Shown here in pieces: positions 1-64,000 of a stretch of DNA of 64,000 bases. This DNA comes from Candidatus Lightella neohaematopini (GTDB taxonomy: Bacteria; Pseudomonadota; Gammaproteobacteria; Enterobacterales; Enterobacteriaceae). The position numbers and the translations under genes are program-made. The stretch covers positions 92,617 to 156,616 of the forward strand of contig JAOBJN010000002.1 in assembly GCA_025728475.1 (NCBI GenBank), given 5' to 3'. How positions within the stretch are numbered: position 1 is the first letter of the stretch; each line of letters begins with the position of its first letter. A model generated the notes under the pieces. The model was not told the DNA's origin. It saw only the letters and a list, made by a program, of their open reading frames with translations, and made no database searches.

Positions 1-400
1 AATACCTTTAGGTAAAGGTATAATTCATCGTTATGGAACTAATATAGCAATATTAAATTTTGGTACATTATTTACACAAGCATTAATAGTTGCTGATAAA
101 CTTAATACTACTTTAGTAGATATGAGATTTGTAAAACCATTAGATACTTCATTAATTAAAGAATTATCTTATAATCACAAAATTTTTGTTACTATCGAAG
201 AAAATAGTATTTTAGGTGGTGCTGGTAGTGCTGTTAATGAATTTATTATGTATAATCAATTGTCTGTAAAAGTCCTAAATATAGGATTACCAGATTTATT
301 TATTACACATGGTGATCAAAAACAAATACAAATTAATTTAGGCTTAGATAGTACAGGTATATATAAAAAAATTAATAATTGGTTAAATAAAGTTTTTTAA
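1..400 (+). CDS. dxs: 1-deoxy-D-xylulose-5-phosphate synthase, C-terminal part (5' end outside window)
   Basis: This is the C-terminal part of the thiamine diphosphate enzyme that condenses pyruvate and glyceraldehyde 3-phosphate, the first step of the MEP isoprenoid pathway. The frame is open from base 2, before the first ATG at 122, and begins IPLGKGI, so the gene continues upstream. It reads through the transketolase C-terminal domain: [33 protein letters not shown] and [10 protein letters not shown] are close to the E. coli Dxs tail. It ends at 400 and overlaps the convergent pgpA by 18 bp. Dxs next to pgpA resembles the E. coli yajO/dxs neighbourhood. Identity is secure; the gene is cut by the window edge, not visibly broken. 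Confidence 0.96.
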
Positions 401-847
401 TAAAAAAATAATACTAATAGTTATTAACGCAGCTAATAAATCATCAGCCATAATACCAAAACCATTATTTATATTATTTAAGTAACTAATTGGCCATGGC
501 TTAATAATATCTAATACTCTAAATAAAAATATACTAAATAGTATCTTTATAAAAGATTTATTAGGTAATAATAAAATTATTATTCCAGTACCAATAAACT
601 CATCTAATACTATTGAATAATGATCCTTAATATTAGAATTATTATTGACAATATGACAAAATAATGTACTTAATATAAGTATTAATATTAATTCTGATAT
701 ATTAAAATTATTAATAGATATAACATAGTACCATACTATACTACTAATAATAGTAGCTATAGTACCAGAACAAGGTAAATACCCTATACCAAAACCAATA
801 ACGATAATATATAATAACTTATATAAACTATTTTTATAAATATTCAT
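383..847 (-). CDS. pgpA: phosphatidylglycerophosphatase A
   Basis: PgpA is an inner-membrane phosphatase that removes the phosphate from phosphatidylglycerophosphate to give phosphatidylglycerol. The 154-residue protein is hydrophobic with several membrane segments and keeps the family signature: a LPCSGT loop near residue 25, the acidic LDEFIG motif in the middle, [12 protein letters not shown], and GFGIMADD near the end. E. coli PgpA is somewhat longer. It is the last gene of the minus-strand run ribD-ribH-nusB-thiL-pgpA, the same order as in E. coli, 15 bases after thiL. It works directly after PgsA, which is also in this window. The 3' end overlaps dxs by 18 bp tail to tail. Confidence 0.93.
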
Positions 848-862
848 TTACTTAAAAATAAA

Positions 863-1843
863 TTAATTTTTATTAAAATGATCATACCCTAATGGGTTTT
901 TTAGGAATTTACTATTATAATTTAGTAATAGTAATCTTTTTCCTACATAGGGAATAATTCTTCCAATACAAGTAATTTTAGTATTTCCATTTAATTTGCG
1001 TAATAAACTAATGTTATTTTTTTTAATAGTGAAGCATAATTCATAATCTTCACTATTACATACTAAATTTAGTGCATCATTATAATTGACATATTTTTTT
1101 AATTTTTTGGATAATGGAAGATAATTAAGATATATTTTAGCACTATATTTAGTATTAATTAACATACTATATATTTCTTTTAAAATACCATCAGAGATAT
1201 CAGTAGCAGAATTAGCAATAATTCTAATTTTTTGACCAAATTTGAATGGTGGTTTAGGTCTTAAATGTTTATTTATAAAATAAAGTTTATGTTTTCTATT
1301 AGAAATTTTAATATTTTTTTTTAAAATTTCTAATCCATAAGCACTATCTCCAAGTGTACCAGTAACATAAATCATATCATTTATATTCATGTTAGATTTA
1401 GTTAACTGTTTATTTATTGGTATAATTCCATATATAGTTGCTGTAATACTTAATAATTTACCTTTGCTAAGATTACCACCTATTAAATAAATATTATAGT
1501 AATTTAATTGTTTGAACAATTCATTACTAAATAAAGATAACCAATATTCATTATATTTAGGTAATATTAAAGATATAGTAATCCATTTTGGTTTAGCTCC
1601 CATAGCCATTATATCACTTACATTAATAACTACTATCTTATATCCTAAATTATCTGGACTAGTATTAGGTAAAAAATGTATTCCAGATACTAATGAATTA
1701 GTACTTATTGTTATAAAATACTTATTACTATCAACAGATAGTAGCGCACAATCATCTCCAATACCAAGTTTAACACAATTATCATTTATTTTTTTTTTAA
1801 AAAATCGATTTACAATATAAAATTCATTTATGATATTTTTCAT
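863..1843 (-). CDS. thiL: thiamine-monophosphate kinase (two metal-ligand Asp replaced by Asn)
   Basis: ThiL phosphorylates thiamine monophosphate to thiamine diphosphate, the cofactor of Dxs and NifJ, both in this window. The protein is 326 residues, the normal family length, with GIGDD at about 28-31, NVSDIMAMGA at 74-83, a VTGTLGDSAYGL segment and a C-terminal GYDHF. Two positions differ from family expectation. The STDTLV motif reads STNSLV (Asn49), and the IGGD motif reads IGGN (Asn124). Both Asp residues normally belong to the Mg-ATP site of the ThiL/PurM fold. The other acidic residues (Asp30, Asp31, Asp77 and the later ATDISDG) remain. A ten-A run (positions 1789-1798) lies near the N-terminus. 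Identity is certain; activity is doubtful. Confidence 0.93.
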   Translation of the reverse strand: MKNIINEFYIVNRFFKKKINDNCVKLGIGDDCALLSVDSNKYFITISTNSLVSGIHFLPNTSPDNLGYKIVVINVSDIMAMGAKPKWITISLILPKYNEYWLSLFSNELFKQLNYYNIYLIGGNLSKGKLLSITATIYGIIPINKQLTKSNMNINDMIYVTGTLGDSAYGLEILKKNIKISNRKHKLYFINKHLRPKPPFKFGQKIRIIANSATDISDGILKEIYSMLINTKYSAKIYLNYLPLSKKLKKYVNYNDALNLVCNSEDYELCFTIKKNNISLLRKLNGNTKITCIGRIIPYVGKRLLLLNYNSKFLKNPLGYDHFNKN

Positions 1844-1863
1844 TTAATTGAAATAAAATATAA

Positions 1864-2265
1864 TTACTTTTTTATATTAACTTTATTAATAATTTTATCT
1901 AGTACACCATTAATAAATTTATAACTACTGCTAGTACCAAAAATCTTAGTTAATTCAATAGCTTCATTAATTACTATTTTATATGGGATATAACTATGAT
2001 ACATTAATTCAAATATAGCAATTCTTAATATTATATGTTCTATATGATCTAATTTATTAATACTACGTGATAAATAAGGTAACATAATATTATCTAATTT
2101 ATTGTAGTTTGTTAGTACTCCTAAGTATATTTTATAAAAATAGGTTACATCAATAATTGATTTATTTAATTTAAAGATAAAATTATTATTTTTATTGTTT
2201 AATATTTTTGAAGAATATAATGCCTGTAATGCTCTTATTCTTGCTTTACGACGATTCTGTTTCAA
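1864..2265 (-). CDS. nusB: transcription antitermination factor NusB
   Basis: NusB binds boxA RNA with NusE (ribosomal protein S10) and supports antitermination, mainly in rRNA operons. The 133-residue protein starts with the typical basic RRKARIRALQALYS segment, has the all-helical layout of the family, and ends with the conserved region around VINEAIELTKIFGTSSSYKFINGVLDKI. The length is close to that of E. coli NusB (139). It lies between ribH (12 bases upstream) and thiL (20 bases downstream) in one apparent operon, exactly as in E. coli. An rRNA gene starts at the right end of this window. Confidence 0.94.
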   Translation of the reverse strand: MKQNRRKARIRALQALYSSKILNNKNNNFIFKLNKSIIDVTYFYKIYLGVLTNYNKLDNIMLPYLSRSINKLDHIEHIILRIAIFELMYHSYIPYKIVINEAIELTKIFGTSSSYKFINGVLDKIINKVNIKK

Positions 2266-2277
2266 AATTACCTTTTA

Positions 2278-2748
2278 TTAATCTAAATTACATATTAAGT
2301 TTATCATTTCTAATGTTGCTAGTGCTATTTCTACACCTTTGTTATTTAATTTTATACCAGATCTTTTAACAGCTTGTTCTATATTATTAGTAGTTAATAT
2401 ACCAAAAGTTATTGGTATAATATTATTTACTGATATTTCTGACAATCTAGACACACATTCGTTAACAATATAATAATGATGATTTGTTTCTCCTTTTATT
2501 ACTGTTCCTAATGTTATTATAGCTTTGTATTTATTTGTATGTACTAACTTATTAGCAATTACAGGTATTTCATAAACTCCAGGAACCCAAATAACAGTAA
2601 TATTATCTTCTTTCATATTACCTATACGTATTAATGTATTAATTACTCCATCTAATAAATTATTATTTATAGTTTTATTAAAACGTGATACGATTATTGC
2701 TATGTTAGATTCATTATTAATCATAGTCTTAGCTTCTATAATATTCAT
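2278..2748 (-). CDS. ribH: 6,7-dimethyl-8-ribityllumazine synthase
   Basis: Lumazine synthase joins 5-amino-6-ribitylaminouracil and dihydroxybutanone phosphate, the penultimate step of riboflavin synthesis. In E. coli this gene is called ribE. The protein is 156 residues like its homologue, begins MNIIEAK, and shows the VPGVYEIP motif, GTVIKGETNHH with the catalytic-region histidine, PITFGILTT, and a C-terminal KGVEIALATLEMINL. The upstream sequence has a purine-rich AGAGAG ribosome binding site. It sits between ribD and nusB, as in E. coli. With ribD and ribC in the same window, the late riboflavin route is represented except for the dephosphorylation step. Confidence 0.95.
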   Translation of the reverse strand: MNIIEAKTMINNESNIAIIVSRFNKTINNNLLDGVINTLIRIGNMKEDNITVIWVPGVYEIPVIANKLVHTNKYKAIITLGTVIKGETNHHYYIVNECVSRLSEISVNNIIPITFGILTTNNIEQAVKRSGIKLNNKGVEIALATLEMINLICNLD

Positions 2749-2771
2749 TATTATTCTCTCTTTTTATATGA

Positions 2772-3902
2772 TTATTTATTAGGTATTAAACGAATCCTAA
2801 TATCTACCCCAATTTTTTTTACATCTAGAATTTTAAATTTTATTATTTCATAATCGTTATGTTTTTGATTTATATTAAATAATGAATTAGCATTTGCACC
2901 TATTATTTTAGGTGATTGATATAATATAAATTCATCTATTAATTGTTTTTTAATTAAAATACTGGATAATATTGATCCAGATTCTACAAAAACTCTATTT
3001 ATTTCATTCTTACCTAAGAATACTAATAACTTAAATAAATCTAGAAAAATTTTACCATTTTTTGAATATGTGGGTAAAATAATTTGTTTAACTTTTGGTA
3101 ATTTTAATAAATTATTATTAATAATAGATCTTATTAGCCAGGTTACTTTATTATCTGTAATTATATTAAAATTTTCATTTATACGATTATTAACATCGAT
3201 AATTACCCTAATAGGGTCTTTAATATATTTAGTGGAATAAATATTTTTTATATATTTTGGTAATAATGACTTACGTACTGTTAATTTTGGATTATCAGTT
3301 ATAACTGTTGATGATGTAGATAAAATTACATCACTCTTTGCTCTAAAAATTTGTACATCTTGTCTTGATTCATTAGAAGTAATCCATTTTTTTTTATTAA
3401 AAACGTAATTAATACGTCCATCTAATGATGATGCTAATTTTAAACTTACCCAAGGAATACCAGTACGAATTCTTTTAAAAAAATCATAATTAAGCTTTTC
3501 TGCTTCATCTAACATATAACCGTATTCCACTAATATTCCATGACTTTTTAATTTGTCAAATCCTTTGCCAGATACTTTTGGATTAGGATCTAAAGTAGCA
3601 GCTATTACTTTAAATACTTTACTTTTTATTAAAGCATCTGTACAAGGTGGTGTTTTGCTATAATAATTGCATGGTTCTAGAGTAACATAAACAGTAGAAC
3701 CATATGCATATTTACCAGCCATTGTTAGTGCATTTATTTCTGCATGATTACCACCATAGTACTTATGATAACCTTCACCAACAATATTATTGTCTTTTAC
3801 TATAACACATCCAACATTTGGATTAGAAAATGTAGAAAATTTACCTAATTTAGCTAATTTAAATGCACGAGAAAGATATATTCTATCCTGATCATTAATC
3901 AT
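2772..3902 (-). CDS. ribD: bifunctional riboflavin biosynthesis deaminase/reductase
   Basis: RibD deaminates and then reduces the pyrimidine intermediate of riboflavin synthesis. Of 376 residues, the N-terminal third is the zinc-dependent deaminase, with the HAEINAL ligand motif near residue 52 and the PC...TPPC cysteine motif near 77-88. The rest is the NADPH-dependent reductase, starting around PWVSLKLASSLDGRI, with FVESGS near residue 305 and an IGVDIRIRL end. Both domains look intact, and length fits E. coli RibD (367). The start codon overlaps the yajC stop by one base, so the two are probably co-transcribed. In E. coli yajC lies in the tgt-yajC-secDF cluster some distance away, so intervening genes seem to have been deleted. 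Confidence 0.95.
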   Translation of the reverse strand: MINDQDRIYLSRAFKLAKLGKFSTFSNPNVGCVIVKDNNIVGEGYHKYYGGNHAEINALTMAGKYAYGSTVYVTLEPCNYYSKTPPCTDALIKSKVFKVIAATLDPNPKVSGKGFDKLKSHGILVEYGYMLDEAEKLNYDFFKRIRTGIPWVSLKLASSLDGRINYVFNKKKWITSNESRQDVQIFRAKSDVILSTSSTVITDNPKLTVRKSLLPKYIKNIYSTKYIKDPIRVIIDVNNRINENFNIITDNKVTWLIRSIINNNLLKLPKVKQIILPTYSKNGKIFLDLFKLLVFLGKNEINRVFVESGSILSSILIKKQLIDEFILYQSPKIIGANANSLFNINQKHNDYEIIKFKILDVKKIGVDIRIRLIPNK

Positions 3903-4294
3903 TATTTTTTGTCTAATTTAAGTGTATTATTAATTGTTTTTATTAAATCATTATTAAGTAAATTTACTGTACCTTTAGGTAAAATAATAGAAATATAATC
4001 TAATTTAATAATTACTTTATTATTATCTACAAGTAATAATAATGCATATCCATTATTTGTTTTTTCTAAAACTATTCCTATTAAACCACCGCTAGTCATA
4101 ATTTCATCACCATTTTTAATACTATTAATTAATATTTTATGTGATTTTATACGTTTTTGTTGAGGTCTTATAATCATAAAATAAAATATTAATACAAAAA
4201 TAAATAGCATTAATAAAATTGAATAAGGATTGCTAGATGATTGTGAATAGTTACTATAATTAGCTACAAGCATTTCATTAATAAAATTATTCAT
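3902..4294 (-). CDS. yajC: Sec translocon accessory protein YajC
   Basis: YajC is a small inner-membrane protein associated with SecDF-YidC. The 130-residue protein has one hydrophobic segment (about 27-44, including LLMLFIFVLIFYFMI) followed directly by the diagnostic RPQQKR motif, then the cytoplasmic GDEIMTSGGLIGIV and a LPKGT end, all as in E. coli YajC. It is about 20 residues longer than E. coli YajC (110), mainly at the termini. The usual partners secD and secF are not beside it; ribD follows immediately. It is probably the first gene of the ribD-ribH-nusB-thiL-pgpA run, with the leader region 4295-4505 upstream. Confidence 0.93.
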   Translation of the reverse strand: MNNFINEMLVANYSNYSQSSSNPYSILLMLFIFVLIFYFMIIRPQQKRIKSHKILINSIKNGDEIMTSGGLIGIVLEKTNNGYALLLLVDNNKVIIKLDYISIILPKGTVNLLNNDLIKTINNTLKLDKK

Positions 4295-4475
4295 TTAAAG
4301 ATATCTTTGTTAACCCAATATTAAATATTATGTTAATGATTTATATTACTAAATTAAAATAATAATTTTATTATTATACTATTTAAAATAGTATAAAACA
4401 ATATAATAAATACTAATTTACTATTTTAGTATGTTGTTATAAATAATTATTTATATATTACTATATTAATATATG

Positions 4476-4484
4476 TGTTATAAT
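4476..4484 (+). promoter_or_regulatory. candidate extended -10 promoter for the peroxiredoxin gene
   Basis: The sequence TGTTATAAT matches an extended -10 element (TGnTATAAT) exactly and lies 37 bases before the chosen ahpC-type start at 4521. No good -35 hexamer is visible 17 bases upstream, which is usual for extended -10 promoters. In DNA this AT-rich, TATAAT alone occurs by chance, so the TG dinucleotide and the position carry the weight. Confidence 0.45.
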
Positions 4485-4520
4485 TTAAATTAATTAGAAT
4501 ATTTTATGGGGAGATATATT

Positions 4521-5120
4521 ATGTTAGTTACAAAAATAGCACCTAATTTTACAGCTCCAGCAGTATTAAAAGATGGAACAATAATTGATAATTTTAACTT
4601 ATACGAGTACATTAGTAATAAATATGCCGTTATATTTTTTTGGCCAATGGATTTTACTTTTGTATGTCCATCCGAGTTAATTTCTTTTAATAAGCGTTAT
4701 ATAGAGTTTAAACAACGTGACGTAAAAATAGTTGGTATATCTACAGATTCTGTATTTTCACATAGTACATGGCGTTCTATGTCTATTAATAATGGAGGAG
4801 TATTTAAAATTAATTATCCAATGATTTCTGATATAAAAAGAAATATTATAAAATCTTACGAAGTGGAACATCCAGAATTAGGTGTAGCATTAAGAGGAAC
4901 TTTTATATTAGATAAAGATAGTATTATTCGTCATCAATCTATAAATGACTTACCTATAGGTAGAAACATAGATGAAATAATAAGACTTATTGATGCTTTT
5001 AAACATCATGAAATTGACGGTAAAGTTTGTCCTGCGCAGTGGCAAATAGGAAAAGAAACAATTGAACCAACCAAAGACGGTATTAGTAATTATTTAAATA
5101 ATAATATTAATGATTTATAA
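4521..5120 (+). CDS. 2-Cys peroxiredoxin (AhpC/TSA family)
   Basis: This thiol peroxidase reduces hydrogen and alkyl peroxides in the cytoplasm. The protein has the peroxidatic cysteine in FTFVCPSE and the resolving cysteine in GKVCPAQW, so it is a typical 2-Cys enzyme of the kind kept by Buchnera. I chose the ATG at 4521 (199 aa, MLVTKIAPNFTAP) over the in-frame ATG at 4506, because GGGGAG at 4508-4513 lies seven bases before 4521 and would be the ribosome binding site. No ahpF is nearby, so reduction may depend on thioredoxin; trxB is at 14160-15098. The gene is monocistronic, with an extended -10 upstream and a strong hairpin terminator downstream. Confidence 0.93.
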   Translation: MLVTKIAPNFTAPAVLKDGTIIDNFNLYEYISNKYAVIFFWPMDFTFVCPSELISFNKRYIEFKQRDVKIVGISTDSVFSHSTWRSMSINNGGVFKINYPMISDIKRNIIKSYEVEHPELGVALRGTFILDKDSIIRHQSINDLPIGRNIDEIIRLIDAFKHHEIDGKVCPAQWQIGKETIEPTKDGISNYLNNNINDL

Positions 5121-5175
5121 TTTATTTTTTAATTAATATAGTTAATTAAAATTATATGATTATTTTCATAACTCT

Positions 5176-5208
5176 AAACCTTACTATATTATTATAGTAA
5201 GGTTTTTT
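5176..5208 (+). terminator. intrinsic terminator after the peroxiredoxin gene
   Basis: A perfect 12-bp stem (5176-5187 with 5194-5205) encloses a 6-base loop (ATTATT) and runs into a T-rich tail. It lies 56 bases after the peroxiredoxin stop and 47 before ldtB. It is the clearest intrinsic terminator I noticed in the window. The A run on the other side means it could also work in the opposite direction. Confidence 0.85.
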
Positions 5209-5254
5209 ATTTTTAAAAATTTTAAAATATTTAAATTAAAATAACTTAAAATTT

Positions 5255-6175
5255 ATGTTACACTTCCTTAAAATTTTATTAATTATTATTTTAATAATTA
5301 GATTATTCTGTAATAATCATCTATTTGCTACAACATATAAAATTTTTAATTCAAATAGCAGAATTATAGGTAATAACATTAATTTTATTATTCCATTAAA
5401 TAACAAATACTCATTAGAGTATTTTTCTGCTAAATTTCAAGTAGGTATAACTAATATGTTAGAAGCAAATCCAAATTTGGATGTCTATCTACCCAAATCA
5501 TGTACTAAAATAATTATACCAAAAAAAATGATATTACCAAATACTTTACATAAAGGAATTATAATCAATAGTGCAGAAATGCGTTTATATTATTTTTTTA
5601 AAAATAATAAAGTTATTGTATTTCCTATTGGGATTGGAGAAATAGGTAATGAAACTCCCAGAAATTGGATTACTTATGTTAAGTATAAAAAAAGTAATCC
5701 TATATGGATTCCAACGAAAAATATTAGAGAAGAATATATACGTAATGGACAATATATACCTAAAATATTTCCTGCTGGTCCAAGTAATCCAATGGGATTA
5801 TTTGCTTTATATCTTGGTAATTATTATGCTATACATGGAACTAATAGCAAATTTGGAATTGGATTAAGAATTAGTCATGGTTGTGTTCGTTTAAGAGATG
5901 ATGATATTAAATTTTTATTTAAAAATGTTCCTGTAGGTACTAGAGTACAATTTATTAATGAACCAATAAAAATTACTAAAGAACCAAATAATATGATATA
6001 TTTAGAAGTACATCAGCCATTATCTTCTAATAAAGAAGAATTTATGTCAAAAAAAATATTACCAATTAAAATAAATGAACACATTAAAAATTTTATAGTG
6101 CATAATAATATAAATATAAAAAAATTTAATAATGAATTAAATAGAAGATCCGGTATACCAGTAATAATTAATTAA
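5255..6175 (+). CDS. ldtB: L,D-transpeptidase (LdtB/YbiS type)
   Basis: This periplasmic enzyme attaches Braun's lipoprotein to meso-diaminopimelate of peptidoglycan. The protein is 306 residues, the same length as E. coli LdtB. An N-terminal hydrophobic signal (about 3-25) is followed by a LysM-like region (about 40-95), then the YkuD catalytic domain with AIHGTN and the active-site SHGCVRLR (Cys210). The C-terminus RSGIPVIIN matches LdtB (RSGMPVRLN) and argues for LdtB over its paralogues LdtA, C and E. Its substrate lpp is present at 36167-36403 and keeps the C-terminal lysine, so the two form a plausible working pair. It lies between a strong terminator and a tRNA pair. Confidence 0.9.
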   Translation: MLHFLKILLIIILIIRLFCNNHLFATTYKIFNSNSRIIGNNINFIIPLNNKYSLEYFSAKFQVGITNMLEANPNLDVYLPKSCTKIIIPKKMILPNTLHKGIIINSAEMRLYYFFKNNKVIVFPIGIGEIGNETPRNWITYVKYKKSNPIWIPTKNIREEYIRNGQYIPKIFPAGPSNPMGLFALYLGNYYAIHGTNSKFGIGLRISHGCVRLRDDDIKFLFKNVPVGTRVQFINEPIKITKEPNNMIYLEVHQPLSSNKEEFMSKKILPIKINEHIKNFIVHNNINIKKFNNELNRRSGIPVIIN

Positions 6176-6189
6176 AATTAAATTCTTAA

Positions 6190-6274
6190 TACCCGGGACG
6201 AGATTTGAACTCGTATAGCTTTTTAGCTGAGGGATTTTAAGTCCCTTGTGTCTACCAAATTTCACCACCCGGGC
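6190..6274 (-). tRNA. tRNA-Leu(UAA)
   Basis: Read on the minus strand, this 85-nt gene starts GCCCGGG, pairs with CCCGGGT at the 3' end (one G-U), and has a long variable arm as expected for leucine tRNAs. The anticodon loop CTTAAAA gives anticodon UAA. The discriminator is A. CCA is not encoded. Its position beside tRNA-Cys and pgsA matches E. coli leuZ. Confidence 0.95.
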
Positions 6275-6281
6275 AAATAAA

Positions 6282-6353
6282 AGACGTGTCCCAGAATCGA
6301 ACTGGGATAAACGGATTTGCAATCCGCTACATAAACCATTCTGTCAACACGCC
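6282..6353 (-). tRNA. tRNA-Cys(GCA)
   Basis: This 72-nt gene on the minus strand has acceptor GGCGTGT paired with ACACGTC (one G-U), anticodon loop with GCA, a T-arm containing GTTCGATTC, and U73, the discriminator that marks cysteine tRNAs. CCA is not encoded. It lies seven bases from tRNA-Leu(UAA), as E. coli cysT lies beside leuZ. The glyW tRNA that sits between cysT and pgsA in E. coli is absent from the 48-base gap here. Confidence 0.95.
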
Positions 6354-6401
6354 AAAACTATAAAACTATTAATATATATTATATTTTATGTTTTAACAAT
6401 A

Positions 6402-6956
6402 TTAAAGTTTTTTATAAAATTCATGTCTAATAATATATAAATATTTTAACATAGAATAAAAAGTTAATATTAATGCAATATATAGAAAAATTATACCAAT
6501 TATTAATATAATATAATTATCTGATTGATATAGTAATGTAGTAATAGCAATAATTTGAATTGTAGTTTTTATTTTACTAATTACGGTAACAGAAATATTA
6601 TTATTTTTTCCTAATCTAGCTAACCATTCTCTTAATGCTGAAATAATAATTTCTCTTGCAATAATTATTGATGATGGTAATGTAATTAACCAATAGTGTA
6701 ATTGATCAGATATTAATACTAACACTACTGATACCATTACTTTATCAGCTACTGGATCAAGAAAAGCTCCAAAATTACTTGTTTGTTTCCAACGACGAGC
6801 TAAAAATCCATCAAACCAATCAGTAATAGAAGCTAAAATAAATATTACAATACAAAATAATCTAGACCAATTAAATGGTAAATAAAAAACAAAAATAAAT
6901 AATGGTGTTACTACTACTCGAAAAACGGTTAACCAAGTTGGTATATTAAATTGCAT
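6402..6956 (-). CDS. pgsA: CDP-diacylglycerol--glycerol-3-phosphate 3-phosphatidyltransferase
   Basis: PgsA makes phosphatidylglycerophosphate from CDP-diacylglycerol and glycerol 3-phosphate at the inner membrane. The 184-residue protein is close to E. coli PgsA (182), opens MQFNIPTWLTVFRV, and carries the full CDP-alcohol phosphotransferase signature at about residues 44-72 (TDWFDGFLARRW, then GAFLDPVADK). Several hydrophobic segments follow. Its substrate source GpsA and the next enzyme PgpA are both in this window, so the whole branch to phosphatidylglycerol after CDP-diacylglycerol is represented. Downstream are the tRNA-Cys and tRNA-Leu genes on the same strand. Confidence 0.95.
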   Translation of the reverse strand: MQFNIPTWLTVFRVVVTPLFIFVFYLPFNWSRLFCIVIFILASITDWFDGFLARRWKQTSNFGAFLDPVADKVMVSVVLVLISDQLHYWLITLPSSIIIAREIIISALREWLARLGKNNNISVTVISKIKTTIQIIAITTLLYQSDNYIILIIGIIFLYIALILTFYSMLKYLYIIRHEFYKKL

Positions 6957-7067
6957 AATATTATATTTATTAACTTAATAGCCACAATATAATATATTAA
7001 TATAAAAATTAATAAAAAATAAGTTCCTACTTAAAAAAAGTATCAACGTCTATAAAATACTCTATAT

Positions 7068-7140
7068 TGGGTCGTGTAGGACTCGAACCTACGACCAATT
7101 GATTAAGAGTCAATTGCTCTACCAACTGAGCTAACGACCC
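7068..7140 (-). tRNA. tRNA-Lys(CUU)
   Basis: This 73-nt gene on the minus strand has acceptor GGGTCGT paired with ACGACCC, discriminator A, D-arm TAGCTCAGTTGGTAGAGC, and is nearly identical in layout to E. coli tRNA-Lys. The anticodon loop reads CTCTTAA, giving anticodon CUU, where E. coli has UUU. CUU reads AAG but should not read AAA by standard wobble. CCA is not encoded. It is the only lysine tRNA in the window. Confidence 0.92.
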
Positions 7141-7153
7141 GTTAAAACTATAA

Positions 7154-7236
7154 CGGAGGAGTAGAGATTCGAACTCTAGAGTATTTCTACTACCGATTTT
7201 CAAGACCGGTGCTTTAAGCCACTCAGCCACTCCTCC
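7154..7236 (-). tRNA. tRNA-Ser(UGA)
   Basis: This 83-nt gene on the minus strand has acceptor GGAGGAG paired with CTCCTCC, discriminator G, an anticodon loop CTTGAAA giving UGA, and an extended variable arm as expected for serine tRNAs. CCA is not encoded. It lies just upstream of yccA, as serT does in E. coli, and 13 bases from the tRNA-Lys gene. Confidence 0.95.
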
Positions 7237-7392
7237 AAGAATTAATATTAATACTAAATATAATTAGTACTAATCAATTAATTTACAATATTAAAAATTA
7301 TTGTTATAATTATATAAAATTGATATATTATATTATAAGTTGTAATGTTTTAAGTTAATTTCACCAAAATTTACCATAAACTAGGAGTTTTT

Positions 7393-8049
7393 ATGAATCA
7401 ATTAATTAAGGATATTTTAATTAATAAGCCTATTCTAAATACTAATAAAGTTTTACGCAATACTTATTTTTTATTATTTTTAACATTAGCATTTTCTGGA
7501 TTTATAGCTACCATTAGTACAGTATATTGTTTACCTAGTCCTGGTTTATTGATTGTAATAATTGGATTTTATGGTTTATTATTCTTGACACAAAAATTAT
7601 CTAATAGTATTTTTGGTATTTTTTCTACATTTGCTTTAACTGGATTTATGGGTTATACTCTAGGTCCTACTTTAAGTAAGATATTATTTACTGGAGCTAA
7701 CGATATAATAATTTTGTCTTTAATTGGTACTGCGTTAATACTACTATTTTGTTCTCTTTATATTTTAATAACTAAAAAAAATATGTCATTTTTATCAAGT
7801 ATAATAGTTAGTGGATTTTTATCATTATTTATATTAATTATTATAAATAGTTTTATTAATTTATCTATAGTATCATTAACAATTAGTACTATATTTATTA
7901 TTTGTTCTTCTACTTCTATATTATGGGAAATAAGTAACATTATTTACGGTGGCGAGACTAATTATATTAGAGCAACAGTTAGTTTATATGTTTCATTATA
8001 TAATATATTCGTTAATTTAATAAGTAGTATTAATCTATTACGTAGATAA
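7393..8049 (+). CDS. yccA: FtsH modulator YccA (BAX inhibitor-1 family)
   Basis: YccA is a seven-helix inner-membrane protein of the Bax inhibitor-1 family. In E. coli it binds the FtsH/HflKC protease and slows degradation of membrane proteins such as SecY. The 218-residue protein aligns along its length with E. coli YccA (219), including the N-terminal KVLRNTYFLL, the SPGLL and GILS-like segments, and the conserved end GGETNYIRATVSLYVSLYNIFV. AGGAG lies shortly before the ATG. It is flanked by tRNA-Ser(UGA), as in E. coli. Keeping this non-essential regulator in such a reduced genome suggests that membrane-protein quality control through FtsH still matters. Confidence 0.95.
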   Translation: MNQLIKDILINKPILNTNKVLRNTYFLLFLTLAFSGFIATISTVYCLPSPGLLIVIIGFYGLLFLTQKLSNSIFGIFSTFALTGFMGYTLGPTLSKILFTGANDIIILSLIGTALILLFCSLYILITKKNMSFLSSIIVSGFLSLFILIIINSFINLSIVSLTISTIFIICSSTSILWEISNIIYGGETNYIRATVSLYVSLYNIFVNLISSINLLRR

Positions 8050-8192
8050 AATTAATTTATTATATAACTTTAAAAGTTTATTAATAAAATTTTAGTAACA
8101 ATATCATTTATTAGTAATTTATAAAGATAATATTTTATTTTTTATATTATACTTAATAATTTAATATAAGATATTTTGTTTTGTACAATTTT

Positions 8193-8711
8193 ATGTTAAG
8201 TGAACAAAGTTTTTTTTCAAAAAAGGATTTAATAGCATCCGGATATGGTAAATTGTTTGGTATGGATGGTCCTAAGTTACCATCTTTAAATATGTTGATG
8301 ATAGATAGAATAACAAATATTACTAAAAATTATGGTAATTATAAAAATGGTTTTATAGAAGCTGAGTTAGATATTAATCCTAATATGTGGTTTTTTTCTT
8401 GTCATTTTGTAAATGATCCAGTTATGCCAGGATGTTTAGGTTTAGATGCTATGTGGCAATTAGTTGGTTTTTATCTTGGTTGGTTAGGTAGAAAAGGTAA
8501 AGGTAGAGCATTAGGAGTAAAAGAAGTAAAATTTTTTGGTCAAGTACTACCAACATCAAAACAGATAATTTATCATGTTCATTTAAGACGTATTATTAAT
8601 AATAAATTAATAGTTGGTATTGCTGATGGTGAGTTATTATGTGATAATAAATTAATTTACACTGCTAATAATTTAAAAGTTGGATTATTTACAAAAACTA
8701 ATTTATTTTAA
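8193..8711 (+). CDS. fabA: 3-hydroxydecanoyl-ACP dehydratase/isomerase
   Basis: FabA dehydrates 3-hydroxydecanoyl-ACP and isomerises the double bond, which commits acyl chains to unsaturated fatty acids. From the ATG at 8193 the protein is 172 residues, the same as E. coli FabA. The frame can be extended to a TTG at 8181, but the ATG fits the family length. The catalytic histidine is in [13 protein letters not shown], the aspartate in [17 protein letters not shown], and the C-terminal [12 protein letters not shown] is conserved. FabI, the enoyl reductase of the same cycle, is at 39715-40494. The gene ends 11 bases before the convergent valS stop. Confidence 0.96.
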
Positions 8712-8722
8712 GATTAACTTGT

Positions 8723-11587
8723 TTATTTTATATAGTTAGATATTGACAATTTTTGCTTTATTAAAGTTAATTTCGTTTTATTATATTTTTCTAGTTTGTT
8801 TTTTACATCATTTATAATTATTTTAGGTGCATATTTAATGAATTTGTTATTTAACAATTTTTGATTTAAAATATATATTTTTTTTTCCACTTTAACTAAG
8901 TAAGATTCAATTTTATTTAATCTAAAATATAATATTTTTTTATCTAAATTACTTAATGGTATAATCAACTTAATATTATTTATTTTTTCAAAAATATGAA
9001 TATAATCACATTTTTTATTATTCTTTAGTATAGTAATTGAATCTAATTTAGCTATATTTTTAATAAGTTTAATATTATTTAGTATTATTAACTCTTCTTC
9101 AATAGAAATATTACTAAGAATAATTTTTATTAATGTACTATTATTTATATTTATTTCTGATCTCATTTTTCTAACAGTATAAATAATATTTTTTATTAAA
9201 TTAATACTATTAATTATATTTATATTATCAATATTTTCACTATTTTTATAATTTGGAAATGATTGTAATATAATAGATTTATTATTATCAAATTTTTTAT
9301 TAATACATTGCCATATATATTCTGTAATAAATGGGATAATTGGATGAGTTAATAATAATATTTGTTTTAAAACTAATAGTAAGGTATTTTTAGTATATTT
9401 AATTTCTGATGATGAACCATATTTAATATTAACTTTTGCTAATTCAATATACCAATCACAGAATTGATGCCATATAAATGTGTATAATATATTAACAGCT
9501 AAATCAAAACGATAATTGTTTAGTGCAGATTTAAAATTTTTTACTGTCTTATTTAATTCTATTAATATCCATTTATCTATCAAAGATAAAGAAGATAATT
9601 TATAATTACAAAAATTTTCACTATTTAATAATACAAATCTACTAACTTGCCATAATTTATTACAAAAATTATAATAACTAGATATTTGATTAATATTATA
9701 ATTAATATTTTTATGTGATGAAGACATAGCTGTTAAAGCAAAACGCAAAGCATCAGCACCATATGCATTAATTCCATTAGGAAACTTGTTTTTGATATAT
9801 TTTATAATATTTTTGACTATAGTAAAACCAGTTACTTGTTTAACACGTTCATAAATTAAATTCTTTAATGATATACCATCTATTATATTTATAGGATCAA
9901 TAATATTTCCTTTAGATTTTGACATTTTTTGTCCAAGTTCATCACATACTAATCCAGTAATATATACCGTTTTAAACGGTATATTAATTGTACTACTATT
10001 ATGATTTTTAACTAAGTGAGATGTTAACATAATCATTCTAGCAATCCAAAAAAATATTATATCAAAACCACTTATTACTAAATTGGTTGGATGAAACATC
10101 TTTAATAAGATTGTATTTTTTGGCCATCCTAATGATGCAAAAGTCCATAGTGAAGAAGAAAACCATGTATCTAATACATCATCATCTTGATATAGTGTAA
10201 CACTTTTATCTATATTATATAATAATCTTATTTCTTGTTCATTATTACCAACATATACATTATTTTTAATATCATACCAAGCTGGAATACGGTGACCCCA
10301 CCATATTTGTCTTGAAATACACCAATCTTGTATATTTTTCATCCAATTAAAATATAAATTTTCATAATGTTTTGGAATAAATTTAATATATCCATCTTTA
10401 ACAAGATTAATAGCTAATTTTGATAATTTACTAGTACGCATATACCACTGACTAGTTAGTAGTGGTTCAATAATTTCATTATTACGATTATTATAAGAAG
10501 TAATTAATTTATGTAATTTAATACTATCTATTAAATTTAAATCCTGTAATTTATTTATAATAATATTACGAGCTTCAAATCTATCTAATCCTTGTAAATA
10601 ATAAGGTATATTATAAATATTTTTATTATCCACTAAACCGTACTTATTAAGTATTTCAGGTTTATTTAATATAGTACCATCTTTTGAAAATATATTAATT
10701 ATTGATAAATTATGTTTTTTCCCAATTTTATAATCATTAAAATCATGTGCTGGAGTAATTTTTACACAACCAGTACCTTTTTTAATATCTACATATTCGT
10801 CTGCTATAATTGGTAATTGTTTATTTAATATTGGTAATATAACATGTTTACCAATTAAATTTTGATAACGATTATCATAAGGATTAACAGCAATTGCAAC
10901 ATCACCTAACATAGTTTCTGGACGTGTAGTTGCTATAACTAAATAATTTAGATTATTTATAGTAAGTTGATTATTAGCTAATGGATATTTTAAATACCAC
11001 ATATTACCAATATGTTCTCGGTTAATTACTTCTAAATCAGAAATAGCAGTTTTTAATTTAAAATCCCAATTTACTAATTTTTTACCTTTATATATTAAGT
11101 TATCATTATATAATTTTATAAATGCTGATTTTACAGAATATGACATACTATTATCTAAGGTAAATCGATTATTACCCCAATATACAGAATTACCTAGTCT
11201 TTTGATTTGATAATTAATATAATCATTAAATTTATCTTTTATTTTCCATATTTCTTTAACAAAATCATCACGACTATAATTTGTTCTAATTTTATTATAT
11301 TTACTCTTTAATATTTTTTCAGCTGTAATTTGCATAGCAATACCAGCATGATCAGTACCCATTTGCCACAAAGTATTTTTTCCTTGCATTTTATTGTACC
11401 TAATTAATATATCCATTAAAGTATACTGATAAGCATGACCAATATGTAATTTTCCTGTAATATTAGGAGGAGGTATAACAATACAATAATTTTTTTTATT
11501 ATTTTTGGTTGGTTTAAATAGATTATTTTTTTCCCAATATCTATATATTGATTGTTCTATATCTTTTGGATTATAATGATTATTCAT
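8723..11587 (-). CDS. valS: valyl-tRNA synthetase
   Basis: ValRS is a class I synthetase charging tRNA-Val; a tRNA-Val(GAC) gene is at 36550-36624. The 954-residue protein matches E. coli ValS (951). The HIGH motif appears as LHIGHAY (about residue 45), the CP1 editing domain is kept with TTRPETMLGD, and the KMSKSKGN loop is present (about 550). The C-terminal anticodon region and the coiled-coil tail remain, rich in Lys, Asn and Ile. It is divergent from lptF with a 149-base gap, as in E. coli, where holC and pepA lie between. Unlike ThrRS in this window, ValRS keeps its editing domain. Confidence 0.97.
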   Translation of the reverse strand: MNNHYNPKDIEQSIYRYWEKNNLFKPTKNNKKNYCIVIPPPNITGKLHIGHAYQYTLMDILIRYNKMQGKNTLWQMGTDHAGIAMQITAEKILKSKYNKIRTNYSRDDFVKEIWKIKDKFNDYINYQIKRLGNSVYWGNNRFTLDNSMSYSVKSAFIKLYNDNLIYKGKKLVNWDFKLKTAISDLEVINREHIGNMWYLKYPLANNQLTINNLNYLVIATTRPETMLGDVAIAVNPYDNRYQNLIGKHVILPILNKQLPIIADEYVDIKKGTGCVKITPAHDFNDYKIGKKHNLSIINIFSKDGTILNKPEILNKYGLVDNKNIYNIPYYLQGLDRFEARNIIINKLQDLNLIDSIKLHKLITSYNNRNNEIIEPLLTSQWYMRTSKLSKLAINLVKDGYIKFIPKHYENLYFNWMKNIQDWCISRQIWWGHRIPAWYDIKNNVYVGNNEQEIRLLYNIDKSVTLYQDDDVLDTWFSSSLWTFASLGWPKNTILLKMFHPTNLVISGFDIIFFWIARMIMLTSHLVKNHNSSTINIPFKTVYITGLVCDELGQKMSKSKGNIIDPINIIDGISLKNLIYERVKQVTGFTIVKNIIKYIKNKFPNGINAYGADALRFALTAMSSSHKNINYNINQISSYYNFCNKLWQVSRFVLLNSENFCNYKLSSLSLIDKWILIELNKTVKNFKSALNNYRFDLAVNILYTFIWHQFCDWYIELAKVNIKYGSSSEIKYTKNTLLLVLKQILLLTHPIIPFITEYIWQCINKKFDNNKSIILQSFPNYKNSENIDNINIINSINLIKNIIYTVRKMRSEININNSTLIKIILSNISIEEELIILNNIKLIKNIAKLDSITILKNNKKCDYIHIFEKINNIKLIIPLSNLDKKILYFRLNKIESYLVKVEKKIYILNQKLLNNKFIKYAPKIIINDVKNKLEKYNKTKLTLIKQKLSISNYIK

Positions 11588-11736
11588 TAATTAATGTCCA
11601 TAATTGTTAATATTATTAACTATCTATTATACTAGATTTTGTCATACAAAGCTAAAATATTTAAATTATAGTAGATTATCTAAGAATTATTAAATCTAAA
11701 ACAAAATAATTTTAAATTATATCAAATATATTAATT

Positions 11737-12756
11737 ATGATTATTATTAAATATATCTTAAATAAGATATGTAAAATTCAAATTATTATTATATTAATTT
11801 TAGTGTTACTATTTCTTTGTCATAAAGCAATGAGAATATTAAAATTAATTACTATTGGATATATTACTAAAAATTTAGCTATTATTTTAATAATTTTAAA
11901 AATTCCTGAAATAATACAAATTATATTACCTATAAGTATTATAATAAGTATATTTATTACTATACAATATATTCATGATAGCAATGAATTATTAGCCATG
12001 TATAGCTGTGGATATAATAAAAATATAATATATTTAACACTATTAATTATAAGTATTTTTATTATGATTTTTACTACTATTAATAGTATGTGGATTGTGC
12101 CAATATCTAATAGATATTATTGTCAATTATTATTTGATAATAAACAAAATAATATTAATCAATTAGTATTAGGTAATTTATCTAATAATATTAAAAATAA
12201 TGATATTATTTTTAATAAAATATTAAATAATATATTTTTAATAAAAATTAAAAAAAATAAATACTATTTAATAAGCACTGGTAATATTTGTAATTTTATT
12301 TATAAAAAAAAATATAAATTAATTATATTATTTAATGGTAATAATTATTATTATAATTTATTAAATCAAAATTTAGTAATAACAAAATTTAAAAGATATT
12401 ATTTATTTTTTTGTATTAAAAACAAAAAATATAATCTATTACCTAATCAATTAGATTTAAAACAATTAATATTTAATGTTAATAATCAAAATATAAATGA
12501 ATTACATTGGAGATATAATTTAATATTATCCATACCATTATTTTATTTATTATCTACAACTATTTTAGTTAGTAATATTAAAAAAATATTAGGTATTTCA
12601 CTTGTAATAGTACTATATATATTTTTTTTTATTATACAGTACTTATTACGTATTAATATAACTAATTATTCACATTTATTAATGTGGTTAGTTTATTTAT
12701 TTTACTTAATTATTACAATATTAATTAAATATTTAACTAAAAATTTATCATTATGA
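11737..12756 (+). CDS. lptF: LPS export permease LptF
   Basis: LptF is one of two membrane subunits that, with the LptB ATPase dimer, extract LPS from the inner membrane and push it onto the periplasmic bridge. The 339-residue protein has a set of membrane segments at the N-terminus (about 15-35, 50-75, 95-115), a periplasmic beta-jellyroll middle, and further segments at the C-terminus (about 265-335), the YjgP/YjgQ layout. It is about 27 residues shorter than E. coli LptF. Its stop overlaps the lptG start by four bases (ATGA), so the pair is translationally coupled. lptA and lptB are at 16.2-17.4 kb. Confidence 0.9.
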   Translation: MIIIKYILNKICKIQIIIILILVLLFLCHKAMRILKLITIGYITKNLAIILIILKIPEIIQIILPISIIISIFITIQYIHDSNELLAMYSCGYNKNIIYLTLLIISIFIMIFTTINSMWIVPISNRYYCQLLFDNKQNNINQLVLGNLSNNIKNNDIIFNKILNNIFLIKIKKNKYYLISTGNICNFIYKKKYKLIILFNGNNYYYNLLNQNLVITKFKRYYLFFCIKNKKYNLLPNQLDLKQLIFNVNNQNINELHWRYNLILSIPLFYLLSTTILVSNIKKILGISLVIVLYIFFFIIQYLLRINITNYSHLLMWLVYLFYLIITILIKYLTKNLSL

Positions 12757-13814
12757 TTGATAGAATTAATAAATATACCAAATTATTATTTGGTATATTA
12801 AATTTATATATCTTAAGAAATATTTTTATTTATACCACCCAAATTTTGGGTATTATAAGTTTATTATCTTGTATCAACAAATTAATTGAAATATCAAATA
12901 AAATACATAACTATTCAGTAATTCATATTATATTAATGATTTTATTTAATATTATTAAAGATATAGAATTATTTCTACCGATAATAATTTCTTTATCTGT
13001 ATTATGTAGCATAATTTCATTAATAGTACAAAATGAATTAATAATAATCTTAACATTAAAAAAAAAATGTTATCAACTTACAATATTAATAATTAAAATT
13101 AGCATTATTACTTCAATATTTTTCTTATTGATTTTAGAAATTATTTTATCTTTTAATTATCTTTTATTTAATTTTAATGTGAAAAAAAATACTAATTATA
13201 ATATTTATATTAAAAATAATAGAAAATCTATTTTAATAGATAATATTTATAATAATAAAATATTTAATATAAATATATTTTATACTACAAATAATAATAG
13301 ATTATATAATATATATTATGCTAGAATGGCAAAATTTGTTAAAAATTATTGGGTATTATATGATGTAAAACATTTAAAATTAGCAAAAACTATATCAAAT
13401 AATTATATACCAATTTGTATATGGCATACTAATCTAACTCCATATGAATTATATATTTTTACTACAAATCCAGAATTATTATCTATTAAACAATTATATC
13501 ATCAAATTAATTTTTTAAAAAAAAATAATATGGACTATTACTACTACCAATTATATATGTGGAATAAACTATTATTACCCATTAATATTGCTATTATTAT
13601 ATTTATTATAGCTTCAATAAGTTTTCGTAAATTAGATACATTATCTATAAAAAGTATAGTAATAAATAGTTTAACAGTAAATTTTTTATTTTACATTATA
13701 CATCAGTTTATATTATATATAAGTTTTATTGTACATAAAATATTACCAATAGTATTGATATCACATTTAATAATATTAATATACTGTATAAAAATAAATA
13801 AAAGTATACTATAA
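12753..13814 (+). CDS. lptG: LPS export permease LptG
   Basis: LptG is the partner of LptF in the LptB2FG transporter. The 353-residue protein (E. coli 360) shows the same architecture: N-terminal membrane helices (about 15-35, 50-80, 100-130), a periplasmic domain and C-terminal membrane helices (about 270-350). The WHTNLTPYELY segment and SFRKLD in the last cytoplasmic loop fit the LptG family. It overlaps lptF by four bases and is followed 19 bases later by tRNA-Leu(CAA), the same neighbourhood as E. coli lptFG-leuX. Composition is extremely Ile/Asn/Leu-rich, so assignment rests on topology, pairing and synteny as much as on motifs. Confidence 0.88.
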   Translation: MIDRINKYTKLLFGILNLYILRNIFIYTTQILGIISLLSCINKLIEISNKIHNYSVIHIILMILFNIIKDIELFLPIIISLSVLCSIISLIVQNELIIILTLKKKCYQLTILIIKISIITSIFFLLILEIILSFNYLLFNFNVKKNTNYNIYIKNNRKSILIDNIYNNKIFNINIFYTTNNNRLYNIYYARMAKFVKNYWVLYDVKHLKLAKTISNNYIPICIWHTNLTPYELYIFTTNPELLSIKQLYHQINFLKKNNMDYYYYQLYMWNKLLLPINIAIIIFIIASISFRKLDTLSIKSIVINSLTVNFLFYIIHQFILYISFIVHKILPIVLISHLIILIYCIKINKSIL

Positions 13815-13833
13815 TAAATATTCTTTTTTAGAT

Positions 13834-13916
13834 ACCGAAGTGGCGAAATTGGTAAACGCAGTTAACTCAAAATTAACCGTCTTAATGACTTATCGGTTCA
13901 AATCCGATCTTCGGTA
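13834..13916 (+). tRNA. tRNA-Leu(CAA)
   Basis: This 83-nt gene has acceptor ACCGAAG paired with CTTCGGT, discriminator A, a long variable arm, a T-arm with GGTTCAAATCC, and an anticodon loop CTCAAAA giving CAA. CCA is not encoded. The sequence and place after lptG match E. coli leuX. It is the second leucine tRNA in the window; the other reads UAA. Confidence 0.95.
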
Positions 13917-13935
13917 ATTAATAAATATATATTAA

Positions 13936-14154
13936 TTAACGATTACGAAATATTATTCTACCTTTATTTATATCATAAGGAGTTAGTTCAACTATAACTT
14001 TATCTCCAGTAAGAATTCTGATGTAATTTTTGCGCATTTTACCAGAAATATGAGCAGTAACTATATGATTATTATCTAGTTTAACTCTAAACATAGTATT
14101 TGGTAATGTATCTAATACAGTTCCCCACATTTCAATACTATTTTTTTTATTCAT
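13936..14154 (-). CDS. infA: translation initiation factor IF-1
   Basis: IF-1 occupies the ribosomal A site during initiation. The 72-residue protein has the family's exact length and S1-type OB fold, with [39 protein letters not shown] and a C-terminal [11 protein letters not shown]. It lies five bases after trxB on the same strand. In E. coli infA and trxB are separated by aat, cydC and cydD, so this pair looks like the remains of that block. IF-3 (infC) is also in this window. Confidence 0.97.
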
Positions 14155-14159
14155 AATTA

Positions 14160-15098
14160 TTAACGATTATTTAAGTAATTTATAACATCTAATGCAGCTA
14201 TACAACCACTACCAGCAGCTACTATAGCTTGTTGATAATTACCATAGACTATATCACCAGCTGCAAAAATACCAGGTATAGAAGTTGAAGTCTTGTAACT
14301 TTTATTAAAATTTGTGTATATATAATTATTTTTTAATACTAGTTGATTATTGAATATATCTGTATTTGCAATATGACCTATTGCTAAAAATAAACCACTG
14401 ATATTAATATTTATAATATTTTGATTTAGTATATTTTTAATCTTAACACCAGTTAAAACATGATTATTACCTAATATTTCCTGAACAATGCTATTTTTAT
14501 ATAATATTATTTTATTATTTTTAACTAAACACATAATTTTATCTACTATTATAGGTTCTGCATTAAATTTATCTTTTCTATGTATAATATATATTTTTTT
14601 AACAATACTTGATAGATACAAAGCTTCTTCCAATGCAGTATTACCACCACCGACAATAGCTACTATCTTATTTTTATAAAAGTTACCATCACACAATGCA
14701 CAAGTAGATATACCTTTATTTTCATAAGTTTTTTCTGATAATAAACCCAAACGACGAGCATATGTTCCAATAGCAATAATTATTATATCACACTTATATA
14801 CATAATTATTACTATATAAAATAAAAGGATTATTATTAAAATTAGTCTTTATAATATTATCATTGATAATATCTATTTTATATTGTTTAATTTGTTTAAA
14901 TAATTTGTTCATTAAATTATAACCAGATATATTACATTCTCCAGGCCAATTTTCTATATTAATGGTATTAATTAATTGTCCACCAATATTATTACCAGTA
15001 ATTAGTAATGGCTTTAAATTAGCACGAGCTGTATACATAGCAGCAGTATAACCAGCTGGACCAGAACCTAATATAATTAATTTATTATACTTATACAT
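14160..15098 (-). CDS. trxB: thioredoxin reductase
   Basis: This NADPH-dependent FAD enzyme keeps thioredoxin reduced. The 312-residue protein (E. coli 321) has the FAD-binding [15 protein letters not shown] near residue 12, the redox-active CALC near 134, the NADPH site [13 protein letters not shown] near 150, and the C-terminal GIFAAGDI with the FAD contact. All key residues appear intact. It probably supports the 2-Cys peroxiredoxin at 4521-5120 through thioredoxin, since no ahpF is nearby. It is followed by infA on the same strand. The 213-base gap before rpoZ is AT-rich with no feature I can name. Confidence 0.96.
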
Positions 15099-15311
15099 AA
15101 GATTTTTAAAAAAATTAATAATTTAATTAGTATTAATCATCTATTTTTATTTAGTATTTATTATAAACTATTTTTTATGAGAAATTTTATAATTAATAAA
15201 TTATATTAAATAATTAATTGATAATTAATTGATAATAAACTATTTATTTTAATTAAACACCTATATTAATAAAAATATTATTAACTACTAAAATAGTATT
15301 GTAATTATTTA

Positions 15312-15500
15312 TTAATCGTAAATCGAATAATTTTTTTCAATTTCTTTAAGAGCAGTAACTGTACATTTATCATTTGTATTACTTAATATAGACATTCTTT
15401 CACTATTTTGTATATTTCTTGCTTTATTTGCAGCAATTAAAATTAAATCAAATACATTACCTACTTTTTCTACTGCTTTCTGTACAGTTATTCTTGCCAT
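15312..15500 (-). CDS. rpoZ: RNA polymerase omega subunit, C-terminally short
   Basis: Omega assists folding and assembly of the beta' subunit. The start is [15 protein letters not shown] at 15500, chosen over an in-frame ATG at 15512 because GGGAG sits five bases before it. The product is 62 residues against 91 in E. coli. It covers the conserved core up to [15 protein letters not shown] and lacks the variable C-terminal tail. The first 44 bases overlap the end of gmk in another frame. spoT, trmH and recG follow rpoZ in E. coli; here spoT is absent from this spot, and recG is far away at 58.7 kb. Confidence 0.92.
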
Positions 15501-16113
15501 AAATACTCCCATTTAATAGAAAATTATTTTTTTGATATTTGGTTTTTAATTGTTCAACTAATATAATAGATCTTAATTGTTTTAGAGTTAGTTCAAACTT
15601 ATCATTTATTATTAAGTAATTGTATTCTTTATAATGTCTTACATCATTATAAAATTGATTAATTCTATTTTTGATAACATGGATACTATCCTGACCTCTT
15701 AAATATAATCTATTATTTAATTCTCTTATAGATGGAGGAATTATAAATATACTACAAACGTTAGATAATTTATTTTTAACTTGTCTTGCTCCTTGCCAAT
15801 CTATATTTAAAATTATACTAGTATTATTACTCATTAAGTTTTCTATACTTTTGTAAGTAGTACCATAGTAATTACCAAACACAATAGCATATTCTAAAAA
15901 AAAATTTTTTTTAATCATTTCTTTAAATTCTTTTACTGAAACAAAAAAATAGTGTTCACCATGTTTTTCTCCTGCCCTTCTTTTTCTTGTTGTGTATGAA
16001 ATTGATATTGTTATGTTTTTTAAAAATTTTTTATTAATAAAAGAATTGATTAAACTGGACTTTCCAGTTCCACTAGGAGCAGAAATAATATATATTATAC
16101 TGTAATTTAACAT
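15457..16113 (-). CDS. gmk: guanylate kinase
   Basis: Guanylate kinase converts GMP to GDP using ATP. The 218-residue protein has the P-loop [12 protein letters not shown] at about 12-23, [20 protein letters not shown], and NYYGT with the GMP-binding tyrosines. It is about 11 residues longer than E. coli Gmk (207). The extra C-terminal part ([20 protein letters not shown]) reads through the rpoZ ribosome binding site and into the rpoZ coding region, which suggests that an earlier stop was lost. Translation of the two genes is likely coupled. Confidence 0.95.
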
Positions 16114-16199
16114 AATATATTAATATTAATTAGTAAAAATTATTAAACTAATATATTATACTTATGAAGTATAGTAGATTAATTTATTTTTTATTTTTA

Positions 16200-16922
16200 T
16201 TACACAAAATTATTTCCTAAATATAATAATTTTACCTTTTTATTAGATTTTATTTCTTTAGATGTACCATGAGCAATAACTTGACCTTTATATAAAATAT
16301 ACGATTCATTACATAAATCAAGAATTTCTTTAGTATTATGATCAGTAATTATTATTCCTAAACCATCATTATTAAGTTGTTTAATAATATTTTTTATATT
16401 TGATATTGATATTGGATCTATACCTAAAAATGGTTCATCAAATAATATAAATTTAGGATTAGTTGCTATAACACGAGCTATTTCTACTTTTCTACATTCA
16501 CCTCCTGATAATGTATAACCAATATTATTAGTTAAATGTTCTATATTAAATCTTTTAATTAATGATAATACTAACTCATTCTTTTTTTTATATGATAAAT
16601 GTTTTTTATTTTCTAATGCAATCATGATATTGTCAAAAACACTTAAACTACGAAAAATAGAAGTTTTCTGTGGTAAAAAATTAATACCATAATGTACTCT
16701 TTTATATATAGAAAATTTATTTATATTAATATTATCAATTAATACATCTCCTTTATTACTTTTAACAACACCAATAATTATATAAAATATAGTAGTTTTA
16801 CCAGAACCGTTAGGACCTAATATACCTATTATTTTTCTTGAATTAAAATATAAACTAATATTATTAATTATTATGGTATTATTATATTTTTTACTAAGAT
16901 TTTTTACAACTAGGTAACTCAT
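16200..16922 (-). CDS. lptB: LPS export ABC transporter ATP-binding protein LptB
   Basis: LptB is the ATPase that drives LPS extraction with LptFG. The 240-residue protein (E. coli 241) carries Walker A GPNGSGKTT near 37, the Q-loop FLPQKTS, the ABC signature LSGGECRKVEIARV near 138, Walker B FILFDEPFLGIDP near 160, and the switch histidine in IITDHN. The FDEPFLGIDP wording is typical of LptB. It follows lptA by seven bases, as in E. coli. The cluster here runs kdsD-kdsC-lptA-lptB, with lptC missing. Confidence 0.95.
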   Translation of the reverse strand: MSYLVVKNLSKKYNNTIIINNISLYFNSRKIIGILGPNGSGKTTIFYIIIGVVKSNKGDVLIDNININKFSIYKRVHYGINFLPQKTSIFRSLSVFDNIMIALENKKHLSYKKKNELVLSLIKRFNIEHLTNNIGYTLSGGECRKVEIARVIATNPKFILFDEPFLGIDPISISNIKNIIKQLNNDGLGIIITDHNTKEILDLCNESYILYKGQVIAHGTSKEIKSNKKVKLLYLGNNFV

Positions 16923-16929
16923 TTATTAT

Positions 16930-17442
16930 TTATATCTTAAAAAAAGATTTAATTAAAATACGTGTTTGTCTACTATCATTAAATGATATTATTTGTTTCT
17001 TATTAATTATATATATTATGTACTTACCATAAATATGAATATTATTATAACAAATATTAACGTTATTTATTAAAAGAATAATATCTTTATCTACGTTAAA
17101 ATAAAATTGATTAGATTTACCTAATAAATTAATATTATTATTACATACTTTAATACATATTAATGGTTTTCCATATCCGTAAATTATATTAGCAATATTA
17201 CTATGATTAGTACTATTAATAATAGCTTTATTAGCATTAATTATTATATTAGAATACTTTATTTTGACGTTATTACTAAATCTAATAGTATTATTAAATA
17301 AATTAATTATTTGTTTATCTGATGATATTAGAACATTATTTTTCGTAATTGCTAATACATTATAGCTAATAAATAAGATTAATAATATATATAAGAAATT
17401 AATTATTTTTAGATAATTAAAATAAATAACAAAGTAATTCAT
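16930..17442 (-). CDS. lptA: periplasmic LPS bridge protein LptA
   Basis: LptA forms the periplasmic beta-jellyroll bridge that carries LPS from LptC/LptFG to LptD. The 170-residue protein has an N-terminal hydrophobic signal (about 13-31, ending near VLA), then the OstA repeat pattern: SSDKQIINLFNNTIRFSNNVKI, IIINANKAII, IIYGYGKP and DIILLINNVNICYNN. These align in order with E. coli LptA (SDQQSLDMQGN, INADK, IDGYGKP). Position between kdsC and lptB supports it. Sequence identity is low and Asn/Ile-rich, so order and spacing of motifs carry the call. The lptC gene that sits before lptA in E. coli is absent. Confidence 0.88.
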   Translation of the reverse strand: MNYFVIYFNYLKIINFLYILLILFISYNVLAITKNNVLISSDKQIINLFNNTIRFSNNVKIKYSNIIINANKAIINSTNHSNIANIIYGYGKPLICIKVCNNNINLLGKSNQFYFNVDKDIILLINNVNICYNNIHIYGKYIIYIINKKQIISFNDSRQTRILIKSFFKI

Positions 17443-17540
17443 TTATTTAATTATATTAACATATCTTTTATTATTAGATTAGTTAAGTTATTATATTTAA
17501 TACTAATTAATCACACAACGTAATATCTAATATTATTAAA

Positions 17541-18086
17541 TTAATAAACTAATTTATTTTGTGAAATAAGTAATAAATCACACACTTCTCTTACAGCTCC
17601 ATTACCACCTACATAATTAGTTATATAATTAGCTACTTTAAATAAAGCTGGATGAGCATCAGATACAGCTACACTAAATTTTACTAATTTCATAACAGGG
17701 ATATCTATTAAATCATCACCAATATAAGCAGTATTATCAACAGTTAAATTTGTTTGATTTAATATTTCATATAATATTGGTACTTTATTTAATTTATTTT
17801 GATAAATGTACTTAATATTTAAAGTATTACAGTAATAATTAACTACTTTAGAATATCTACCACTAATTACTGCAACTTCTATATTAAATTTTTTTAAACA
17901 AAAAATACCATAACTATCACGAACATTAAATGATCTTAATTCTTCACCATTATGATCAACATAAATAATATTATTAGTCATAACACCATCTATATCACAA
18001 ACTAATAATTTAATATCTTTAGTAAGTTCTAATATTTGTTGTGTTATTAGACCTGTATCAGTATTTTTTAATTCTTTTTTATTCAT
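17541..18086 (-). CDS. kdsC: 3-deoxy-D-manno-octulosonate 8-phosphate phosphatase
   Basis: KdsC is a small HAD-type phosphatase that releases Kdo from Kdo-8-phosphate. The 181-residue protein (E. coli 188) has the HAD nucleophile motif VCDIDGVMTNN near residue 31, NGEELRSFNVRDSYG, motif II in AVISGR, and motif III IGDDLIDIPVM near 123. These match E. coli KdsC closely. It starts nine bases after kdsD, the isomerase two steps earlier, and is in the same transcriptional direction as lptA and lptB. WaaA, which uses the activated Kdo, is at 48274-49557. Confidence 0.95.
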   Translation of the reverse strand: MNKKELKNTDTGLITQQILELTKDIKLLVCDIDGVMTNNIIYVDHNGEELRSFNVRDSYGIFCLKKFNIEVAVISGRYSKVVNYYCNTLNIKYIYQNKLNKVPILYEILNQTNLTVDNTAYIGDDLIDIPVMKLVKFSVAVSDAHPALFKVANYITNYVGGNGAVREVCDLLLISQNKLVY

Positions 18087-18095
18087 TATTTTAAT

Positions 18096-19067
18096 TTATA
18101 CAAAAACATCATATATATTAATTATACCAATTAATTTACAATTATCTATTACAATTAAATTTTTTATTCTATTTAATTTAATTAAATTGATAGCATTAAT
18201 TAATGGTTGATTAGATTTAATACTAATTAAATTAGTTTTCATTATTGATGAAACTTTAGTTTGTTTTAAATTATTATTATTAAGTAAAAAATTTTTTATA
18301 TCTTTATTTGTTACTATACCAACAACATTATTATCTTGACTACAAATAATTACTATACCTAAAAAATTATTTATTTTTTGCATTACTTCATGTAGTGAAC
18401 TATCACGATGCATTATCTTTAAATCTTTAATATTACGCATAACATCACTAACTTTAATTAAATTAGTATTTTTTATTGTACCTTCCGGATGTGATAAAAT
18501 AAACTTATTTAAAGTAAATTTTTTTATTTTAGATAAAGTAATTGCTAAAGTATCACCAATTACTAACATAGCAGTAGTACTAGTAGTTGGTGCTAATCCA
18601 AATACACAAATTTCTTGTATAATATTAGTATAAATGTTGACTTGAGATATTTTACTAATAGTATTACCAATACTTCTTGTTATACTAATAATATTTACCT
18701 TTAAATATTTTAATGCTGGAATTAAAACTAATAATTCTCTAGATTCTCCGGAATTAGATAATATTATAACAATATCATTACTAGATATCATGCCTAAATC
18801 ACCATGACCAGCATCATTAGGATGAATAAAGAATGATGGAGTACCAGTACTAGAAAAGGTAGCTGCTATTTTTTTAGCTATATGTCCAGATTTACCAACA
18901 CCCATTGTTATTACTTTACCTGTACAATACAATATTAATTTACATGCATTATGAAAATTAATATCAATACATTTGTTTAGTTTTTTTAAACAATCTATTT
19001 CTTTTTTTAAAATAGATTTACCAATAGATATAAAGTCATAAGAAACTAATAATTTATTATAAGACAT
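18096..19067 (-). CDS. kdsD: D-arabinose 5-phosphate isomerase
   Basis: KdsD makes arabinose 5-phosphate from ribulose 5-phosphate, the entry to Kdo synthesis. The 323-residue protein (E. coli 328) has an N-terminal SIS domain with GVGKSGHIAKKIAATFSSTG near 57-76, NDAGHGDLGM, and LSNSGES, then two CBS domains from about residue 205. The histidine of the SHPGG motif remains, but the following segment reads SHPEGTIKNTN where E. coli has SHPGGALGRKL, so this loop has drifted. Order kdsD-kdsC follows E. coli. The 237 bases between it and the divergent ibaG hold no recognisable gene; the mla genes found there in E. coli are absent. Confidence 0.94.
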   Translation of the reverse strand: MSYNKLLVSYDFISIGKSILKKEIDCLKKLNKCIDINFHNACKLILYCTGKVITMGVGKSGHIAKKIAATFSSTGTPSFFIHPNDAGHGDLGMISSNDIVIILSNSGESRELLVLIPALKYLKVNIISITRSIGNTISKISQVNIYTNIIQEICVFGLAPTTSTTAMLVIGDTLAITLSKIKKFTLNKFILSHPEGTIKNTNLIKVSDVMRNIKDLKIMHRDSSLHEVMQKINNFLGIVIICSQDNNVVGIVTNKDIKNFLLNNNNLKQTKVSSIMKTNLISIKSNQPLINAINLIKLNRIKNLIVIDNCKLIGIINIYDVFV

Positions 19068-19304
19068 ATAAATTCCAATAGTATAACAAAAGTTAATAAA
19101 ACATAATTTTAATTTTTAAATATAGAACTATAGTTGCTACAATACAATATATTATTATTAATTAATACATTTATTAAATTAATTAATATTTTATTTACAA
19201 TGTTAATATAGTATAATTTATTATTAGTAAAAATTATTTTTTTCATATAATTTTTATTATAATTATAATTATTTATATTATTAATATACTTTAGTAAAGT
19301 AATT

Positions 19305-19559
19305 ATGGATATAGAAAAAATAAAGAAAGATTTATTAGATTATTTATCTCCTGATGAATATTATATTAATAATTACGATAATCATTTATGCATCACAATA
19401 ATAAAAGATAGTTTTATTAATTTAAGTATATTAGAAAGACAGCAAGAAGTTTATAAACCATTAGTTAAGTATATAAAAAATAATATTATTCATTCTGTAT
19501 CGATTACAACATATACTAAGAATGAATGGAAAAATTATAATAATAAGAAAAATAATTAG
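19305..19559 (+). CDS. ibaG: BolA-family protein IbaG
   Basis: IbaG is a small BolA-type protein that pairs with the monothiol glutaredoxin Grx4 through a shared [2Fe-2S] cluster. The 84-residue protein has the same length as E. coli IbaG and matches it at the end: RQQEVYKPLVKYIKNNIIHSVSITTYTKNEW, including the histidine in the IHSVSI segment expected to bind the cluster. It precedes murA by 22 bases, as in E. coli. Its likely partner grxD is at 37420-37749 and the Suf operon at 30.9-36.1 kb, so a full Grx4-IbaG-Suf module is present in this window. Confidence 0.92.
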   Translation: MDIEKIKKDLLDYLSPDEYYINNYDNHLCITIIKDSFINLSILERQQEVYKPLVKYIKNNIIHSVSITTYTKNEWKNYNNKKNN

Positions 19560-19581
19560 TATTTATATAAACTAAAATTTA

Positions 19582-20853
19582 ATGAATAAGTTTTATATTT
19601 ATGGTCCAACTAAATTAAGTGGAAAAGTAAATATTTCTGGTGCAAAAAATTCTGCTTTACCAATATTGTTTGCTACATTATTAACAGAAAATATTGTAGA
19701 AATAAAAAATATACCTAAATTAAAAGATATAGATGTAGCAATAAAATTATTAAATAAACTTGGTGCAAAAATTAAAAAAAGTAAATCAATATATATTAAT
19801 CCTAAAAATATAGATATTTGTTGTCCATATTATTTATCAAATAATATACGTGCATCTATATGGATATTAAGTCCATTATTAGCTAGATTTGGCTATGGTA
19901 TAATACCATTACCTGGGGGGTGTGCTATTGGTACAAGACCAATAGATCTTCATTTATTTGGACTAAGAAAATTAGGAGCTAATATAACTGTAAAAGATAA
20001 ATATATTAAAGCATCAGTATCAGGAAAATTAAAAGGAGTTTATATAAATATGAGTAAAATTAGTGTTGGAGCAACTTTAACTATTATGATTGCTGCAACA
20101 TTGGCTATTGGCACTACAATAATAGATAATGCAGCTAAAGAACCAGAAATAATTGATACTGCTAATTTTTTAATTACTTTAGGTGCTAAAATATATGGAG
20201 CAGGTACTAATAAAATTATAATAAATGGAGTTAATTACCTTAATGGCGGTGTTTACACAATATTACCAGATAGAATAGAAACTGGTACTTTTTTGGTAGC
20301 TGCAGCTATTTCTAGAGGACATATTACTTGTTATTCAACATATCCTACTTTATTAAATGAAGTATTAATTAAATTATGTGAAGCAGGTGCTGATATTAAA
20401 ACTGGTAAAAATTGGATAAGCTTAAATATGCATGGTAAACGACCTAATGGTGTTATAATACGTACATCTCCATATCCAGGATTTCCTACTGATATGCAAG
20501 CTCAATTTAGTTTATTAAATTTAGTTGCTAGTGGAGTTAGTAAAATTACTGAAACGATATTTGAAAATCGTTTTAGACATATTATTGAATTAATTAAAAT
20601 GGGAGCAAAGGCAAAAATAATAGGTAATACTGTATTATGTTATGGAGTTAAAAAATTATTTGGAACAGATGTAGTAGCTACTGATTTAAGATCATCAATT
20701 AGTTTAATATTAGCTGGTTGTATAGCTCAAGGAGTTACTACCGTACATAATATACATTATGTATATAGAGGTTATGATTCTATAGAAAAAAAATTAAAAT
20801 TAATTGGTGCAAATATTAAACTAGTCAATAATAAATTAAATAATAGTAATTAA
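19582..20853 (+). CDS. murA: UDP-N-acetylglucosamine 1-carboxyvinyltransferase
   Basis: MurA transfers enolpyruvate from PEP to UDP-GlcNAc, the first committed step of peptidoglycan synthesis. The 423-residue protein (E. coli 419) shows [16 protein letters not shown] near 19, the active-site cysteine in [15 protein letters not shown] (Cys114), [17 protein letters not shown] and a FPTDMQAQ segment. All are family hallmarks and appear intact. The cysteine implies fosfomycin-type chemistry as in E. coli. It follows ibaG and overlaps the convergent degQ by four bases at the stop. Confidence 0.97.
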
Positions 20854-22226
20854 TTAGCTAGCAAAAACATATTAGTCTTTCCTCTAATAATATGAAGTAC
20901 TATGACAGGTAATTTTTTATTCAAAATTTTTTTTAATTGTAATATATTATCAATACTTTCTTTATTAACACCAACTATTATATCGTTTTTTTGCAAACCA
21001 ATATTAAATGCTGAAGAATTTTTTGTTATATTATTAACTAATACTCCTTTTATTTTACCATAGTTATTACTCAATAAGGCTCCTTGTAAAATAGGTATAT
21101 TATTAATTTCTTCCATACTATTACTATATCTACTATTACTATCTTCCAATGTAACAGAGATATTATTAATTTTATTGTCTCTTAATACACCAATTATAAT
21201 AGTTTCTCCAGGATTAGTAATGCTAATTTTTACTCTTAATTCTGCAAAATTCTTAATTTTTCTACCATTAATTGAAATAATTATATCCCCTGCTTTAATA
21301 CCAGCTTTATAAGCTGCTGAGTTTGTTATTACTTCACTAACAAAAGCACCATGTTGAGTACTAATTTGTAAAGCATTTGCTATATCAGCTGTTAATTCTG
21401 TTCCTTTTATACCTAACTGACCTCGTCTAATTTCTCCATATTTAATTAATTGCTCACTTAAACTTTTTACTATATTACTAGGAATAGCAAATCCAATACC
21501 AATATTACCTCCATTAGGAGCTAAAATTGCTGTATTAATACCAACTAATTCACCATCTAAATTAATTAAAGCACCACCAGAATTACCTCTATTTATTGAA
21601 GCATCAGTTTGTATAAAATTTTCTAATCCTTCTAAATTTAATCCACTACGACTAAGAGCAGATACAATACCTGATGTTACAGTTTGACCTAAACCAAAAG
21701 GATTACCAATTGCAATAACAAAATCACCAACTTTTAAGTTATCAGAATCAGCTATTTTAATTTCTGTTAAATTATTTGGATTAGATATTTTTAATAAAGC
21801 TAAATCAGTTTTATCATCACATCCGACTAATTTAGCATAAAATTCTCTTCCATCATGTAATTGAATTTTAATTTTATCAGCATTATGTATTACATGATTA
21901 TTAGTGATAATGTAACCATTATTAGCATCTATAATTACACCAGATCCTAATCCTTCAAATTGACGTATACTATTATTATTAGGTATATTAGGACCAAAAA
22001 AATATCTAAATTCTTTAGGTAAAATTGATTGTCTAATAACTTGTGTACCTTCTATATGCATATTTACTACTGCTGGTAGTACTTTATTTATCATAGAAGA
22101 TAAGCTAGGAATATTATTAGAATTGTTTATATTAGTTAAAGGAAAAGATGCATAAATATTAATACTACTAAATAAAATAATGATAGTAATTATAAATACT
22201 TTAATTAATAAGAATACTATATTCAT
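20850..22226 (-). CDS. degQ: periplasmic serine protease DegQ/DegP
   Basis: This HtrA-family protease degrades misfolded envelope proteins. The 458-residue protein has a hydrophobic signal (about 5-27) and a trypsin-like domain with the triad His111 (NNHVI), Asp141 (KTDLALL) and Ser216 (GNSGGAL), followed by two PDZ domains (about 245-345 and 375-455). Its length is nearer to E. coli DegQ (455) than to DegP (474), and the location beside rplM-rpsI is the degQ locus of E. coli, so I favour degQ. The long Q-linker of DegP is not evident. It could be the only HtrA protease left and do the job of both. Confidence 0.92.
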
Positions 22227-22413
22227 ATATAATTAGCCTTTTTTATTAGTTTATATTTACGTTAAATTTTTGTTTGAGCAATATACATTATATAAACATA
22301 AATTAGAATTAATAAAACTAAAATACAATAATTTAATCTAATTTATTGATAATATATAAAAATAATGTTAGACTACCAACCTAACTAATTTAATATTTTA
22401 TTTTATATTTACT

Positions 22414-22821
22414 ATGAAAAATAATGATTGTTGTTGGTATTTAATTGATGCAGAAAATCAAATATTAGGACGTCTTGCTAGTAAAATTGCTAATTTATTA
22501 ATTGGTAAACATAAAATTAATTATTTACCTAATTTAATTACTGGTGATTATGTTGTGTTAATTAATGCTAATAAAATAATTGTTACTGGTAATAAATACA
22601 AAAATAAAATATATTATAGACATACTGGTTATATTGGTAACTTGAAAAAAAAATCATTTAAGGATATTTTTATAAAAAACCCAAAATATATTATATCACA
22701 TGCTGTTAGCGGTATGTTGCCTCGCAATTCTTTAAAAAAAAATATAATTAAAAAACTAAAAATTTATTTAGATAAAAATCATAAACATATATCACAAAAA
22801 CCAAAAATATTTAATATATAA
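22414..22821 (+). CDS. rplM: 50S ribosomal protein L13
   Basis: L13 is an early-assembling large-subunit protein. The 135-residue product (E. coli 142) has [44 protein letters not shown], and [11 protein letters not shown], followed by [10 protein letters not shown], all diagnostic of L13. The C-terminal KPKIFNI is slightly shortened. It is followed by rpsI after 14 bases, the conserved L13-S9 operon. No strong promoter stands out in the 187-base upstream gap. Confidence 0.97.
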
Positions 22822-22835
22822 AATGGAATATTATT

Positions 22836-23225
22836 ATGTCTATACATTATTATGGTACTGGACGTAGAAAAAGTGCTGTCGCTAGAGTTTTCTTGAAAGA
22901 AGGAAATAATAAGATAGTAATTAATAATATTGATATTAATCAATATTGTAATAAAAAAATAATTATTTTTACAATTAATCAAGTACTATATACAGTTAAT
23001 TTACCAAATAAATTTGATATATACATAACAGTTAAAGGTGGTGGTATTTTAGGACAAGCAAATGCAATTAAACATGGAATTTCTCGTGCATTAATAGTTT
23101 ATAACAATAATTTATATTGTAAATTACGTGAATTAGGATTTATTACTAGAGATTCTCGTATTGTAGAAAGAAAAAAAGTTGGATTAAAAAAATCTCGTTG
23201 TCGTCCTCAATTTTCTAAAAGATAG
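22836..23225 (+). CDS. rpsI: 30S ribosomal protein S9
   Basis: S9 binds the head of the small subunit, and its C-terminal arginine reaches the P-site tRNA. The 129-residue product (E. coli 130) opens [16 protein letters not shown], has [21 protein letters not shown], and ends [25 protein letters not shown], with the required SKR tail intact. It forms the L13-S9 pair with rplM. Confidence 0.98.
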
Positions 23226-23241
23226 AATATAATTTCATACT

Positions 23242-24339
23242 ATGTTATGTAATAAAATATTTAATTTTAGTGCTAGTCAAGCAATGATCCCGTATACTGT
23301 GTTAAAAAAAATAAAAAAGGATTTATTTAATTGGAATAACAAAAATATATCTATAATGGAAGTTAATCATCGTAGTGATTATTTTGTCTCTATAGTAGAA
23401 AATACTAAGAAATACTTACGAGAATTATTAAATATACCCTTAAATTATAAAATAATATTTTGTTTTGGGGGGGCAAGAGTACAATTTTCTATTATTCCAA
23501 TTAATCTCATAAAAAATAAATTTAATTCTGCCGATTACGTAAATAGTGGATATTGGTCTAATAGCGCTATAAATGAAGCAAAAAAATATTGTACTGTTAA
23601 TCAATTAAATGTTCTATATAAAGAAGATGGATTAATAAAAGTTCATCCTATGAATAATTGGTTAATTTCTAATAATAGTTCGTATTTACATTATTGTCCT
23701 AATGAAACGGTAGATGGTATATATATTAATGAGTTACCTAATTTTCATAATCATAATGTTATTGCTGATTGTTCATCAATAATATTATCTCGTGTATTAG
23801 ATATAAGTAAATTTGGTTTAATATATGCAAGTACTCAAAAAAATATTGGTTTGTCTGGATTAACCTTAATAATAATACGTGATGATTTAATTAATATAAA
23901 TAAAAATAATATAGTACCATCAACTTTTAATTATCGATATTTAACAAAATATAATTCTATGTTTAGTACTCCACCAACTTTTGTTTGGTATGTTGCTAAT
24001 TTAATGCTTAAGTGGTTAAAGAAAAAAGGTGGATTATCTAAAATTGAAAAAATAAATAAAATTAAATCTAATATCTTATATAAAGTAATAGATAATAGTA
24101 CCATATATAATAATAATGTTTCATCTTTATATCGATCATATACTAATATAATATTTAAATTACCTAACGCTAACTTACATAAGTTATTTTTAAAAGAATC
24201 TAACATGGCAGGATTTTTAAATTTAGCTGGTCATAGAGCAATTGGTGGTATTAGAATATCCTTGTATAATAGTATGCCTTTATTAGGAGTAAAAAAACTT
24301 GCTAAATTTATGTATAATTTTTCTAATAAGTATAGTTAG
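23242..24339 (+). CDS. serC: phosphoserine/phosphohydroxythreonine aminotransferase
   Basis: SerC is a PLP-dependent aminotransferase acting in serine synthesis and in the DXP-dependent route to pyridoxal phosphate. The 365-residue protein (E. coli 362) begins FNFSASQAMIPYTVL, has NHRSDYF, FCFGGARVQFS, ADCSSIILSR, the PLP-lysine in STQKNIGLSGLT, and the C-terminal GHRAIGGIRISLYN. The usual first-motif proline-glycine (SAGPAMLP) reads SASQAMIP. aroA, its operon partner in E. coli, is absent here. It stands alone between rpsI and the convergent ydjM, 16 bases after rpsI, and may be read through from the ribosomal operon. Confidence 0.95.
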   Translation: MLCNKIFNFSASQAMIPYTVLKKIKKDLFNWNNKNISIMEVNHRSDYFVSIVENTKKYLRELLNIPLNYKIIFCFGGARVQFSIIPINLIKNKFNSADYVNSGYWSNSAINEAKKYCTVNQLNVLYKEDGLIKVHPMNNWLISNNSSYLHYCPNETVDGIYINELPNFHNHNVIADCSSIILSRVLDISKFGLIYASTQKNIGLSGLTLIIIRDDLININKNNIVPSTFNYRYLTKYNSMFSTPPTFVWYVANLMLKWLKKKGGLSKIEKINKIKSNILYKVIDNSTIYNNNVSSLYRSYTNIIFKLPNANLHKLFLKESNMAGFLNLAGHRAIGGIRISLYNSMPLLGVKKLAKFMYNFSNKYS

Positions 24340-24362
24340 TATGACCATATTATTTTAGTTAT

Positions 24363-24839
24363 TTAATATTGTAATGCATATATAATAATAACTATAGATA
24401 TTAATCTTTCTAATCTAATGTTAGATTTTTTTATTATTGGTATACTAAATTTTTTACTGTATGGCCAAAATAATGGAATTCCTGCAGGGGTTAGTATATC
24501 AGCAGCAATATGACTAATGTATCCTACAATCATCGCGTAAATTACATCTATAGGAATATTAATTTGCTTAATACTTATATAAATCATTATCAAAATTATT
24601 AATAATAAACTATGAGTAAAACCTCTATGTCCAAAAAGTTTATAAATTGGTACGGATAACCATTTAAATCTTTTTCCTATAAATGATTTTGGATGATCTA
24701 TATCTGGTAATAAACATGTTATTAAACTACCTAAAATAACGTGCCACCAATCACCACTAGCTATGAAACATATCAATTTAGTTTTTTTTATCAAAATTAT
24801 ATTAGATATAGCAAAACAAATATGTCCTTCAGTTGTCAT
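24363..24839 (-). CDS. ydjM: inner membrane metal-dependent hydrolase-like protein YdjM
   Basis: YdjM belongs to the YdjM/LexA-binding inner membrane protein family of predicted metal-dependent hydrolases; its function is not established. The 158-residue protein has GDWWHVILGSLITCLLPDIDHPKS near 29-52, GHRGFTHSLL near 70, and a GYISHIAADILTPAGIPLFWP segment near 105. These carry the His and Asp pattern of the family. It is about 40 residues shorter than E. coli YdjM (196), lacking the C-terminal tail. It lies next to thrS as in the E. coli map. Why it is retained in a reduced genome is unknown. Confidence 0.9.
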   Translation of the reverse strand: MTTEGHICFAISNIILIKKTKLICFIASGDWWHVILGSLITCLLPDIDHPKSFIGKRFKWLSVPIYKLFGHRGFTHSLLLIILIMIYISIKQINIPIDVIYAMIVGYISHIAADILTPAGIPLFWPYSKKFSIPIIKKSNIRLERLISIVIIIYALQY

Positions 24840-25040
24840 AATAATAAATAATTACTATAATTTATTAAAATTTATATTATATAAAACAATTAGTACTATT
24901 AATAATTTTTAATAAATTACAATTCATATATTTAGGTTAATAAATTAAATATAGATATATTGAAGTTTCTTAATAAGGATGATATTTTACTAAATAAATA
25001 TAATTTTAACAATTAAATTAATTAATTTTTTAGAAATTTA

Positions 25041-26267
25041 ATGTGTCAGACTAATTATAAAAATAATATTTTATTTTGTGACCATCGAAAAATTGCTAAA
25101 CAAATGGATTTATATCATATTCAAGAAGAAGCACCTGGAATGATATTTTGGCATAATAATGGGCTAATTATATTTAAAGAATTAGAAAAATTTATTAGAT
25201 TACAATTAAAAAAATTTTCTTATCAAGAAGTTAAATGTCCATCTATGATGGATAAAAATATATGGAAAATTACAGGTCATTGGGATAATTATTCAAATAA
25301 TATATTTACTACTAGTTCAGAAAATAGAGAATATTGTATTAAACCTATGAATTGTCCAGGACATATACAAATATTTAATCAAACAATACAATCTTATCGT
25401 AATTTACCTTTAAGAATAGCAGAATTTGGTAGTTGTCATAGAAATGAACCATCTGGATCTTTGTATGGATTAATGCGTATCAGAAATTTTACTCAAGATG
25501 ATGCACATATATTTTGTACAGAAGAACAAATATATGATGAAATTAGTAATTGCATAAAAATGATATATCATGTTTACAATATATTTGGTTTTAAAAATAT
25601 TAAAGTTAAATTATCAACTAGACCAAAGTATAGAATTGGTGATGATAATACATGGAATTGGGCCGAAAAAAAACTAGTAGATTCTTTAAAAGGAAATAAT
25701 ATAATTTTTGATTATCAATTGGGTGACGGTGCTTTTTACGGACCAAAAATAGAGTTTATATTATTAGATTCACTAGGAAGATTTTGGCAATGTGGTACTA
25801 TACAGTTAGATTTTTTTCTTCCAAATCGTTTAGATGCTTATTATATTAACAAAAATAATACTCGTAGTACTCCAATTATGATACATCGTTCTATTTTAGG
25901 TTCAATAGAACGTTTTATAGGAATAATTACGGAAGAATATGCTGGATTTTATCCAGTATGGTTAGCACCAATACAAGTAGTTATTACAAATATAAGTATT
26001 AATCAATATAGTTATGTAAATGAAATTGGAAAAATTCTAATGTCATTAAATATAAGAACTAAAATAGATACTAGAAATAAAAAATTAGGTTTTAAAATTA
26101 GAGAATATATTATTTGTAAAATACCATATATAATTGTTTGTGGTAATGAAGAAATATCATCAAAAAAATTATCAGTTAGGACTAGTAAGAGTAAAAATTT
26201 TTATATTATAAGTATTAATAATTTCATAGAAAAAATTAAATATGAGATAAGTAATTATTTAATTTAA
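25041..26267 (+). CDS. thrS: threonyl-tRNA synthetase lacking TGS and editing domains
   Basis: ThrRS charges tRNA-Thr. This protein is only 408 residues against 642 in E. coli. It begins about 13 residues before the [12 protein letters not shown] segment and contains the complete class II catalytic core with zinc ligands Cys105 (MNCPGH), His156 (DDAHIF) and His282 (MIHRSILGS), then the anticodon-binding domain to the end. The N-terminal TGS domain and the N2 editing domain, about 235 residues in E. coli, are gone. The 201 bases between ydjM and this ATG cannot encode them. Editing of Ser-tRNA(Thr) must therefore be absent or done elsewhere. It heads the thrS-infC-rpmI-rplT-pheS-pheT block as in E. 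coli. Confidence 0.95.
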
Positions 26268-26285
26268 AGTTAATATAGGAGTTAA

Positions 26286-26840
26286 ATTAAAATTAACATT
26301 AAGTCAAAATTAATTAAGTTCAAAAATAGAATTAACGAAGAAATAAAGGCAGATAAAGTTCGTTTAATTAATATAGATTTAAAACAAATTGGTATTGTTA
26401 GTTTACAAGATGCTTTACTTAGAGCAAGTAAATTAAATTCTGATTTAGTAGAAATAAATCCTAATATTATCCCACCTGTTTGTAGAATAATAAGTTATGG
26501 TAAATTTATATATGAAAAAAGTAAATTAATTAAAGAACAAAAAAAGAAACAAAAATCTTTAAATATTAAAGAAATTAAATTTAGACCTAATACACAAGAA
26601 AATGATTATAATATTAAGTTACGTAATATTATTAGACTTTTAAATCGGGGTAATAAAATAAAAGTAACTCTAAAATTTAGAGGCAGAGAAATTATACATC
26701 AACAAATTGGTATTAATATATTAAAACGTATGAAAAACGATTTACATAAATTAATAATTATGGATAATTCTTTATTAAAAATTGAAGGAAGACAAATTAG
26801 CGTTATGTTAACTCCCGTAAAAAATAAAAATAAGATATAA
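26286..26840 (+). CDS. infC: translation initiation factor IF-3 (AUU start)
   Basis: IF-3 prevents subunit joining and rejects non-canonical start codons. No ATG opens this frame, but it is open after a stop at 26283-26285 and reads NRINEEI, VEINPNIIPPVCRII, YGKFIYEKSK, KEIKFRPNTQENDY, LKFRGREIIHQQIG and KIEGRQISV, the E. coli IF-3 sequence in order, ending at 26840. The start must be ATT: candidates are 26286 (ATT AAA as in E. coli, giving 184 aa), 26292 or 26298. AGGAG at 26277-26281 fits 26292 slightly better by spacing. E. coli infC also starts with AUU, which allows autoregulation. It follows thrS by 18 bases. Confidence 0.92.
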   Translation: MKINIKSKLIKFKNRINEEIKADKVRLINIDLKQIGIVSLQDALLRASKLNSDLVEINPNIIPPVCRIISYGKFIYEKSKLIKEQKKKQKSLNIKEIKFRPNTQENDYNIKLRNIIRLLNRGNKIKVTLKFRGREIIHQQIGINILKRMKNDLHKLIIMDNSLLKIEGRQISVMLTPVKNKNKI

Positions 26841-26862
26841 AATTATAAAGAGTAAATTTAAT

Positions 26863-27060
26863 ATGTTAAAAATAAAAACAATACGTAGTTTTACAAAAAG
26901 ATTTAGAAAATTATCATCTGGTAAATTTAAATATAAAAAATCTAACATGCGTCATATTTTAATAAAAAAAACATCAAAACATAAACGGCAATTAAGATCT
27001 AAAGCAATAACGAAAAGAAGTAATTTAAAAGTAATTAATAAATGTTTACCTTATCTATAA
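26863..27060 (+). CDS. rpmI: 50S ribosomal protein L35
   Basis: L35 is a small basic large-subunit protein. The 65-residue product matches E. coli L35 in length and pattern: MLKIKTIRSFTKRF (E. coli MPKIKTVRGAAKRF), GKFKYKKSNMRHILIKKTSKHKRQLR, and a C-terminal CLPYL. It sits between infC and rplT in the IF3-L35-L20 operon, 22 bases after infC. Confidence 0.96.
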   Translation: MLKIKTIRSFTKRFRKLSSGKFKYKKSNMRHILIKKTSKHKRQLRSKAITKRSNLKVINKCLPYL

Positions 27061-27081
27061 TAGTAGATTTTGGAGGATAAT

Positions 27082-27429
27082 ATGACTCGTGTTAAAAGAG
27101 GAGTAACTGCTCATCAACGACATAAAAAAATATTAAAACAAGCAAGTGGTTACTACGGAGCTAGATCAAGAACATATCGTTCAGCTTTTCAAGCAGTTAT
27201 AAAAGCTAATCAGTATAGTTACAGAGATCGTCGAAATAAAAAGAGACAATTCCGTAAATCATGGATTATTAAAATAAATGCAGCTTCTAGATTATATGGA
27301 TTAACTTACAGTCAATTGATATGTAAATTAAAGAAATTATCTATTTTAATAAATAGAAAAATAATTACTAATTTAATTATACATAATCCAGAAATATTTA
27401 AAAATTTAATTAAACAAATAAAACAATAG
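27082..27429 (+). CDS. rplT: 50S ribosomal protein L20
   Basis: L20 is essential for early large-subunit assembly and in E. coli represses its own operon. From ATG 27082 the product is 115 residues (E. coli 118): [41 protein letters not shown], then [26 protein letters not shown]. The frame extends back to a TTG at 27070, but GGAGG at 27072-27076 five bases before 27082 fixes the start. It is followed by pheS after 25 bases; the pheM leader and attenuator of E. coli are not seen in that short space. Confidence 0.97.
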
Positions 27430-27454
27430 TTTTTATTATTTAATCTTAATTAAT

Positions 27455-28435
27455 ATGTCTAATATCAAAAATTTATTTAATAAAGTAAAAGAAAAAGTAT
27501 CATTATCAAAAAATATTTATGAGTTGAATTCAATTTATAGTAAATTTTTAGGTAAAAATAGTTATATCAGTAAATTAACAAAAAAAATACACTTAATAAA
27601 TCTAAAAGATAGATCTTATGTTGGTAAATTAATTAATAAAACAAAATGTGATATTACAAATATAATATTAAAACATAGAGAATATTTAGAAAAAGAAACA
27701 TTAGAAAAATCTATTGCTGACGAAAAAATAGATATTACATTACCTGGAAGAACTAGCAGAATAGGTGGGTTACATCCAATTACATCTGCAGTAACAGATA
27801 TTAACTACTTTTTTTACAAATTAAATTTTACTAATGTTCCTGGATTAGAAATAGAAGATAGTTACCATAATTTTGATGCATTAAATATACCAATTAATCA
27901 TCCATCAAGAAATCCTCAAGATACTTTTTGGTTAGATAAAGAGACATTATTACGTACACAAACATCTAGTATACAAGTTAGATATATGAAACATAATAAA
28001 CCACCAATACGTATTGTTTCCTTTGGAAAAGTGTACAGAAAAGACTATAGTGTTACTCATACACCGATGTTTCATCAAATGGAAGGATTAGTAGTTGACC
28101 GTAACATAAATTTATTACATTTAAAAAATATAATACATAAATTTTTAAATTTTTTCTTTAATAAAAAGAAAATTACTCGTTTCCGTATGTCTTATTTTCC
28201 ATTTACTGAACCATCGATGGAAATTGATATTATGAATAATAATAATTGGTTAGAAGTTATTGGTTGTGGTATGGTTCATCCTAAAGTACTAAAAAATTTA
28301 AATATAAATACAAAAATTTTTTCTGGTTTTGCTTTTGGTTTAGGAATAGAACGTTTAGTCATGATACGTTATAATATAAACGATATAAGATATTTTTTTA
28401 AAAATGATTTACGTTTTCTTAAACAATTTAAATAA
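27455..28435 (+). CDS. pheS: phenylalanyl-tRNA synthetase alpha subunit
   Basis: PheS is the catalytic class II subunit of the heterotetrameric PheRS. The 326-residue protein (E. coli 327) has an N-terminal coiled-coil region (about 1-85), LPGRTSRIGGLHPIT, NFDALNIPINHPSR, the catalytic-core HTPMFHQMEGLVVD, FPFTEPSMEIDI and the motif 3 segment GFAFGLGIERLVMI. Everything appears intact. It precedes pheT by 11 bases. ihfA, which follows pheT in E. coli, is not present. Confidence 0.97.
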   Translation: MSNIKNLFNKVKEKVSLSKNIYELNSIYSKFLGKNSYISKLTKKIHLINLKDRSYVGKLINKTKCDITNIILKHREYLEKETLEKSIADEKIDITLPGRTSRIGGLHPITSAVTDINYFFYKLNFTNVPGLEIEDSYHNFDALNIPINHPSRNPQDTFWLDKETLLRTQTSSIQVRYMKHNKPPIRIVSFGKVYRKDYSVTHTPMFHQMEGLVVDRNINLLHLKNIIHKFLNFFFNKKKITRFRMSYFPFTEPSMEIDIMNNNNWLEVIGCGMVHPKVLKNLNINTKIFSGFAFGLGIERLVMIRYNINDIRYFFKNDLRFLKQFK

Positions 28436-28446
28436 TGAGATACTAA

Positions 28447-30822
28447 ATGATATTTAGTGAGCTTTGGTTACGTGAAATTTTAAATTTTAATATTAATGTA
28501 AATTCTTTAATTAATAAATTAACTATATCTGGATTTGAGGTAGATAATGTTAATTTATTAATTAATAACAATATTTCAGGATTAGTAATTGGTGTTATTA
28601 CAGAAATTAGATATTTACCAAAACTAAATAATTTATTTTTATTAAAAATTAATATTGGTTATAAAATTATTAATATTATTTTAGATAATATAATAGTTAA
28701 TATTAACACTAAAGTAGTAGTTGCTCCAGTAGGAGCAACTACTATAACAAATAAATACATTAAATATGCTAAAATAAATGGAATACCTTCTGAAGGTATT
28801 CTATGTTCATTTTTAGATTTAGGTATTAATGAATACGGTAATAATATTATAATATTACCACATGATGCTCCAATAGGTTATGATATAAAAAAATATTTAA
28901 ATTTGGATGATAATATTATTAACGTCAATATTCCATTTAATAGAATTGATTGTTATAACGTTTTAGGATTAGCTAGGGAAATATTAACATTAAATAATGT
29001 TAAATTTAATTTGTTTAATTATTATCATATAACACCACCAAAAATAAAAGATGTTATTAAAATTAATATAAAAGTTCCTTATATATGTCCAATTTTTTTA
29101 TCAAGAATAATCAAAAATATTAGGATTAATAATCCATTACCTATATGGTTATTAGAAAAATTACGTAGAGTAGGTATAAAATTAACATTTTCTATTTTAG
29201 ATATTATTAATTATATTTTTCTAGAATTAGGTTATGTAGTAATGATTTTTAATAAAAACATTGTTAGTAATGGAATTATAATTCGTAAGTTAAAATTAAC
29301 TGATAATATAGAACAAAATAAATTAAATTTCTTACCTAAGAATATAGTAATTTCTAACTATAAAAAAATATTATCTTATTTAGAATTATCCAATAATATT
29401 AATGATAATATAGATATAGTTATTAATTGTGCTTTTTTTAATACTTTAGATAATATTACTTATATTAACAAATTTACTACACATAATAATTTTAATGTTG
29501 TTATGAATAAATTAGATTATCATTTAGTAACAGTTGTTATAGAAAAAACTACTGAATTATTAGTAAAAATATATGGTGGTATTCCAGGCCCAATCACAAG
29601 TATAACTTATAATAAATTATTACCAAAAAATAAACAAATAATATTAAAAAAAAGTAAACTCTATAAAATAACTGGAGTAAAAATACCAAGTTATAATGTA
29701 GATAATATATTATATAATATTGGTTGTTTAGTTGATAAAAAAAAATATTCTTGGTACGTTTATTCCCCTAGTTGGCGTTGTGATTTATTACAAGAAGAAG
29801 ATTTAATTGAAGAATTAATACGTATATATGGTTTTGATAATATTTATAGTAATGATCAATTAAACAATAATAAATATATAACATTATCTAAATACAAATT
29901 ATCAACATTATTGGATCGTACTAAAATATTATTGGTAGATAAAGGATATCAAGAAATCATTAGTTATAGTTTTATCGATAAAAAATTACAAACCTTGCTA
30001 TATCCAAATAAAAAATTAGTTACATTAATTAATCCAATAAATATTAATATGTCATCTATGAGATTGTCTTTATTACCTGGATTAATTCATGTATTAATTT
30101 ATAATAAAAATAGACAGTTACAATGTATTCGTTTATTTGAATCAGGATTTTGTTTTTCTTATAAAAATTGTAATAATAGTAATAATCGTATTGTACAACA
30201 TTTTATGTTATCAGGATTAATATATGGTAATTATTCATATAAACATTGGAATTTATCTAATAGATTATTAGATTTTTACGATATTAAAGGTGATTTAGAA
30301 TCAATATTTATCTTAATTGATATAATAGATAATATAGAATTTAGAGTTTGTAATGATCCATTATTACATCCCGGACAAAGTGCATATATTTTTTTTAAAA
30401 ATACTTATATAGGTTTAATTGGAACTATTCATCCATTAATACAAAAAAAATTATCTTTATCAAATAAAATATTAGTTTTTGAACTATTATGGAATTATAT
30501 TAATAAATTTAAAAAAAATAGAAAAATTAATTTGTTATCTAAATACCCAGTTAGTTATAGAGAATTATCTATTATAATTTCAGATGATATTTTATCTATT
30601 GATATTATCAAAGAATGTAAAAAATGTATTGATACTAGTTTAATTAATGTTAGAATATTTGATGTATATAAGGGTGGTAATATTTCTAAAGGTTATAAAA
30701 GTGTTACTATTAGTATAAAAATACAAAATTATTCTCGTAATTTAGAAGAAAATGAAATATCTAGTATTGTTAATAAGTGTTTTTTAAAATTAAAACAAAG
30801 ATTTGGTGCTTATTTAAGATAA
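28447..30822 (+). CDS. pheT: phenylalanyl-tRNA synthetase beta subunit
   Basis: PheT provides tRNA binding, and in most bacteria the editing site, of PheRS. The 791-residue protein (E. coli 795) has the N-terminal OB-fold tRNA-binding region (about 40-145), B3/B4 and B5 regions in the middle (IYGGIPGPITS, WRCDLLQEEDLIEELIRIYGFDNI), the pseudo-catalytic domain (SMRLSLLPGLI), and the C-terminal ferredoxin-like anticodon-binding domain (KYPVSYRELSIIIS). The N-terminal half is much more diverged than the C-terminal half, so whether editing still works cannot be told from reading alone. Confidence 0.96.
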   Translation: MIFSELWLREILNFNINVNSLINKLTISGFEVDNVNLLINNNISGLVIGVITEIRYLPKLNNLFLLKINIGYKIINIILDNIIVNINTKVVVAPVGATTITNKYIKYAKINGIPSEGILCSFLDLGINEYGNNIIILPHDAPIGYDIKKYLNLDDNIINVNIPFNRIDCYNVLGLAREILTLNNVKFNLFNYYHITPPKIKDVIKINIKVPYICPIFLSRIIKNIRINNPLPIWLLEKLRRVGIKLTFSILDIINYIFLELGYVVMIFNKNIVSNGIIIRKLKLTDNIEQNKLNFLPKNIVISNYKKILSYLELSNNINDNIDIVINCAFFNTLDNITYINKFTTHNNFNVVMNKLDYHLVTVVIEKTTELLVKIYGGIPGPITSITYNKLLPKNKQIILKKSKLYKITGVKIPSYNVDNILYNIGCLVDKKKYSWYVYSPSWRCDLLQEEDLIEELIRIYGFDNIYSNDQLNNNKYITLSKYKLSTLLDRTKILLVDKGYQEIISYSFIDKKLQTLLYPNKKLVTLINPININMSSMRLSLLPGLIHVLIYNKNRQLQCIRLFESGFCFSYKNCNNSNNRIVQHFMLSGLIYGNYSYKHWNLSNRLLDFYDIKGDLESIFILIDIIDNIEFRVCNDPLLHPGQSAYIFFKNTYIGLIGTIHPLIQKKLSLSNKILVFELLWNYINKFKKNRKINLLSKYPVSYRELSIIISDDILSIDIIKECKKCIDTSLINVRIFDVYKGGNISKGYKSVTISIKIQNYSRNLEENEISSIVNKCFLKLKQRFGAYLR

Positions 30823-30943
30823 TAAATAATTTTTATTAAAAATATTTTCACATTAGTAATTATTATTAAATAACTTGATAAGTTTAATAAATAAAATTAT
30901 TAATATTTTAGATAATCACTTTTAATATTAACAAGTGTATATA

Positions 30944-32401
30944 ATGATAAATAAAAATGAAAAAGATATAATTAACTTAGTAAAAAAAAATATAGAATAT
31001 AAAGAAGGATTTTATACTAAATTAATTAGTGATGAATTAGAAAATGGGTTAAATGAACAAGTAGTACGTGATATCTCGAAAAAAAAATGTGAACCGGATT
31101 GGATGTTAGAATTTCGTCTTAAAGCTTATCACACATGGGTAAGTATGAAAGAGCCTCATTGGTTAAATGCTTATTATCCTAATATTAATTATAATAGTTA
31201 TAGTTATTATTCTGCACCGAAATATAAAGGTCATGCAGTAAGTAATAAAAAAACAGATAATTATTATCTTACTAATGAAGTAAAACAAACATTTGATAGA
31301 TTAGGAATTCCTACTGAGGAAATTAATAATATTGCAATTGATGCAGTATTTGATTCTGTATCAGTATCTACTACTTATCAAAAAGAATTATTAAGTTATG
31401 GTATCATTTTTTGTTCTTTAAGTTTTGCAATAAATAATTATCCAGAATTAGTTCGTAAATATTTAGGTAGTGTTGTTCCTATAAATGATAACTTTTTTTC
31501 AGCTCTTAATTCTGCAGTACTATCAGATGGTACATTTATTTATATTCCTAAAGGAGTAAAATGCCCGATAGAATTATCTACATATTTTCGTATTAATTCT
31601 ATAAATACCGGACAATTTGAACGAACTATTATTATAGCAGATCAAGACAGTTATGTTAGTTATATTGAAGGATGTTCAGCTCCAATAAGAAAAAATTATC
31701 AATTGCACGCAGCAGTAGTAGAAATAATTATACTAGATAATGCTACAGTAAAATATTCTACTATCCAAAATTGGTTTGCAGGTATTAATCATGTAAGTGG
31801 AATATTAAATTTTGTAACTAAACGTGCATTATGTATAGGTAATAATTCAAAAATGTCTTGGATTCAATCAGAAACTGGTTCAGCAATAACTTGGAAATAT
31901 CCAAGTATTATTCTTAAAGGTAACAATGCTATAGGTGAATTTTATTCTATTGCACTTACTAATATGCATCAATGTGCTGATACTGGAACAAAAATGATTC
32001 ATATAGGTAAAAATACTAACTCTACTATAATTTCTAAAAGTATTTCAGCTGGTCATAGTAAAAATACTTATCGGGGATTAGTAAAAATAGACCATAATGC
32101 TAGTTATTCACGTAACTACACACAATGTCATTCTATTATGATCGGTAATAAATGCGGTACCTATACTTTACCAGATATACAAGTATGTAACAATTCTTCA
32201 CAAGTAGAACATGAAGCTTTAACTTCATCAGTGGGTGAAAATCAACTATTCTATCTTAATCAAAGAGGAATAAATAATGATAATGCTATTTCTATGATAA
32301 TTAGTGGATTTTGTCAAGATATATTTACTAAATTACCACTAGAATTTGCAATGGAAGCAAAAAAACTACTTACTATAAATTTAGATGAAGGTTTAGGATA
32401 A
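30944..32401 (+). CDS. sufB: Fe-S cluster scaffold subunit SufB
   Basis: SufB is the scaffold of the SufBCD complex on which Fe-S clusters are built. From ATG 30944 the protein is 485 residues (E. coli 495); a GTG at 30935 is possible. It shows PDWMLEFRLKAYHTW, YIPKGVKCPIELSTYFRIN, SYIEGCSAP, a KMSWIQSETGSAITWKYPS segment, and the cluster-assembly region NKCGTYTLPDIQV with its cysteine and VEHEALTSSVGENQLFYLNQRGI. It starts the suf run; sufA, which precedes it in E. coli, is absent. It is the only Fe-S assembly system visible in the window. Confidence 0.96.
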   Translation: MINKNEKDIINLVKKNIEYKEGFYTKLISDELENGLNEQVVRDISKKKCEPDWMLEFRLKAYHTWVSMKEPHWLNAYYPNINYNSYSYYSAPKYKGHAVSNKKTDNYYLTNEVKQTFDRLGIPTEEINNIAIDAVFDSVSVSTTYQKELLSYGIIFCSLSFAINNYPELVRKYLGSVVPINDNFFSALNSAVLSDGTFIYIPKGVKCPIELSTYFRINSINTGQFERTIIIADQDSYVSYIEGCSAPIRKNYQLHAAVVEIIILDNATVKYSTIQNWFAGINHVSGILNFVTKRALCIGNNSKMSWIQSETGSAITWKYPSIILKGNNAIGEFYSIALTNMHQCADTGTKMIHIGKNTNSTIISKSISAGHSKNTYRGLVKIDHNASYSRNYTQCHSIMIGNKCGTYTLPDIQVCNNSSQVEHEALTSSVGENQLFYLNQRGINNDNAISMIISGFCQDIFTKLPLEFAMEAKKLLTINLDEGLG

Positions 32402-32436
32402 TATAAATTACTTCAGTTTATTCCAATTGAGGTTGT

Positions 32437-33186
32437 ATGTTAATTATAGAAAATTTAGATGTTAGTGTAAATAATAATACTATTATAAAAAAATTAAATC
32501 TTGTAGTCGATTATGGTGAAGTACATGTTATCATGGGTCCTAATGGATCAGGAAAAAGTACTTTATCTGCTGTTATAGCGGGTAATAAAAAATATAATAT
32601 TACTAATGGTAAAATAATATTTAATAATAATAATTTACTAAATCTCAGCCCTGATGAAAGAGCAAAATATGGAATATTTGTTGCTTTTCAATACCCAATT
32701 GATATTCCAGGTGTGAGTAATTTTACTTTTCTTAAAGTAGCAATTAATAATATAAGAAAAAGCAATGATTTATTAGCATTAGATAATGCACATCTAATAC
32801 CATTAATAACAAGCAAAATTAAGTTATTAAATATGTCTGATGATTTATTACATAAATTTGTTAATGTAGGCTTATCTGGTGGAGAAAGAAAATTAAGTGA
32901 AGTTTTACAGCTACTATTATTAGAACCAAAATTATGTATATTAGATGAAATAGACTCAGGTTTAGATATTGATTCATTAAAATTGGTAGCCACTACTATA
33001 AATAGTATACGAAATAAAAATAGATCATTTATTATTATTACTCATTATCAAAGAATTTTAAAATATATTGAACCAGATAAAGTACATATACTATATAACG
33101 GTTGTATTATTAAATCTGGTAATAAGTTTTTAGTAGAAAAACTAGAGGAACATGGTTATGACTGGTTTGCTAAACAGCAATACTAG
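32437..33186 (+). CDS. sufC: Fe-S assembly ATPase SufC
   Basis: SufC is the ABC-type ATPase that drives conformational change in SufBCD. The 249-residue protein (E. coli 248) has Walker A GPNGSGKSTLS near 34, Q-loop VAFQYPIDIPGVSN, signature LSGGERKLSEVLQLL near 148, Walker B CILDEIDSGLDID near 168 and the switch histidine in IITHYQRIL. All are intact. It follows sufB by 35 bases and overlaps sufD. Confidence 0.97.
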   Translation: MLIIENLDVSVNNNTIIKKLNLVVDYGEVHVIMGPNGSGKSTLSAVIAGNKKYNITNGKIIFNNNNLLNLSPDERAKYGIFVAFQYPIDIPGVSNFTFLKVAINNIRKSNDLLALDNAHLIPLITSKIKLLNMSDDLLHKFVNVGLSGGERKLSEVLQLLLLEPKLCILDEIDSGLDIDSLKLVATTINSIRNKNRSFIIITHYQRILKYIEPDKVHILYNGCIIKSGNKFLVEKLEEHGYDWFAKQQY

Positions 33187-34414
33187 TAATTTATTACCTC
33201 AATGGTATAAATTATTTAGCAAAAAAAAAATTTATAGTTCAATAAAATTTTATAAACACTGGAAATATATTAAAATGCTGTGGTCAATACCAAATATTTT
33301 TAATAAGTATTATAATGATATAAGTTATAACAAGTTATTAAAAAGTAAATTTATATTACGAAATAATAAATATTCTAATAATTTTAATATATCTAGTATT
33401 ATTGAAAATGTTCATATATTAGTTTTTATTAATGGTAATTTTTATTCTGAATTAAGTAATTATAATAAGAATATTAATATTGAATTGAAATATAATGACA
33501 ATAATATAAATTTTAATAAAAATTCTGATATATTTTATCATTTAACAGAAAGTTTCTGTTATAAAACATATATTATCAATATAAATAAAGATATTGATGA
33601 AAAACCAATATACTTATTACATATTAATGATGGTTTATCTAAAGATACAGTTAATATATCACAAAATCGTTATTATATTAATATTTTAAAAAATACAAAA
33701 ACACATATCATAGAATATTTTACTGATAATAATAAATATTATTCTTATATTAACAATATTAATACATTTATATTTATTCATAATTATGCTACACTTGAAT
33801 ATACTAAGTTATCATTAGAAAATCATTATAGTTATCATTTTAATTATAAGTATATTACTATTAGTGATCATGCTAAATTAAACAGTAATATATTTGTTGT
33901 AGGAAATAAAATTCATAAGGATGAAATGCATATTAAATCAAATGGAATTAACACATTAATATGTGCTAATAGTTTATCTGTATTATCAAATAATAATAAT
34001 AATATAATTAATACTTATATACATCATATTGCTAGTAGTTGCACTAGTAAGCAGTTACATAAAGCTATTATTAGTAATAATAGTAAATATTTACTTAATG
34101 GGATGATAAAAATAATGCAGTTAGCTTCAAAGATTAATAGTAATATATTCAGTCAAGGATTACTATTAGATAGTACTTCAAAATTTAACACGAAACCACA
34201 AATAGAAATATATAATCGTAAAGTTCATTGTACTCATGGAGTAGTTATTAGTAATATTAATTGTGATCAGATTTTTTACTTGTGTTCAAGAGGAATTAGT
34301 TATATTGATGCTAAAAAAATAATTATTGATGCTTTTTTTAAAGAAGTAATTAATAAAATTAGTCATTATGAGTTACATAAAGTAATATTTAACATTTTTA
34401 AAAATTTAATTTAA
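33158..34414 (+). CDS. sufD: Fe-S cluster assembly protein SufD
   Basis: SufD is the SufB paralogue that completes SufBC2D and is linked to iron entry. The likely start MTGLLNSNTSNLLPQWYKLF at 33158 mirrors E. coli MAGLPNSSNALQQWHHLF and overlaps sufC by 29 bases; an ATG at 33152 also exists. The protein is about 418 residues (E. coli 423). The N-terminal half is strongly diverged and Asn/Ile-rich. The beta-helix core keeps SFCYKTYIININ-like repeats, SSCTSKQLHKAIISNNS, LLLDSTSKFNTKPQIEIY, VHCTHGVVISNINCDQIFYLCSRGIS. A run of ten A (33221-33230) lies near the start. Confidence 0.92.
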   Translation: MTGLLNSNTSNLLPQWYKLFSKKKIYSSIKFYKHWKYIKMLWSIPNIFNKYYNDISYNKLLKSKFILRNNKYSNNFNISSIIENVHILVFINGNFYSELSNYNKNINIELKYNDNNINFNKNSDIFYHLTESFCYKTYIININKDIDEKPIYLLHINDGLSKDTVNISQNRYYINILKNTKTHIIEYFTDNNKYYSYINNINTFIFIHNYATLEYTKLSLENHYSYHFNYKYITISDHAKLNSNIFVVGNKIHKDEMHIKSNGINTLICANSLSVLSNNNNNIINTYIHHIASSCTSKQLHKAIISNNSKYLLNGMIKIMQLASKINSNIFSQGLLLDSTSKFNTKPQIEIYNRKVHCTHGVVISNINCDQIFYLCSRGISYIDAKKIIIDAFFKEVINKISHYELHKVIFNIFKNLI

Positions 34415-34420
34415 TTAATT

Positions 34421-35653
34421 ATGATATATCCCATATCAAAAATTAGACTAGATTTTCCTATTTTAAATAAAAAAATAAATAATAATCAATTGGTATATTT
34501 TGATAATGCAGCAAGTTCATTAAAACCTAATTATGTAATAGAACGCGAAATGAACTATTATAAATATGAATATGCAGCAGTTCATAGAGGTATTCATACA
34601 TTAAGTCGTGAAGCAACTAATAAAGTAGAACAAGTACGCTGTAAGATAGCTAATTTTATTAATGCTAAACAAACTGAAGAAATTATATTTACTAAGGGTA
34701 CAACTGAGGGTATTAATTTAGTTGCTTATAGTTGGGGTAGAAAATTTTTACGTCCTGGAGATAGTATTGTTATTACAGAAATGGAACATCATGCTAATAT
34801 TGTACCTTGGCAAATACTAGCAAAAGAAAAGAAGTTGTTTATTAAATATATACCATTACTACCAAATGGTACTTTAGATTTATCACAATTATCATCACTA
34901 ATAAATAGTAATACTCGTTTATTTGCAATTACTGCAGTATCAAATGTATTAGGAATTATTAATCCAATAGAAGATATTATTAATCAAGTAAAAAATATTA
35001 GTAATAGTTTAGTATTAGTTGATGGAGCACAATGTATTATGCATCAAAAAGTTGATGTACAGTTATTAAATTGTGATTTTTATGTATTTTCAGGTCATAA
35101 AATGTATGGTCCAACTGGCATCGGAATATTATATGGTAAAAAACATTTACTTGATAGTATGTCACCTTGGGAAACTGGTGGTGCCATGATTAAAAATGTT
35201 AGTTTAACAAAAAAGACTACCTTTAATCAAGTACCATGGAAATTCGAAGCTGGTTCACCTAATACTGCTGGTATTATAGGATTAGGTGCTGCTATTGATT
35301 ATATAGAAGATATTGGATTACAACAAATTTCATTACATGAAAAGTTGTTAACTAAATATGCTTTTAATGTTTTAAATAATATTCCTAATATAAAAATTTA
35401 TGGATCTATTACATATAATAGAATTAGTGTAATTTCTTTTAATTTAGGCACACATCATGCTTATGATATAGGTAGTTTATTAGATATTTATGGTATTGCT
35501 ATTCGTACTGGTCATCAATGTGCATTACCAATTATGAATTATTTTAAAGTTAATAGTATGTGTAGAATATCGTTAGCTATGTATAATGATTATTTTGAAA
35601 TAGATAAATTAGTAGATATTTTAACAAAAATTAATAAAATATTAATTACTTAA
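34421..35653 (+). CDS. sufS: cysteine desulfurase SufS
   Basis: SufS takes sulfur from cysteine for cluster assembly. The 410-residue protein (E. coli 406) has FDNAASSLKPN, AAVHRGIHTLSREAT, the PLP-lysine in FSGHKMYGPTGIG, and the active-site cysteine in RTGHQCALPIMNYF. The sequence is well conserved along its length. It lies seven bases after sufD and 11 before sufE, its sulfur-transfer partner. Confidence 0.97.
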   Translation: MIYPISKIRLDFPILNKKINNNQLVYFDNAASSLKPNYVIEREMNYYKYEYAAVHRGIHTLSREATNKVEQVRCKIANFINAKQTEEIIFTKGTTEGINLVAYSWGRKFLRPGDSIVITEMEHHANIVPWQILAKEKKLFIKYIPLLPNGTLDLSQLSSLINSNTRLFAITAVSNVLGIINPIEDIINQVKNISNSLVLVDGAQCIMHQKVDVQLLNCDFYVFSGHKMYGPTGIGILYGKKHLLDSMSPWETGGAMIKNVSLTKKTTFNQVPWKFEAGSPNTAGIIGLGAAIDYIEDIGLQQISLHEKLLTKYAFNVLNNIPNIKIYGSITYNRISVISFNLGTHHAYDIGSLLDIYGIAIRTGHQCALPIMNYFKVNSMCRISLAMYNDYFEIDKLVDILTKINKILIT

Positions 35654-35664
35654 ATAAAATAATA

Positions 35665-36078
35665 ATGAATCAAGAACAATTAATATATAATTTTAATAAT
35701 TGTTTTTCTTGGGAAGAAAAATACTTATATCTCATTGAACTAGGACAAAAACTACCATCATTTCCTAATAAATATAGAATATCTAAATACTTAATTTCTG
35801 ATTGTCAGAGTCAGGTGTGGATAGTTTTAAGTAATAAAAACAATAAAGTTAATTTACAAGGACACAGTGATGCTTTAATAGTAAAAGGATTAATTGCTGT
35901 AGTATTTATTTTATATAAAGACTTAAGTTTAACAGAATTAATTAATCTTAACATATACTCATTATTAAATAATTTAAATCTAAATAAATATTTAACTGTA
36001 TCTAGAAATCATGGTTTACGTTCAATAATTAAAAATATAAGAGACCAAGCAAAACAACATACTTATCTATCTAAGTAA
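35665..36078 (+). CDS. sufE: cysteine desulfuration protein SufE
   Basis: SufE accepts persulfide sulfur from SufS and passes it to SufB. The 137-residue protein (E. coli 138) has SWEEKYLYLIELGQKLP, the active cysteine in YLISDCQSQVWIVL, the GHSDALIVKGLIAVV segment and the end SRNHGLRSIIKNIRDQA. It ends the suf operon; the E. coli ldtE gene that follows is absent, and lpp comes next on the opposite strand behind a shared hairpin. Confidence 0.96.
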   Translation: MNQEQLIYNFNNCFSWEEKYLYLIELGQKLPSFPNKYRISKYLISDCQSQVWIVLSNKNNKVNLQGHSDALIVKGLIAVVFILYKDLSLTELINLNIYSLLNNLNLNKYLTVSRNHGLRSIIKNIRDQAKQHTYLSK

Positions 36079-36117
36079 GTATATAAATACACTATAAATA
36101 TAAATATATATTATTTG

Positions 36118-36152
36118 GTAGAATAACGAATATTAACTAAACGTTATTCTAC
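36118..36152. terminator. bidirectional terminator-like hairpin between sufE and lpp
   Basis: A perfect 11-bp stem (36118-36128 with 36142-36152) with a 13-base loop lies in the 88-base gap between convergent sufE and lpp. The flanks are only moderately T-rich or A-rich, so termination strength is uncertain. The position between two convergent stops is what a shared terminator would need. Confidence 0.65.
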
Positions 36153-36166
36153 AATCCAAAAAATTT

Positions 36167-36403
36167 TTACTTACGATAATTAGTAATTTGATTATCTAAT
36201 CTTTGATTAGCTCTAACCGCATTATTTTTAGCATTTTGTATATCAGAATGCATGTTATCTACATCATTACTAATTTTATTAAATTTTGTGTCTAATGTCT
36301 TAACTTCTGAAGATATTTGATTAATTTTATTCTTATTAGAACAACCAACTAAAGAAAAACAACCAACAACTAAAATAGTTTGGATTAATTTAATATAATT
36401 CAT
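36167..36403 (-). CDS. lpp: major outer membrane lipoprotein Lpp (Braun's lipoprotein)
   Basis: Lpp is a trimeric coiled-coil lipoprotein that ties the outer membrane to peptidoglycan. The product is 78 residues, exactly E. coli length. The signal peptide ends in the lipobox LVGC (Cys21), heptads run through the body (ISSEVKTLDTKFNKISNDVDNMHSDIQ in pattern), and the C-terminus RANQRLDNQITNYRK keeps the final lysine that is linked to peptidoglycan. AAGGAAGGT lies five bases before the ATG as a strong ribosome binding site. In E. coli lpp also follows the suf-ldtE run. The transpeptidase LdtB at 5255-6175 is the likely anchoring enzyme. Confidence 0.96.
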   Translation of the reverse strand: MNYIKLIQTILVVGCFSLVGCSNKNKINQISSEVKTLDTKFNKISNDVDNMHSDIQNAKNNAVRANQRLDNQITNYRK

Positions 36404-36458
36404 AATTACCTTCCTTATACAGTTATTTAATAATATAGTAAAAATTAAACTATTTCAT

Positions 36459-36487
36459 AATCTATTAAATTCATGTTATATTATCAA
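36459..36487 (-). promoter_or_regulatory. candidate sigma70 promoter for lpp
   Basis: On the minus strand TTGATA (36482-36487) and TAGATT (36459-36464) are separated by 17 bases, about 56 bases before the lpp ATG. The -35 matches consensus at five of six positions and the -10 at four of six. AT-rich DNA makes chance matches likely, so this is tentative. Confidence 0.35.
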
Positions 36488-36549
36488 TAATTATCTATAA
36501 TTATACTTAAAATATTATATTTATATAGATAATAATAATTTTATTTAAA

Positions 36550-36624
36550 TACGTCCGAGTGGATTTGAACCACTGACCATCACTATGTCATAGTGATACT
36601 CTTACCATGCTGAGCTACGGACGT
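36550..36624 (-). tRNA. tRNA-Val(GAC)
   Basis: This 75-nt gene on the minus strand has acceptor ACGTCCG paired with CGGACGT, discriminator A, an anticodon stem TCACT/AGTGA closing the loop ATGACAT (anticodon GAC), and T-arm GGTTCAAATCC. CCA is not encoded. Its place near lpp and ribC corresponds to E. coli valV/valW, which also read GAC; one copy remains here. Confidence 0.93.
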
Positions 36625-36774
36625 GTTAGTCATAACTAAAATCTACTAAAATTCAACTACACAATCATAATATCATTAGTTTTTATTTAAATCTAGTAAT
36701 TATAATTATTTAATCATAAAATAATTAATAGCAAAATTATTATTTTAATGTTATACAAAAAAGGAATAAAACAT

Positions 36775-37389
36775 ATGTTTACCGGAATAATACAATTATC
36801 TACACCTGTAATATGTATTAATAAAAAAGTTAATTTTTTAACTTTATCAATAAAATTAACTAAAAATTTATTAAATAATTTAATTGTTGGTGCATCAATT
36901 TCTATAAATGGATGTTGTTTAACAGTTACTATTATTAATAGTGATATAATTAGTTTTGATATAATAAAAGAAACTTTATATTGTACTAATCTAAGATTTT
37001 TAAGAATAGGCGATATAGTAAATGTAGAAAGATCTATGAATCTTAGTAAAGAAATTGGTGGTCATTTAATTTCTGGTCATATTCATGGATTAGGTAAAAT
37101 AATTAATATTATTAACCTAAATAATAATAAAATTATTTGGTTTAATGTAAAAGATGAATTAATTAAATTTATATTACCTAAAGGATTTATTAGTATAGAT
37201 GGTATTAGTTTAACTATAGGTAAAGTAATTAATAATAGTTTTTGTGTTTATTTAATTCCAGAGACATTAAGATGTACTAATTTAAAAAATAGAAAGTTAT
37301 TTGATTTTGTTAATATTGAAATTGATCATCAAACTAAAACTATAATATATACTGTAGAAAAATTTATGAAAAATAAATTTAATAATTAA
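36775..37389 (+). CDS. ribC: riboflavin synthase alpha chain
   Basis: Riboflavin synthase dismutates two lumazine molecules to riboflavin. I place the start at MFTGIIQ (36775), because the family begins with this motif and AAAGGAA lies before it; the ATG at 36748 would add nine unrelated residues. The protein is 204 residues (E. coli 213) with two homologous lumazine-binding domains: GCCLTV and KEIGGHLISGHIHG in the first, GISLTIGKV and LKNRKLFDFVNIEID in the second. In some nomenclatures this gene is ribE. With ribD and ribH near the left end it indicates that riboflavin is made. No FMN riboswitch is apparent upstream. Confidence 0.94.
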   Translation: MFTGIIQLSTPVICINKKVNFLTLSIKLTKNLLNNLIVGASISINGCCLTVTIINSDIISFDIIKETLYCTNLRFLRIGDIVNVERSMNLSKEIGGHLISGHIHGLGKIINIINLNNNKIIWFNVKDELIKFILPKGFISIDGISLTIGKVINNSFCVYLIPETLRCTNLKNRKLFDFVNIEIDHQTKTIIYTVEKFMKNKFNN

Positions 37390-37419
37390 TTTTAAAAAAC
37401 TAATATTTAAGGAAATATA

Positions 37420-37749
37420 ATGGATTCTGTAATTATAAAGATTAAAAAACAAATTAATAATAATCCAATAATTTTATATATGAAAGGCACACCAGAAAGA
37501 CCAAGTTGTGGTTTTTCTATGCAAGCTATAAAACTATTATTTGCATGTGGTAAAAGATTTGCATATATTAATGTATTAGAACATGATGATATTCGACGTA
37601 TATTACCTGTATACAGTAATTGGCCAACATTTCCTCAATTATGGTTAGATAAAAAATTAATTGGTGGTTGTGATATTATGACTGATATGTATCATAATGG
37701 TAAGTTAAAAAATTTAATAAAAGAAGTTTTTAATAAATATAATAAATAA
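37420..37749 (+). CDS. grxD: monothiol glutaredoxin Grx4
   Basis: Grx4 is a CGFS-type glutaredoxin that holds and transfers [2Fe-2S] clusters, alone or with BolA-family partners. The 109-residue protein (E. coli 115) has ILYMKGTPERPSCGFSMQAIKLL with the CGFS site, the YINVLEHDDIRRIL segment, NWPTFPQLWLDKKLIGGCDIM, the cis-proline TFPQ and glutathione-contact GGCD. All are intact. AAGGAAATA precedes the ATG. IbaG (19305-19559) is its probable partner, and the suf operon is 1.3 kb upstream. Confidence 0.96.
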   Translation: MDSVIIKIKKQINNNPIILYMKGTPERPSCGFSMQAIKLLFACGKRFAYINVLEHDDIRRILPVYSNWPTFPQLWLDKKLIGGCDIMTDMYHNGKLKNLIKEVFNKYNK

Positions 37750-38339
37750 TAATTTTTAATTAATTATTTATTAATATTTACAAATACGATAACTGTTACT
37801 ACTATTTAATAGTGTTTTAATTAAGAAATATTTATGTTATTATTTATTAATAATGAATTAAACAAATTATTAGATAAATATATTATAAATTTATATTATT
37901 ATAAATAATAATGTTAATTATATTTTCTTATTTTTAAGATAGAAAATAATATTTTTATTAATTTAAAATAATAAGATAATATAATTTAGTTAAAAAATAA
38001 TTATGTAGAAATTTATCTTTTATTATCATTTTCATAAGTTAGTAAATCATAATAAGTAATTGATTATATAAAGTTAAATATTCAAATTATTATATAATAA
38101 TTAATTAGATTATTAGTATTACTGTATAATATTATTCAATTTAATTATATTTATTAGTAAATAAAGTTAATCTTTGATAATTATCAATAATAAATAGTGT
38201 TGTTAGTTTTATTTAAAAACATAGTAATTAAATATTATTATTTTAATAAATATAAATTAATTTTTATAAGATTTTTATTATAAAATAAAAATAAATATTT
38301 TAATTAAATAAATTACTTGTTTAATATAAGTTAAATAAT
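37750..38339. other. 590-bp AT-rich intergenic region without a recognisable gene
   Basis: The stretch between grxD and tyrS is almost wholly A and T. I see only very short open frames, no tRNA-like arms, no strong hairpin followed by T, and no residual motif of the genes that lie in this part of the E. coli map. It is most simply the eroded remains of deleted genes plus the tyrS promoter region. I cannot identify what was lost. Confidence 0.6.
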
Positions 38340-39611
38340 ATGGATATAGTTCAAGAACTAAAAGATAGAGGCATTATAAAACATATTATTAATGATAATG
38401 TGTTGCAAGAAAAAATGAAACATGGATTTATTTCTTTATATTGTGGTTTTGATCCAACATCAGATAGTTTACATTTAGGTCATTTAGCTTTATTAGTATG
38501 TTTAAAATATTTTCAATTAGCAGGTCATAAAGTTGTTATTGTAATTGGTGGAGCTACTAGTGTAATTGGTGATCCTAGTTTTAGGTCTCAAAAACGTAAA
38601 CTACAAGACTTAGAAAAAATTAAGTTTTATATAAAAAAACTTAAATTACAGATATCTAAATTTTTGAGTTCCAATTTAAATAATAATATTATTATTTTAA
38701 ATAATTTTAGTTGGTTTAAAAAAATTAATTTAATTAAATTTTTAAAATTTATAGGAAAACATTTTTCTGTAAAAAATATGATAAATAAATATTTTATTAA
38801 ATTTAGATTAAATAATGATTTTGGGATTACATTTACTGAATTTTCTTATACCTTATTGCAAGGATATGATTTTCTTCATTTAAACAAATATTATAATGTA
38901 ATATTACAAATTGGTGGTTCTGATCAATGGAATAATATTATTGCTGGTATTAATTTAATAAAAGATATTTATCACAAGTTAGTTACTGGTTTTACTCTAC
39001 CATTGATATTAAAATCAGATGGTACTAAATACAGTAAAACTGGTTGTGGGGTAATTTGGCTAGATCCAAAAAAAACTAGTCCATATAAATTTTATCAATT
39101 TTTAATTAACATTAATGATATTTATATATATAAGTATCTAAAATTATTTACTTTAATTAGTTTAAAAACTATTCTTTTCTTAGAAAGAAGAAATATAAAA
39201 ATTAATAATGTACCATTAGCAAAATATATACTCGCAAAATATGCTACGTTAATGGTACATGGTTCATCAGGTTTTGCATCAGCAAGACGTATTACTAATA
39301 GCTTATTTAAACAAAATAATAAAATAGATTTACTAACAATTAAAGATTTTAAGCAACTATCTCAAGATGGAATACCATCAATTAAAATTAGTAATGAACA
39401 AATTAATTTACAACAAGTTTTAGTACTAGCTAATTTAGCTAAATCTTATAAAGAAGCTCGTATAATTATTAAATCAAATTCAGTCAAAGTTAATAACATA
39501 AAAAACAATATCCCTAATTATGTTTTTATCGAACAAGATAAATTATATAATAGTTATACTCTAATTTGTAGAGGAAGAAAAAATTTTTGTTTACTTATAT
39601 GGAATAAGTAG
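38340..39611 (+). CDS. tyrS: tyrosyl-tRNA synthetase
   Basis: TyrRS is a class I synthetase. The 423-residue protein (E. coli 424) has FDPTSDSLHLGHLALLVC with the HIGH-type HLGH motif near 46, LQGYDFLHLN with tyrosine-site residues, IGGSDQWNNI, and the signature loop KYSKTGCG near 233 in place of KFGKT. The C-terminal S4-like RNA-binding domain is present (ARIIIKSNSVKVNN). No defect is apparent. It stands alone after a long AT-rich gap and ends 14 bases before the tRNA-Asn on the other strand. Confidence 0.96.
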   Translation: MDIVQELKDRGIIKHIINDNVLQEKMKHGFISLYCGFDPTSDSLHLGHLALLVCLKYFQLAGHKVVIVIGGATSVIGDPSFRSQKRKLQDLEKIKFYIKKLKLQISKFLSSNLNNNIIILNNFSWFKKINLIKFLKFIGKHFSVKNMINKYFIKFRLNNDFGITFTEFSYTLLQGYDFLHLNKYYNVILQIGGSDQWNNIIAGINLIKDIYHKLVTGFTLPLILKSDGTKYSKTGCGVIWLDPKKTSPYKFYQFLININDIYIYKYLKLFTLISLKTILFLERRNIKINNVPLAKYILAKYATLMVHGSSGFASARRITNSLFKQNNKIDLLTIKDFKQLSQDGIPSIKISNEQINLQQVLVLANLAKSYKEARIIIKSNSVKVNNIKNNIPNYVFIEQDKLYNSYTLICRGRKNFCLLIWNK

Positions 39612-39625
39612 AATTAAATTATTTA

Positions 39626-39698
39626 CTCCTCCGACTGGATTCGAACCAGTGACACACGGATTAACAGTCCGTTGTTCTACCAACTGAACTACAGAGGA
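39626..39698 (-). tRNA. tRNA-Asn(GUU)
   Basis: This 73-nt gene on the minus strand has acceptor TCCTCTG paired with CGGAGGA, discriminator G, anticodon loop CTGTTAA giving GUU, and T-arm GGTTCGAATCC. It is close to E. coli tRNA-Asn throughout. CCA is not encoded. Asparagine is among the most used residues in this genome's proteins. Confidence 0.95.
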
Positions 39699-39714
39699 AT
39701 AATAATAAAATTTA

Positions 39715-40494
39715 TTACATTGATGGACAAGATAAAATATTAAAGCCGTTATCAACATTAATTACTTCACCAGTAATACCATTTGATAAATCAGAACATA
39801 AAAACACTACAACATTACCAATATTATCTATGGTAATCTCTTTTTTTATACAATTATGACTTAAATAATAAGAAAACATATTCTTAAAATCTTTTATTTT
39901 ATAAGATGATATCGTTTTTATTGGTCCTGAAGAAATTGCATTAACTTTAATATTATTTTTTCCCATAGAATAAGCCATATAACGTACATTAGCTTCCAGT
40001 GAAGCTTTAGCAACACCCATAACATTATAGTTAGGAACTACTTTATTAGAACCAAGATAAGTTATTGTTACTAATGAAGAATTATCATTTAACATATCAA
40101 AACTAGCTTTTGATAAAGCTACAAAACTATAAGAACTAATTTCGTGTGCTTTAATAAAATCAGCTCTATTAATTACTTTGATATAATCATTATTTAATTG
40201 TGTACTATTAACATATGCAATAGAATGTATTAATCCATCAAATTTAGACCATATCTTAGATAATTTAACAAATAATAAATTTATTTCATTGTCTTGAGAT
40301 ACATCACATGTAATTATATCAATAGGATTTAAGTTATTTAAAATTTTTTCAATACGTGATTTTAATTTTTTATTTTGACATGTAATAACTAAATCAGCAC
40401 CAGCTTTATGTAAAGCTTTAGCAATACCATAAGCAATAGAATATTTACTTGATATACCAGTTACTAATATTTTTTTATTTAATAAAAGCTTCAT
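39715..40494 (-). CDS. fabI: enoyl-ACP reductase (NADH)
   Basis: FabI reduces enoyl-ACP in each round of fatty-acid elongation. The 259-residue protein (E. coli 262) is a short-chain dehydrogenase with the FabI-type GISSKYSIAYGIAKALH cofactor loop, HSIAYVN, the catalytic tyrosine and lysine in YNVMGVAKASLEANVRYMA, SGPIKT, and FLCSDLSNGITGEVINVDNG. Residues lining the active site look intact. FabA at 8193-8711 belongs to the same cycle. It reads away from nifJ across a 655-base gap. Confidence 0.96.
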   Translation of the reverse strand: MKLLLNKKILVTGISSKYSIAYGIAKALHKAGADLVITCQNKKLKSRIEKILNNLNPIDIITCDVSQDNEINLLFVKLSKIWSKFDGLIHSIAYVNSTQLNNDYIKVINRADFIKAHEISSYSFVALSKASFDMLNDNSSLVTITYLGSNKVVPNYNVMGVAKASLEANVRYMAYSMGKNNIKVNAISSGPIKTISSYKIKDFKNMFSYYLSHNCIKKEITIDNIGNVVVFLCSDLSNGITGEVINVDNGFNILSCPSM

Positions 40495-41149
40495 ATTTTC
40501 AAATTTAATTATAATAAAGATAAACTAAAATTATTAAATTAAATATGACAAATGTCGATATTATCTATTAATTAAATATATAATAAAATATATAGTAATT
40601 ATAATTACTAAAAATAAAAAATACAATTATATTATAATTTTTTTTACTAAATTTATATCTCAATAATTATACAAACAATAATCTATGTATAGATTTAATA
40701 ATTAATTAAAGTTTAATATATAAATAATATAATATTTTATTATATTAATTAAAACTATTAATAATGATAAATAGAATTATTGAAAACTAATTAATACAAA
40801 TAGCTTAAATATTTAATTATTATTTTAACTATTACCTAATTTATTAAATTATTTAGAGTTAAATTTTTAAACTAATATTTAATATTTAGTTACTTGAAAT
40901 AATAACTAGTGTAGCTTATTATTTTAGTAAATAATTAAAAAATAATATAAGAATAATAAAATTATTAAGTAATTTTATTAGCATTACTAATTGTATTAGA
41001 TTTAAATAAAACATGATAGACTAAATTAGTTAAATTAATTTAAAAATAATTTAATAACTATATATTTTTTAGATTTAAAATAATTTAATAATAAAATAAA
41101 AATTATAATATAAATTTTAACTATCTAATTAATTTATTAATAATTAAAT
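40495..41149. other. 655-bp AT-rich divergent intergenic region without a recognisable gene
   Basis: The gap between the divergent fabI and nifJ is nearly pure A and T. It must contain both promoters, but no site stands out above the AT background. I find no tRNA, no convincing hairpin, and no frame with a recognisable protein motif. It looks like decayed coding sequence of unknown origin. It is the longest gene-free stretch in the window. Confidence 0.6.
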
Positions 41150-44100
41150 ATGATTGTTATAGATGGTAATCAATCAGTAGCAAATATTGCTTATGTTATA
41201 AATGAAATTATAACAATTTATCCAATCACTCCTAGTTCTACTATGTCAGACTTAGTAAGTCAATGGTCAGATAGTAATTTACCTAATATATGGGGAGATG
41301 TGCCTAAAGTAATAAAAATGCAATCAGAAATTGGTGTAATTGCTAGTATACATGGAGCGTTGCAGACAGGATCTTTAGCTACATCATTCACATCTTCACA
41401 AGGATTATTATTAATGATTCCTAATTTATATAAAATAGCTGGGCAACTTATGCCATTTGTACTACATGTTGCAACTAGATCAGTGGCAACAAGTTCATTA
41501 TCAATTTTTAGTGATCATTCTGATGTTATGACTGCGCGTACTACAGGATGTGCAATGTTATGTTCTAGTAGTGTACAAGAAGCACAAGATTTTGCATTAA
41601 TATCACAAGCTACTAGTTTAAATAGTAGAATACCATTTATACATTTTTTTGATGGTTTTAGAATATCACATGAAATAAACAAGATAAATTTATTAAATAA
41701 AAAAATTATATGTTCTATAATTTCACAAACATCAATAAATAATCATAGAAAAAGATCATTAGATCCTAATAATCCATTAATTAGAGGAGTATCTACTAAT
41801 GATGATATTTATTTCCAATCTAGAGAAGCATCAAATATTTACTATAATAATGTATTAGAAAATATTTTATGTATTATGAATAAATTTTATTTACTTACTG
41901 GAAGAAAATATAATCCGTTTGAATATTATGGGCATTTACAAGCAACTTCAATTATAGTAGTTATGGGATCAGCTTCTTACGTTTGTAAAGAAGTAGTAAT
42001 GTACTTAATTAAAAAAAAATATAAAGTTGGTGTAATTATACCAAAATTATATCGTCCATTTTTTTATCAAGAATTTATAAGAATTTTACCCAAAACAGTT
42101 TCTGCAATTGCTGTATTAGATAGAACTAAAGAACCAGGATCTTCTGGAGAACCACTATATTTAGATGTTAATAGTGCATTAACTAAAGCATTTTATAATA
42201 AACAAATAAAACATTTACCGATAGTTATTAATGGTAGATTTGGTTTAGGATCAAAAGAATTTGATTTAAATTGTGTATTTTCAATATTTAAAGAACTAAA
42301 TAAAAATAATCCAAAATTAAATTTTACTGTTGGTATTCATGATGATGTTACTAATTTATCATTAATAGTATCAAATAGTAAGTATTCATTGCATAATTAT
42401 ATAATAGAAGCAATATTTTATGGTATTAGTGGTGATGGTTCAGTATCTGCTGCTAAAAATAGCGTGACTATAATTGGTAATAATACTAATTTATTTGTAC
42501 AAAGTTACTCTCATTACGATTCTAGAAAATCAGGTAGCTTAACTTCTTCTCATATAAGAATTAGCAGTAATAATATTAATGCTCCTTATTTAATAAAATC
42601 AGCTAATTTTATAAGTTGTGGTCATTGGCAGATTATAAATAAATATAATATATTAGATAATTTGAGTAGAAATGGTATTTTATTAATTAATACGGTATAT
42701 TGTTCTAATAAAATTCTAGATATGTTTTCTAATAATATTAAATTAATACTTTATAATAAAAAAATTAAATTATATATAATAAATGCTAAATACATAGCTA
42801 ATAAATATAATTTAGGTAACAAAACTAATATTATTATGCAAGTAATATTTTTTAAGTTAATAAAAATATTACCAATGAATATAGTAATAAATCATTTAAA
42901 AAATCTAATAATAGATACTTATGAAAGTAAAAATAAGAAACTAGTATTAAATTACTTAAATTTGTTACCTAATATAACTAAGTTAGTAAAACTTGTACCT
43001 ATAAAATTAAATACTATTAGTATTAATTTAAATAATACAATAAATAATAATATTATCAATCACACTATATGTAAAAAAAATTTAATTTATAACATGATTC
43101 ATGGATTAGGTAATTATATTCCTGTTTCAATGCTTCCTGTTGATGGAAGTTGGTATACTGGTACTTCAAAGTTGGAAAAACGTAATCTTGCAGATTATAT
43201 TCCTGTATGGAATGCTGATTTATGTAAACAGTGTAATTATTGTGTAGCAATATGTCCTCATGCTGCATTGAGAGTTAAAATAGTTGATAATGAAAATTTA
43301 GATAATAAACCAGATAAAATGTCTTTTTTATCTTTAAAATTAAAAAATTTTAAAGATAAAAAATACGTATTACAAGTATCTCCAGAAGATTGTACTGGAT
43401 GTAAATTATGTGTAGAAGCTTGTCCTGTTATGATAAATGGAGTTAAAGCAATTAATATGAAACCTAATTTAAGATATTTTAATCAAGAAAAAATTAATTT
43501 TAATTTCTTTAAAAATTTACCAGATAATATAAATACTAATAATTTTAAAAAATTAAATATTAAAACATCACAATTTATTCAACCATTATTTGAATATCCA
43601 AGTGCATGTGCTGGATGTGGAGAAACATCATATATAAGATTACTAACTCAATTATACGGTAAGAAATTAATAATAGCAAATGCTACTGGTTGTTCTTCTA
43701 TTTATAGTGGTAATTTACCAACTACTCCATATACAAAAGATAATTTTGGTAGAGGTCCAGCATGGGCTAATTCTTTATTCGAAGATAATGCAGAATTTGG
43801 TTTAGGATTTAAATTATCTATTAATTTTCACAAAAAAAGAGTATTAAGAAAAATAGATAAACTAAAAGAAATAGTACCTAGTTTAAATAACTACATTAAT
43901 ATAGTTTTAAATAATAATGAGTTATCATATAAACATATTGAAGAAATAAAAAAATTAATAAATAATAATCCATTACTTAATGATGCTATTTCTTATAATG
44001 ATTTAAATTATTTAATTAATAAATCAATATGGATTATTGGTGGTGATGGTTGGGCTTATGATATAGGAATTAGTGGTTTAAAATATGTACTAAATTCAAG

Positions 44101-44674
44101 AGAAAATATTAATATTCTTGTATTAGATACACAATGTTACTCAAATACTGGAGGACAGTATTCTAATGCTACTCCTTTAGGAGCAGTTACTAAATTTAGT
44201 AAATATGGAAAATTAAATAAAAATAATGATTTAGGATTAAATATAATAAGTGCATATGATCATATATATGTTGCGCAAATTTCTATAGGTGCTAATTTTC
44301 AACAAACAATAAAAGCAATACAAGAAGCAGAATTATATAATGGTCCATCGTTAGTTATTGCTTATAGTCCATGTATAGAACATGGATATGATTTATCTTA
44401 TAGTTATCAACAAGTTAATAAATTAACATCTATTGGATTTTGGCCATTATATAGATTTAACCCTAATTTAATAACAAAAGGCATAAATCCATTAATTATT
44501 GATTATAATATTACATCTTATAATGTACTAAGTACATTAATTAGAGAACAACGTTTTAGAAGATTATATGAAATTAATCAAAAAAAATTTTATGATTTTT
44601 TACAAGAAATTAAAAAAGAAATAAAATATAAATTTAATTATTTATTAAATATAAGTAAAAAGTTCACTAAATAA
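41150..44674 (+). CDS. nifJ: pyruvate:ferredoxin/flavodoxin oxidoreductase
   Basis: This enzyme oxidises pyruvate to acetyl-CoA with transfer of electrons to ferredoxin or flavodoxin. The protein is 1174 residues, the same as E. coli YdbK. In order it has the N-terminal pyruvate-binding domain (YPITPSSTMSDL, TSSQGLLLMIPN), the gamma domain (GRFGLGSKEF), two 4Fe-4S ferredoxin motifs (CKQCNYCVAICP near 690; CTGCKLCVEACP near 746), the proximal-cluster CAGCGE with a further Cys, and the TPP site GGDGWAYDIG near 962 with DTQCYSNTGGQYSNATPLG. All cofactor motifs look intact. Such oxygen-sensitive enzymes are uncommon in tiny symbiont genomes. ThiL and Suf would supply its cofactors. Confidence 0.96.
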   Translation: MIVIDGNQSVANIAYVINEIITIYPITPSSTMSDLVSQWSDSNLPNIWGDVPKVIKMQSEIGVIASIHGALQTGSLATSFTSSQGLLLMIPNLYKIAGQLMPFVLHVATRSVATSSLSIFSDHSDVMTARTTGCAMLCSSSVQEAQDFALISQATSLNSRIPFIHFFDGFRISHEINKINLLNKKIICSIISQTSINNHRKRSLDPNNPLIRGVSTNDDIYFQSREASNIYYNNVLENILCIMNKFYLLTGRKYNPFEYYGHLQATSIIVVMGSASYVCKEVVMYLIKKKYKVGVIIPKLYRPFFYQEFIRILPKTVSAIAVLDRTKEPGSSGEPLYLDVNSALTKAFYNKQIKHLPIVINGRFGLGSKEFDLNCVFSIFKELNKNNPKLNFTVGIHDDVTNLSLIVSNSKYSLHNYIIEAIFYGISGDGSVSAAKNSVTIIGNNTNLFVQSYSHYDSRKSGSLTSSHIRISSNNINAPYLIKSANFISCGHWQIINKYNILDNLSRNGILLINTVYCSNKILDMFSNNIKLILYNKKIKLYIINAKYIANKYNLGNKTNIIMQVIFFKLIKILPMNIVINHLKNLIIDTYESKNKKLVLNYLNLLPNITKLVKLVPIKLNTISINLNNTINNNIINHTICKKNLIYNMIHGLGNYIPVSMLPVDGSWYTGTSKLEKRNLADYIPVWNADLCKQCNYCVAICPHAALRVKIVDNENLDNKPDKMSFLSLKLKNFKDKKYVLQVSPEDCTGCKLCVEACPVMINGVKAINMKPNLRYFNQEKINFNFFKNLPDNINTNNFKKLNIKTSQFIQPLFEYPSACAGCGETSYIRLLTQLYGKKLIIANATGCSSIYSGNLPTTPYTKDNFGRGPAWANSLFEDNAEFGLGFKLSINFHKKRVLRKIDKLKEIVPSLNNYINIVLNNNELSYKHIEEIKKLINNNPLLNDAISYNDLNYLINKSIWIIGGDGWAYDIGISGLKYVLNSRENINILVLDTQCYSNTGGQYSNATPLGAVTKFSKYGKLNKNNDLGLNIISAYDHIYVAQISIGANFQQTIKAIQEAELYNGPSLVIAYSPCIEHGYDLSYSYQQVNKLTSIGFWPLYRFNPNLITKGINPLIIDYNITSYNVLSTLIREQRFRRLYEINQKKFYDFLQEIKKEIKYKFNYLLNISKKFTK

Positions 44675-44678
44675 ATTG

Positions 44679-45134
44679 TTATTCTATTCCAGAATGACCA
44701 AATCCTTTATTAAAACGTTTACTCCTATTAGTAAAATGTTTTACTACTTTTAATTTTACTTTAAATATTGGTGTAAATATTATTTGTGCAATTCTGTAAT
44801 TTGGTTTAATAATAAAATTATATTTACTACGATTAAATAAAGAAATTAATATAGGTCCTTGATAATCTGGATCTATTAAACCGATATTATTACTTAATAT
44901 AATTCCATGATTATGACTTAATCCTGATCTTGGCAATATAATAGCTGCTATATTATAATTATTGATATGTATAGCTATACCAGTAGATATAAGTTTAGTC
45001 TGCCCAGATTTTAAGACTATAGAATTTGTTATACAAGCTCTTAGATCCAAACCAGCAGAACCATCAGTTTCGTAAGATGGTAGTTTATAATTAAAATTTT
45101 TATTTAATAATTTAATGTTTATTATCCTTTTCAT
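44679..45134 (-). CDS. dut: deoxyuridine 5'-triphosphate nucleotidohydrolase
   Basis: dUTPase hydrolyses dUTP to dUMP and keeps uracil out of DNA. The 151-residue trimeric-type protein (E. coli 151 or 152) shows all five motifs: DGSAGLDLRA, PRSGLSHNHGI, GLIDPDYQGPI, YRIAQIIF and the C-terminal RFNKGFGHSG (usually RGxGGFGSTG). It overlaps the 3' end of coaBC by 23 bases, as an operon coaBC-dut like E. coli. It converges on nifJ with four bases between stops. Confidence 0.95.
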   Translation of the reverse strand: MKRIINIKLLNKNFNYKLPSYETDGSAGLDLRACITNSIVLKSGQTKLISTGIAIHINNYNIAAIILPRSGLSHNHGIILSNNIGLIDPDYQGPILISLFNRSKYNFIIKPNYRIAQIIFTPIFKVKLKVVKHFTNRSKRFNKGFGHSGIE

Positions 45135-46326
45135 ATCTAATAATAATTTGTTTCATTAATTGTTTTGCTAATACTTGTTTTTTGTTTAAAGATAAAAGCA
45201 TTTCTCCATCATGCCATATTAAATATAATTCATTGTAATTATTATTTATATTATTAAATCTATTTTTAGAAACATTATTAGCACAAATTAAATCTAATTT
45301 TTTTTCAATTAATTTTTTTCTAGCATGTTCTTTGATTAAATTAGTTTCAGCAGAAAAACCGATAACGTACGGACGATTTTTAGTTAATTGACTAACTTCA
45401 GATATAATATCAGGATTTTTAATTAAATTGATAATTAAATTATCTTTTTTAGCAATTTTACTAGAAGAAAAATTAATTATTCTATAATCTGATACAGCAG
45501 CACAACCAATAAAAATATTTTGATTACTTATATTATCCATAACAGCTTTTTTCATTTCCAATGCACTTATTACATTAATACGTTTTATATTACCTGGTGG
45601 AGTCAATAAATTAACTGGACCTGATATTAATGTTACATTAGCACCAAGCAAAGCAGCAACATAAGCAATAGAAAATCCCATTTTTCCAGAACTATAGTTA
45701 CTAATAAAACGTACTGGATCTATTAATTCATGAGTAGGACCAGCAGTAATCATAATATTAAAATTTTTTAATGGTGTATTAAAATATTGTTTCAATTTTT
45801 TTATAATTATATTTGGATTTAACATAGAACCTAGACCAATATCTCCACAAATTTGTTTGCCAAAATTAGGCCCCCAAATTAATATACCTCTTTTACGTAA
45901 TGTTTTTATATTATGTTGAGTAACAGGAGATTTATACATATAATTATTCATAGAAGGAATAATTATTATTTTTGCTTTGGTTGCTAAACATATAGTACTT
46001 AATAAATCATCAGCTAATCCCAAAGCTACTTTTGCTATAATATTTGCAGTTGCTGGAACTAATAATATTAAATCTGCCCATTTTGCTAGTTTAATATGTA
46101 TTATATTATTATTATTAGTATAAAATATATCATCAAATACTTTGTAATTAGATAAAATCTGTAAGCTTAATTTGTTAATTAGTTTTTTTGATGTTTTAGT
46201 CATAACTATACGTACTATTGCTTGTTTTTTTCTTAAATAACGTATTAATTCAAATACTTTATATATAGCAATACTTCCACTAATACCTAATAATATACGT
46301 TTTTTTAATAAAGTTATCATAAACAA
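45112..46326 (-). CDS. coaBC: bifunctional phosphopantothenoylcysteine synthetase/decarboxylase
   Basis: CoaBC ligates cysteine to 4'-phosphopantothenate and decarboxylates the product, two central steps to coenzyme A. The 404-residue protein (E. coli 406) has the FMN-binding decarboxylase domain with HIKLAKWADLILLVPATAN (catalytic His), PSMNNYMY and the catalytic cysteine in ICGDIGLGSM near 158, then the synthetase with ITAGPTHELIDPVRFISNYSSGKMG. Two starts are possible: 46326 (MFMITLLKK) or 46320 (MITLLKK). With coaD at 47799-48284, three steps of CoA synthesis are covered here. Confidence 0.95.
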   Translation of the reverse strand: MFMITLLKKRILLGISGSIAIYKVFELIRYLRKKQAIVRIVMTKTSKKLINKLSLQILSNYKVFDDIFYTNNNNIIHIKLAKWADLILLVPATANIIAKVALGLADDLLSTICLATKAKIIIIPSMNNYMYKSPVTQHNIKTLRKRGILIWGPNFGKQICGDIGLGSMLNPNIIIKKLKQYFNTPLKNFNIMITAGPTHELIDPVRFISNYSSGKMGFSIAYVAALLGANVTLISGPVNLLTPPGNIKRINVISALEMKKAVMDNISNQNIFIGCAAVSDYRIINFSSSKIAKKDNLIINLIKNPDIISEVSQLTKNRPYVIGFSAETNLIKEHARKKLIEKKLDLICANNVSKNRFNNINNNYNELYLIWHDGEMLLSLNKKQVLAKQLMKQIIIRYEKDNKH

Positions 46327-46502
46327 TACCCTATAATTATAGTAATTACTATGATTTTATAATAAACTAATATGTTAGTTATATATCTTTTATTACAAAT
46401 AATATTTAATTATGATAATTATATATATTTTAAATAATTATATTATTAATTTTTTAATAATTAATATTATAGTATATAATAACGAGTTAGGAGTACTTAG
46501 AA

Positions 46503-46727
46503 ATGGCAAAATTTTGTTGTGTTACTAATAAAAAATCAGTTAGTGGAAATAGAAGATCACATGCTATGAATATTACTAAAAGAAAGTTTTTACCTAACTT
46601 ACATTATCATCGTTTTTGGTATTCTAAAGAAAAACGTTTTATAAAATTACGTGTTACAACTAAAGGTATGAGAATAATTGATAAAAAAGGTATAGAAAAT
46701 ATTTCATTTAAAAGTATATTAAAATAA
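46503..46727 (+). CDS. rpmB: 50S ribosomal protein L28
   Basis: The 74-residue product (E. coli 78) reads [38 protein letters not shown] and ends [19 protein letters not shown], the L28 signature. A clear AGGAG (46489-46493) lies nine bases before the ATG, and TATAAT at 46475-46480 is a possible -10, though no -35 matches well. It is followed by rpmG after 44 bases, the conserved L28-L33 pair, and then mutM as in E. coli. Confidence 0.97.
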
Positions 46728-46771
46728 TAAACTAAACTTTTGTAAGTTAAGATTTTTGAAAGAGTATTAAA

Positions 46772-46936
46772 ATGTCTAAGAAAAATTGTATTAATATTAA
46801 ATTAGTTTCGTCGGCTGGCACAAAACATTTTTATGTTACGACAAAAAGTAAACTTAATAAAACAAAAAAAATAGAATTAAAAAAATTTGATCCGATCATT
46901 AGAAAACACGTTCTATATAAAGAATCTAAAATATGA
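46772..46936 (+). CDS. rpmG: 50S ribosomal protein L33
   Basis: This 54-residue gene is short and easily missed. Translation from ATG 46772 gives [20 protein letters not shown], then YVTTKSK and [20 protein letters not shown], ending with TGA at 46934-46936. It aligns with E. coli L33 (55 aa) without gaps. E. coli L33 is the cysteine-free type; this one has a single cysteine at position 6 and no zinc motif. It lies between rpmB and mutM as in E. coli. Confidence 0.96.
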
Positions 46937-46987
46937 TTTTTGATGCTACTAATACTAATTTTATTATAATTCATATTAATTATTCAA

Positions 46988-47794
46988 ATGCCTGAATTAC
47001 CAGAAGTAGAAGTAAGTAAACGTATTATTAAACCATATATTTTTGGTCATACAATTTTGTATACTAAAGTATATAATATTAACTTACGTTGGCCAATAAG
47101 TAATGAATTAATTCACATCAAAAATCAAGTAGTAATTGATGTTATCAGAAGAGCTAAATATATTTTATTAGAATTAATAAATGGATTTATAATTATTCAT
47201 CTTGGTATGTCTGGTAAATTAAAAGTATTACATAAAAATATTGAACCAGATAAACATGATCATATTGATTTTGTTATGAGTAACAACATAATAATTAGAT
47301 ATAATGATAGTAGAAAATTTGGATCATTAATATGGAGTTATAAATATCATTTACCTAAAAATATTTTAAAATTAGGAATAGAACCGTTAAGCAATGATCT
47401 TAACTATAATTGGTTTTGTAATAATATTCGTAATAAAAATTCTTTAATTAAACCTTTATTAATGAGTACTAAATGGATAGTAGGTATAGGTAATATTTAT
47501 GCTAACGAAATATTATTTGCATCAAAGATTATGCCAACCAGAATTATTAAAACTCTAGATGATGATGAAATAAAAACCTTAATATATAACATAAAAAAAA
47601 TATTGTTATACGCTATTAATCTAGGAGGGTCTACTATAATTAATTTTAGTTGTAATCAACATACTGGTATGTTTAGTAAAAAATTACAAGTATATGGACG
47701 TTACAATTCTAAATGTAATAAATGTATGAATATAATAAAAGTTATACGTATGAATAATAGAAGTACATTTTTTTGTGATATTTGTCAAAAATAG
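46988..47794 (+). CDS. mutM: formamidopyrimidine-DNA glycosylase
   Basis: MutM excises 8-oxoguanine and other oxidised purines and cuts the abasic site. The 268-residue protein (E. coli 269) starts MPELPEVEVSKRII with the catalytic Pro2 and Glu3, has LGMSGKL, the beta-lyase lysine region, GIGNIYANEILFASKI with the helix-two-turn-helix, and a C-terminal zinc finger with four cysteines (CNKC ... CDIC). All catalytic elements are present. It ends five bases before the convergent coaD stop. Confidence 0.96.
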   Translation: MPELPEVEVSKRIIKPYIFGHTILYTKVYNINLRWPISNELIHIKNQVVIDVIRRAKYILLELINGFIIIHLGMSGKLKVLHKNIEPDKHDHIDFVMSNNIIIRYNDSRKFGSLIWSYKYHLPKNILKLGIEPLSNDLNYNWFCNNIRNKNSLIKPLLMSTKWIVGIGNIYANEILFASKIMPTRIIKTLDDDEIKTLIYNIKKILLYAINLGGSTIINFSCNQHTGMFSKKLQVYGRYNSKCNKCMNIIKVIRMNNRSTFFCDICQK

Positions 47795-47798
47795 AGTA

Positions 47799-48284
47799 TT
47801 AGCTGATATTAAATTTTTTGTACACTGCATGAGCAATTAATTTTGGTAAAAAGTATTCTATATTACCACCATAATATGCAATTTCTTTTACTATAGTTGA
47901 TGATAAATTTATCCATTTTTTATCAGAAAACATAAATATGTTTTCCAATTTAGGCATAAGTTGATTATTAATTTGTGCTAGCTGCATTTCATAATTAAAA
48001 TCAAATGTTGATCTAATTCCTCTAATTATTACATTTATTTTTTTATAACGTGCAAAATCTACTATTAATCCATTGAAGCTGGTAATAGTAACATTACTAA
48101 TATGCAATGTTACTTGTTTAGCTAGGTAAATTCTTTCATTTAAACTAAATAACAATTTTTTATTATAATTATTAGCAATGGCAACAATTACGTTATCGAA
48201 TAATTTTGCTGCACGGGTAATAATATTTAAATGACCATTAGTTAATGGATCAAAAGTTCCTGGATAAATAACTTTATTTAACAT
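47799..48284 (-). CDS. coaD: phosphopantetheine adenylyltransferase
   Basis: CoaD transfers AMP to 4'-phosphopantetheine, the penultimate step of CoA synthesis. The 161-residue protein (E. coli 159) has YPGTFDPLTNGHLNII with the TxGH nucleotidyltransferase motif, RGIRSTFDFNYEMQLAQINNQL, and the ISSTIVKEIAYYGG segment. It overlaps the end of waaA by 11 bases, the same waaA-coaD pair as in E. coli. Confidence 0.96.
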   Translation of the reverse strand: MLNKVIYPGTFDPLTNGHLNIITRAAKLFDNVIVAIANNYNKKLLFSLNERIYLAKQVTLHISNVTITSFNGLIVDFARYKKINVIIRGIRSTFDFNYEMQLAQINNQLMPKLENIFMFSDKKWINLSSTIVKEIAYYGGNIEYFLPKLIAHAVYKKFNIS

Positions 48285-49557
48285 ATTTATCTATTAAATG
48301 TGCTATTTTTTTTGATGAACCACAATACTTATTAAGTACTAAATTAGTATAACAAGTACGATAATTATAGTAAGATTTATTGTATAATAAATTATTAATT
48401 TCTTTTATTAAAGAATTTAGTGAATCAACTATTACTACACTATTATTTTGTTTTAATTTATGATAAACATCATGAAAATTATTAGTATGTTTGCCAACAA
48501 TAACTGGAATTATATGTACAATAGCTTCTAATGGATTATGACCACCATAGTTTAATAAACTACCACCAATGATAGCTATATCAGAAATACCGTATAGTAA
48601 TAATAAGTCACCTATTGTATCTATTAATAATATTTGATGTTGTTTACTTGGTATAATATGTTCACTAAATATAATATAAGATAAATTATTTTTAGATATT
48701 AAATAAATTAATTCATTAATACGTTTTATATTACGAGGAGCTATAATAAGTAATAAATTAGGAAAATTATGTATTAATTCTTTGTAAGCTTTTAATATTA
48801 TAATTTCTTCTCCAGGATGAGTGCTAGAAGCAATTAATGTTGGTCTATTATGTAATGACCATTTAAAACGTAATTTTACTGATTTAATTAAAATATTTTT
48901 TGTTAAATGTATATCAAATTTTAAATTATCTATTACCTCTAATTTATTAGAATTAATTCCTAATGATTTAAAGCGATTACTATCTAATACACTTTGTGCA
49001 AAAATATAATGAACATTATTTAATATATCGGACATAAAGCCACTAATTATTCTATATTTTCTAAATGAAGAATTTGAAATACGAGCATTAATTAAGATAA
49101 TAGGAATATTTTTTTTATTTAATATTTTAATTAAGTTAGGCCATAATTCTGTTTCGACAATTATGAAAATTTTTGGCTTTATATAATTAATAAATTTATT
49201 TATAAAATATTTAATATCATAAGGCAAGTAGATATTATCTACATAATTAAAATAATTATTTACTATCATTTTTCCAGTAAATGTTATATTAGTAATTAAT
49301 ATTGATGTAGAAGGATAATAATGTTTTAAAATATTAACTAGTGGAACAATTGATAATGTTTCTCCTACAGAAGCAGCATGTAATACAATACTATTGGATT
49401 TTATATTTTTATAAAATCCATAACGTTCATACCATTTATGGTGATAGTGATTTTTTTTTATTATTGACCAAATTATTCTAATAATTAGAATAGGCTGTAA
49501 TAAATATAATGCAACATTATATATTATATTAATTAATAATATTTTAAATTTTACCAT
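48274..49557 (-). CDS. waaA: Kdo transferase
   Basis: WaaA adds Kdo residues to the lipid A precursor at the inner membrane. The 427-residue protein (E. coli 425) has an N-terminal hydrophobic anchor (about 4-25), HAASVGETLSIVPLV with the catalytic-region glutamate near 68, PYDIKYFINKFINYIKPKIFIIVETELWPNLI, and the glycosyltransferase C-domain with ASSTHPGEE and IGGSLLNYGGHNPLEA. It is the step after KdsD and KdsC, so Kdo-lipid A is probably made. It is followed by coaD. Confidence 0.94.
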   Translation of the reverse strand: MVKFKILLINIIYNVALYLLQPILIIRIIWSIIKKNHYHHKWYERYGFYKNIKSNSIVLHAASVGETLSIVPLVNILKHYYPSTSILITNITFTGKMIVNNYFNYVDNIYLPYDIKYFINKFINYIKPKIFIIVETELWPNLIKILNKKNIPIILINARISNSSFRKYRIISGFMSDILNNVHYIFAQSVLDSNRFKSLGINSNKLEVIDNLKFDIHLTKNILIKSVKLRFKWSLHNRPTLIASSTHPGEEIIILKAYKELIHNFPNLLLIIAPRNIKRINELIYLISKNNLSYIIFSEHIIPSKQHQILLIDTIGDLLLLYGISDIAIIGGSLLNYGGHNPLEAIVHIIPVIVGKHTNNFHDVYHKLKQNNSVVIVDSLNSLIKEINNLLYNKSYYNYRTCYTNLVLNKYCGSSKKIAHLIDKYVK

Positions 49558-49753
49558 TTTAATAGAAACTTATTAAATATAATTACTTTTGGTAATTAAA
49601 ATTACACTAATTTTAACTAAATAATTAATTAATTTATTAATATTTATTTAACTTTATTATAGAATAGTTAAAAACTATTTTAACTATTAACTATTATTAT
49701 TATAATATTACTGTTTATTTTTTTAATTAAAAATAAGTTAAGATATATAATTT

Positions 49754-50182
49754 ATGCAAAATGTTATTAATTTTTTTTATCATCATACATTTATTTGTTT
49801 AGTTTGGTTAATAATATTATTTATATTAATATATATTCAATATTGGTTTTATACAATTGGTATAACTAAAGAAATTAATTGTTATGAAGCAGTTATGTTA
49901 ATTAATAATAACTCAATAATAATTGATTTAAGAAGTAATATTGAATATTGTAATGGTCATATTATAAATAGTATAAATATCTCTTCTTATGATTTTAAAC
50001 AGGCTGTATTTACTAACATAAATAATAATCAATCTGTTATTATTATAACTAATAAATTTTTTTCTAGAAATTTAGTAGATAAATTAAATAAAATTGGATT
50101 TAAAAAAATATATTTATTAAAATCTGGTATATCAGCTTGGAATGAATGTGGTTTACCTTTAATAAAAGGTAATATATTTTAA
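49754..50182 (+). CDS. yibN: rhodanese-like membrane protein YibN, catalytic cysteine absent
   Basis: YibN is a membrane-anchored single-domain rhodanese of uncertain role. The 142-residue protein (E. coli 143) has an N-terminal membrane segment (about 14-33) and the rhodanese fold: AVMLINNNSIIIDLRSNIEYCNGHIINSINI, then VIIITN, and GFKKIYLLKSGISAWNECGLPLIKG. The loop that carries the catalytic cysteine in E. coli (GMQCQ) reads NKFFSRN at about 100-106, so sulfurtransfer by the usual mechanism is not expected. It lies 26 bases before gpsA; grxC and secB, between them in E. coli, are gone. Confidence 0.87.
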   Translation: MQNVINFFYHHTFICLVWLIILFILIYIQYWFYTIGITKEINCYEAVMLINNNSIIIDLRSNIEYCNGHIINSINISSYDFKQAVFTNINNNQSVIIITNKFFSRNLVDKLNKIGFKKIYLLKSGISAWNECGLPLIKGNIF

Positions 50183-50208
50183 TAAAAAATAATATATATT
50201 AAAATTTT

Positions 50209-51210
50209 ATGTTAAAAAATAATATAGCAATAATTGGTACAGGATCTTATGGTACTGCTTTAGCAATTGCTATTGCACGTAATAATAATATTGTATCATT
50301 ATGGAGTAATAATATTAGTAAATTGAATAAATTAAGTATTTCTCGTTGTAATACATATTCTTTACCAAATATAATATTTCCGAAAAATTTAAAAATTGAA
50401 TTTTCAATAGAAAATTTATTTATTAATAATAAATATATAATTATTGCTGTACCAAGCATTTTTTTAATTGGTATTATTAATATAATTAAACCGTACGTTA
50501 AAGATGACACACATATTATTTTAGGAACTAAAGGAATAAGGCATAGTTATGGTGAATTACCATATACGGTAATTCAAGAAAAATTAAAAAAAAATATATC
50601 AATTGCTGTAATTTCTGGACCAACTCTTGCTGTAGAATTAGCTGTTGGATTACCCACTGCTATTACCGTAGCTAGTAATGATTACAATTTAATTTCATAC
50701 TTAAAAAAGATATTACATAATAATAAAATTTTTAGAGTATATTATAGTTATGATATTGTAGGTGTCCAACTTGGAGGAATAGTAAAAAATATTATTGCAA
50801 TAGGAGTAGGTATTTCTGATGGTATTGGGTTAGGTAATAATATTAAATCAGTATTAATTACTAAAGGATTTAAAGAAACTATTAATTTAGGAATAAAATT
50901 AGGTGCTAAATTAAATACTTTACTTGGTATATCTGGTTTAGGTGATCTTATATTAACTAGTACTACTAATAAGTCACGTAATAGATATTTTGGTTTGTTA
51001 ATAGCTCAAGGTTATAATATAAAAGAAGCAAAAAATAAAGTAGGACAAATAATAGAAGGATACTATAATATTAAAACTATTATGAATTTATCAAAAAAAT
51101 ATAATATACATATGCCAATTATAAATGCTATTTACCGTATTTTGTATAAAAATAAAAATCCTTATCGAACAATGATGGCATTACTTAGATACTTACCTCA
51201 GAAAGAATAA
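50209..51210 (+). CDS. gpsA: glycerol-3-phosphate dehydrogenase [NAD(P)+]
   Basis: GpsA reduces dihydroxyacetone phosphate to glycerol 3-phosphate for phospholipid synthesis. The 333-residue protein (E. coli 339) has the Rossmann motif IGTGSYGTALAIAIARN, GTKGI, SGPTLAVELAVGLPTA, the catalytic lysine in GGIVKNIIAIGVGISDGIGLGNN, and LGDLILTSTTNKSRNRYFG. It feeds PgsA. The last 26 bases overlap the convergent tpiA, the enzyme that interconverts its substrate, although that one looks damaged. Confidence 0.96.
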   Translation: MLKNNIAIIGTGSYGTALAIAIARNNNIVSLWSNNISKLNKLSISRCNTYSLPNIIFPKNLKIEFSIENLFINNKYIIIAVPSIFLIGIINIIKPYVKDDTHIILGTKGIRHSYGELPYTVIQEKLKKNISIAVISGPTLAVELAVGLPTAITVASNDYNLISYLKKILHNNKIFRVYYSYDIVGVQLGGIVKNIIAIGVGISDGIGLGNNIKSVLITKGFKETINLGIKLGAKLNTLLGISGLGDLILTSTTNKSRNRYFGLLIAQGYNIKEAKNKVGQIIEGYYNIKTIMNLSKKYNIHMPIINAIYRILYKNKNPYRTMMALLRYLPQKE

Positions 51211-51973
51211 GATTATTTATTATATTAAGTATCTTAATAAAATTCTCTGTATCTAAGGATGCTTTACCAATTAATACTCCATCGATGTCTGGTTGTTTTA
51301 AAAGGTTTAGTACATTAGTAAAATTAACAGAACCACCGTATTGAATACTAATATTCTTACTTATCTTATAATTAATTTGCATTAAATAATTTCTGATAGC
51401 ATTATGTATTTTCTGTATATAAATTGGATTAATAATGATTTTATTACCAATTGCCCAAATTGGCTCATAAGCAATTATAGTATCTTGAAGAGCTAAAATG
51501 CCTAGATTATTTATAATATTATTTATTTGTTTAATACAAATTGCTATTGTTTGGTTATTTTGATATTCTCTTTTAGTTTCTCCAATACATAATATTGGAA
51601 AAATACCTTCTGATTTTAGAAGAGCAAATTTTTCTAATATTGTATTATTATTTTCTTTATGAAAAATTTTTCTATCAGCATGACCTACAATTGCATACTT
51701 TATACCAATATCTTTTAGCATTTTAGTGGAAATTTCTCCAGTAAAAGAACCATGACTATGTATATCAATATTTTGCGCACTTAATGAAATGTAATTATCA
51801 CACTTATAAAGTTTAATTATTTGTTGCATATAATCTAAATATAATAATGGTGGAGCTATAACTATAGAAAAATTACAATTTTTTATTATATGGCTAATTT
51901 TATTGATGAAATTATTAATTAAATACTTATTGCCATTCAGTTTCCAATTACTTATAATTAACAAATTTTTCAT
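51185..51973 (-). CDS. tpiA: triosephosphate isomerase with degenerate active-site loops
   Basis: TpiA interconverts dihydroxyacetone phosphate and glyceraldehyde 3-phosphate. The 262-residue protein keeps the catalytic lysine (NWKLNGN), His98, and Glu170 in AYEPIWAIG, and QYGGSVN. Three conserved elements are changed. GHSERR reads GHADRK. Loop 6, normally AIGTGK plus small residues, reads AIGNKIIIN at 174-182. The phosphate-binding VGGASL reads IGKASL (Lys237). Alignment needs no gap, so this is substitution, not deletion. The protein has a C-terminal extension of about seven residues into gpsA. It is near hslUV as in E. coli. Activity is uncertain. Confidence 0.93.
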   Translation of the reverse strand: MKNLLIISNWKLNGNKYLINNFINKISHIIKNCNFSIVIAPPLLYLDYMQQIIKLYKCDNYISLSAQNIDIHSHGSFTGEISTKMLKDIGIKYAIVGHADRKIFHKENNNTILEKFALLKSEGIFPILCIGETKREYQNNQTIAICIKQINNIINNLGILALQDTIIAYEPIWAIGNKIIINPIYIQKIHNAIRNYLMQINYKISKNISIQYGGSVNFTNVLNLLKQPDIDGVLIGKASLDTENFIKILNIINNLILSEVSI

Positions 51974-52159
51974 TATTATTTCCTTGATTATTAAGTAAGT
52001 AATTTCTGAAACGTTGTAAATTATTATATTAATTAAATATCAAATTAATAACGCTATTATTTATATTATACGTAAATAACACCATTAATTACTATATAAT
52101 TATAATAATTTTATTATTCTATCTATAAAAAATTAGTTAAATAAATTAATTTATTATAA

Positions 52160-53497
52160 TTATAAAATAAATAAACTTAAATCTTCATTAGATATTAATG
52201 AATCTAAATGATTATGAACATAATTTGCATCAATAGATAATTTTTTACCACTCCATTCACTAGCTTCATATGATATATCTTCCATCAATCTTTCTAATAC
52301 AGTATGCAAACGACGAGCGCCAATATTTTCAGTTCGTTCATTAACTTGCCAAGCAGCTTCAGCAATACATTTAATTCCATCAGCAGTAAAGGTAATATTT
52401 ACTCCTTCAGTTGCCATCAAAGCAATGTATTGAGTAGTTAATGATGCATTAGGTTCAGTTAAAATACGTTCAAAATCTTCGGTAGTTAATGCCTTTAATT
52501 CTACTCTAATAGGTAATCTACCTTGCAATTCCGGAATTAAGTCAGCTGGACTAGATACTTGAAACGCACCAGAAGCAATAAATAAGATATGATCTGTTTT
52601 TACCATACCGTGTTTAGTAGATACTGTGCATCCTTCTACGAGAGGTAATAAATCACGTTGTACTCCTTCTCTTGAAATATCTGGTCCAGATATTTCTCCT
52701 CCTCTTCTACATATTTTATCTATTTCATCAATAAATACTATTCCATGTTGTTCTACTGCTTCGATAGCTTTTTCTTTTAATTCTTCAGGATTAATTAATT
52801 TTGCAGCTTCTTCTTCAATAAGTAATTTCATAGCATCTTTAATTTTGATTTTTCTTAATTTTTGTTTCTGTCCAGCAAGATTTTTAAACATCGATTGTAG
52901 CTGATTAGTCATTTCTTCCATCCCTGGAGGAGCCATAATCTCTACTCCTAATGAAGATGTTGCAATATTAATTTCAATTTCTTGATTATCTAGTTTACCT
53001 TCACGTAGTTGTTTACGAAAATTTTGTCTGATCTGCGATAAATCTTGTTGTTCATCTACTGGTCCCCAAGTATTCTTTTTAGTTGTTGGTACTAATACAT
53101 CGATAATTCTTTCTTCTGCTAATTCTTCAGCACGGAAACGATTTTGTTCCATATACTGTAGTCTAATCATTTTTACTGCTGTATCAGTTAAATCACGAAT
53201 TATGGAATCTACTTCTTTTCCAACATATCCTACCTCAGTAAATTTAGTTGCTTCTACTTTAATAAATGGAGCATTGGCTAATTTTGCTAAACGACGAGCA
53301 ATTTCTGTTTTACCAACACCTGTTGGACCAATCATTAAAATATTTTTAGGAGTAATTTCATGACGTAGTACTTCATCTAATTGCATACGACGCCAACGAT
53401 TTCTTAAAGCAATAGCAACTGCTCGTTTAGCATGATACTGTCCAATAATATAAGCATCAAGTTCACTAACTATTTCACGGGGGGTCATTTCAGACAT
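52160..53497 (-). CDS. hslU: HslUV protease ATPase subunit
   Basis: HslU (ClpY) is the AAA+ unfoldase of the HslUV protease. The 445-residue protein (E. coli 443) has Walker [16 protein letters not shown] near 55, the pore loop [14 protein letters not shown], the I domain (about 110-240), Walker [11 protein letters not shown] near 250, sensor [27 protein letters not shown], and the C-terminal LSLFIL tail that inserts into HslV. It is far less Asn/Ile/Lys-shifted than its neighbours, which suggests strong selection. It follows hslV by 10 bases. Confidence 0.97.
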
Positions 53498-53507
53498 ATT
53501 TTCGCCT

Positions 53508-54038
53508 TTAAGTTTTTGGTATTAGTTCTTCAATAGTATAAGAATAATTTGTATATATACAGATATCACTAGAAATTTTTAAAGCTTTTTTAACAATTTC
53601 TTTTGCATTTAAGTTAGTATTTTCTAGTAACGCAAGTGCTGCAGATTGTCCATAAGGACCACCAGAACCAATAGCAATTAAATTATTTTCTGGTTGTATA
53701 ACATCACCATTACCAGTAATAATTAAAGAAGTATTATTATCAGCTACAGCTAATAAAGCTTCTAATCTACGTAACATACGATCAGTACGCCAATCTTTAG
53801 CTAATTCTACTGCAGCTCTGGTTAAATGACCTTGATGTAATTCTAATTTGCGTTCAAATAATTCAAACAATGCAAAAGCATCTGCTGTGCTACCAGCAAA
53901 ACCAGCAATAACCTTATTATTATGTAATTTTCGTACTTTACGAACATTACTTTTCATAATGGTGTTACCAATTGTTGCTTGACCATCGCCACCAATAACA
54001 ACATGTCCATGACGACGTACACCTATAATAGTTGTCAT
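53508..54038 (-). CDS. hslV: HslUV protease proteolytic subunit
   Basis: HslV (ClpQ) is the threonine protease partner of HslU. The 176-residue protein matches E. coli length and begins [29 protein letters not shown]; after Met removal Thr2 is the nucleophile. [30 protein letters not shown] and [17 protein letters not shown] are conserved. A candidate promoter lies about 50 bases upstream. The ftsN and cytR genes between hslV and priA in E. coli are absent here. Confidence 0.97.
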
Positions 54039-54088
54039 AATCTTTTAATTTTATTATTAATAATATATTTAAAGAATATTATTTGTTA

Positions 54089-54117
54089 TATTATGAAACA
54101 CAATTATATAATTTTCA
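54089..54117 (-). promoter_or_regulatory. candidate promoter of hslVU
   Basis: On the minus strand TTGAAA (54112-54117) and CATAAT (54089-54094) are separated by exactly 17 bases and lie about 50 bases before the hslV ATG. Each hexamer matches the sigma70 consensus at five of six positions. TTGAAA is also the -35 of heat-shock sigma32 promoters, which drive hslVU in E. coli, but the C-rich sigma32 -10 is not present. Confidence 0.5.
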
Positions 54118-54240
54118 ATATTTTATTTAGTTGTTTATATTACATAAATAATTAATCATATTACTAATATGTACTAATAAATATAGTTTTTAGTATAATA
54201 CAGTAACATAAATTATATTAAAAAGTTAATTTTTAATAAT

Positions 54241-56367
54241 TTAATAATGTACTGGATCTACATCTATTAACCAACTAATTTTATATTTGTGTGATACTAA
54301 ACTAATATAAGAATAATATTCACTAATAATACTATGTAACGTATTTCTTGATTTACTACTTAGTAATAAGTACCAATAAAAATAGTTTCTTAATTTAAAA
54401 TAATATGAATATAATGGCCCTATTATCAAAATTTTATTTTTTATAACATTATTTAATACTTGTTTTAATTCTAATAAAAATAACTTTGCTGATCGATTAT
54501 TATTAATAGCTTTAATTAAAGCATGAAAATTAAATGGTGGTAATTTAGTTAACTTTCTGTTATTTAGAATATATTTTGCAGTATTATAATAATTAGTACT
54601 TATTAATTGTTGTATTAATGGATGGTTAGGAAAATTAGTTTGTACAATAACTTCATATTTTTTATTTACATAATTAGTTAATTGATTATATAGTTGAATA
54701 AAATATTCAATATATCTAAAATTTTTAGAAAGTAATATATTATCAATATTCATTAATAAAATTAATGTATCTTTAGTAAAATAATATCTTTTAGATAAAA
54801 ATATTGTATTACTAATTATTACACTAGCTTCATTTATAGTACTATCTTTATAGTTATTAAAATAATCTAAATTACATATTGATGTATTAGGAAATATACT
54901 AGATAATAACTTTTTAAAATTATTTATGTTAATATTAATAAACTTAAGTTTATTATTACAAACCTGACACGTATTAGGAATTATTACTAACACATTGCAA
55001 AAATCACATTCTAATTTATTATAATATTTGTTATATTTGTAGTATTGTTTACATACAGTACAATTGACAATATGATGACATATATTACATATTAACACTA
55101 ATTTAGTATTCAATGTATTAACAAATATTAATACATGACTATTGTTTTTTAAATATATTTCAATTTTATCTATTAATATAGGTGATAATTTATTTATTTG
55201 TGAGTAATAATTAATATCTACTAATACTAGATTAGTAATATTATGTGAATAATTTTTATTAATTAATATTTGTCGATACTTGTTTTTTTTTATATTATTA
55301 ATTGTTTCTAATGACGGGGTTAATGAACTTAATATTATTGGAATATTATCTATTTTAGCTCTTAAAATAGCTAAATCTCTTACGTTATAACACCATTTAT
55401 AATTTGCTTTATATAATATATTATGTTCGTCATCTACAATAATTAATCCTAATTTATTAAATGGTATAAATAAAGAACATTTAGTACCAATTACTATTGG
55501 TATATTATTATACCAAATATTTAACCAAGTATTAAATTTTATTTTATCATTTAAATTAGAATACATAATTCCTATTGGGAAATTTATTTTATCTTCTAAT
55601 GAAGATAGTAATTTAAATATTAATACTACTTCTGGTACAAGAATAAGTATTTGTTTTCTATACTTTAAAGTATTTTTTATAATATCTAGAAATATCTTAA
55701 TTTTATCACTATCTTTTATATTACTAATTACTGTTACTGAAAAATTATCTATATTTTTAAATAAATTATAATTATTATCGATTGTATCTTCATGCAGAAA
55801 ATTATTATAAGATTTATACCACATTTTTGATATTAATGTATTAAAGTATAGTTTGCATAATTTTTTTTTATGTAATATTTTTAATATTTTAATAGATTTT
55901 TTTGAAAATTTTATAATATTTTGGTATATTGGTTGATTAATTAGAGCATTTAGTATTGTTTTTTGTTCTTTGGTGAAGAGTAAATTTTTTTCTATAGTTA
56001 TCTTATTTAGCTGAGTAATTACTAATGTCTGTAGTTGATTATTTATTAATTGGCCATTTTTAATTTGTTTTGGCAAAACGCTAAATAAAGCTAAACCAAT
56101 TGGATAGTGATAATATTGAGAACCCCATTTTATCATATGCCATAGACTAGTAGTAAATAATGATTTTTTATCGAAAATATAGATTACATGTTTAATGTTG
56201 TTAATTAATATTTTGCTGCTTACATTTATATCCGTTATAATACCAATAATATTTTTTTTACCAAACGGGACTAGTACTCTTGTACCAATTATTGGATTAA
56301 TATAATTAGCTACTTTATAAACGAAGGTTCTAAAGATTGGTATAGGCAAAGCAACATTAATAATCAA
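54241..56367 (-). CDS. priA: primosomal protein N' (PriA) with eroded ATPase motifs
   Basis: PriA recognises stalled forks and reloads the replisome; its helicase core uses ATP. The 708-residue protein (E. coli 732) keeps the overall order: the N-terminal DNA-binding domain (VALPIPIFRTFVY), ILILVPEVVLI, IVIGTKCSLF, VDDEH at 311-315, and all eight zinc cysteines (427, 430, 436, 439, 454, 457, 467, 470). The Walker A motif GVTGSGKTEV reads SNIKDSDKIK (215-224). Motif V GTQMLAKGHHF reads SNTIFLSKRYYF. Motif VI QVAGRAGR reads QLTNYVNK (562-569), losing both arginines. ATP hydrolysis looks impossible, yet the frame is intact. Identity rests on length, zinc pattern and hslUV-priA-rpmE order. Confidence 0.92.
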   Translation of the reverse strand: MIINVALPIPIFRTFVYKVANYINPIIGTRVLVPFGKKNIIGIITDINVSSKILINNIKHVIYIFDKKSLFTTSLWHMIKWGSQYYHYPIGLALFSVLPKQIKNGQLINNQLQTLVITQLNKITIEKNLLFTKEQKTILNALINQPIYQNIIKFSKKSIKILKILHKKKLCKLYFNTLISKMWYKSYNNFLHEDTIDNNYNLFKNIDNFSVTVISNIKDSDKIKIFLDIIKNTLKYRKQILILVPEVVLIFKLLSSLEDKINFPIGIMYSNLNDKIKFNTWLNIWYNNIPIVIGTKCSLFIPFNKLGLIIVDDEHNILYKANYKWCYNVRDLAILRAKIDNIPIILSSLTPSLETINNIKKNKYRQILINKNYSHNITNLVLVDINYYSQINKLSPILIDKIEIYLKNNSHVLIFVNTLNTKLVLICNICHHIVNCTVCKQYYKYNKYYNKLECDFCNVLVIIPNTCQVCNNKLKFINININNFKKLLSSIFPNTSICNLDYFNNYKDSTINEASVIISNTIFLSKRYYFTKDTLILLMNIDNILLSKNFRYIEYFIQLYNQLTNYVNKKYEVIVQTNFPNHPLIQQLISTNYYNTAKYILNNRKLTKLPPFNFHALIKAINNNRSAKLFLLELKQVLNNVIKNKILIIGPLYSYYFKLRNYFYWYLLLSSKSRNTLHSIISEYYSYISLVSHKYKISWLIDVDPVHY

Positions 56368-56453
56368 CTTGTATCCTTTACTAAATTTATAAGATATCTA
56401 ATATATTATAGTATATAAATTAATTATGTTAAATCTATTTTTAAGGTATATCT

Positions 56454-56663
56454 ATGAAAAAAAATGTTCATCCTAATTATAATACTATTATAGTAACATG
56501 TGTTTGCGGTAATCAAATTAATATTAAATCTACTATTTGTAATGATATTAATATAGATGTGTGTAATAAATGTCATCCGTTTTACACTGGTAAACAAAGA
56601 TTATTAGATAATATTGGTCGAGTAAGTATATTTAACAAAAGATTTAATGCTTATTATAAATAA
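56454..56663 (+). CDS. rpmE: 50S ribosomal protein L31
   Basis: The 69-residue product (E. coli 70) is the zinc-type L31, with cysteines at 16, 18, 37 and 40 (TCVCGN ... [13 protein letters not shown]), and the conserved end [27 protein letters not shown] precedes the ATG. It is divergent from priA with 86 bases between, the same arrangement as in E. coli. Confidence 0.97.
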
Positions 56664-56733
56664 GCAACATAAGTATACAAATATAAAATGATTTATTGAT
56701 AAAAATAATAATTTTGTAATAAATATTATTTAT

Positions 56734-57546
56734 TTAAATATTAATTATATTTAATGATTCAAAACCATAATATTTTAATATTATTGCTAAGTTTCTCGTT
56801 TTTTTTGTTAAACTAACGCAATATGCTTTATCACATATAAATTTATTATTTTGATTATAATTTATATTATTTTTTATAAAATTTAATATAAAATTAATAG
56901 TAACAATATTAGAATCAATAATAATTTTTTTTTTTAAAATATGTAGTAAATTTGGTGTAAATAAACTAAAATGTGTGCAGCCTAGTATTATCGTATCTGG
57001 AGTGTCTTTATTATTATTTTTCCATGTAGTAAATATTTTGTACAGTAATAAACTTGATGAAGAATAACCTTGTAAAATTTTTTCTGCTAAATATACTAAT
57101 TGCATGGAAGGTATTAGTATTATTGTATATTTATAGGATAATTTATCTATCATATTACTTATATAAGTGCTATAAATAGTGTTATTAGTAGCTAACAAAC
57201 AAATATGATTATTTTTAGTAAGTTCTGTAGCTATTTGTATAGCTGGTAAAACTCCTATAATGGGATAATTTAATAACTTTCTTAATTTTGATAATGTTAA
57301 AATACTAGCTGTATTACAAGCTATAATAATTAAATCTATTTTATTTAACTTACAGATATTATTAACAATTTTTATTATCCTATTAATAATATAATTCTTA
57401 TCTTTATTACCATAGGGAAAACCAATATTATCAAATACATAAAAATAATTAGAATGAGGAATAATTCTTTTTATTTGATTATAGAATAATAAACCACCTA
57501 ATCCAGAATCAAATATCATAATATTTAATTTATATTTAAAATACAT
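56734..57546 (-). CDS. murI: glutamate racemase
   Basis: MurI makes D-glutamate for peptidoglycan. The 270-residue protein (E. coli 285) has IMIFDSGLGGLLFYNQI, the first catalytic cysteine in IIACNTASI and the second in LGCTHFSLF, and YPIIGVLPAI. An uninterrupted run of eleven A in the coding strand (56925-56935) encodes a KKK segment and is a likely slippage site. It stands alone, convergent with rpmE and divergent from the polA-type gene. Confidence 0.94.
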   Translation of the reverse strand: MYFKYKLNIMIFDSGLGGLLFYNQIKRIIPHSNYFYVFDNIGFPYGNKDKNYIINRIIKIVNNICKLNKIDLIIIACNTASILTLSKLRKLLNYPIIGVLPAIQIATELTKNNHICLLATNNTIYSTYISNMIDKLSYKYTIILIPSMQLVYLAEKILQGYSSSSLLLYKIFTTWKNNNKDTPDTIILGCTHFSLFTPNLLHILKKKIIIDSNIVTINFILNFIKNNINYNQNNKFICDKAYCVSLTKKTRNLAIILKYYGFESLNIINI

Positions 57547-57773
57547 TATACACTTAAAAATAATAATTTTAACTTTATTAAAAATTATGTATTATACTAC
57601 TTTATTATAATTATAATATATAGTTAGAGTGCGTTAATAACTAAAAATTTTATTTATTTATAGTTTACGATGTGTATATTTATTAATTTGTCGTGACAAT
57701 ATTATATTTAATTATTTAATAAAATTATCAATTTTAATAATTTATTGATATAATTTTAATCAATTTTTGTCTT

Positions 57774-58652
57774 ATGACTAACAATCTTTTAATAATTATA
57801 GATGGTTCGTATTGTTTATATCGTACATACTATTCAATAGTATCAGTTAATAAAAATCTAGGTGAATCTAGTGGGGCGATTTATGGAGTATTAAATATTA
57901 TTAGTTATCTATTAACTAAGTATAAACCTAGTCATATCGTAATTACTTTTGATAAGGGTGGAAAAACTTTCCGTAATAATTTGTATAACAATTACAAATG
58001 TAACAGAAATCCAATGCCAGATAACTTACGTAAACAAATTACTCCATTAAAAAAATTAATTAAAGCAATCGGTATTTCAACAATATCTATTACTGGAGTA
58101 GAAGGCGATGATATAATTGGTACTATCGCTTTATCAACTATAAATTATGATATTAATGTTATTATTGTTAGTAATGACAAAGATATGGCTCAATTAGTAT
58201 CTAACAAAATTAAATTATTAATTAAAATTTCTGGAAATGTTCTTGGTCCAAACGAAATAAAAGATAAATTTGGAGTTTCACCTAATTTAATTATTGATTA
58301 TCTGGCATTAGTAGGTGATAGAATTGATAATATTCCAGGAGTTCCTGGTATAGGAGTAAAAACTGCTAGGTTATTATTAAATAAATTAGGTAACCTAAAA
58401 TTGTTGTATAGTCATTTAGATAAAATTAATAGTAGTGAATTTTATAGAGCTAAAAAAATTATATCTAATTTAGTACTTTATCGAGAAAATGCTTTTCTTT
58501 CTTATAAATTAGCTACTATTAAGACTAATGTGCCAATAAAATACTCTTATCAAGATTTCATACTAAAACAATCTAAATTAAGATTTTTATCTAATATATT
58601 AAAACAATATAATTTGTATTTCACAAATAAATTTAAATTTATTAATTTTTAA
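57774..58652 (+). CDS. polA: DNA polymerase I 5'-3' exonuclease domain only
   Basis: This 292-residue protein corresponds to the first third of E. coli PolA (928 aa), the flap endonuclease that removes RNA primers. It has IIDGSYCLYRTYYSI, GAIYGVLNIISYLL, FDKGGKTFRNNLYNNYKCNRNPMP, GVEGDDIIGT, SNDKDMAQLV and GDRIDNIPGVPGIGVKTARLLL, so the metal-binding acidic residues remain. The 3'-5' exonuclease and polymerase domains are absent; recG follows 25 bases later on the other strand, so no room is left. Other reduced symbionts such as Buchnera keep the same form. The alternative, the small paralogue Xni, lacks the N-terminal helical arch sequence seen here. Confidence 0.92.
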   Translation: MTNNLLIIIDGSYCLYRTYYSIVSVNKNLGESSGAIYGVLNIISYLLTKYKPSHIVITFDKGGKTFRNNLYNNYKCNRNPMPDNLRKQITPLKKLIKAIGISTISITGVEGDDIIGTIALSTINYDINVIIVSNDKDMAQLVSNKIKLLIKISGNVLGPNEIKDKFGVSPNLIIDYLALVGDRIDNIPGVPGIGVKTARLLLNKLGNLKLLYSHLDKINSSEFYRAKKIISNLVLYRENAFLSYKLATIKTNVPIKYSYQDFILKQSKLRFLSNILKQYNLYFTNKFKFINF

Positions 58653-58677
58653 ATTTAACAAGAAATTAAATTAGATA

Positions 58678-60753
58678 CTATAAATTTAAATAAGATATTT
58701 TAGGTAACCATCGTTTAATAAGTAATTTAGCTTTTTTTGGATAATTTTTTTTTATATAATAAGCTAGTAACTTAGTTTGATTTATAATATTATAATCGTA
58801 CTTAATATCAAATACCTTTAATTTTAATTGACCAATTTGATTTAATTCAAATAATTTACCAGGCCCTCTAAATGCTAAATCCTTATTCGCAATTAGTAAA
58901 CTATTATAATTATCACGTAATGTCATTAATTTATGTTTAGCCTGATTACTAATTGGCAATGTGTACAGTAATACACAGTAAGATTTATTATTACCTCTAC
59001 CAATACGTCCTCTTAATTGATATAATTGTGTTAATCCTAAACGATCAGCATTTTCTATAATCATAATATTAGCATTAGGAATATCAATACCAACTTCAAT
59101 TACTGTAGTAGTAACTAATAGATTAATTTTACCATCCTTAAAATCTTGTATTATTTGTTGTTTTTTCAAAAAATTTAACTTACCGTATATTAAGCCAATA
59201 TTAATTCCTGGTAATTTACTAACTAATTCTTTCCATACTATTTTAGCAGATTTAACATAATAATATTTAGAAGGTTCTACAATTGAACATACCCAATATA
59301 CTTGATATGCTTTATTCAAACATAATTCATAAATACGTTTTATTATAATATTACGTTTATTATCTGACATCAGTACAGTAGTAATTGATATTTTATTCTG
59401 CTGGGATAATGATTGCATAGTAGAGATATTTACTCCAAAATATTTTACAATAGCTAATGTTCTAGGTATTGGAGTAGCTGTCATAATTAATTGATGAGGA
59501 TAACAATTATTTATAATACCTTTATTATATAAAATAAATCTTTGATATACACCAAAGCGATGTTGTTCATCAATTATAATTAATGCTAATTTAGCAAAAT
59601 TTACTTGTTTTTGTAATAATGTATGCGTTCCAATGACCATTAATATATTACCATTACTAATTTTTAAGCATTGTTCGTGATAATTTTTGTTATTAATTTT
59701 CTTAGTAAGAATACATACATCAATACCTAGTGGGTTAAACCATGTTTTAAATGTTTTTCCATGTTGAATTGCTAATATTTCTGTTGGTACCATAAAAGCA
59801 ACTTGTTTTCCATTACTAATAACTACTAATGCAGCTAATGCAGCTATAACTGTTTTGCCAGAACCGACATCTCCTTGTAATAATCTAACCATTGGAATAT
59901 TTTTACGTAAATCATTAATTATTAAATTAAAAATACTATTTTGAACTTTATTTAAAGTAAATGGCAAATTATTTATAAATAAATCAATCAATTTGCTATT
60001 ATAGTAATTTATGCAGTAATTATTTTTTTTATCATAAAAACGAATAAAATTTAAACAGTATGATAATAATTCTTCAATTGCTAATCTTTTCCTTGCTGGA
60101 TTATTATATAAATGTAAATTATTAATTGTTATATTATTTGGTGGATAATGTACATTATATAATGCATCTTGCAATGTAGTTAAATTATAAAAATAACGAT
60201 TATTTGGTAATAATTCATCTAATAATATATTATTCTTTAAGAATTTTAATGCATATAAAATTATTTTTCTAATTCTATTTTGGCTAATACCTTTAATATT
60301 TGGATATATAGGTATAAATCTGTTTTTAACATAAAAATTAGTTAGGAATCTATATTCCGGATTAATAATGGTAATACCATAATTAGTATGTTTAGCTATT
60401 CCAATAATTAGAATAGTTTTATTTATTAAATAATTAATGTATCGTTTGATATTTTTAGCATTAAAAAAACATATTTTAATTTTACTACTACTGTCATAAA
60501 AATCACAAATTAAGATCAATTTTTGATTAACATTAATAACATAATTATTTTTAATTACACCTTTAATTGTAATTAATGTATTTAGTTTAATATCTTTAAT
60601 TAGCGTAATTTTATTGTAGTTATAATATTTATTGGGTAAGTAAAGTAATATATCACATAAATTTTTAATACCTACTGACTTTAGTATGTTAATAATTTTA
60701 CTATTTACTTTTAATATAGTATTAGTTAATAAAAAATTACATAATGGATACAT
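58678..60753 (-). CDS. recG: ATP-dependent DNA helicase RecG
   Basis: RecG remodels stalled forks and branched DNA. The 691-residue protein (E. coli 693) has the N-terminal wedge domain (about 60-200), then the helicase core with GDVGSGKTVIAALAAL (Walker A), IIDEQHRFG (motif II), TATPIPRTLA (motif III), TTVIEVGIDIPNANIMI (motif V) and LYQLRGRIGRG (motif VI), all intact. This contrasts with PriA in the same window, whose equivalent motifs are destroyed. It lies 50 bases before lpxH on the same strand. In E. coli it is near spoT-trmH instead. Confidence 0.96.
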   Translation of the reverse strand: MYPLCNFLLTNTILKVNSKIINILKSVGIKNLCDILLYLPNKYYNYNKITLIKDIKLNTLITIKGVIKNNYVINVNQKLILICDFYDSSSKIKICFFNAKNIKRYINYLINKTILIIGIAKHTNYGITIINPEYRFLTNFYVKNRFIPIYPNIKGISQNRIRKIILYALKFLKNNILLDELLPNNRYFYNLTTLQDALYNVHYPPNNITINNLHLYNNPARKRLAIEELLSYCLNFIRFYDKKNNYCINYYNSKLIDLFINNLPFTLNKVQNSIFNLIINDLRKNIPMVRLLQGDVGSGKTVIAALAALVVISNGKQVAFMVPTEILAIQHGKTFKTWFNPLGIDVCILTKKINNKNYHEQCLKISNGNILMVIGTHTLLQKQVNFAKLALIIIDEQHRFGVYQRFILYNKGIINNCYPHQLIMTATPIPRTLAIVKYFGVNISTMQSLSQQNKISITTVLMSDNKRNIIIKRIYELCLNKAYQVYWVCSIVEPSKYYYVKSAKIVWKELVSKLPGINIGLIYGKLNFLKKQQIIQDFKDGKINLLVTTTVIEVGIDIPNANIMIIENADRLGLTQLYQLRGRIGRGNNKSYCVLLYTLPISNQAKHKLMTLRDNYNSLLIANKDLAFRGPGKLFELNQIGQLKLKVFDIKYDYNIINQTKLLAYYIKKNYPKKAKLLIKRWLPKISYLNL

Positions 60754-60803
60754 TAAAATTTTATTTATTTAAAAGTTAATAAATAATACCAATTACATTA
60801 ATT

Positions 60804-61505
60804 TTAATAGATATTAAATTTAATCAATATAATATTATTATCTTTAATTTCTAATATTACTCCGTAATTATACCATGCGCCAAGTATAATATGACAATAA
60901 TTATTACGATTAATAATTATTTCTCTATGAATATGACCGTGTATAATAATTGATGGTTTATATTTATTTATATTATGTAGTAACTTATAATTATTAATAT
61001 TAAAATTGTTATGTGATTTATTTGTACTATGTATTCTTATTATATTTTTTAATTTTATTCTAATCTTAATAGGTAATTTTAAAAATAAATATTTTATAAA
61101 TTTGCATCTAGTTAGCCAAAAAAATAGTTTGTAACTAATATCATTTATACATAAATCATCACCATGTAATATTAATATTTTGTTAGTTAAATAATTAATT
61201 ATTAATTTAGAAGGTAATAATTTAATTTTACAAAGACTAGCATAATTATTACCTAACAAAAAATCCCTATTACCATGAATTAAATAACACGGTATGTTAT
61301 ACTGATTTAGTATATTAATTATATTAACCATTTTTTTTGATATTTTATCTATATAATCATCACCAATCCATGATTCAAATAAATCACCTAAGATATATAA
61401 TGCTGTAGAATTTACAGCATATCTTCTAATAAAAAAATCAAAGTGATTAATAATATCTGGTTTGTTATCACTTAAATGTACATCTGCAATAAATAGTATT
61501 GTCAT
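60804..61505 (-). CDS. lpxH: UDP-2,3-diacylglucosamine diphosphatase
   Basis: LpxH cleaves UDP-2,3-diacylglucosamine to lipid X in lipid A synthesis. The 233-residue protein (E. coli 240) is a calcineurin-like phosphoesterase with metal ligands in FIADVHLS, ILGDLFESWIGDD, HGNRDFLLG, LHGDDLC and HGHIHRE, all kept. It is divergent from cysS with 82 bases between, as in E. coli, where ppiB lies between them. It supports continued lipid A production with WaaA and Lpt. Confidence 0.95.
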   Translation of the reverse strand: MTILFIADVHLSDNKPDIINHFDFFIRRYAVNSTALYILGDLFESWIGDDYIDKISKKMVNIINILNQYNIPCYLIHGNRDFLLGNNYASLCKIKLLPSKLIINYLTNKILILHGDDLCINDISYKLFFWLTRCKFIKYLFLKLPIKIRIKLKNIIRIHSTNKSHNNFNINNYKLLHNINKYKPSIIIHGHIHREIIINRNNYCHIILGAWYNYGVILEIKDNNIILIKFNIY

Positions 61506-61587
61506 ATAATTTATCTTAAATTATAATTATGTTAGTCTTGATATAATAAGATTATATAATAATTTTATCTATAAGAAATTTTTATTT

Positions 61588-62976
61588 ATGTTAAAAATAT
61601 TTAATTCATTAACAAGAAGAAAAGAATATTTTACACCATTAACTAATAATATTATCAATATTTATATATGTGGAGTTACTGCTTATGATTTATGTCATAT
61701 AGGTCATGGCAGAACATTTTTATTATTTGATGTAATAATTAGATACTTACGTTATAAAGGTTATTTAGTTAAGTATGCACGTAATATTACTGATATTGAT
61801 GATAAAATTATTAATGCAGCAAATAATAACAATGAATCAGTTGAAAAATTAACTAATCGCATGATTAATTTTATGCATAATGATTTTGAAAAACTTAACA
61901 TTATTAAACCTAATTTAGAACCAAGAGTAACTAATCATATTAATGAGATATTAAGCTTAATAATGTGTTTAATGAAAAAAAAACATGCTTATATTACTAA
62001 AAATGGTGATGTGGCATTTAGTGTTAATAGTTACAAAAATTACGGAGCTTTATCTAATTGTAATATTAACAATATTTATCATAATAATAAAATTTCTTCT
62101 AAAAATAAAAATTATCCATTAGATTTCATTTTATGGAAAAGAATTGAAAATCATTATATAAATTGGATGTCACCATGGGGAAGAGGTAGACCTGGATGGC
62201 ATACAGAATGTGCTGCTATATGTAATTATTTATTTGGTAATAATTTTGATATTCATGGAGGTGGTATTGATTTAATTTTTCCTCATCATGAGAATGAAAT
62301 AGCTCAAGCTATTTGTGCTTATGGTGGAATATATTCCAATATTTGGATGCATACTGGAATAGTAAAAGTAAATAATAGTAAAATGTCAAAATCACTAAAA
62401 AATTATTGTACAATTAAAGATTTACTAAAATTATTTGATGGTGAAGTAATAAGATTATTTGTTATATCTAGTCATTATCGTAGTAGTATTAACTATGAGC
62501 TAAATAATTTACTTAAATCATATAAATCATTAAGAAGATTATATATTACATTAAACTACTTTCATCAATCTACATTAAATAGTAATAATATTGATGATAA
62601 ATATACACAACTATTTTTGCAAGCTATGGATGACGATTTTAATACTCCGTTAGCTTTATCGATATTGTTTAATATAGCACATAAAATTAATTTTTTGAGA
62701 ACTAAACATAATAATATATTAGCACTTAAATTAGCTAATACTTTAAAAAAATTGGCTAATATATTAGGATTATTGCATCATGATGCTAATAATTTTTTAA
62801 ATCAATATAAAAAAAATTTTTCTGATTTAACTAAAATTAATTTATTAATACAACAAAGAAATTTAGCTAGAAAACAAAAAAAATGGGATATAGCTGATAA
62901 TATTAGACAACAATTATTATTAAAAGGTATAAAATTAGAAGATAATAATAACGATACTATTTGGTTTAGTAATTAA
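61588..62976 (+). CDS. cysS: cysteinyl-tRNA synthetase
   Basis: CysRS is a class I synthetase; its tRNA-Cys gene is at 6282-6353. The 462-residue protein (E. coli 461) has the zinc cysteine in YICGVTAYDLCHIGHGRTFL with the HIGH motif, ARNITDIDDKI, the further zinc ligands in WHTECAAI and HHENEIAQ, and the KMSKSLKN loop. The anticodon-binding helical end RKQKKWDIADNIRQQLLLKGIKLED is complete. It ends three bases before the convergent folD stop. Confidence 0.97.
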   Translation: MLKIFNSLTRRKEYFTPLTNNIINIYICGVTAYDLCHIGHGRTFLLFDVIIRYLRYKGYLVKYARNITDIDDKIINAANNNNESVEKLTNRMINFMHNDFEKLNIIKPNLEPRVTNHINEILSLIMCLMKKKHAYITKNGDVAFSVNSYKNYGALSNCNINNIYHNNKISSKNKNYPLDFILWKRIENHYINWMSPWGRGRPGWHTECAAICNYLFGNNFDIHGGGIDLIFPHHENEIAQAICAYGGIYSNIWMHTGIVKVNNSKMSKSLKNYCTIKDLLKLFDGEVIRLFVISSHYRSSINYELNNLLKSYKSLRRLYITLNYFHQSTLNSNNIDDKYTQLFLQAMDDDFNTPLALSILFNIAHKINFLRTKHNNILALKLANTLKKLANILGLLHHDANNFLNQYKKNFSDLTKINLLIQQRNLARKQKKWDIADNIRQQLLLKGIKLEDNNNDTIWFSN

Positions 62977-62978
62977 TT

Positions 62979-63827
62979 TTAATCTAGTGAAATAGCTGCT
63001 TGTAATGTGTTTTTCATTAAAATTGCTACTGTAATTGGTCCAATTCCTCCTGGAACGGGAGTAATATAACTAGCTCTAGTTAAAGAATTTTTATAATCAA
63101 TGTCACCAACTAACTTACCATTAGTTAATTTATTAATACCAATGTCGATAATTATCGCACCTAATTTAATCCATGAACCAGGAATAAAATTAGGTTTACC
63201 AATTGCAACTATTAATAAATCAGCATGATTTACATAATATTTTAAATTATTAGTACATTTATTTATTATAGTAACTGTACAACCGATATTTAATAATTCA
63301 AAAAACATTGGTTTCCCTACTATATTTGAAGAATTAATAATCACAGCATGTAATCCAGAAACATTAATATTGTAATATTTTAACAACGTAATAACAGCTA
63401 AAGGAGTACATGGACTAAGTGTTGGATTATTTTGACATAAACGTCCAATATTATATGGATGAAATCCATCAACATCTTTTTTATGATTAATATATTGCAG
63501 TGTGCTAAATTTAATATTATTTGGTAGTGGTAGTTGTATTAGAATACCATGTATCTTTTTATTTTTATTAAGTTTTTTAATAATAGTAATTAATTCTATC
63601 GTACTAATAGTACTAGGTAAATTATAACATAAAGAAAAAAAACCTACTTCTTGACAAACTTCTCTTTTATGTTTAATATAAATTATTGATGCAGGATTAT
63701 TACCAACTAAAATAGTTGCTAATCCAGGAATTAATTTTCCTAGCTTTATTCTTTTTTGTACTATTGATAAAATTTTATTTTTTATATGTTTGGCTACTAA
63801 ATGACCATCAAATATTTTTGCTATCAT
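62979..63827 (-). CDS. folD: methylenetetrahydrofolate dehydrogenase/cyclohydrolase
   Basis: FolD interconverts methylene-, methenyl- and formyl-tetrahydrofolate. The 282-residue protein (E. coli 288) has GLATILVGNNPASIIYIKHKREVCQEVGF with the catalytic lysine, GILIQLPLP, KDVDGFHPYNIGRL, the SSNIVGKPM cofactor site and PVPGGIGPITVAIL. All are intact. Its place between cysS and tRNA-Arg(UCU) follows the E. coli order cysS-folD-argU. Confidence 0.97.
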   Translation of the reverse strand: MIAKIFDGHLVAKHIKNKILSIVQKRIKLGKLIPGLATILVGNNPASIIYIKHKREVCQEVGFFSLCYNLPSTISTIELITIIKKLNKNKKIHGILIQLPLPNNIKFSTLQYINHKKDVDGFHPYNIGRLCQNNPTLSPCTPLAVITLLKYYNINVSGLHAVIINSSNIVGKPMFFELLNIGCTVTIINKCTNNLKYYVNHADLLIVAIGKPNFIPGSWIKLGAIIIDIGINKLTNGKLVGDIDYKNSLTRASYITPVPGGIGPITVAILMKNTLQAAISLD

Positions 63828-63873
63828 CTTTTTAAATTAGTATTGTTAAATTTTAATAAAGTATAAAAAATTT

Positions 63874-63947
63874 GCGCTCTTAGCTCAATTGGATAGAGCA
63901 ACAGCCTTCTAAGCTGTAGGTTACAGGTTCGATTCCTGTAGAGCGTA
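63874..63947 (+). tRNA. tRNA-Arg(UCU)
   Basis: This 74-nt gene has acceptor GCGCTCT paired with AGAGCGT (one G-U), discriminator A, anticodon loop CTTCTAA giving UCU, and T-arm GGTTCGATTCC. It is close to E. coli argU, which also lies near folD. CCA is not encoded. UCU reads AGA and AGG, the favoured arginine codons in AT-rich genes. Confidence 0.95.
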
Positions 63948-63965
63948 AAACAACTTAGGTGTTAT

Positions 63966-64000
63966 AAGGTTAAATTCTCACGGGCAATTAGTATCAGTTA
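63966..64000 (-). rRNA. 23S rRNA, 3' end (rest outside window)
   Basis: The last 35 bases, read on the minus strand, correspond to the conserved 3' end of 23S rRNA: TAACTGATACTAATTG, then CCGTGAGAATTTAACCTT, against E. coli TAACCGGTACTAATGAACCGTGAGGCTTAACCTT. The gene therefore enters from the right and ends about 63966. Only 18 bases separate it from the convergent tRNA-Arg gene, so no 5S gene follows it. Confidence 0.88.

Follow-up and report, generated by a model that had tools for sequence, protein, structure and literature searches.

Actinobacterial PriA is not known to have the helicase motifs. It is described as smaller and very divergent (PMC1193525). The PriA of Deinococcus radiodurans has neither ATPase nor helicase activity, yet it binds DNA and DnaB (Lopper 2015, PMC4504706), and with this protein the PriA pseudohelicase is already known as a kind. 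In E. coli, PriA attaches to the fork through its 3' DNA-binding domain (3'BD), winged helix (WH), HD1 and C-terminal domain (CTD), while its zinc region swings into a pore around the lagging-strand single-stranded DNA (PMC10175261, PMC13377028). When its Walker A lysine is replaced, the protein is ATPase-dead but still functional: DnaB-loading assays have been run with K230A PriA (PMC10175261), and stable DNA replication continues with K230R PriA (PMC7326373). For symbionts, a search of titles and abstract beginnings in the open-licence literature returned no report of a pseudohelicase PriA.

The gene described here comes from Candidatus Lightella neohaematopini, a chipmunk-louse symbiont of the Enterobacteriaceae (PMC9376444). 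It probably encodes a genuine, selected PriA that has turned into a pseudohelicase, and judging by its sequence the protein would mark forks and D-loops without ATP for DciA and DnaB. Lightella genomes are very small; in the abstract and outline of the paper cited above, none of six replication terms was found. The window, that is, the whole 64,000-nucleotide stretch analysed, carries priA as a frame with a TTG start and no internal stop, lying on the minus strand, and the 708 open residues given in the preliminary description are thereby confirmed (Table 1).

Identity as PriA is well established. The protein passes the curated PriA cut-off of TIGR00595 (317.9 bits versus 230.35, E = 1.1e–94), the Pfam 3'BD (PF17764, 82.5 bits) and PriA_C (PF18074, 52.3 bits) profiles are both above their gathering cut-offs, and a phmmer search of solved structures found six PriA sequences, the best being 4nl4 (E = 2.7e–115). 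The narrower PriA model NF004065 gives 523.1 bits (E = 1.1e–156), below its own cut-off of 858, and the PRK14873 models of actinobacterial PriA give at most 66.5 bits, far below theirs. No Helicase_C match is listed in the Pfam search, and the DEAD match starts only at profile position 39. Used as a query, the window PriA has one match in its own 463 kb genome; the PriA model has three in G000, two of them not itemised, and RecG also fits this model. The closest relatives are four MAGs of the same Candidatus species, 74–88% identical. The AAAGGA string before the start recurs in four of five congeners (L002, L003, L004 and L006), and L005 has AAAAGG. A scan around priA found 43 promoters where 43.7 were expected, and no terminator. 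RecG had been proposed to take over the helicase work from next door, and it may or may not do so: its motifs are indeed intact (GSGKT, DEQH, ATPIPRT, GRIGR) and its gene is under selection (dN/dS 0.088). It is the third gene along from priA, with murI and a 5'-3' exonuclease ORF in between.

Table 1. Features of the priA locus and control genes, in window positions
Feature	Positions	Strand	Remarks
priA CDS, pseudohelicase-like	54241..56367	-	708 codons + stop; single match in genome
Shine-Dalgarno-like AAAGGA before TTG start	56374..56379	-	from upstream strings
3' DNA-binding domain, residues 1-104	56056..56367	-	18/25 family-invariant residues kept in 6/6; Asp17 lost
Replaced motif I / Walker A, residues 210-226	55690..55740	-	glycines lost, lysine kept; 13/17 residues genus-invariant
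Motif II region, residues 308-317	55417..55446	-	DDEH kept
Cysteine-rich zinc region, residues 427-470	54958..55089	-	all 8 cysteines present; PriB-docking residues gone
Replaced motif V region, residues 517-530	54778..54819	-	
Replaced motif VI region, residues 557-572	54652..54699	-	3-residue deletion, both arginines lost
PriA C-terminal domain, residues 607-708	54244..54549	-	14/18 family-invariant residues kept, incl. arginine placed at KpPriA R697
hslV, neighbour	53508..54038	-	codon-model control
hslU, neighbour	52160..53497	-	codon-model control
recG	58678..60753	-	helicase motifs intact; codon-model control

We aligned 30 PriA proteins from the search for relatives, six from Lightella (the window gene and five congeners) and 24 others, and defined family-invariant residues on the 23 with intact motifs, L015 being dropped from the 24 as itself altered. 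The P-loop position of the window PriA reads SNIKDSDKIK (residues 215–224, nucleotides 55725–55696), motif V reads SNTIFLSKRYYF, motif VI reads QLTNYVNK, and Walker B reads DDEH, all as first described. Across the six Lightella genes, motif I follows NI(K/R)D(S/N)DK(I/V/T)K and motif V S(N/S)T(I/L)FLSK(R/K)YxF, while motif VI always begins QL, carries a 3-residue deletion and has no arginines. Set against the active-helicase signature (GxxGxGKT in Walker A, QxxGRxGR in motif VI), both glycines and both arginines are lost in 6/6. The earlier statement that all ATPase motifs are eroded is thus right for motifs I, IV, V and VI and wrong for Ia (LVPE), II (DDEH, still DxEH), III (TPS) and the lysine of Walker A (E. 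coli K230), which are kept in all six genes. Chance does not explain the pattern, since the match to PriA is much too strong for it and 6/6 genes share the altered motifs.

What is kept is unevenly spread over the protein. The eight zinc cysteines first noted, in four CxxC pairs (residues 427/430, 436/439, 454/457 and 467/470), are present in every one of the six genes. Family-invariant residues retained in 6/6 number 18/25 in the 3'BD, 4/6 in the WH and 14/18 in the CTD, versus 35/79 in helicase lobe 1, 2/12 in lobe 2a and 23/58 in lobe 2b; pooled, this is 36/49 versus 60/149 (P = 6e–5, the test treating residues as independent). Within the zinc region 11 of 20 such residues remain, all eight cysteines among them, versus 3/12 for the other invariant positions (P = 0.0014, again with residues treated as independent). 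An AlphaFold model built from a five-row Lightella alignment (window and L031–L034) has a mean pLDDT of 35.6 and a pTM of 0.23, too low to be of use. The N-terminal DNA-binding region, which had been said to remain, does so only in part: Asp17 of the 3'-end pocket is V or T in all six genes. Since this residue is crucial to 3'-end recognition by E. coli PriA (PMC4129139), fork recognition in Lightella must be at least altered, and the loss counts against a pseudohelicase that marks forks.

Could the gene simply be decaying, still open by chance? This was the alternative offered in the preliminary description, and there are facts that agree with it: 89 of the 149 family-invariant helicase-lobe residues are missing from at least one of the six genes, priA is broken or shortened in other small genomes, and its dN (0.348) exceeds that of the nine other genes compared. 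The omega of priA is also the top value of the ten, close to that of lpxH; its high dN and omega count against the pseudohelicase. Nevertheless, dN/dS of priA over the window gene and five congeners is 0.111, with 2dlnL = 656 against omega of 1 (GY94-type codon model, F3x4, one tree). Neighbouring genes, taken from congeners G001, G002, G004, G005 and G006 (cysS without G001, where it is incomplete at the stretch end, folD without a G001 sequence; for dciA, see below, G003 was dropped), gave 0.107 for lpxH, 0.088 for recG, 0.087 for murI, 0.080 for tpiA, 0.051 for cysS, 0.041 for folD, 0.037 for the 5'-3' exonuclease, 0.005 for hslU and 0.004 for hslV. IQ-TREE agrees for the four genes compared (priA, recG, hslU and murI), with 0.110–0.111 for priA. 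When only the four nearest genomes are used, the dS tree length falls to 1.25 and omega is still 0.115, so the result is not made by saturation. For comparison, Ka/Ks values reported for Wolbachia are 0.143–0.147 for priA and 0.128–0.136 for recG (PMC4224334).

The replaced motifs are themselves conserved. Pooled, motifs I, IV, V and VI have an omega of 0.081 (dS is unreliable in single-motif partitions), and 38 of their 57 residues are invariant in Lightella, versus 426/708 for the whole gene. There is no in-frame stop in any of the six lineages, versus a mean of 42.7 per lineage and a minimum of 15 in 200 neutral simulations on the same tree (with today's G000 gene as the starting sequence, base frequencies of third positions, kappa of 16.2 and total tree length of 3.13). 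Lightella priA is under strong purifying selection. The window PriA has a single match in its genome and a dN/dS far from 1, contrary to both refuting observations named in the preliminary description; this supports the earlier proposal that PriA is kept for something besides ATPase activity. Barring a serious error in the alignment or tree, the codon analysis and the open frames reject decay for Lightella, and we regard it as extremely unlikely. Selection is not uniform along the gene: over seven domain partitions omega runs from 0.069 (3'BD) to 0.186 (WH), with 0.078 for the CTD. The expected constraint is therefore found in the 3'BD and CTD but not in the zinc region as a whole, where omega is 0.144, dN (0.558) is the highest of the seven partitions and only the cysteines are constrained; this also counts against the pseudohelicase.

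It had been suggested that PriA here could support PriB/DnaT-dependent primosome assembly, as ATPase-dead mutants do in E. coli. We sought each partner family in 20 genomes, seven of them Lightella, and found PriB, DnaT and DnaC in none of the seven (for DnaC, PF01695 served as a stand-in and gave matches below cut-off only). Two such matches in G000 lie inside hslU and in a 417-residue frame, which we take to be ClpX. Each Lightella genome has one SSB and no second, PriB-like match to the SSB model, although in G013, G019, G034 and G056 this model picks up PriB in addition to SSB. Residues D438, S481, T482 and H483, which dock PriB in E. coli PriA (PMC10175261), are lost in all six Lightella PriAs; the lost dock matches the absence of PriB. 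On this gene content and the lost dock we reject a PriB/DnaT/DnaC primosome in Lightella. The E. coli K230 proteins differ in the same respect, being laboratory point mutants that act with PriB, DnaT and DnaC.

By contrast with these 0/7 counts, DnaB and SSB are present in 7/7, and so is DciA above its cut-off (26.2–30.4 bits versus 24), so that the gene set of DciA-type loading, DciA plus DnaB, is found in every Lightella genome. DciA is under selection (omega 0.197 on six genes). In G000 its gene is flanked by ORFs of 821 and 310 codons, which by length we assume to be secA and lpxC. Some large genomes with DciA (e.g. G019) give no match to the DnaT model, a pattern that fits two alternative loader types. 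PriA and RecA are each found in 6/7, the exception for both being G003, an assembly of 100 contigs. Assembly gaps are the likely cause, with real loss as the other possibility, and this genome counts against the pseudohelicase.

Another possibility is that PriA was retained for a new task unconnected with replication restart; it might, for instance, be a DNA-binding protein stabilised by zinc. That classical interactions have changed is shown by the missing PriB dock and Asp17. However, most 3'BD and CTD invariants are kept, and so are DnaB, DciA and the arginine that binds the SSB tail in KpPriA (R697, PMC4129139), which is present in 6/6 Lightella PriAs at a position found by counting along the structure alignment; the SSB tail itself reads FDDDLPF in 7/7 genomes. 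A new task thus appears improbable.

Since DnaA was not found (0/7) and RecA was, PriA may also serve initiation, with replication starting at recombination D-loops or R-loops as in stable DNA replication of E. coli. This would be compatible with a pseudohelicase, and it is doubtful rather than far-fetched. The corresponding gene set in Lightella consists of PriA and RecA (6/7 each) without DnaA, next to DnaB and DciA in 7/7, and PriA is under selection. Stable replication depends on RecA and PriA, though not on the helicase activity of PriA, and is still supported by ATPase-dead PriA300 (PMC7326373). Outside Lightella, G034 also has PriA and RecA with no DnaA match. On the other hand, of the five non-Lightella genomes without a DnaA-length match (G011, G012, G034, G035 and G058), G011, G012 and G058 have no match to the window PriA and G011, G012 and G035 have no RecA. 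Likewise, Blochmannia is reported to have none of dnaA, priA and recA (PMC2659769), and G003 matches neither PriA nor RecA.

Eroded PriA is not confined to Lightella. A family-wide scan with the PriA model gave matches in 292/295 genomes, 246 of them over the cut-off (weak ones may be other helicases), and from it we chose 30 small genomes with a clear match; the choice is not random and some genera appear twice or more. These genomes are presumably of insect symbionts, given their small size and low G+C. Both Walker A glycines are lost in 19/30. In 16 of the 19 the frame reaches the zinc region (in 12 of these it also covers the 3'BD), and stops interrupt the other three. Each of the 26 rows of the 30 whose frame reaches that region has all eight zinc cysteines, the other four being read only to an earlier stop. 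Stops interrupt priA in 4/30, and frames of 555–627 residues occur in L090, L098, L099 and L102. These genomes resemble Lightella in the lost glycines and kept cysteines, but differ in the replacement residues and in that several of their PriAs are shortened or broken; among the small-genome PriAs tabulated, the motif VI deletion is found in Lightella only. As a separate observation, the Asp17 position varies also in some small-genome PriAs with intact Walker A.

Eroded PriA seems to have arisen repeatedly among the small genomes of the family. In a PriA tree of 36 rows, supported branches force at least three changes between "intact" and "eroded" labels, the latter including the nearly intact Walker A rows G209, G095 and G020; the tree has long branches and 29 rows flagged for unequal composition, so the place of Lightella in it is unsure. 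Pairwise comparison of eroded PriA in four other genera gave an omega of 0.106 at dS of 1.29 for g112, while dS was 4.1 for g71 and saturated for g116 and g76 (54 and 37).

To see what survives, we took 16 rows from 14 genera out of the 25 with lost Walker A (six Lightella and the 19), omitting five Lightella, L096 and the three interrupted ones. On average these rows retain 0.54 of the family-invariant residues, of which there are 181 columns. K230, all eight cysteines, T303, G315, R569, R625, L630, P631 and P632 are among the residues kept in 16/16, and E322 and E572 are each kept in 15/16; G227, G229 and R584 are kept in 0/16 and R587 in 0/15. K230 stands out against five other invariant lysines, which are kept in 49/76 cells (P = 0.0024, with kinship ignored and the pattern noticed before it was tested). 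We treat this excess as a lead, AT bias favouring lysine.

It is more difficult to explain why this lysine is retained at all, since loading in E. coli can do without K230, and its retention counts against a pseudohelicase. It would be expected if Lightella PriA still bound or hydrolysed ATP through a non-standard P-loop, and the retention of motif Ia, DDEH and TPS together with K230 in 6/6 Lightella genes, and of K230 in all 16 rows with lost Walker A, points the same way. But the two glycines of the P-loop and the two arginines of motif VI have been lost, the catalytic glutamate of DEEH is aspartate in Lightella, and lysine codons are favoured by AT bias, so that continued use of ATP is very unlikely.

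We return to a selected PriA turned pseudohelicase. Lightella PriA keeps the clamp and loses the motor and the PriB dock, which makes ATP-free marking for DciA-dependent DnaB loading the most likely role. The 3'BD, WH and CTD would bind abandoned forks or D-loops, the pore of the zinc region would hold the lagging strand, and PriA would touch the SSB tail; in this way it might mark where DciA puts DnaB on, with no ATP used throughout. Direct contact of PriA with DciA or DnaB is a guess by analogy with the PriA–DnaB interaction of Deinococcus.

As in D. radiodurans, lost ATPase motifs are here found in a gene under selection, ATP-site motifs are degenerate in a normal genome setting and DnaB is present; DciA, too, is found in a relative of Deinococcus, our control genome Deinobacterium chartae, as it is in Lightella. 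The residues differ, however. Deinococcus-Thermus PriA has arginine in place of the GKT lysine and a poor motif II, whereas Lightella PriA retains the lysine and DDEH and has lost the glycines and the arginines of motif VI. The evidence for Deinococcus PriA is biochemical, while Lightella PriA is known here from its sequence. Actinobacterial PriA shares a degenerate helicase part with that of Lightella and belongs to a different phylum. New in Lightella are the different residues lost, the different phylum, the lack of any classical partner among those sought, clear purifying selection and a repeated origin in the family. In its broadest form the idea is possible but rather unlikely: symbiont PriA would repeatedly have been converted to an ATP-free marker of forks and D-loops, with DciA and SSB as the sole remaining DnaB-loading system, all replication of Lightella, in which there is no DnaA, would be of recombination type and PriA-dependent, and selection would maintain a constant core of the eight zinc cysteines and, surprisingly, the Walker A lysine with E322, R569, E572 and R625, the latter five serving the DNA-bound shape rather than ATP.

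Small genomes of this family offer a natural experiment that separates the PriA helicase from the indispensable part of the protein, with the glycines gone in 19/30 and the zinc cysteines staying wherever the frame is open. Buchnera PriA, which may or may not be among the eroded ones, is listed as an ATP-dependent helicase (PMC6389857), and such annotation of symbiont PriA needs checking.

Lysine 230 of Walker A (E. coli PriA numbering) is retained in 16/16 of the aligned PriA proteins that have lost this motif, and both of its glycines are gone from every one of them. Alongside K230, residues E322, R569, E572 and R625 are retained in 15 or 16 of these 16 proteins.

A search of the whole G003 genome (100 contigs) returned no match to PriA and none to RecA, and it is the sole Lightella genome without a PriA match; despite this, DnaB, its loader DciA and SSB are all present. 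The nearest PriA match outside Lightella comes from G034, a genome of 1.2 Mb, and has intact motifs. PriB, DciA and RecA are retained there as well, while a search of the same genome gave no match to the initiator DnaA.

Other genes of the window are listed in the table. The DNA polymerase I frame encodes the exonuclease part alone, with the polymerase domain missing from the same frame, and the threonyl-tRNA synthetase frame is without the N-terminal part of TIGR00418. Pyruvate:ferredoxin (flavodoxin) oxidoreductase is carried at full length by this 463 kb genome.

Other genes of the window and the matches that identify them
Feature	Position	Strand	Evidence
Threonyl-tRNA synthetase ORF	25041-26267	+	TIGR00418, model positions 171-564 only
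Pyruvate:ferredoxin (flavodoxin) oxidoreductase, full-length	41150-44674	+	TIGR02176, 1365 bits
DNA polymerase I, 5'-3' exonuclease part only	57774-58652	+	292-codon ORF; domain/family profile matches

In three non-Lightella genomes, G020 (loci L015 and L089), G095 (L087) and G209 (L086), other motifs of PriA are changed, and Walker A little or not at all. These partly altered proteins look as if they stood at an early stage of change.
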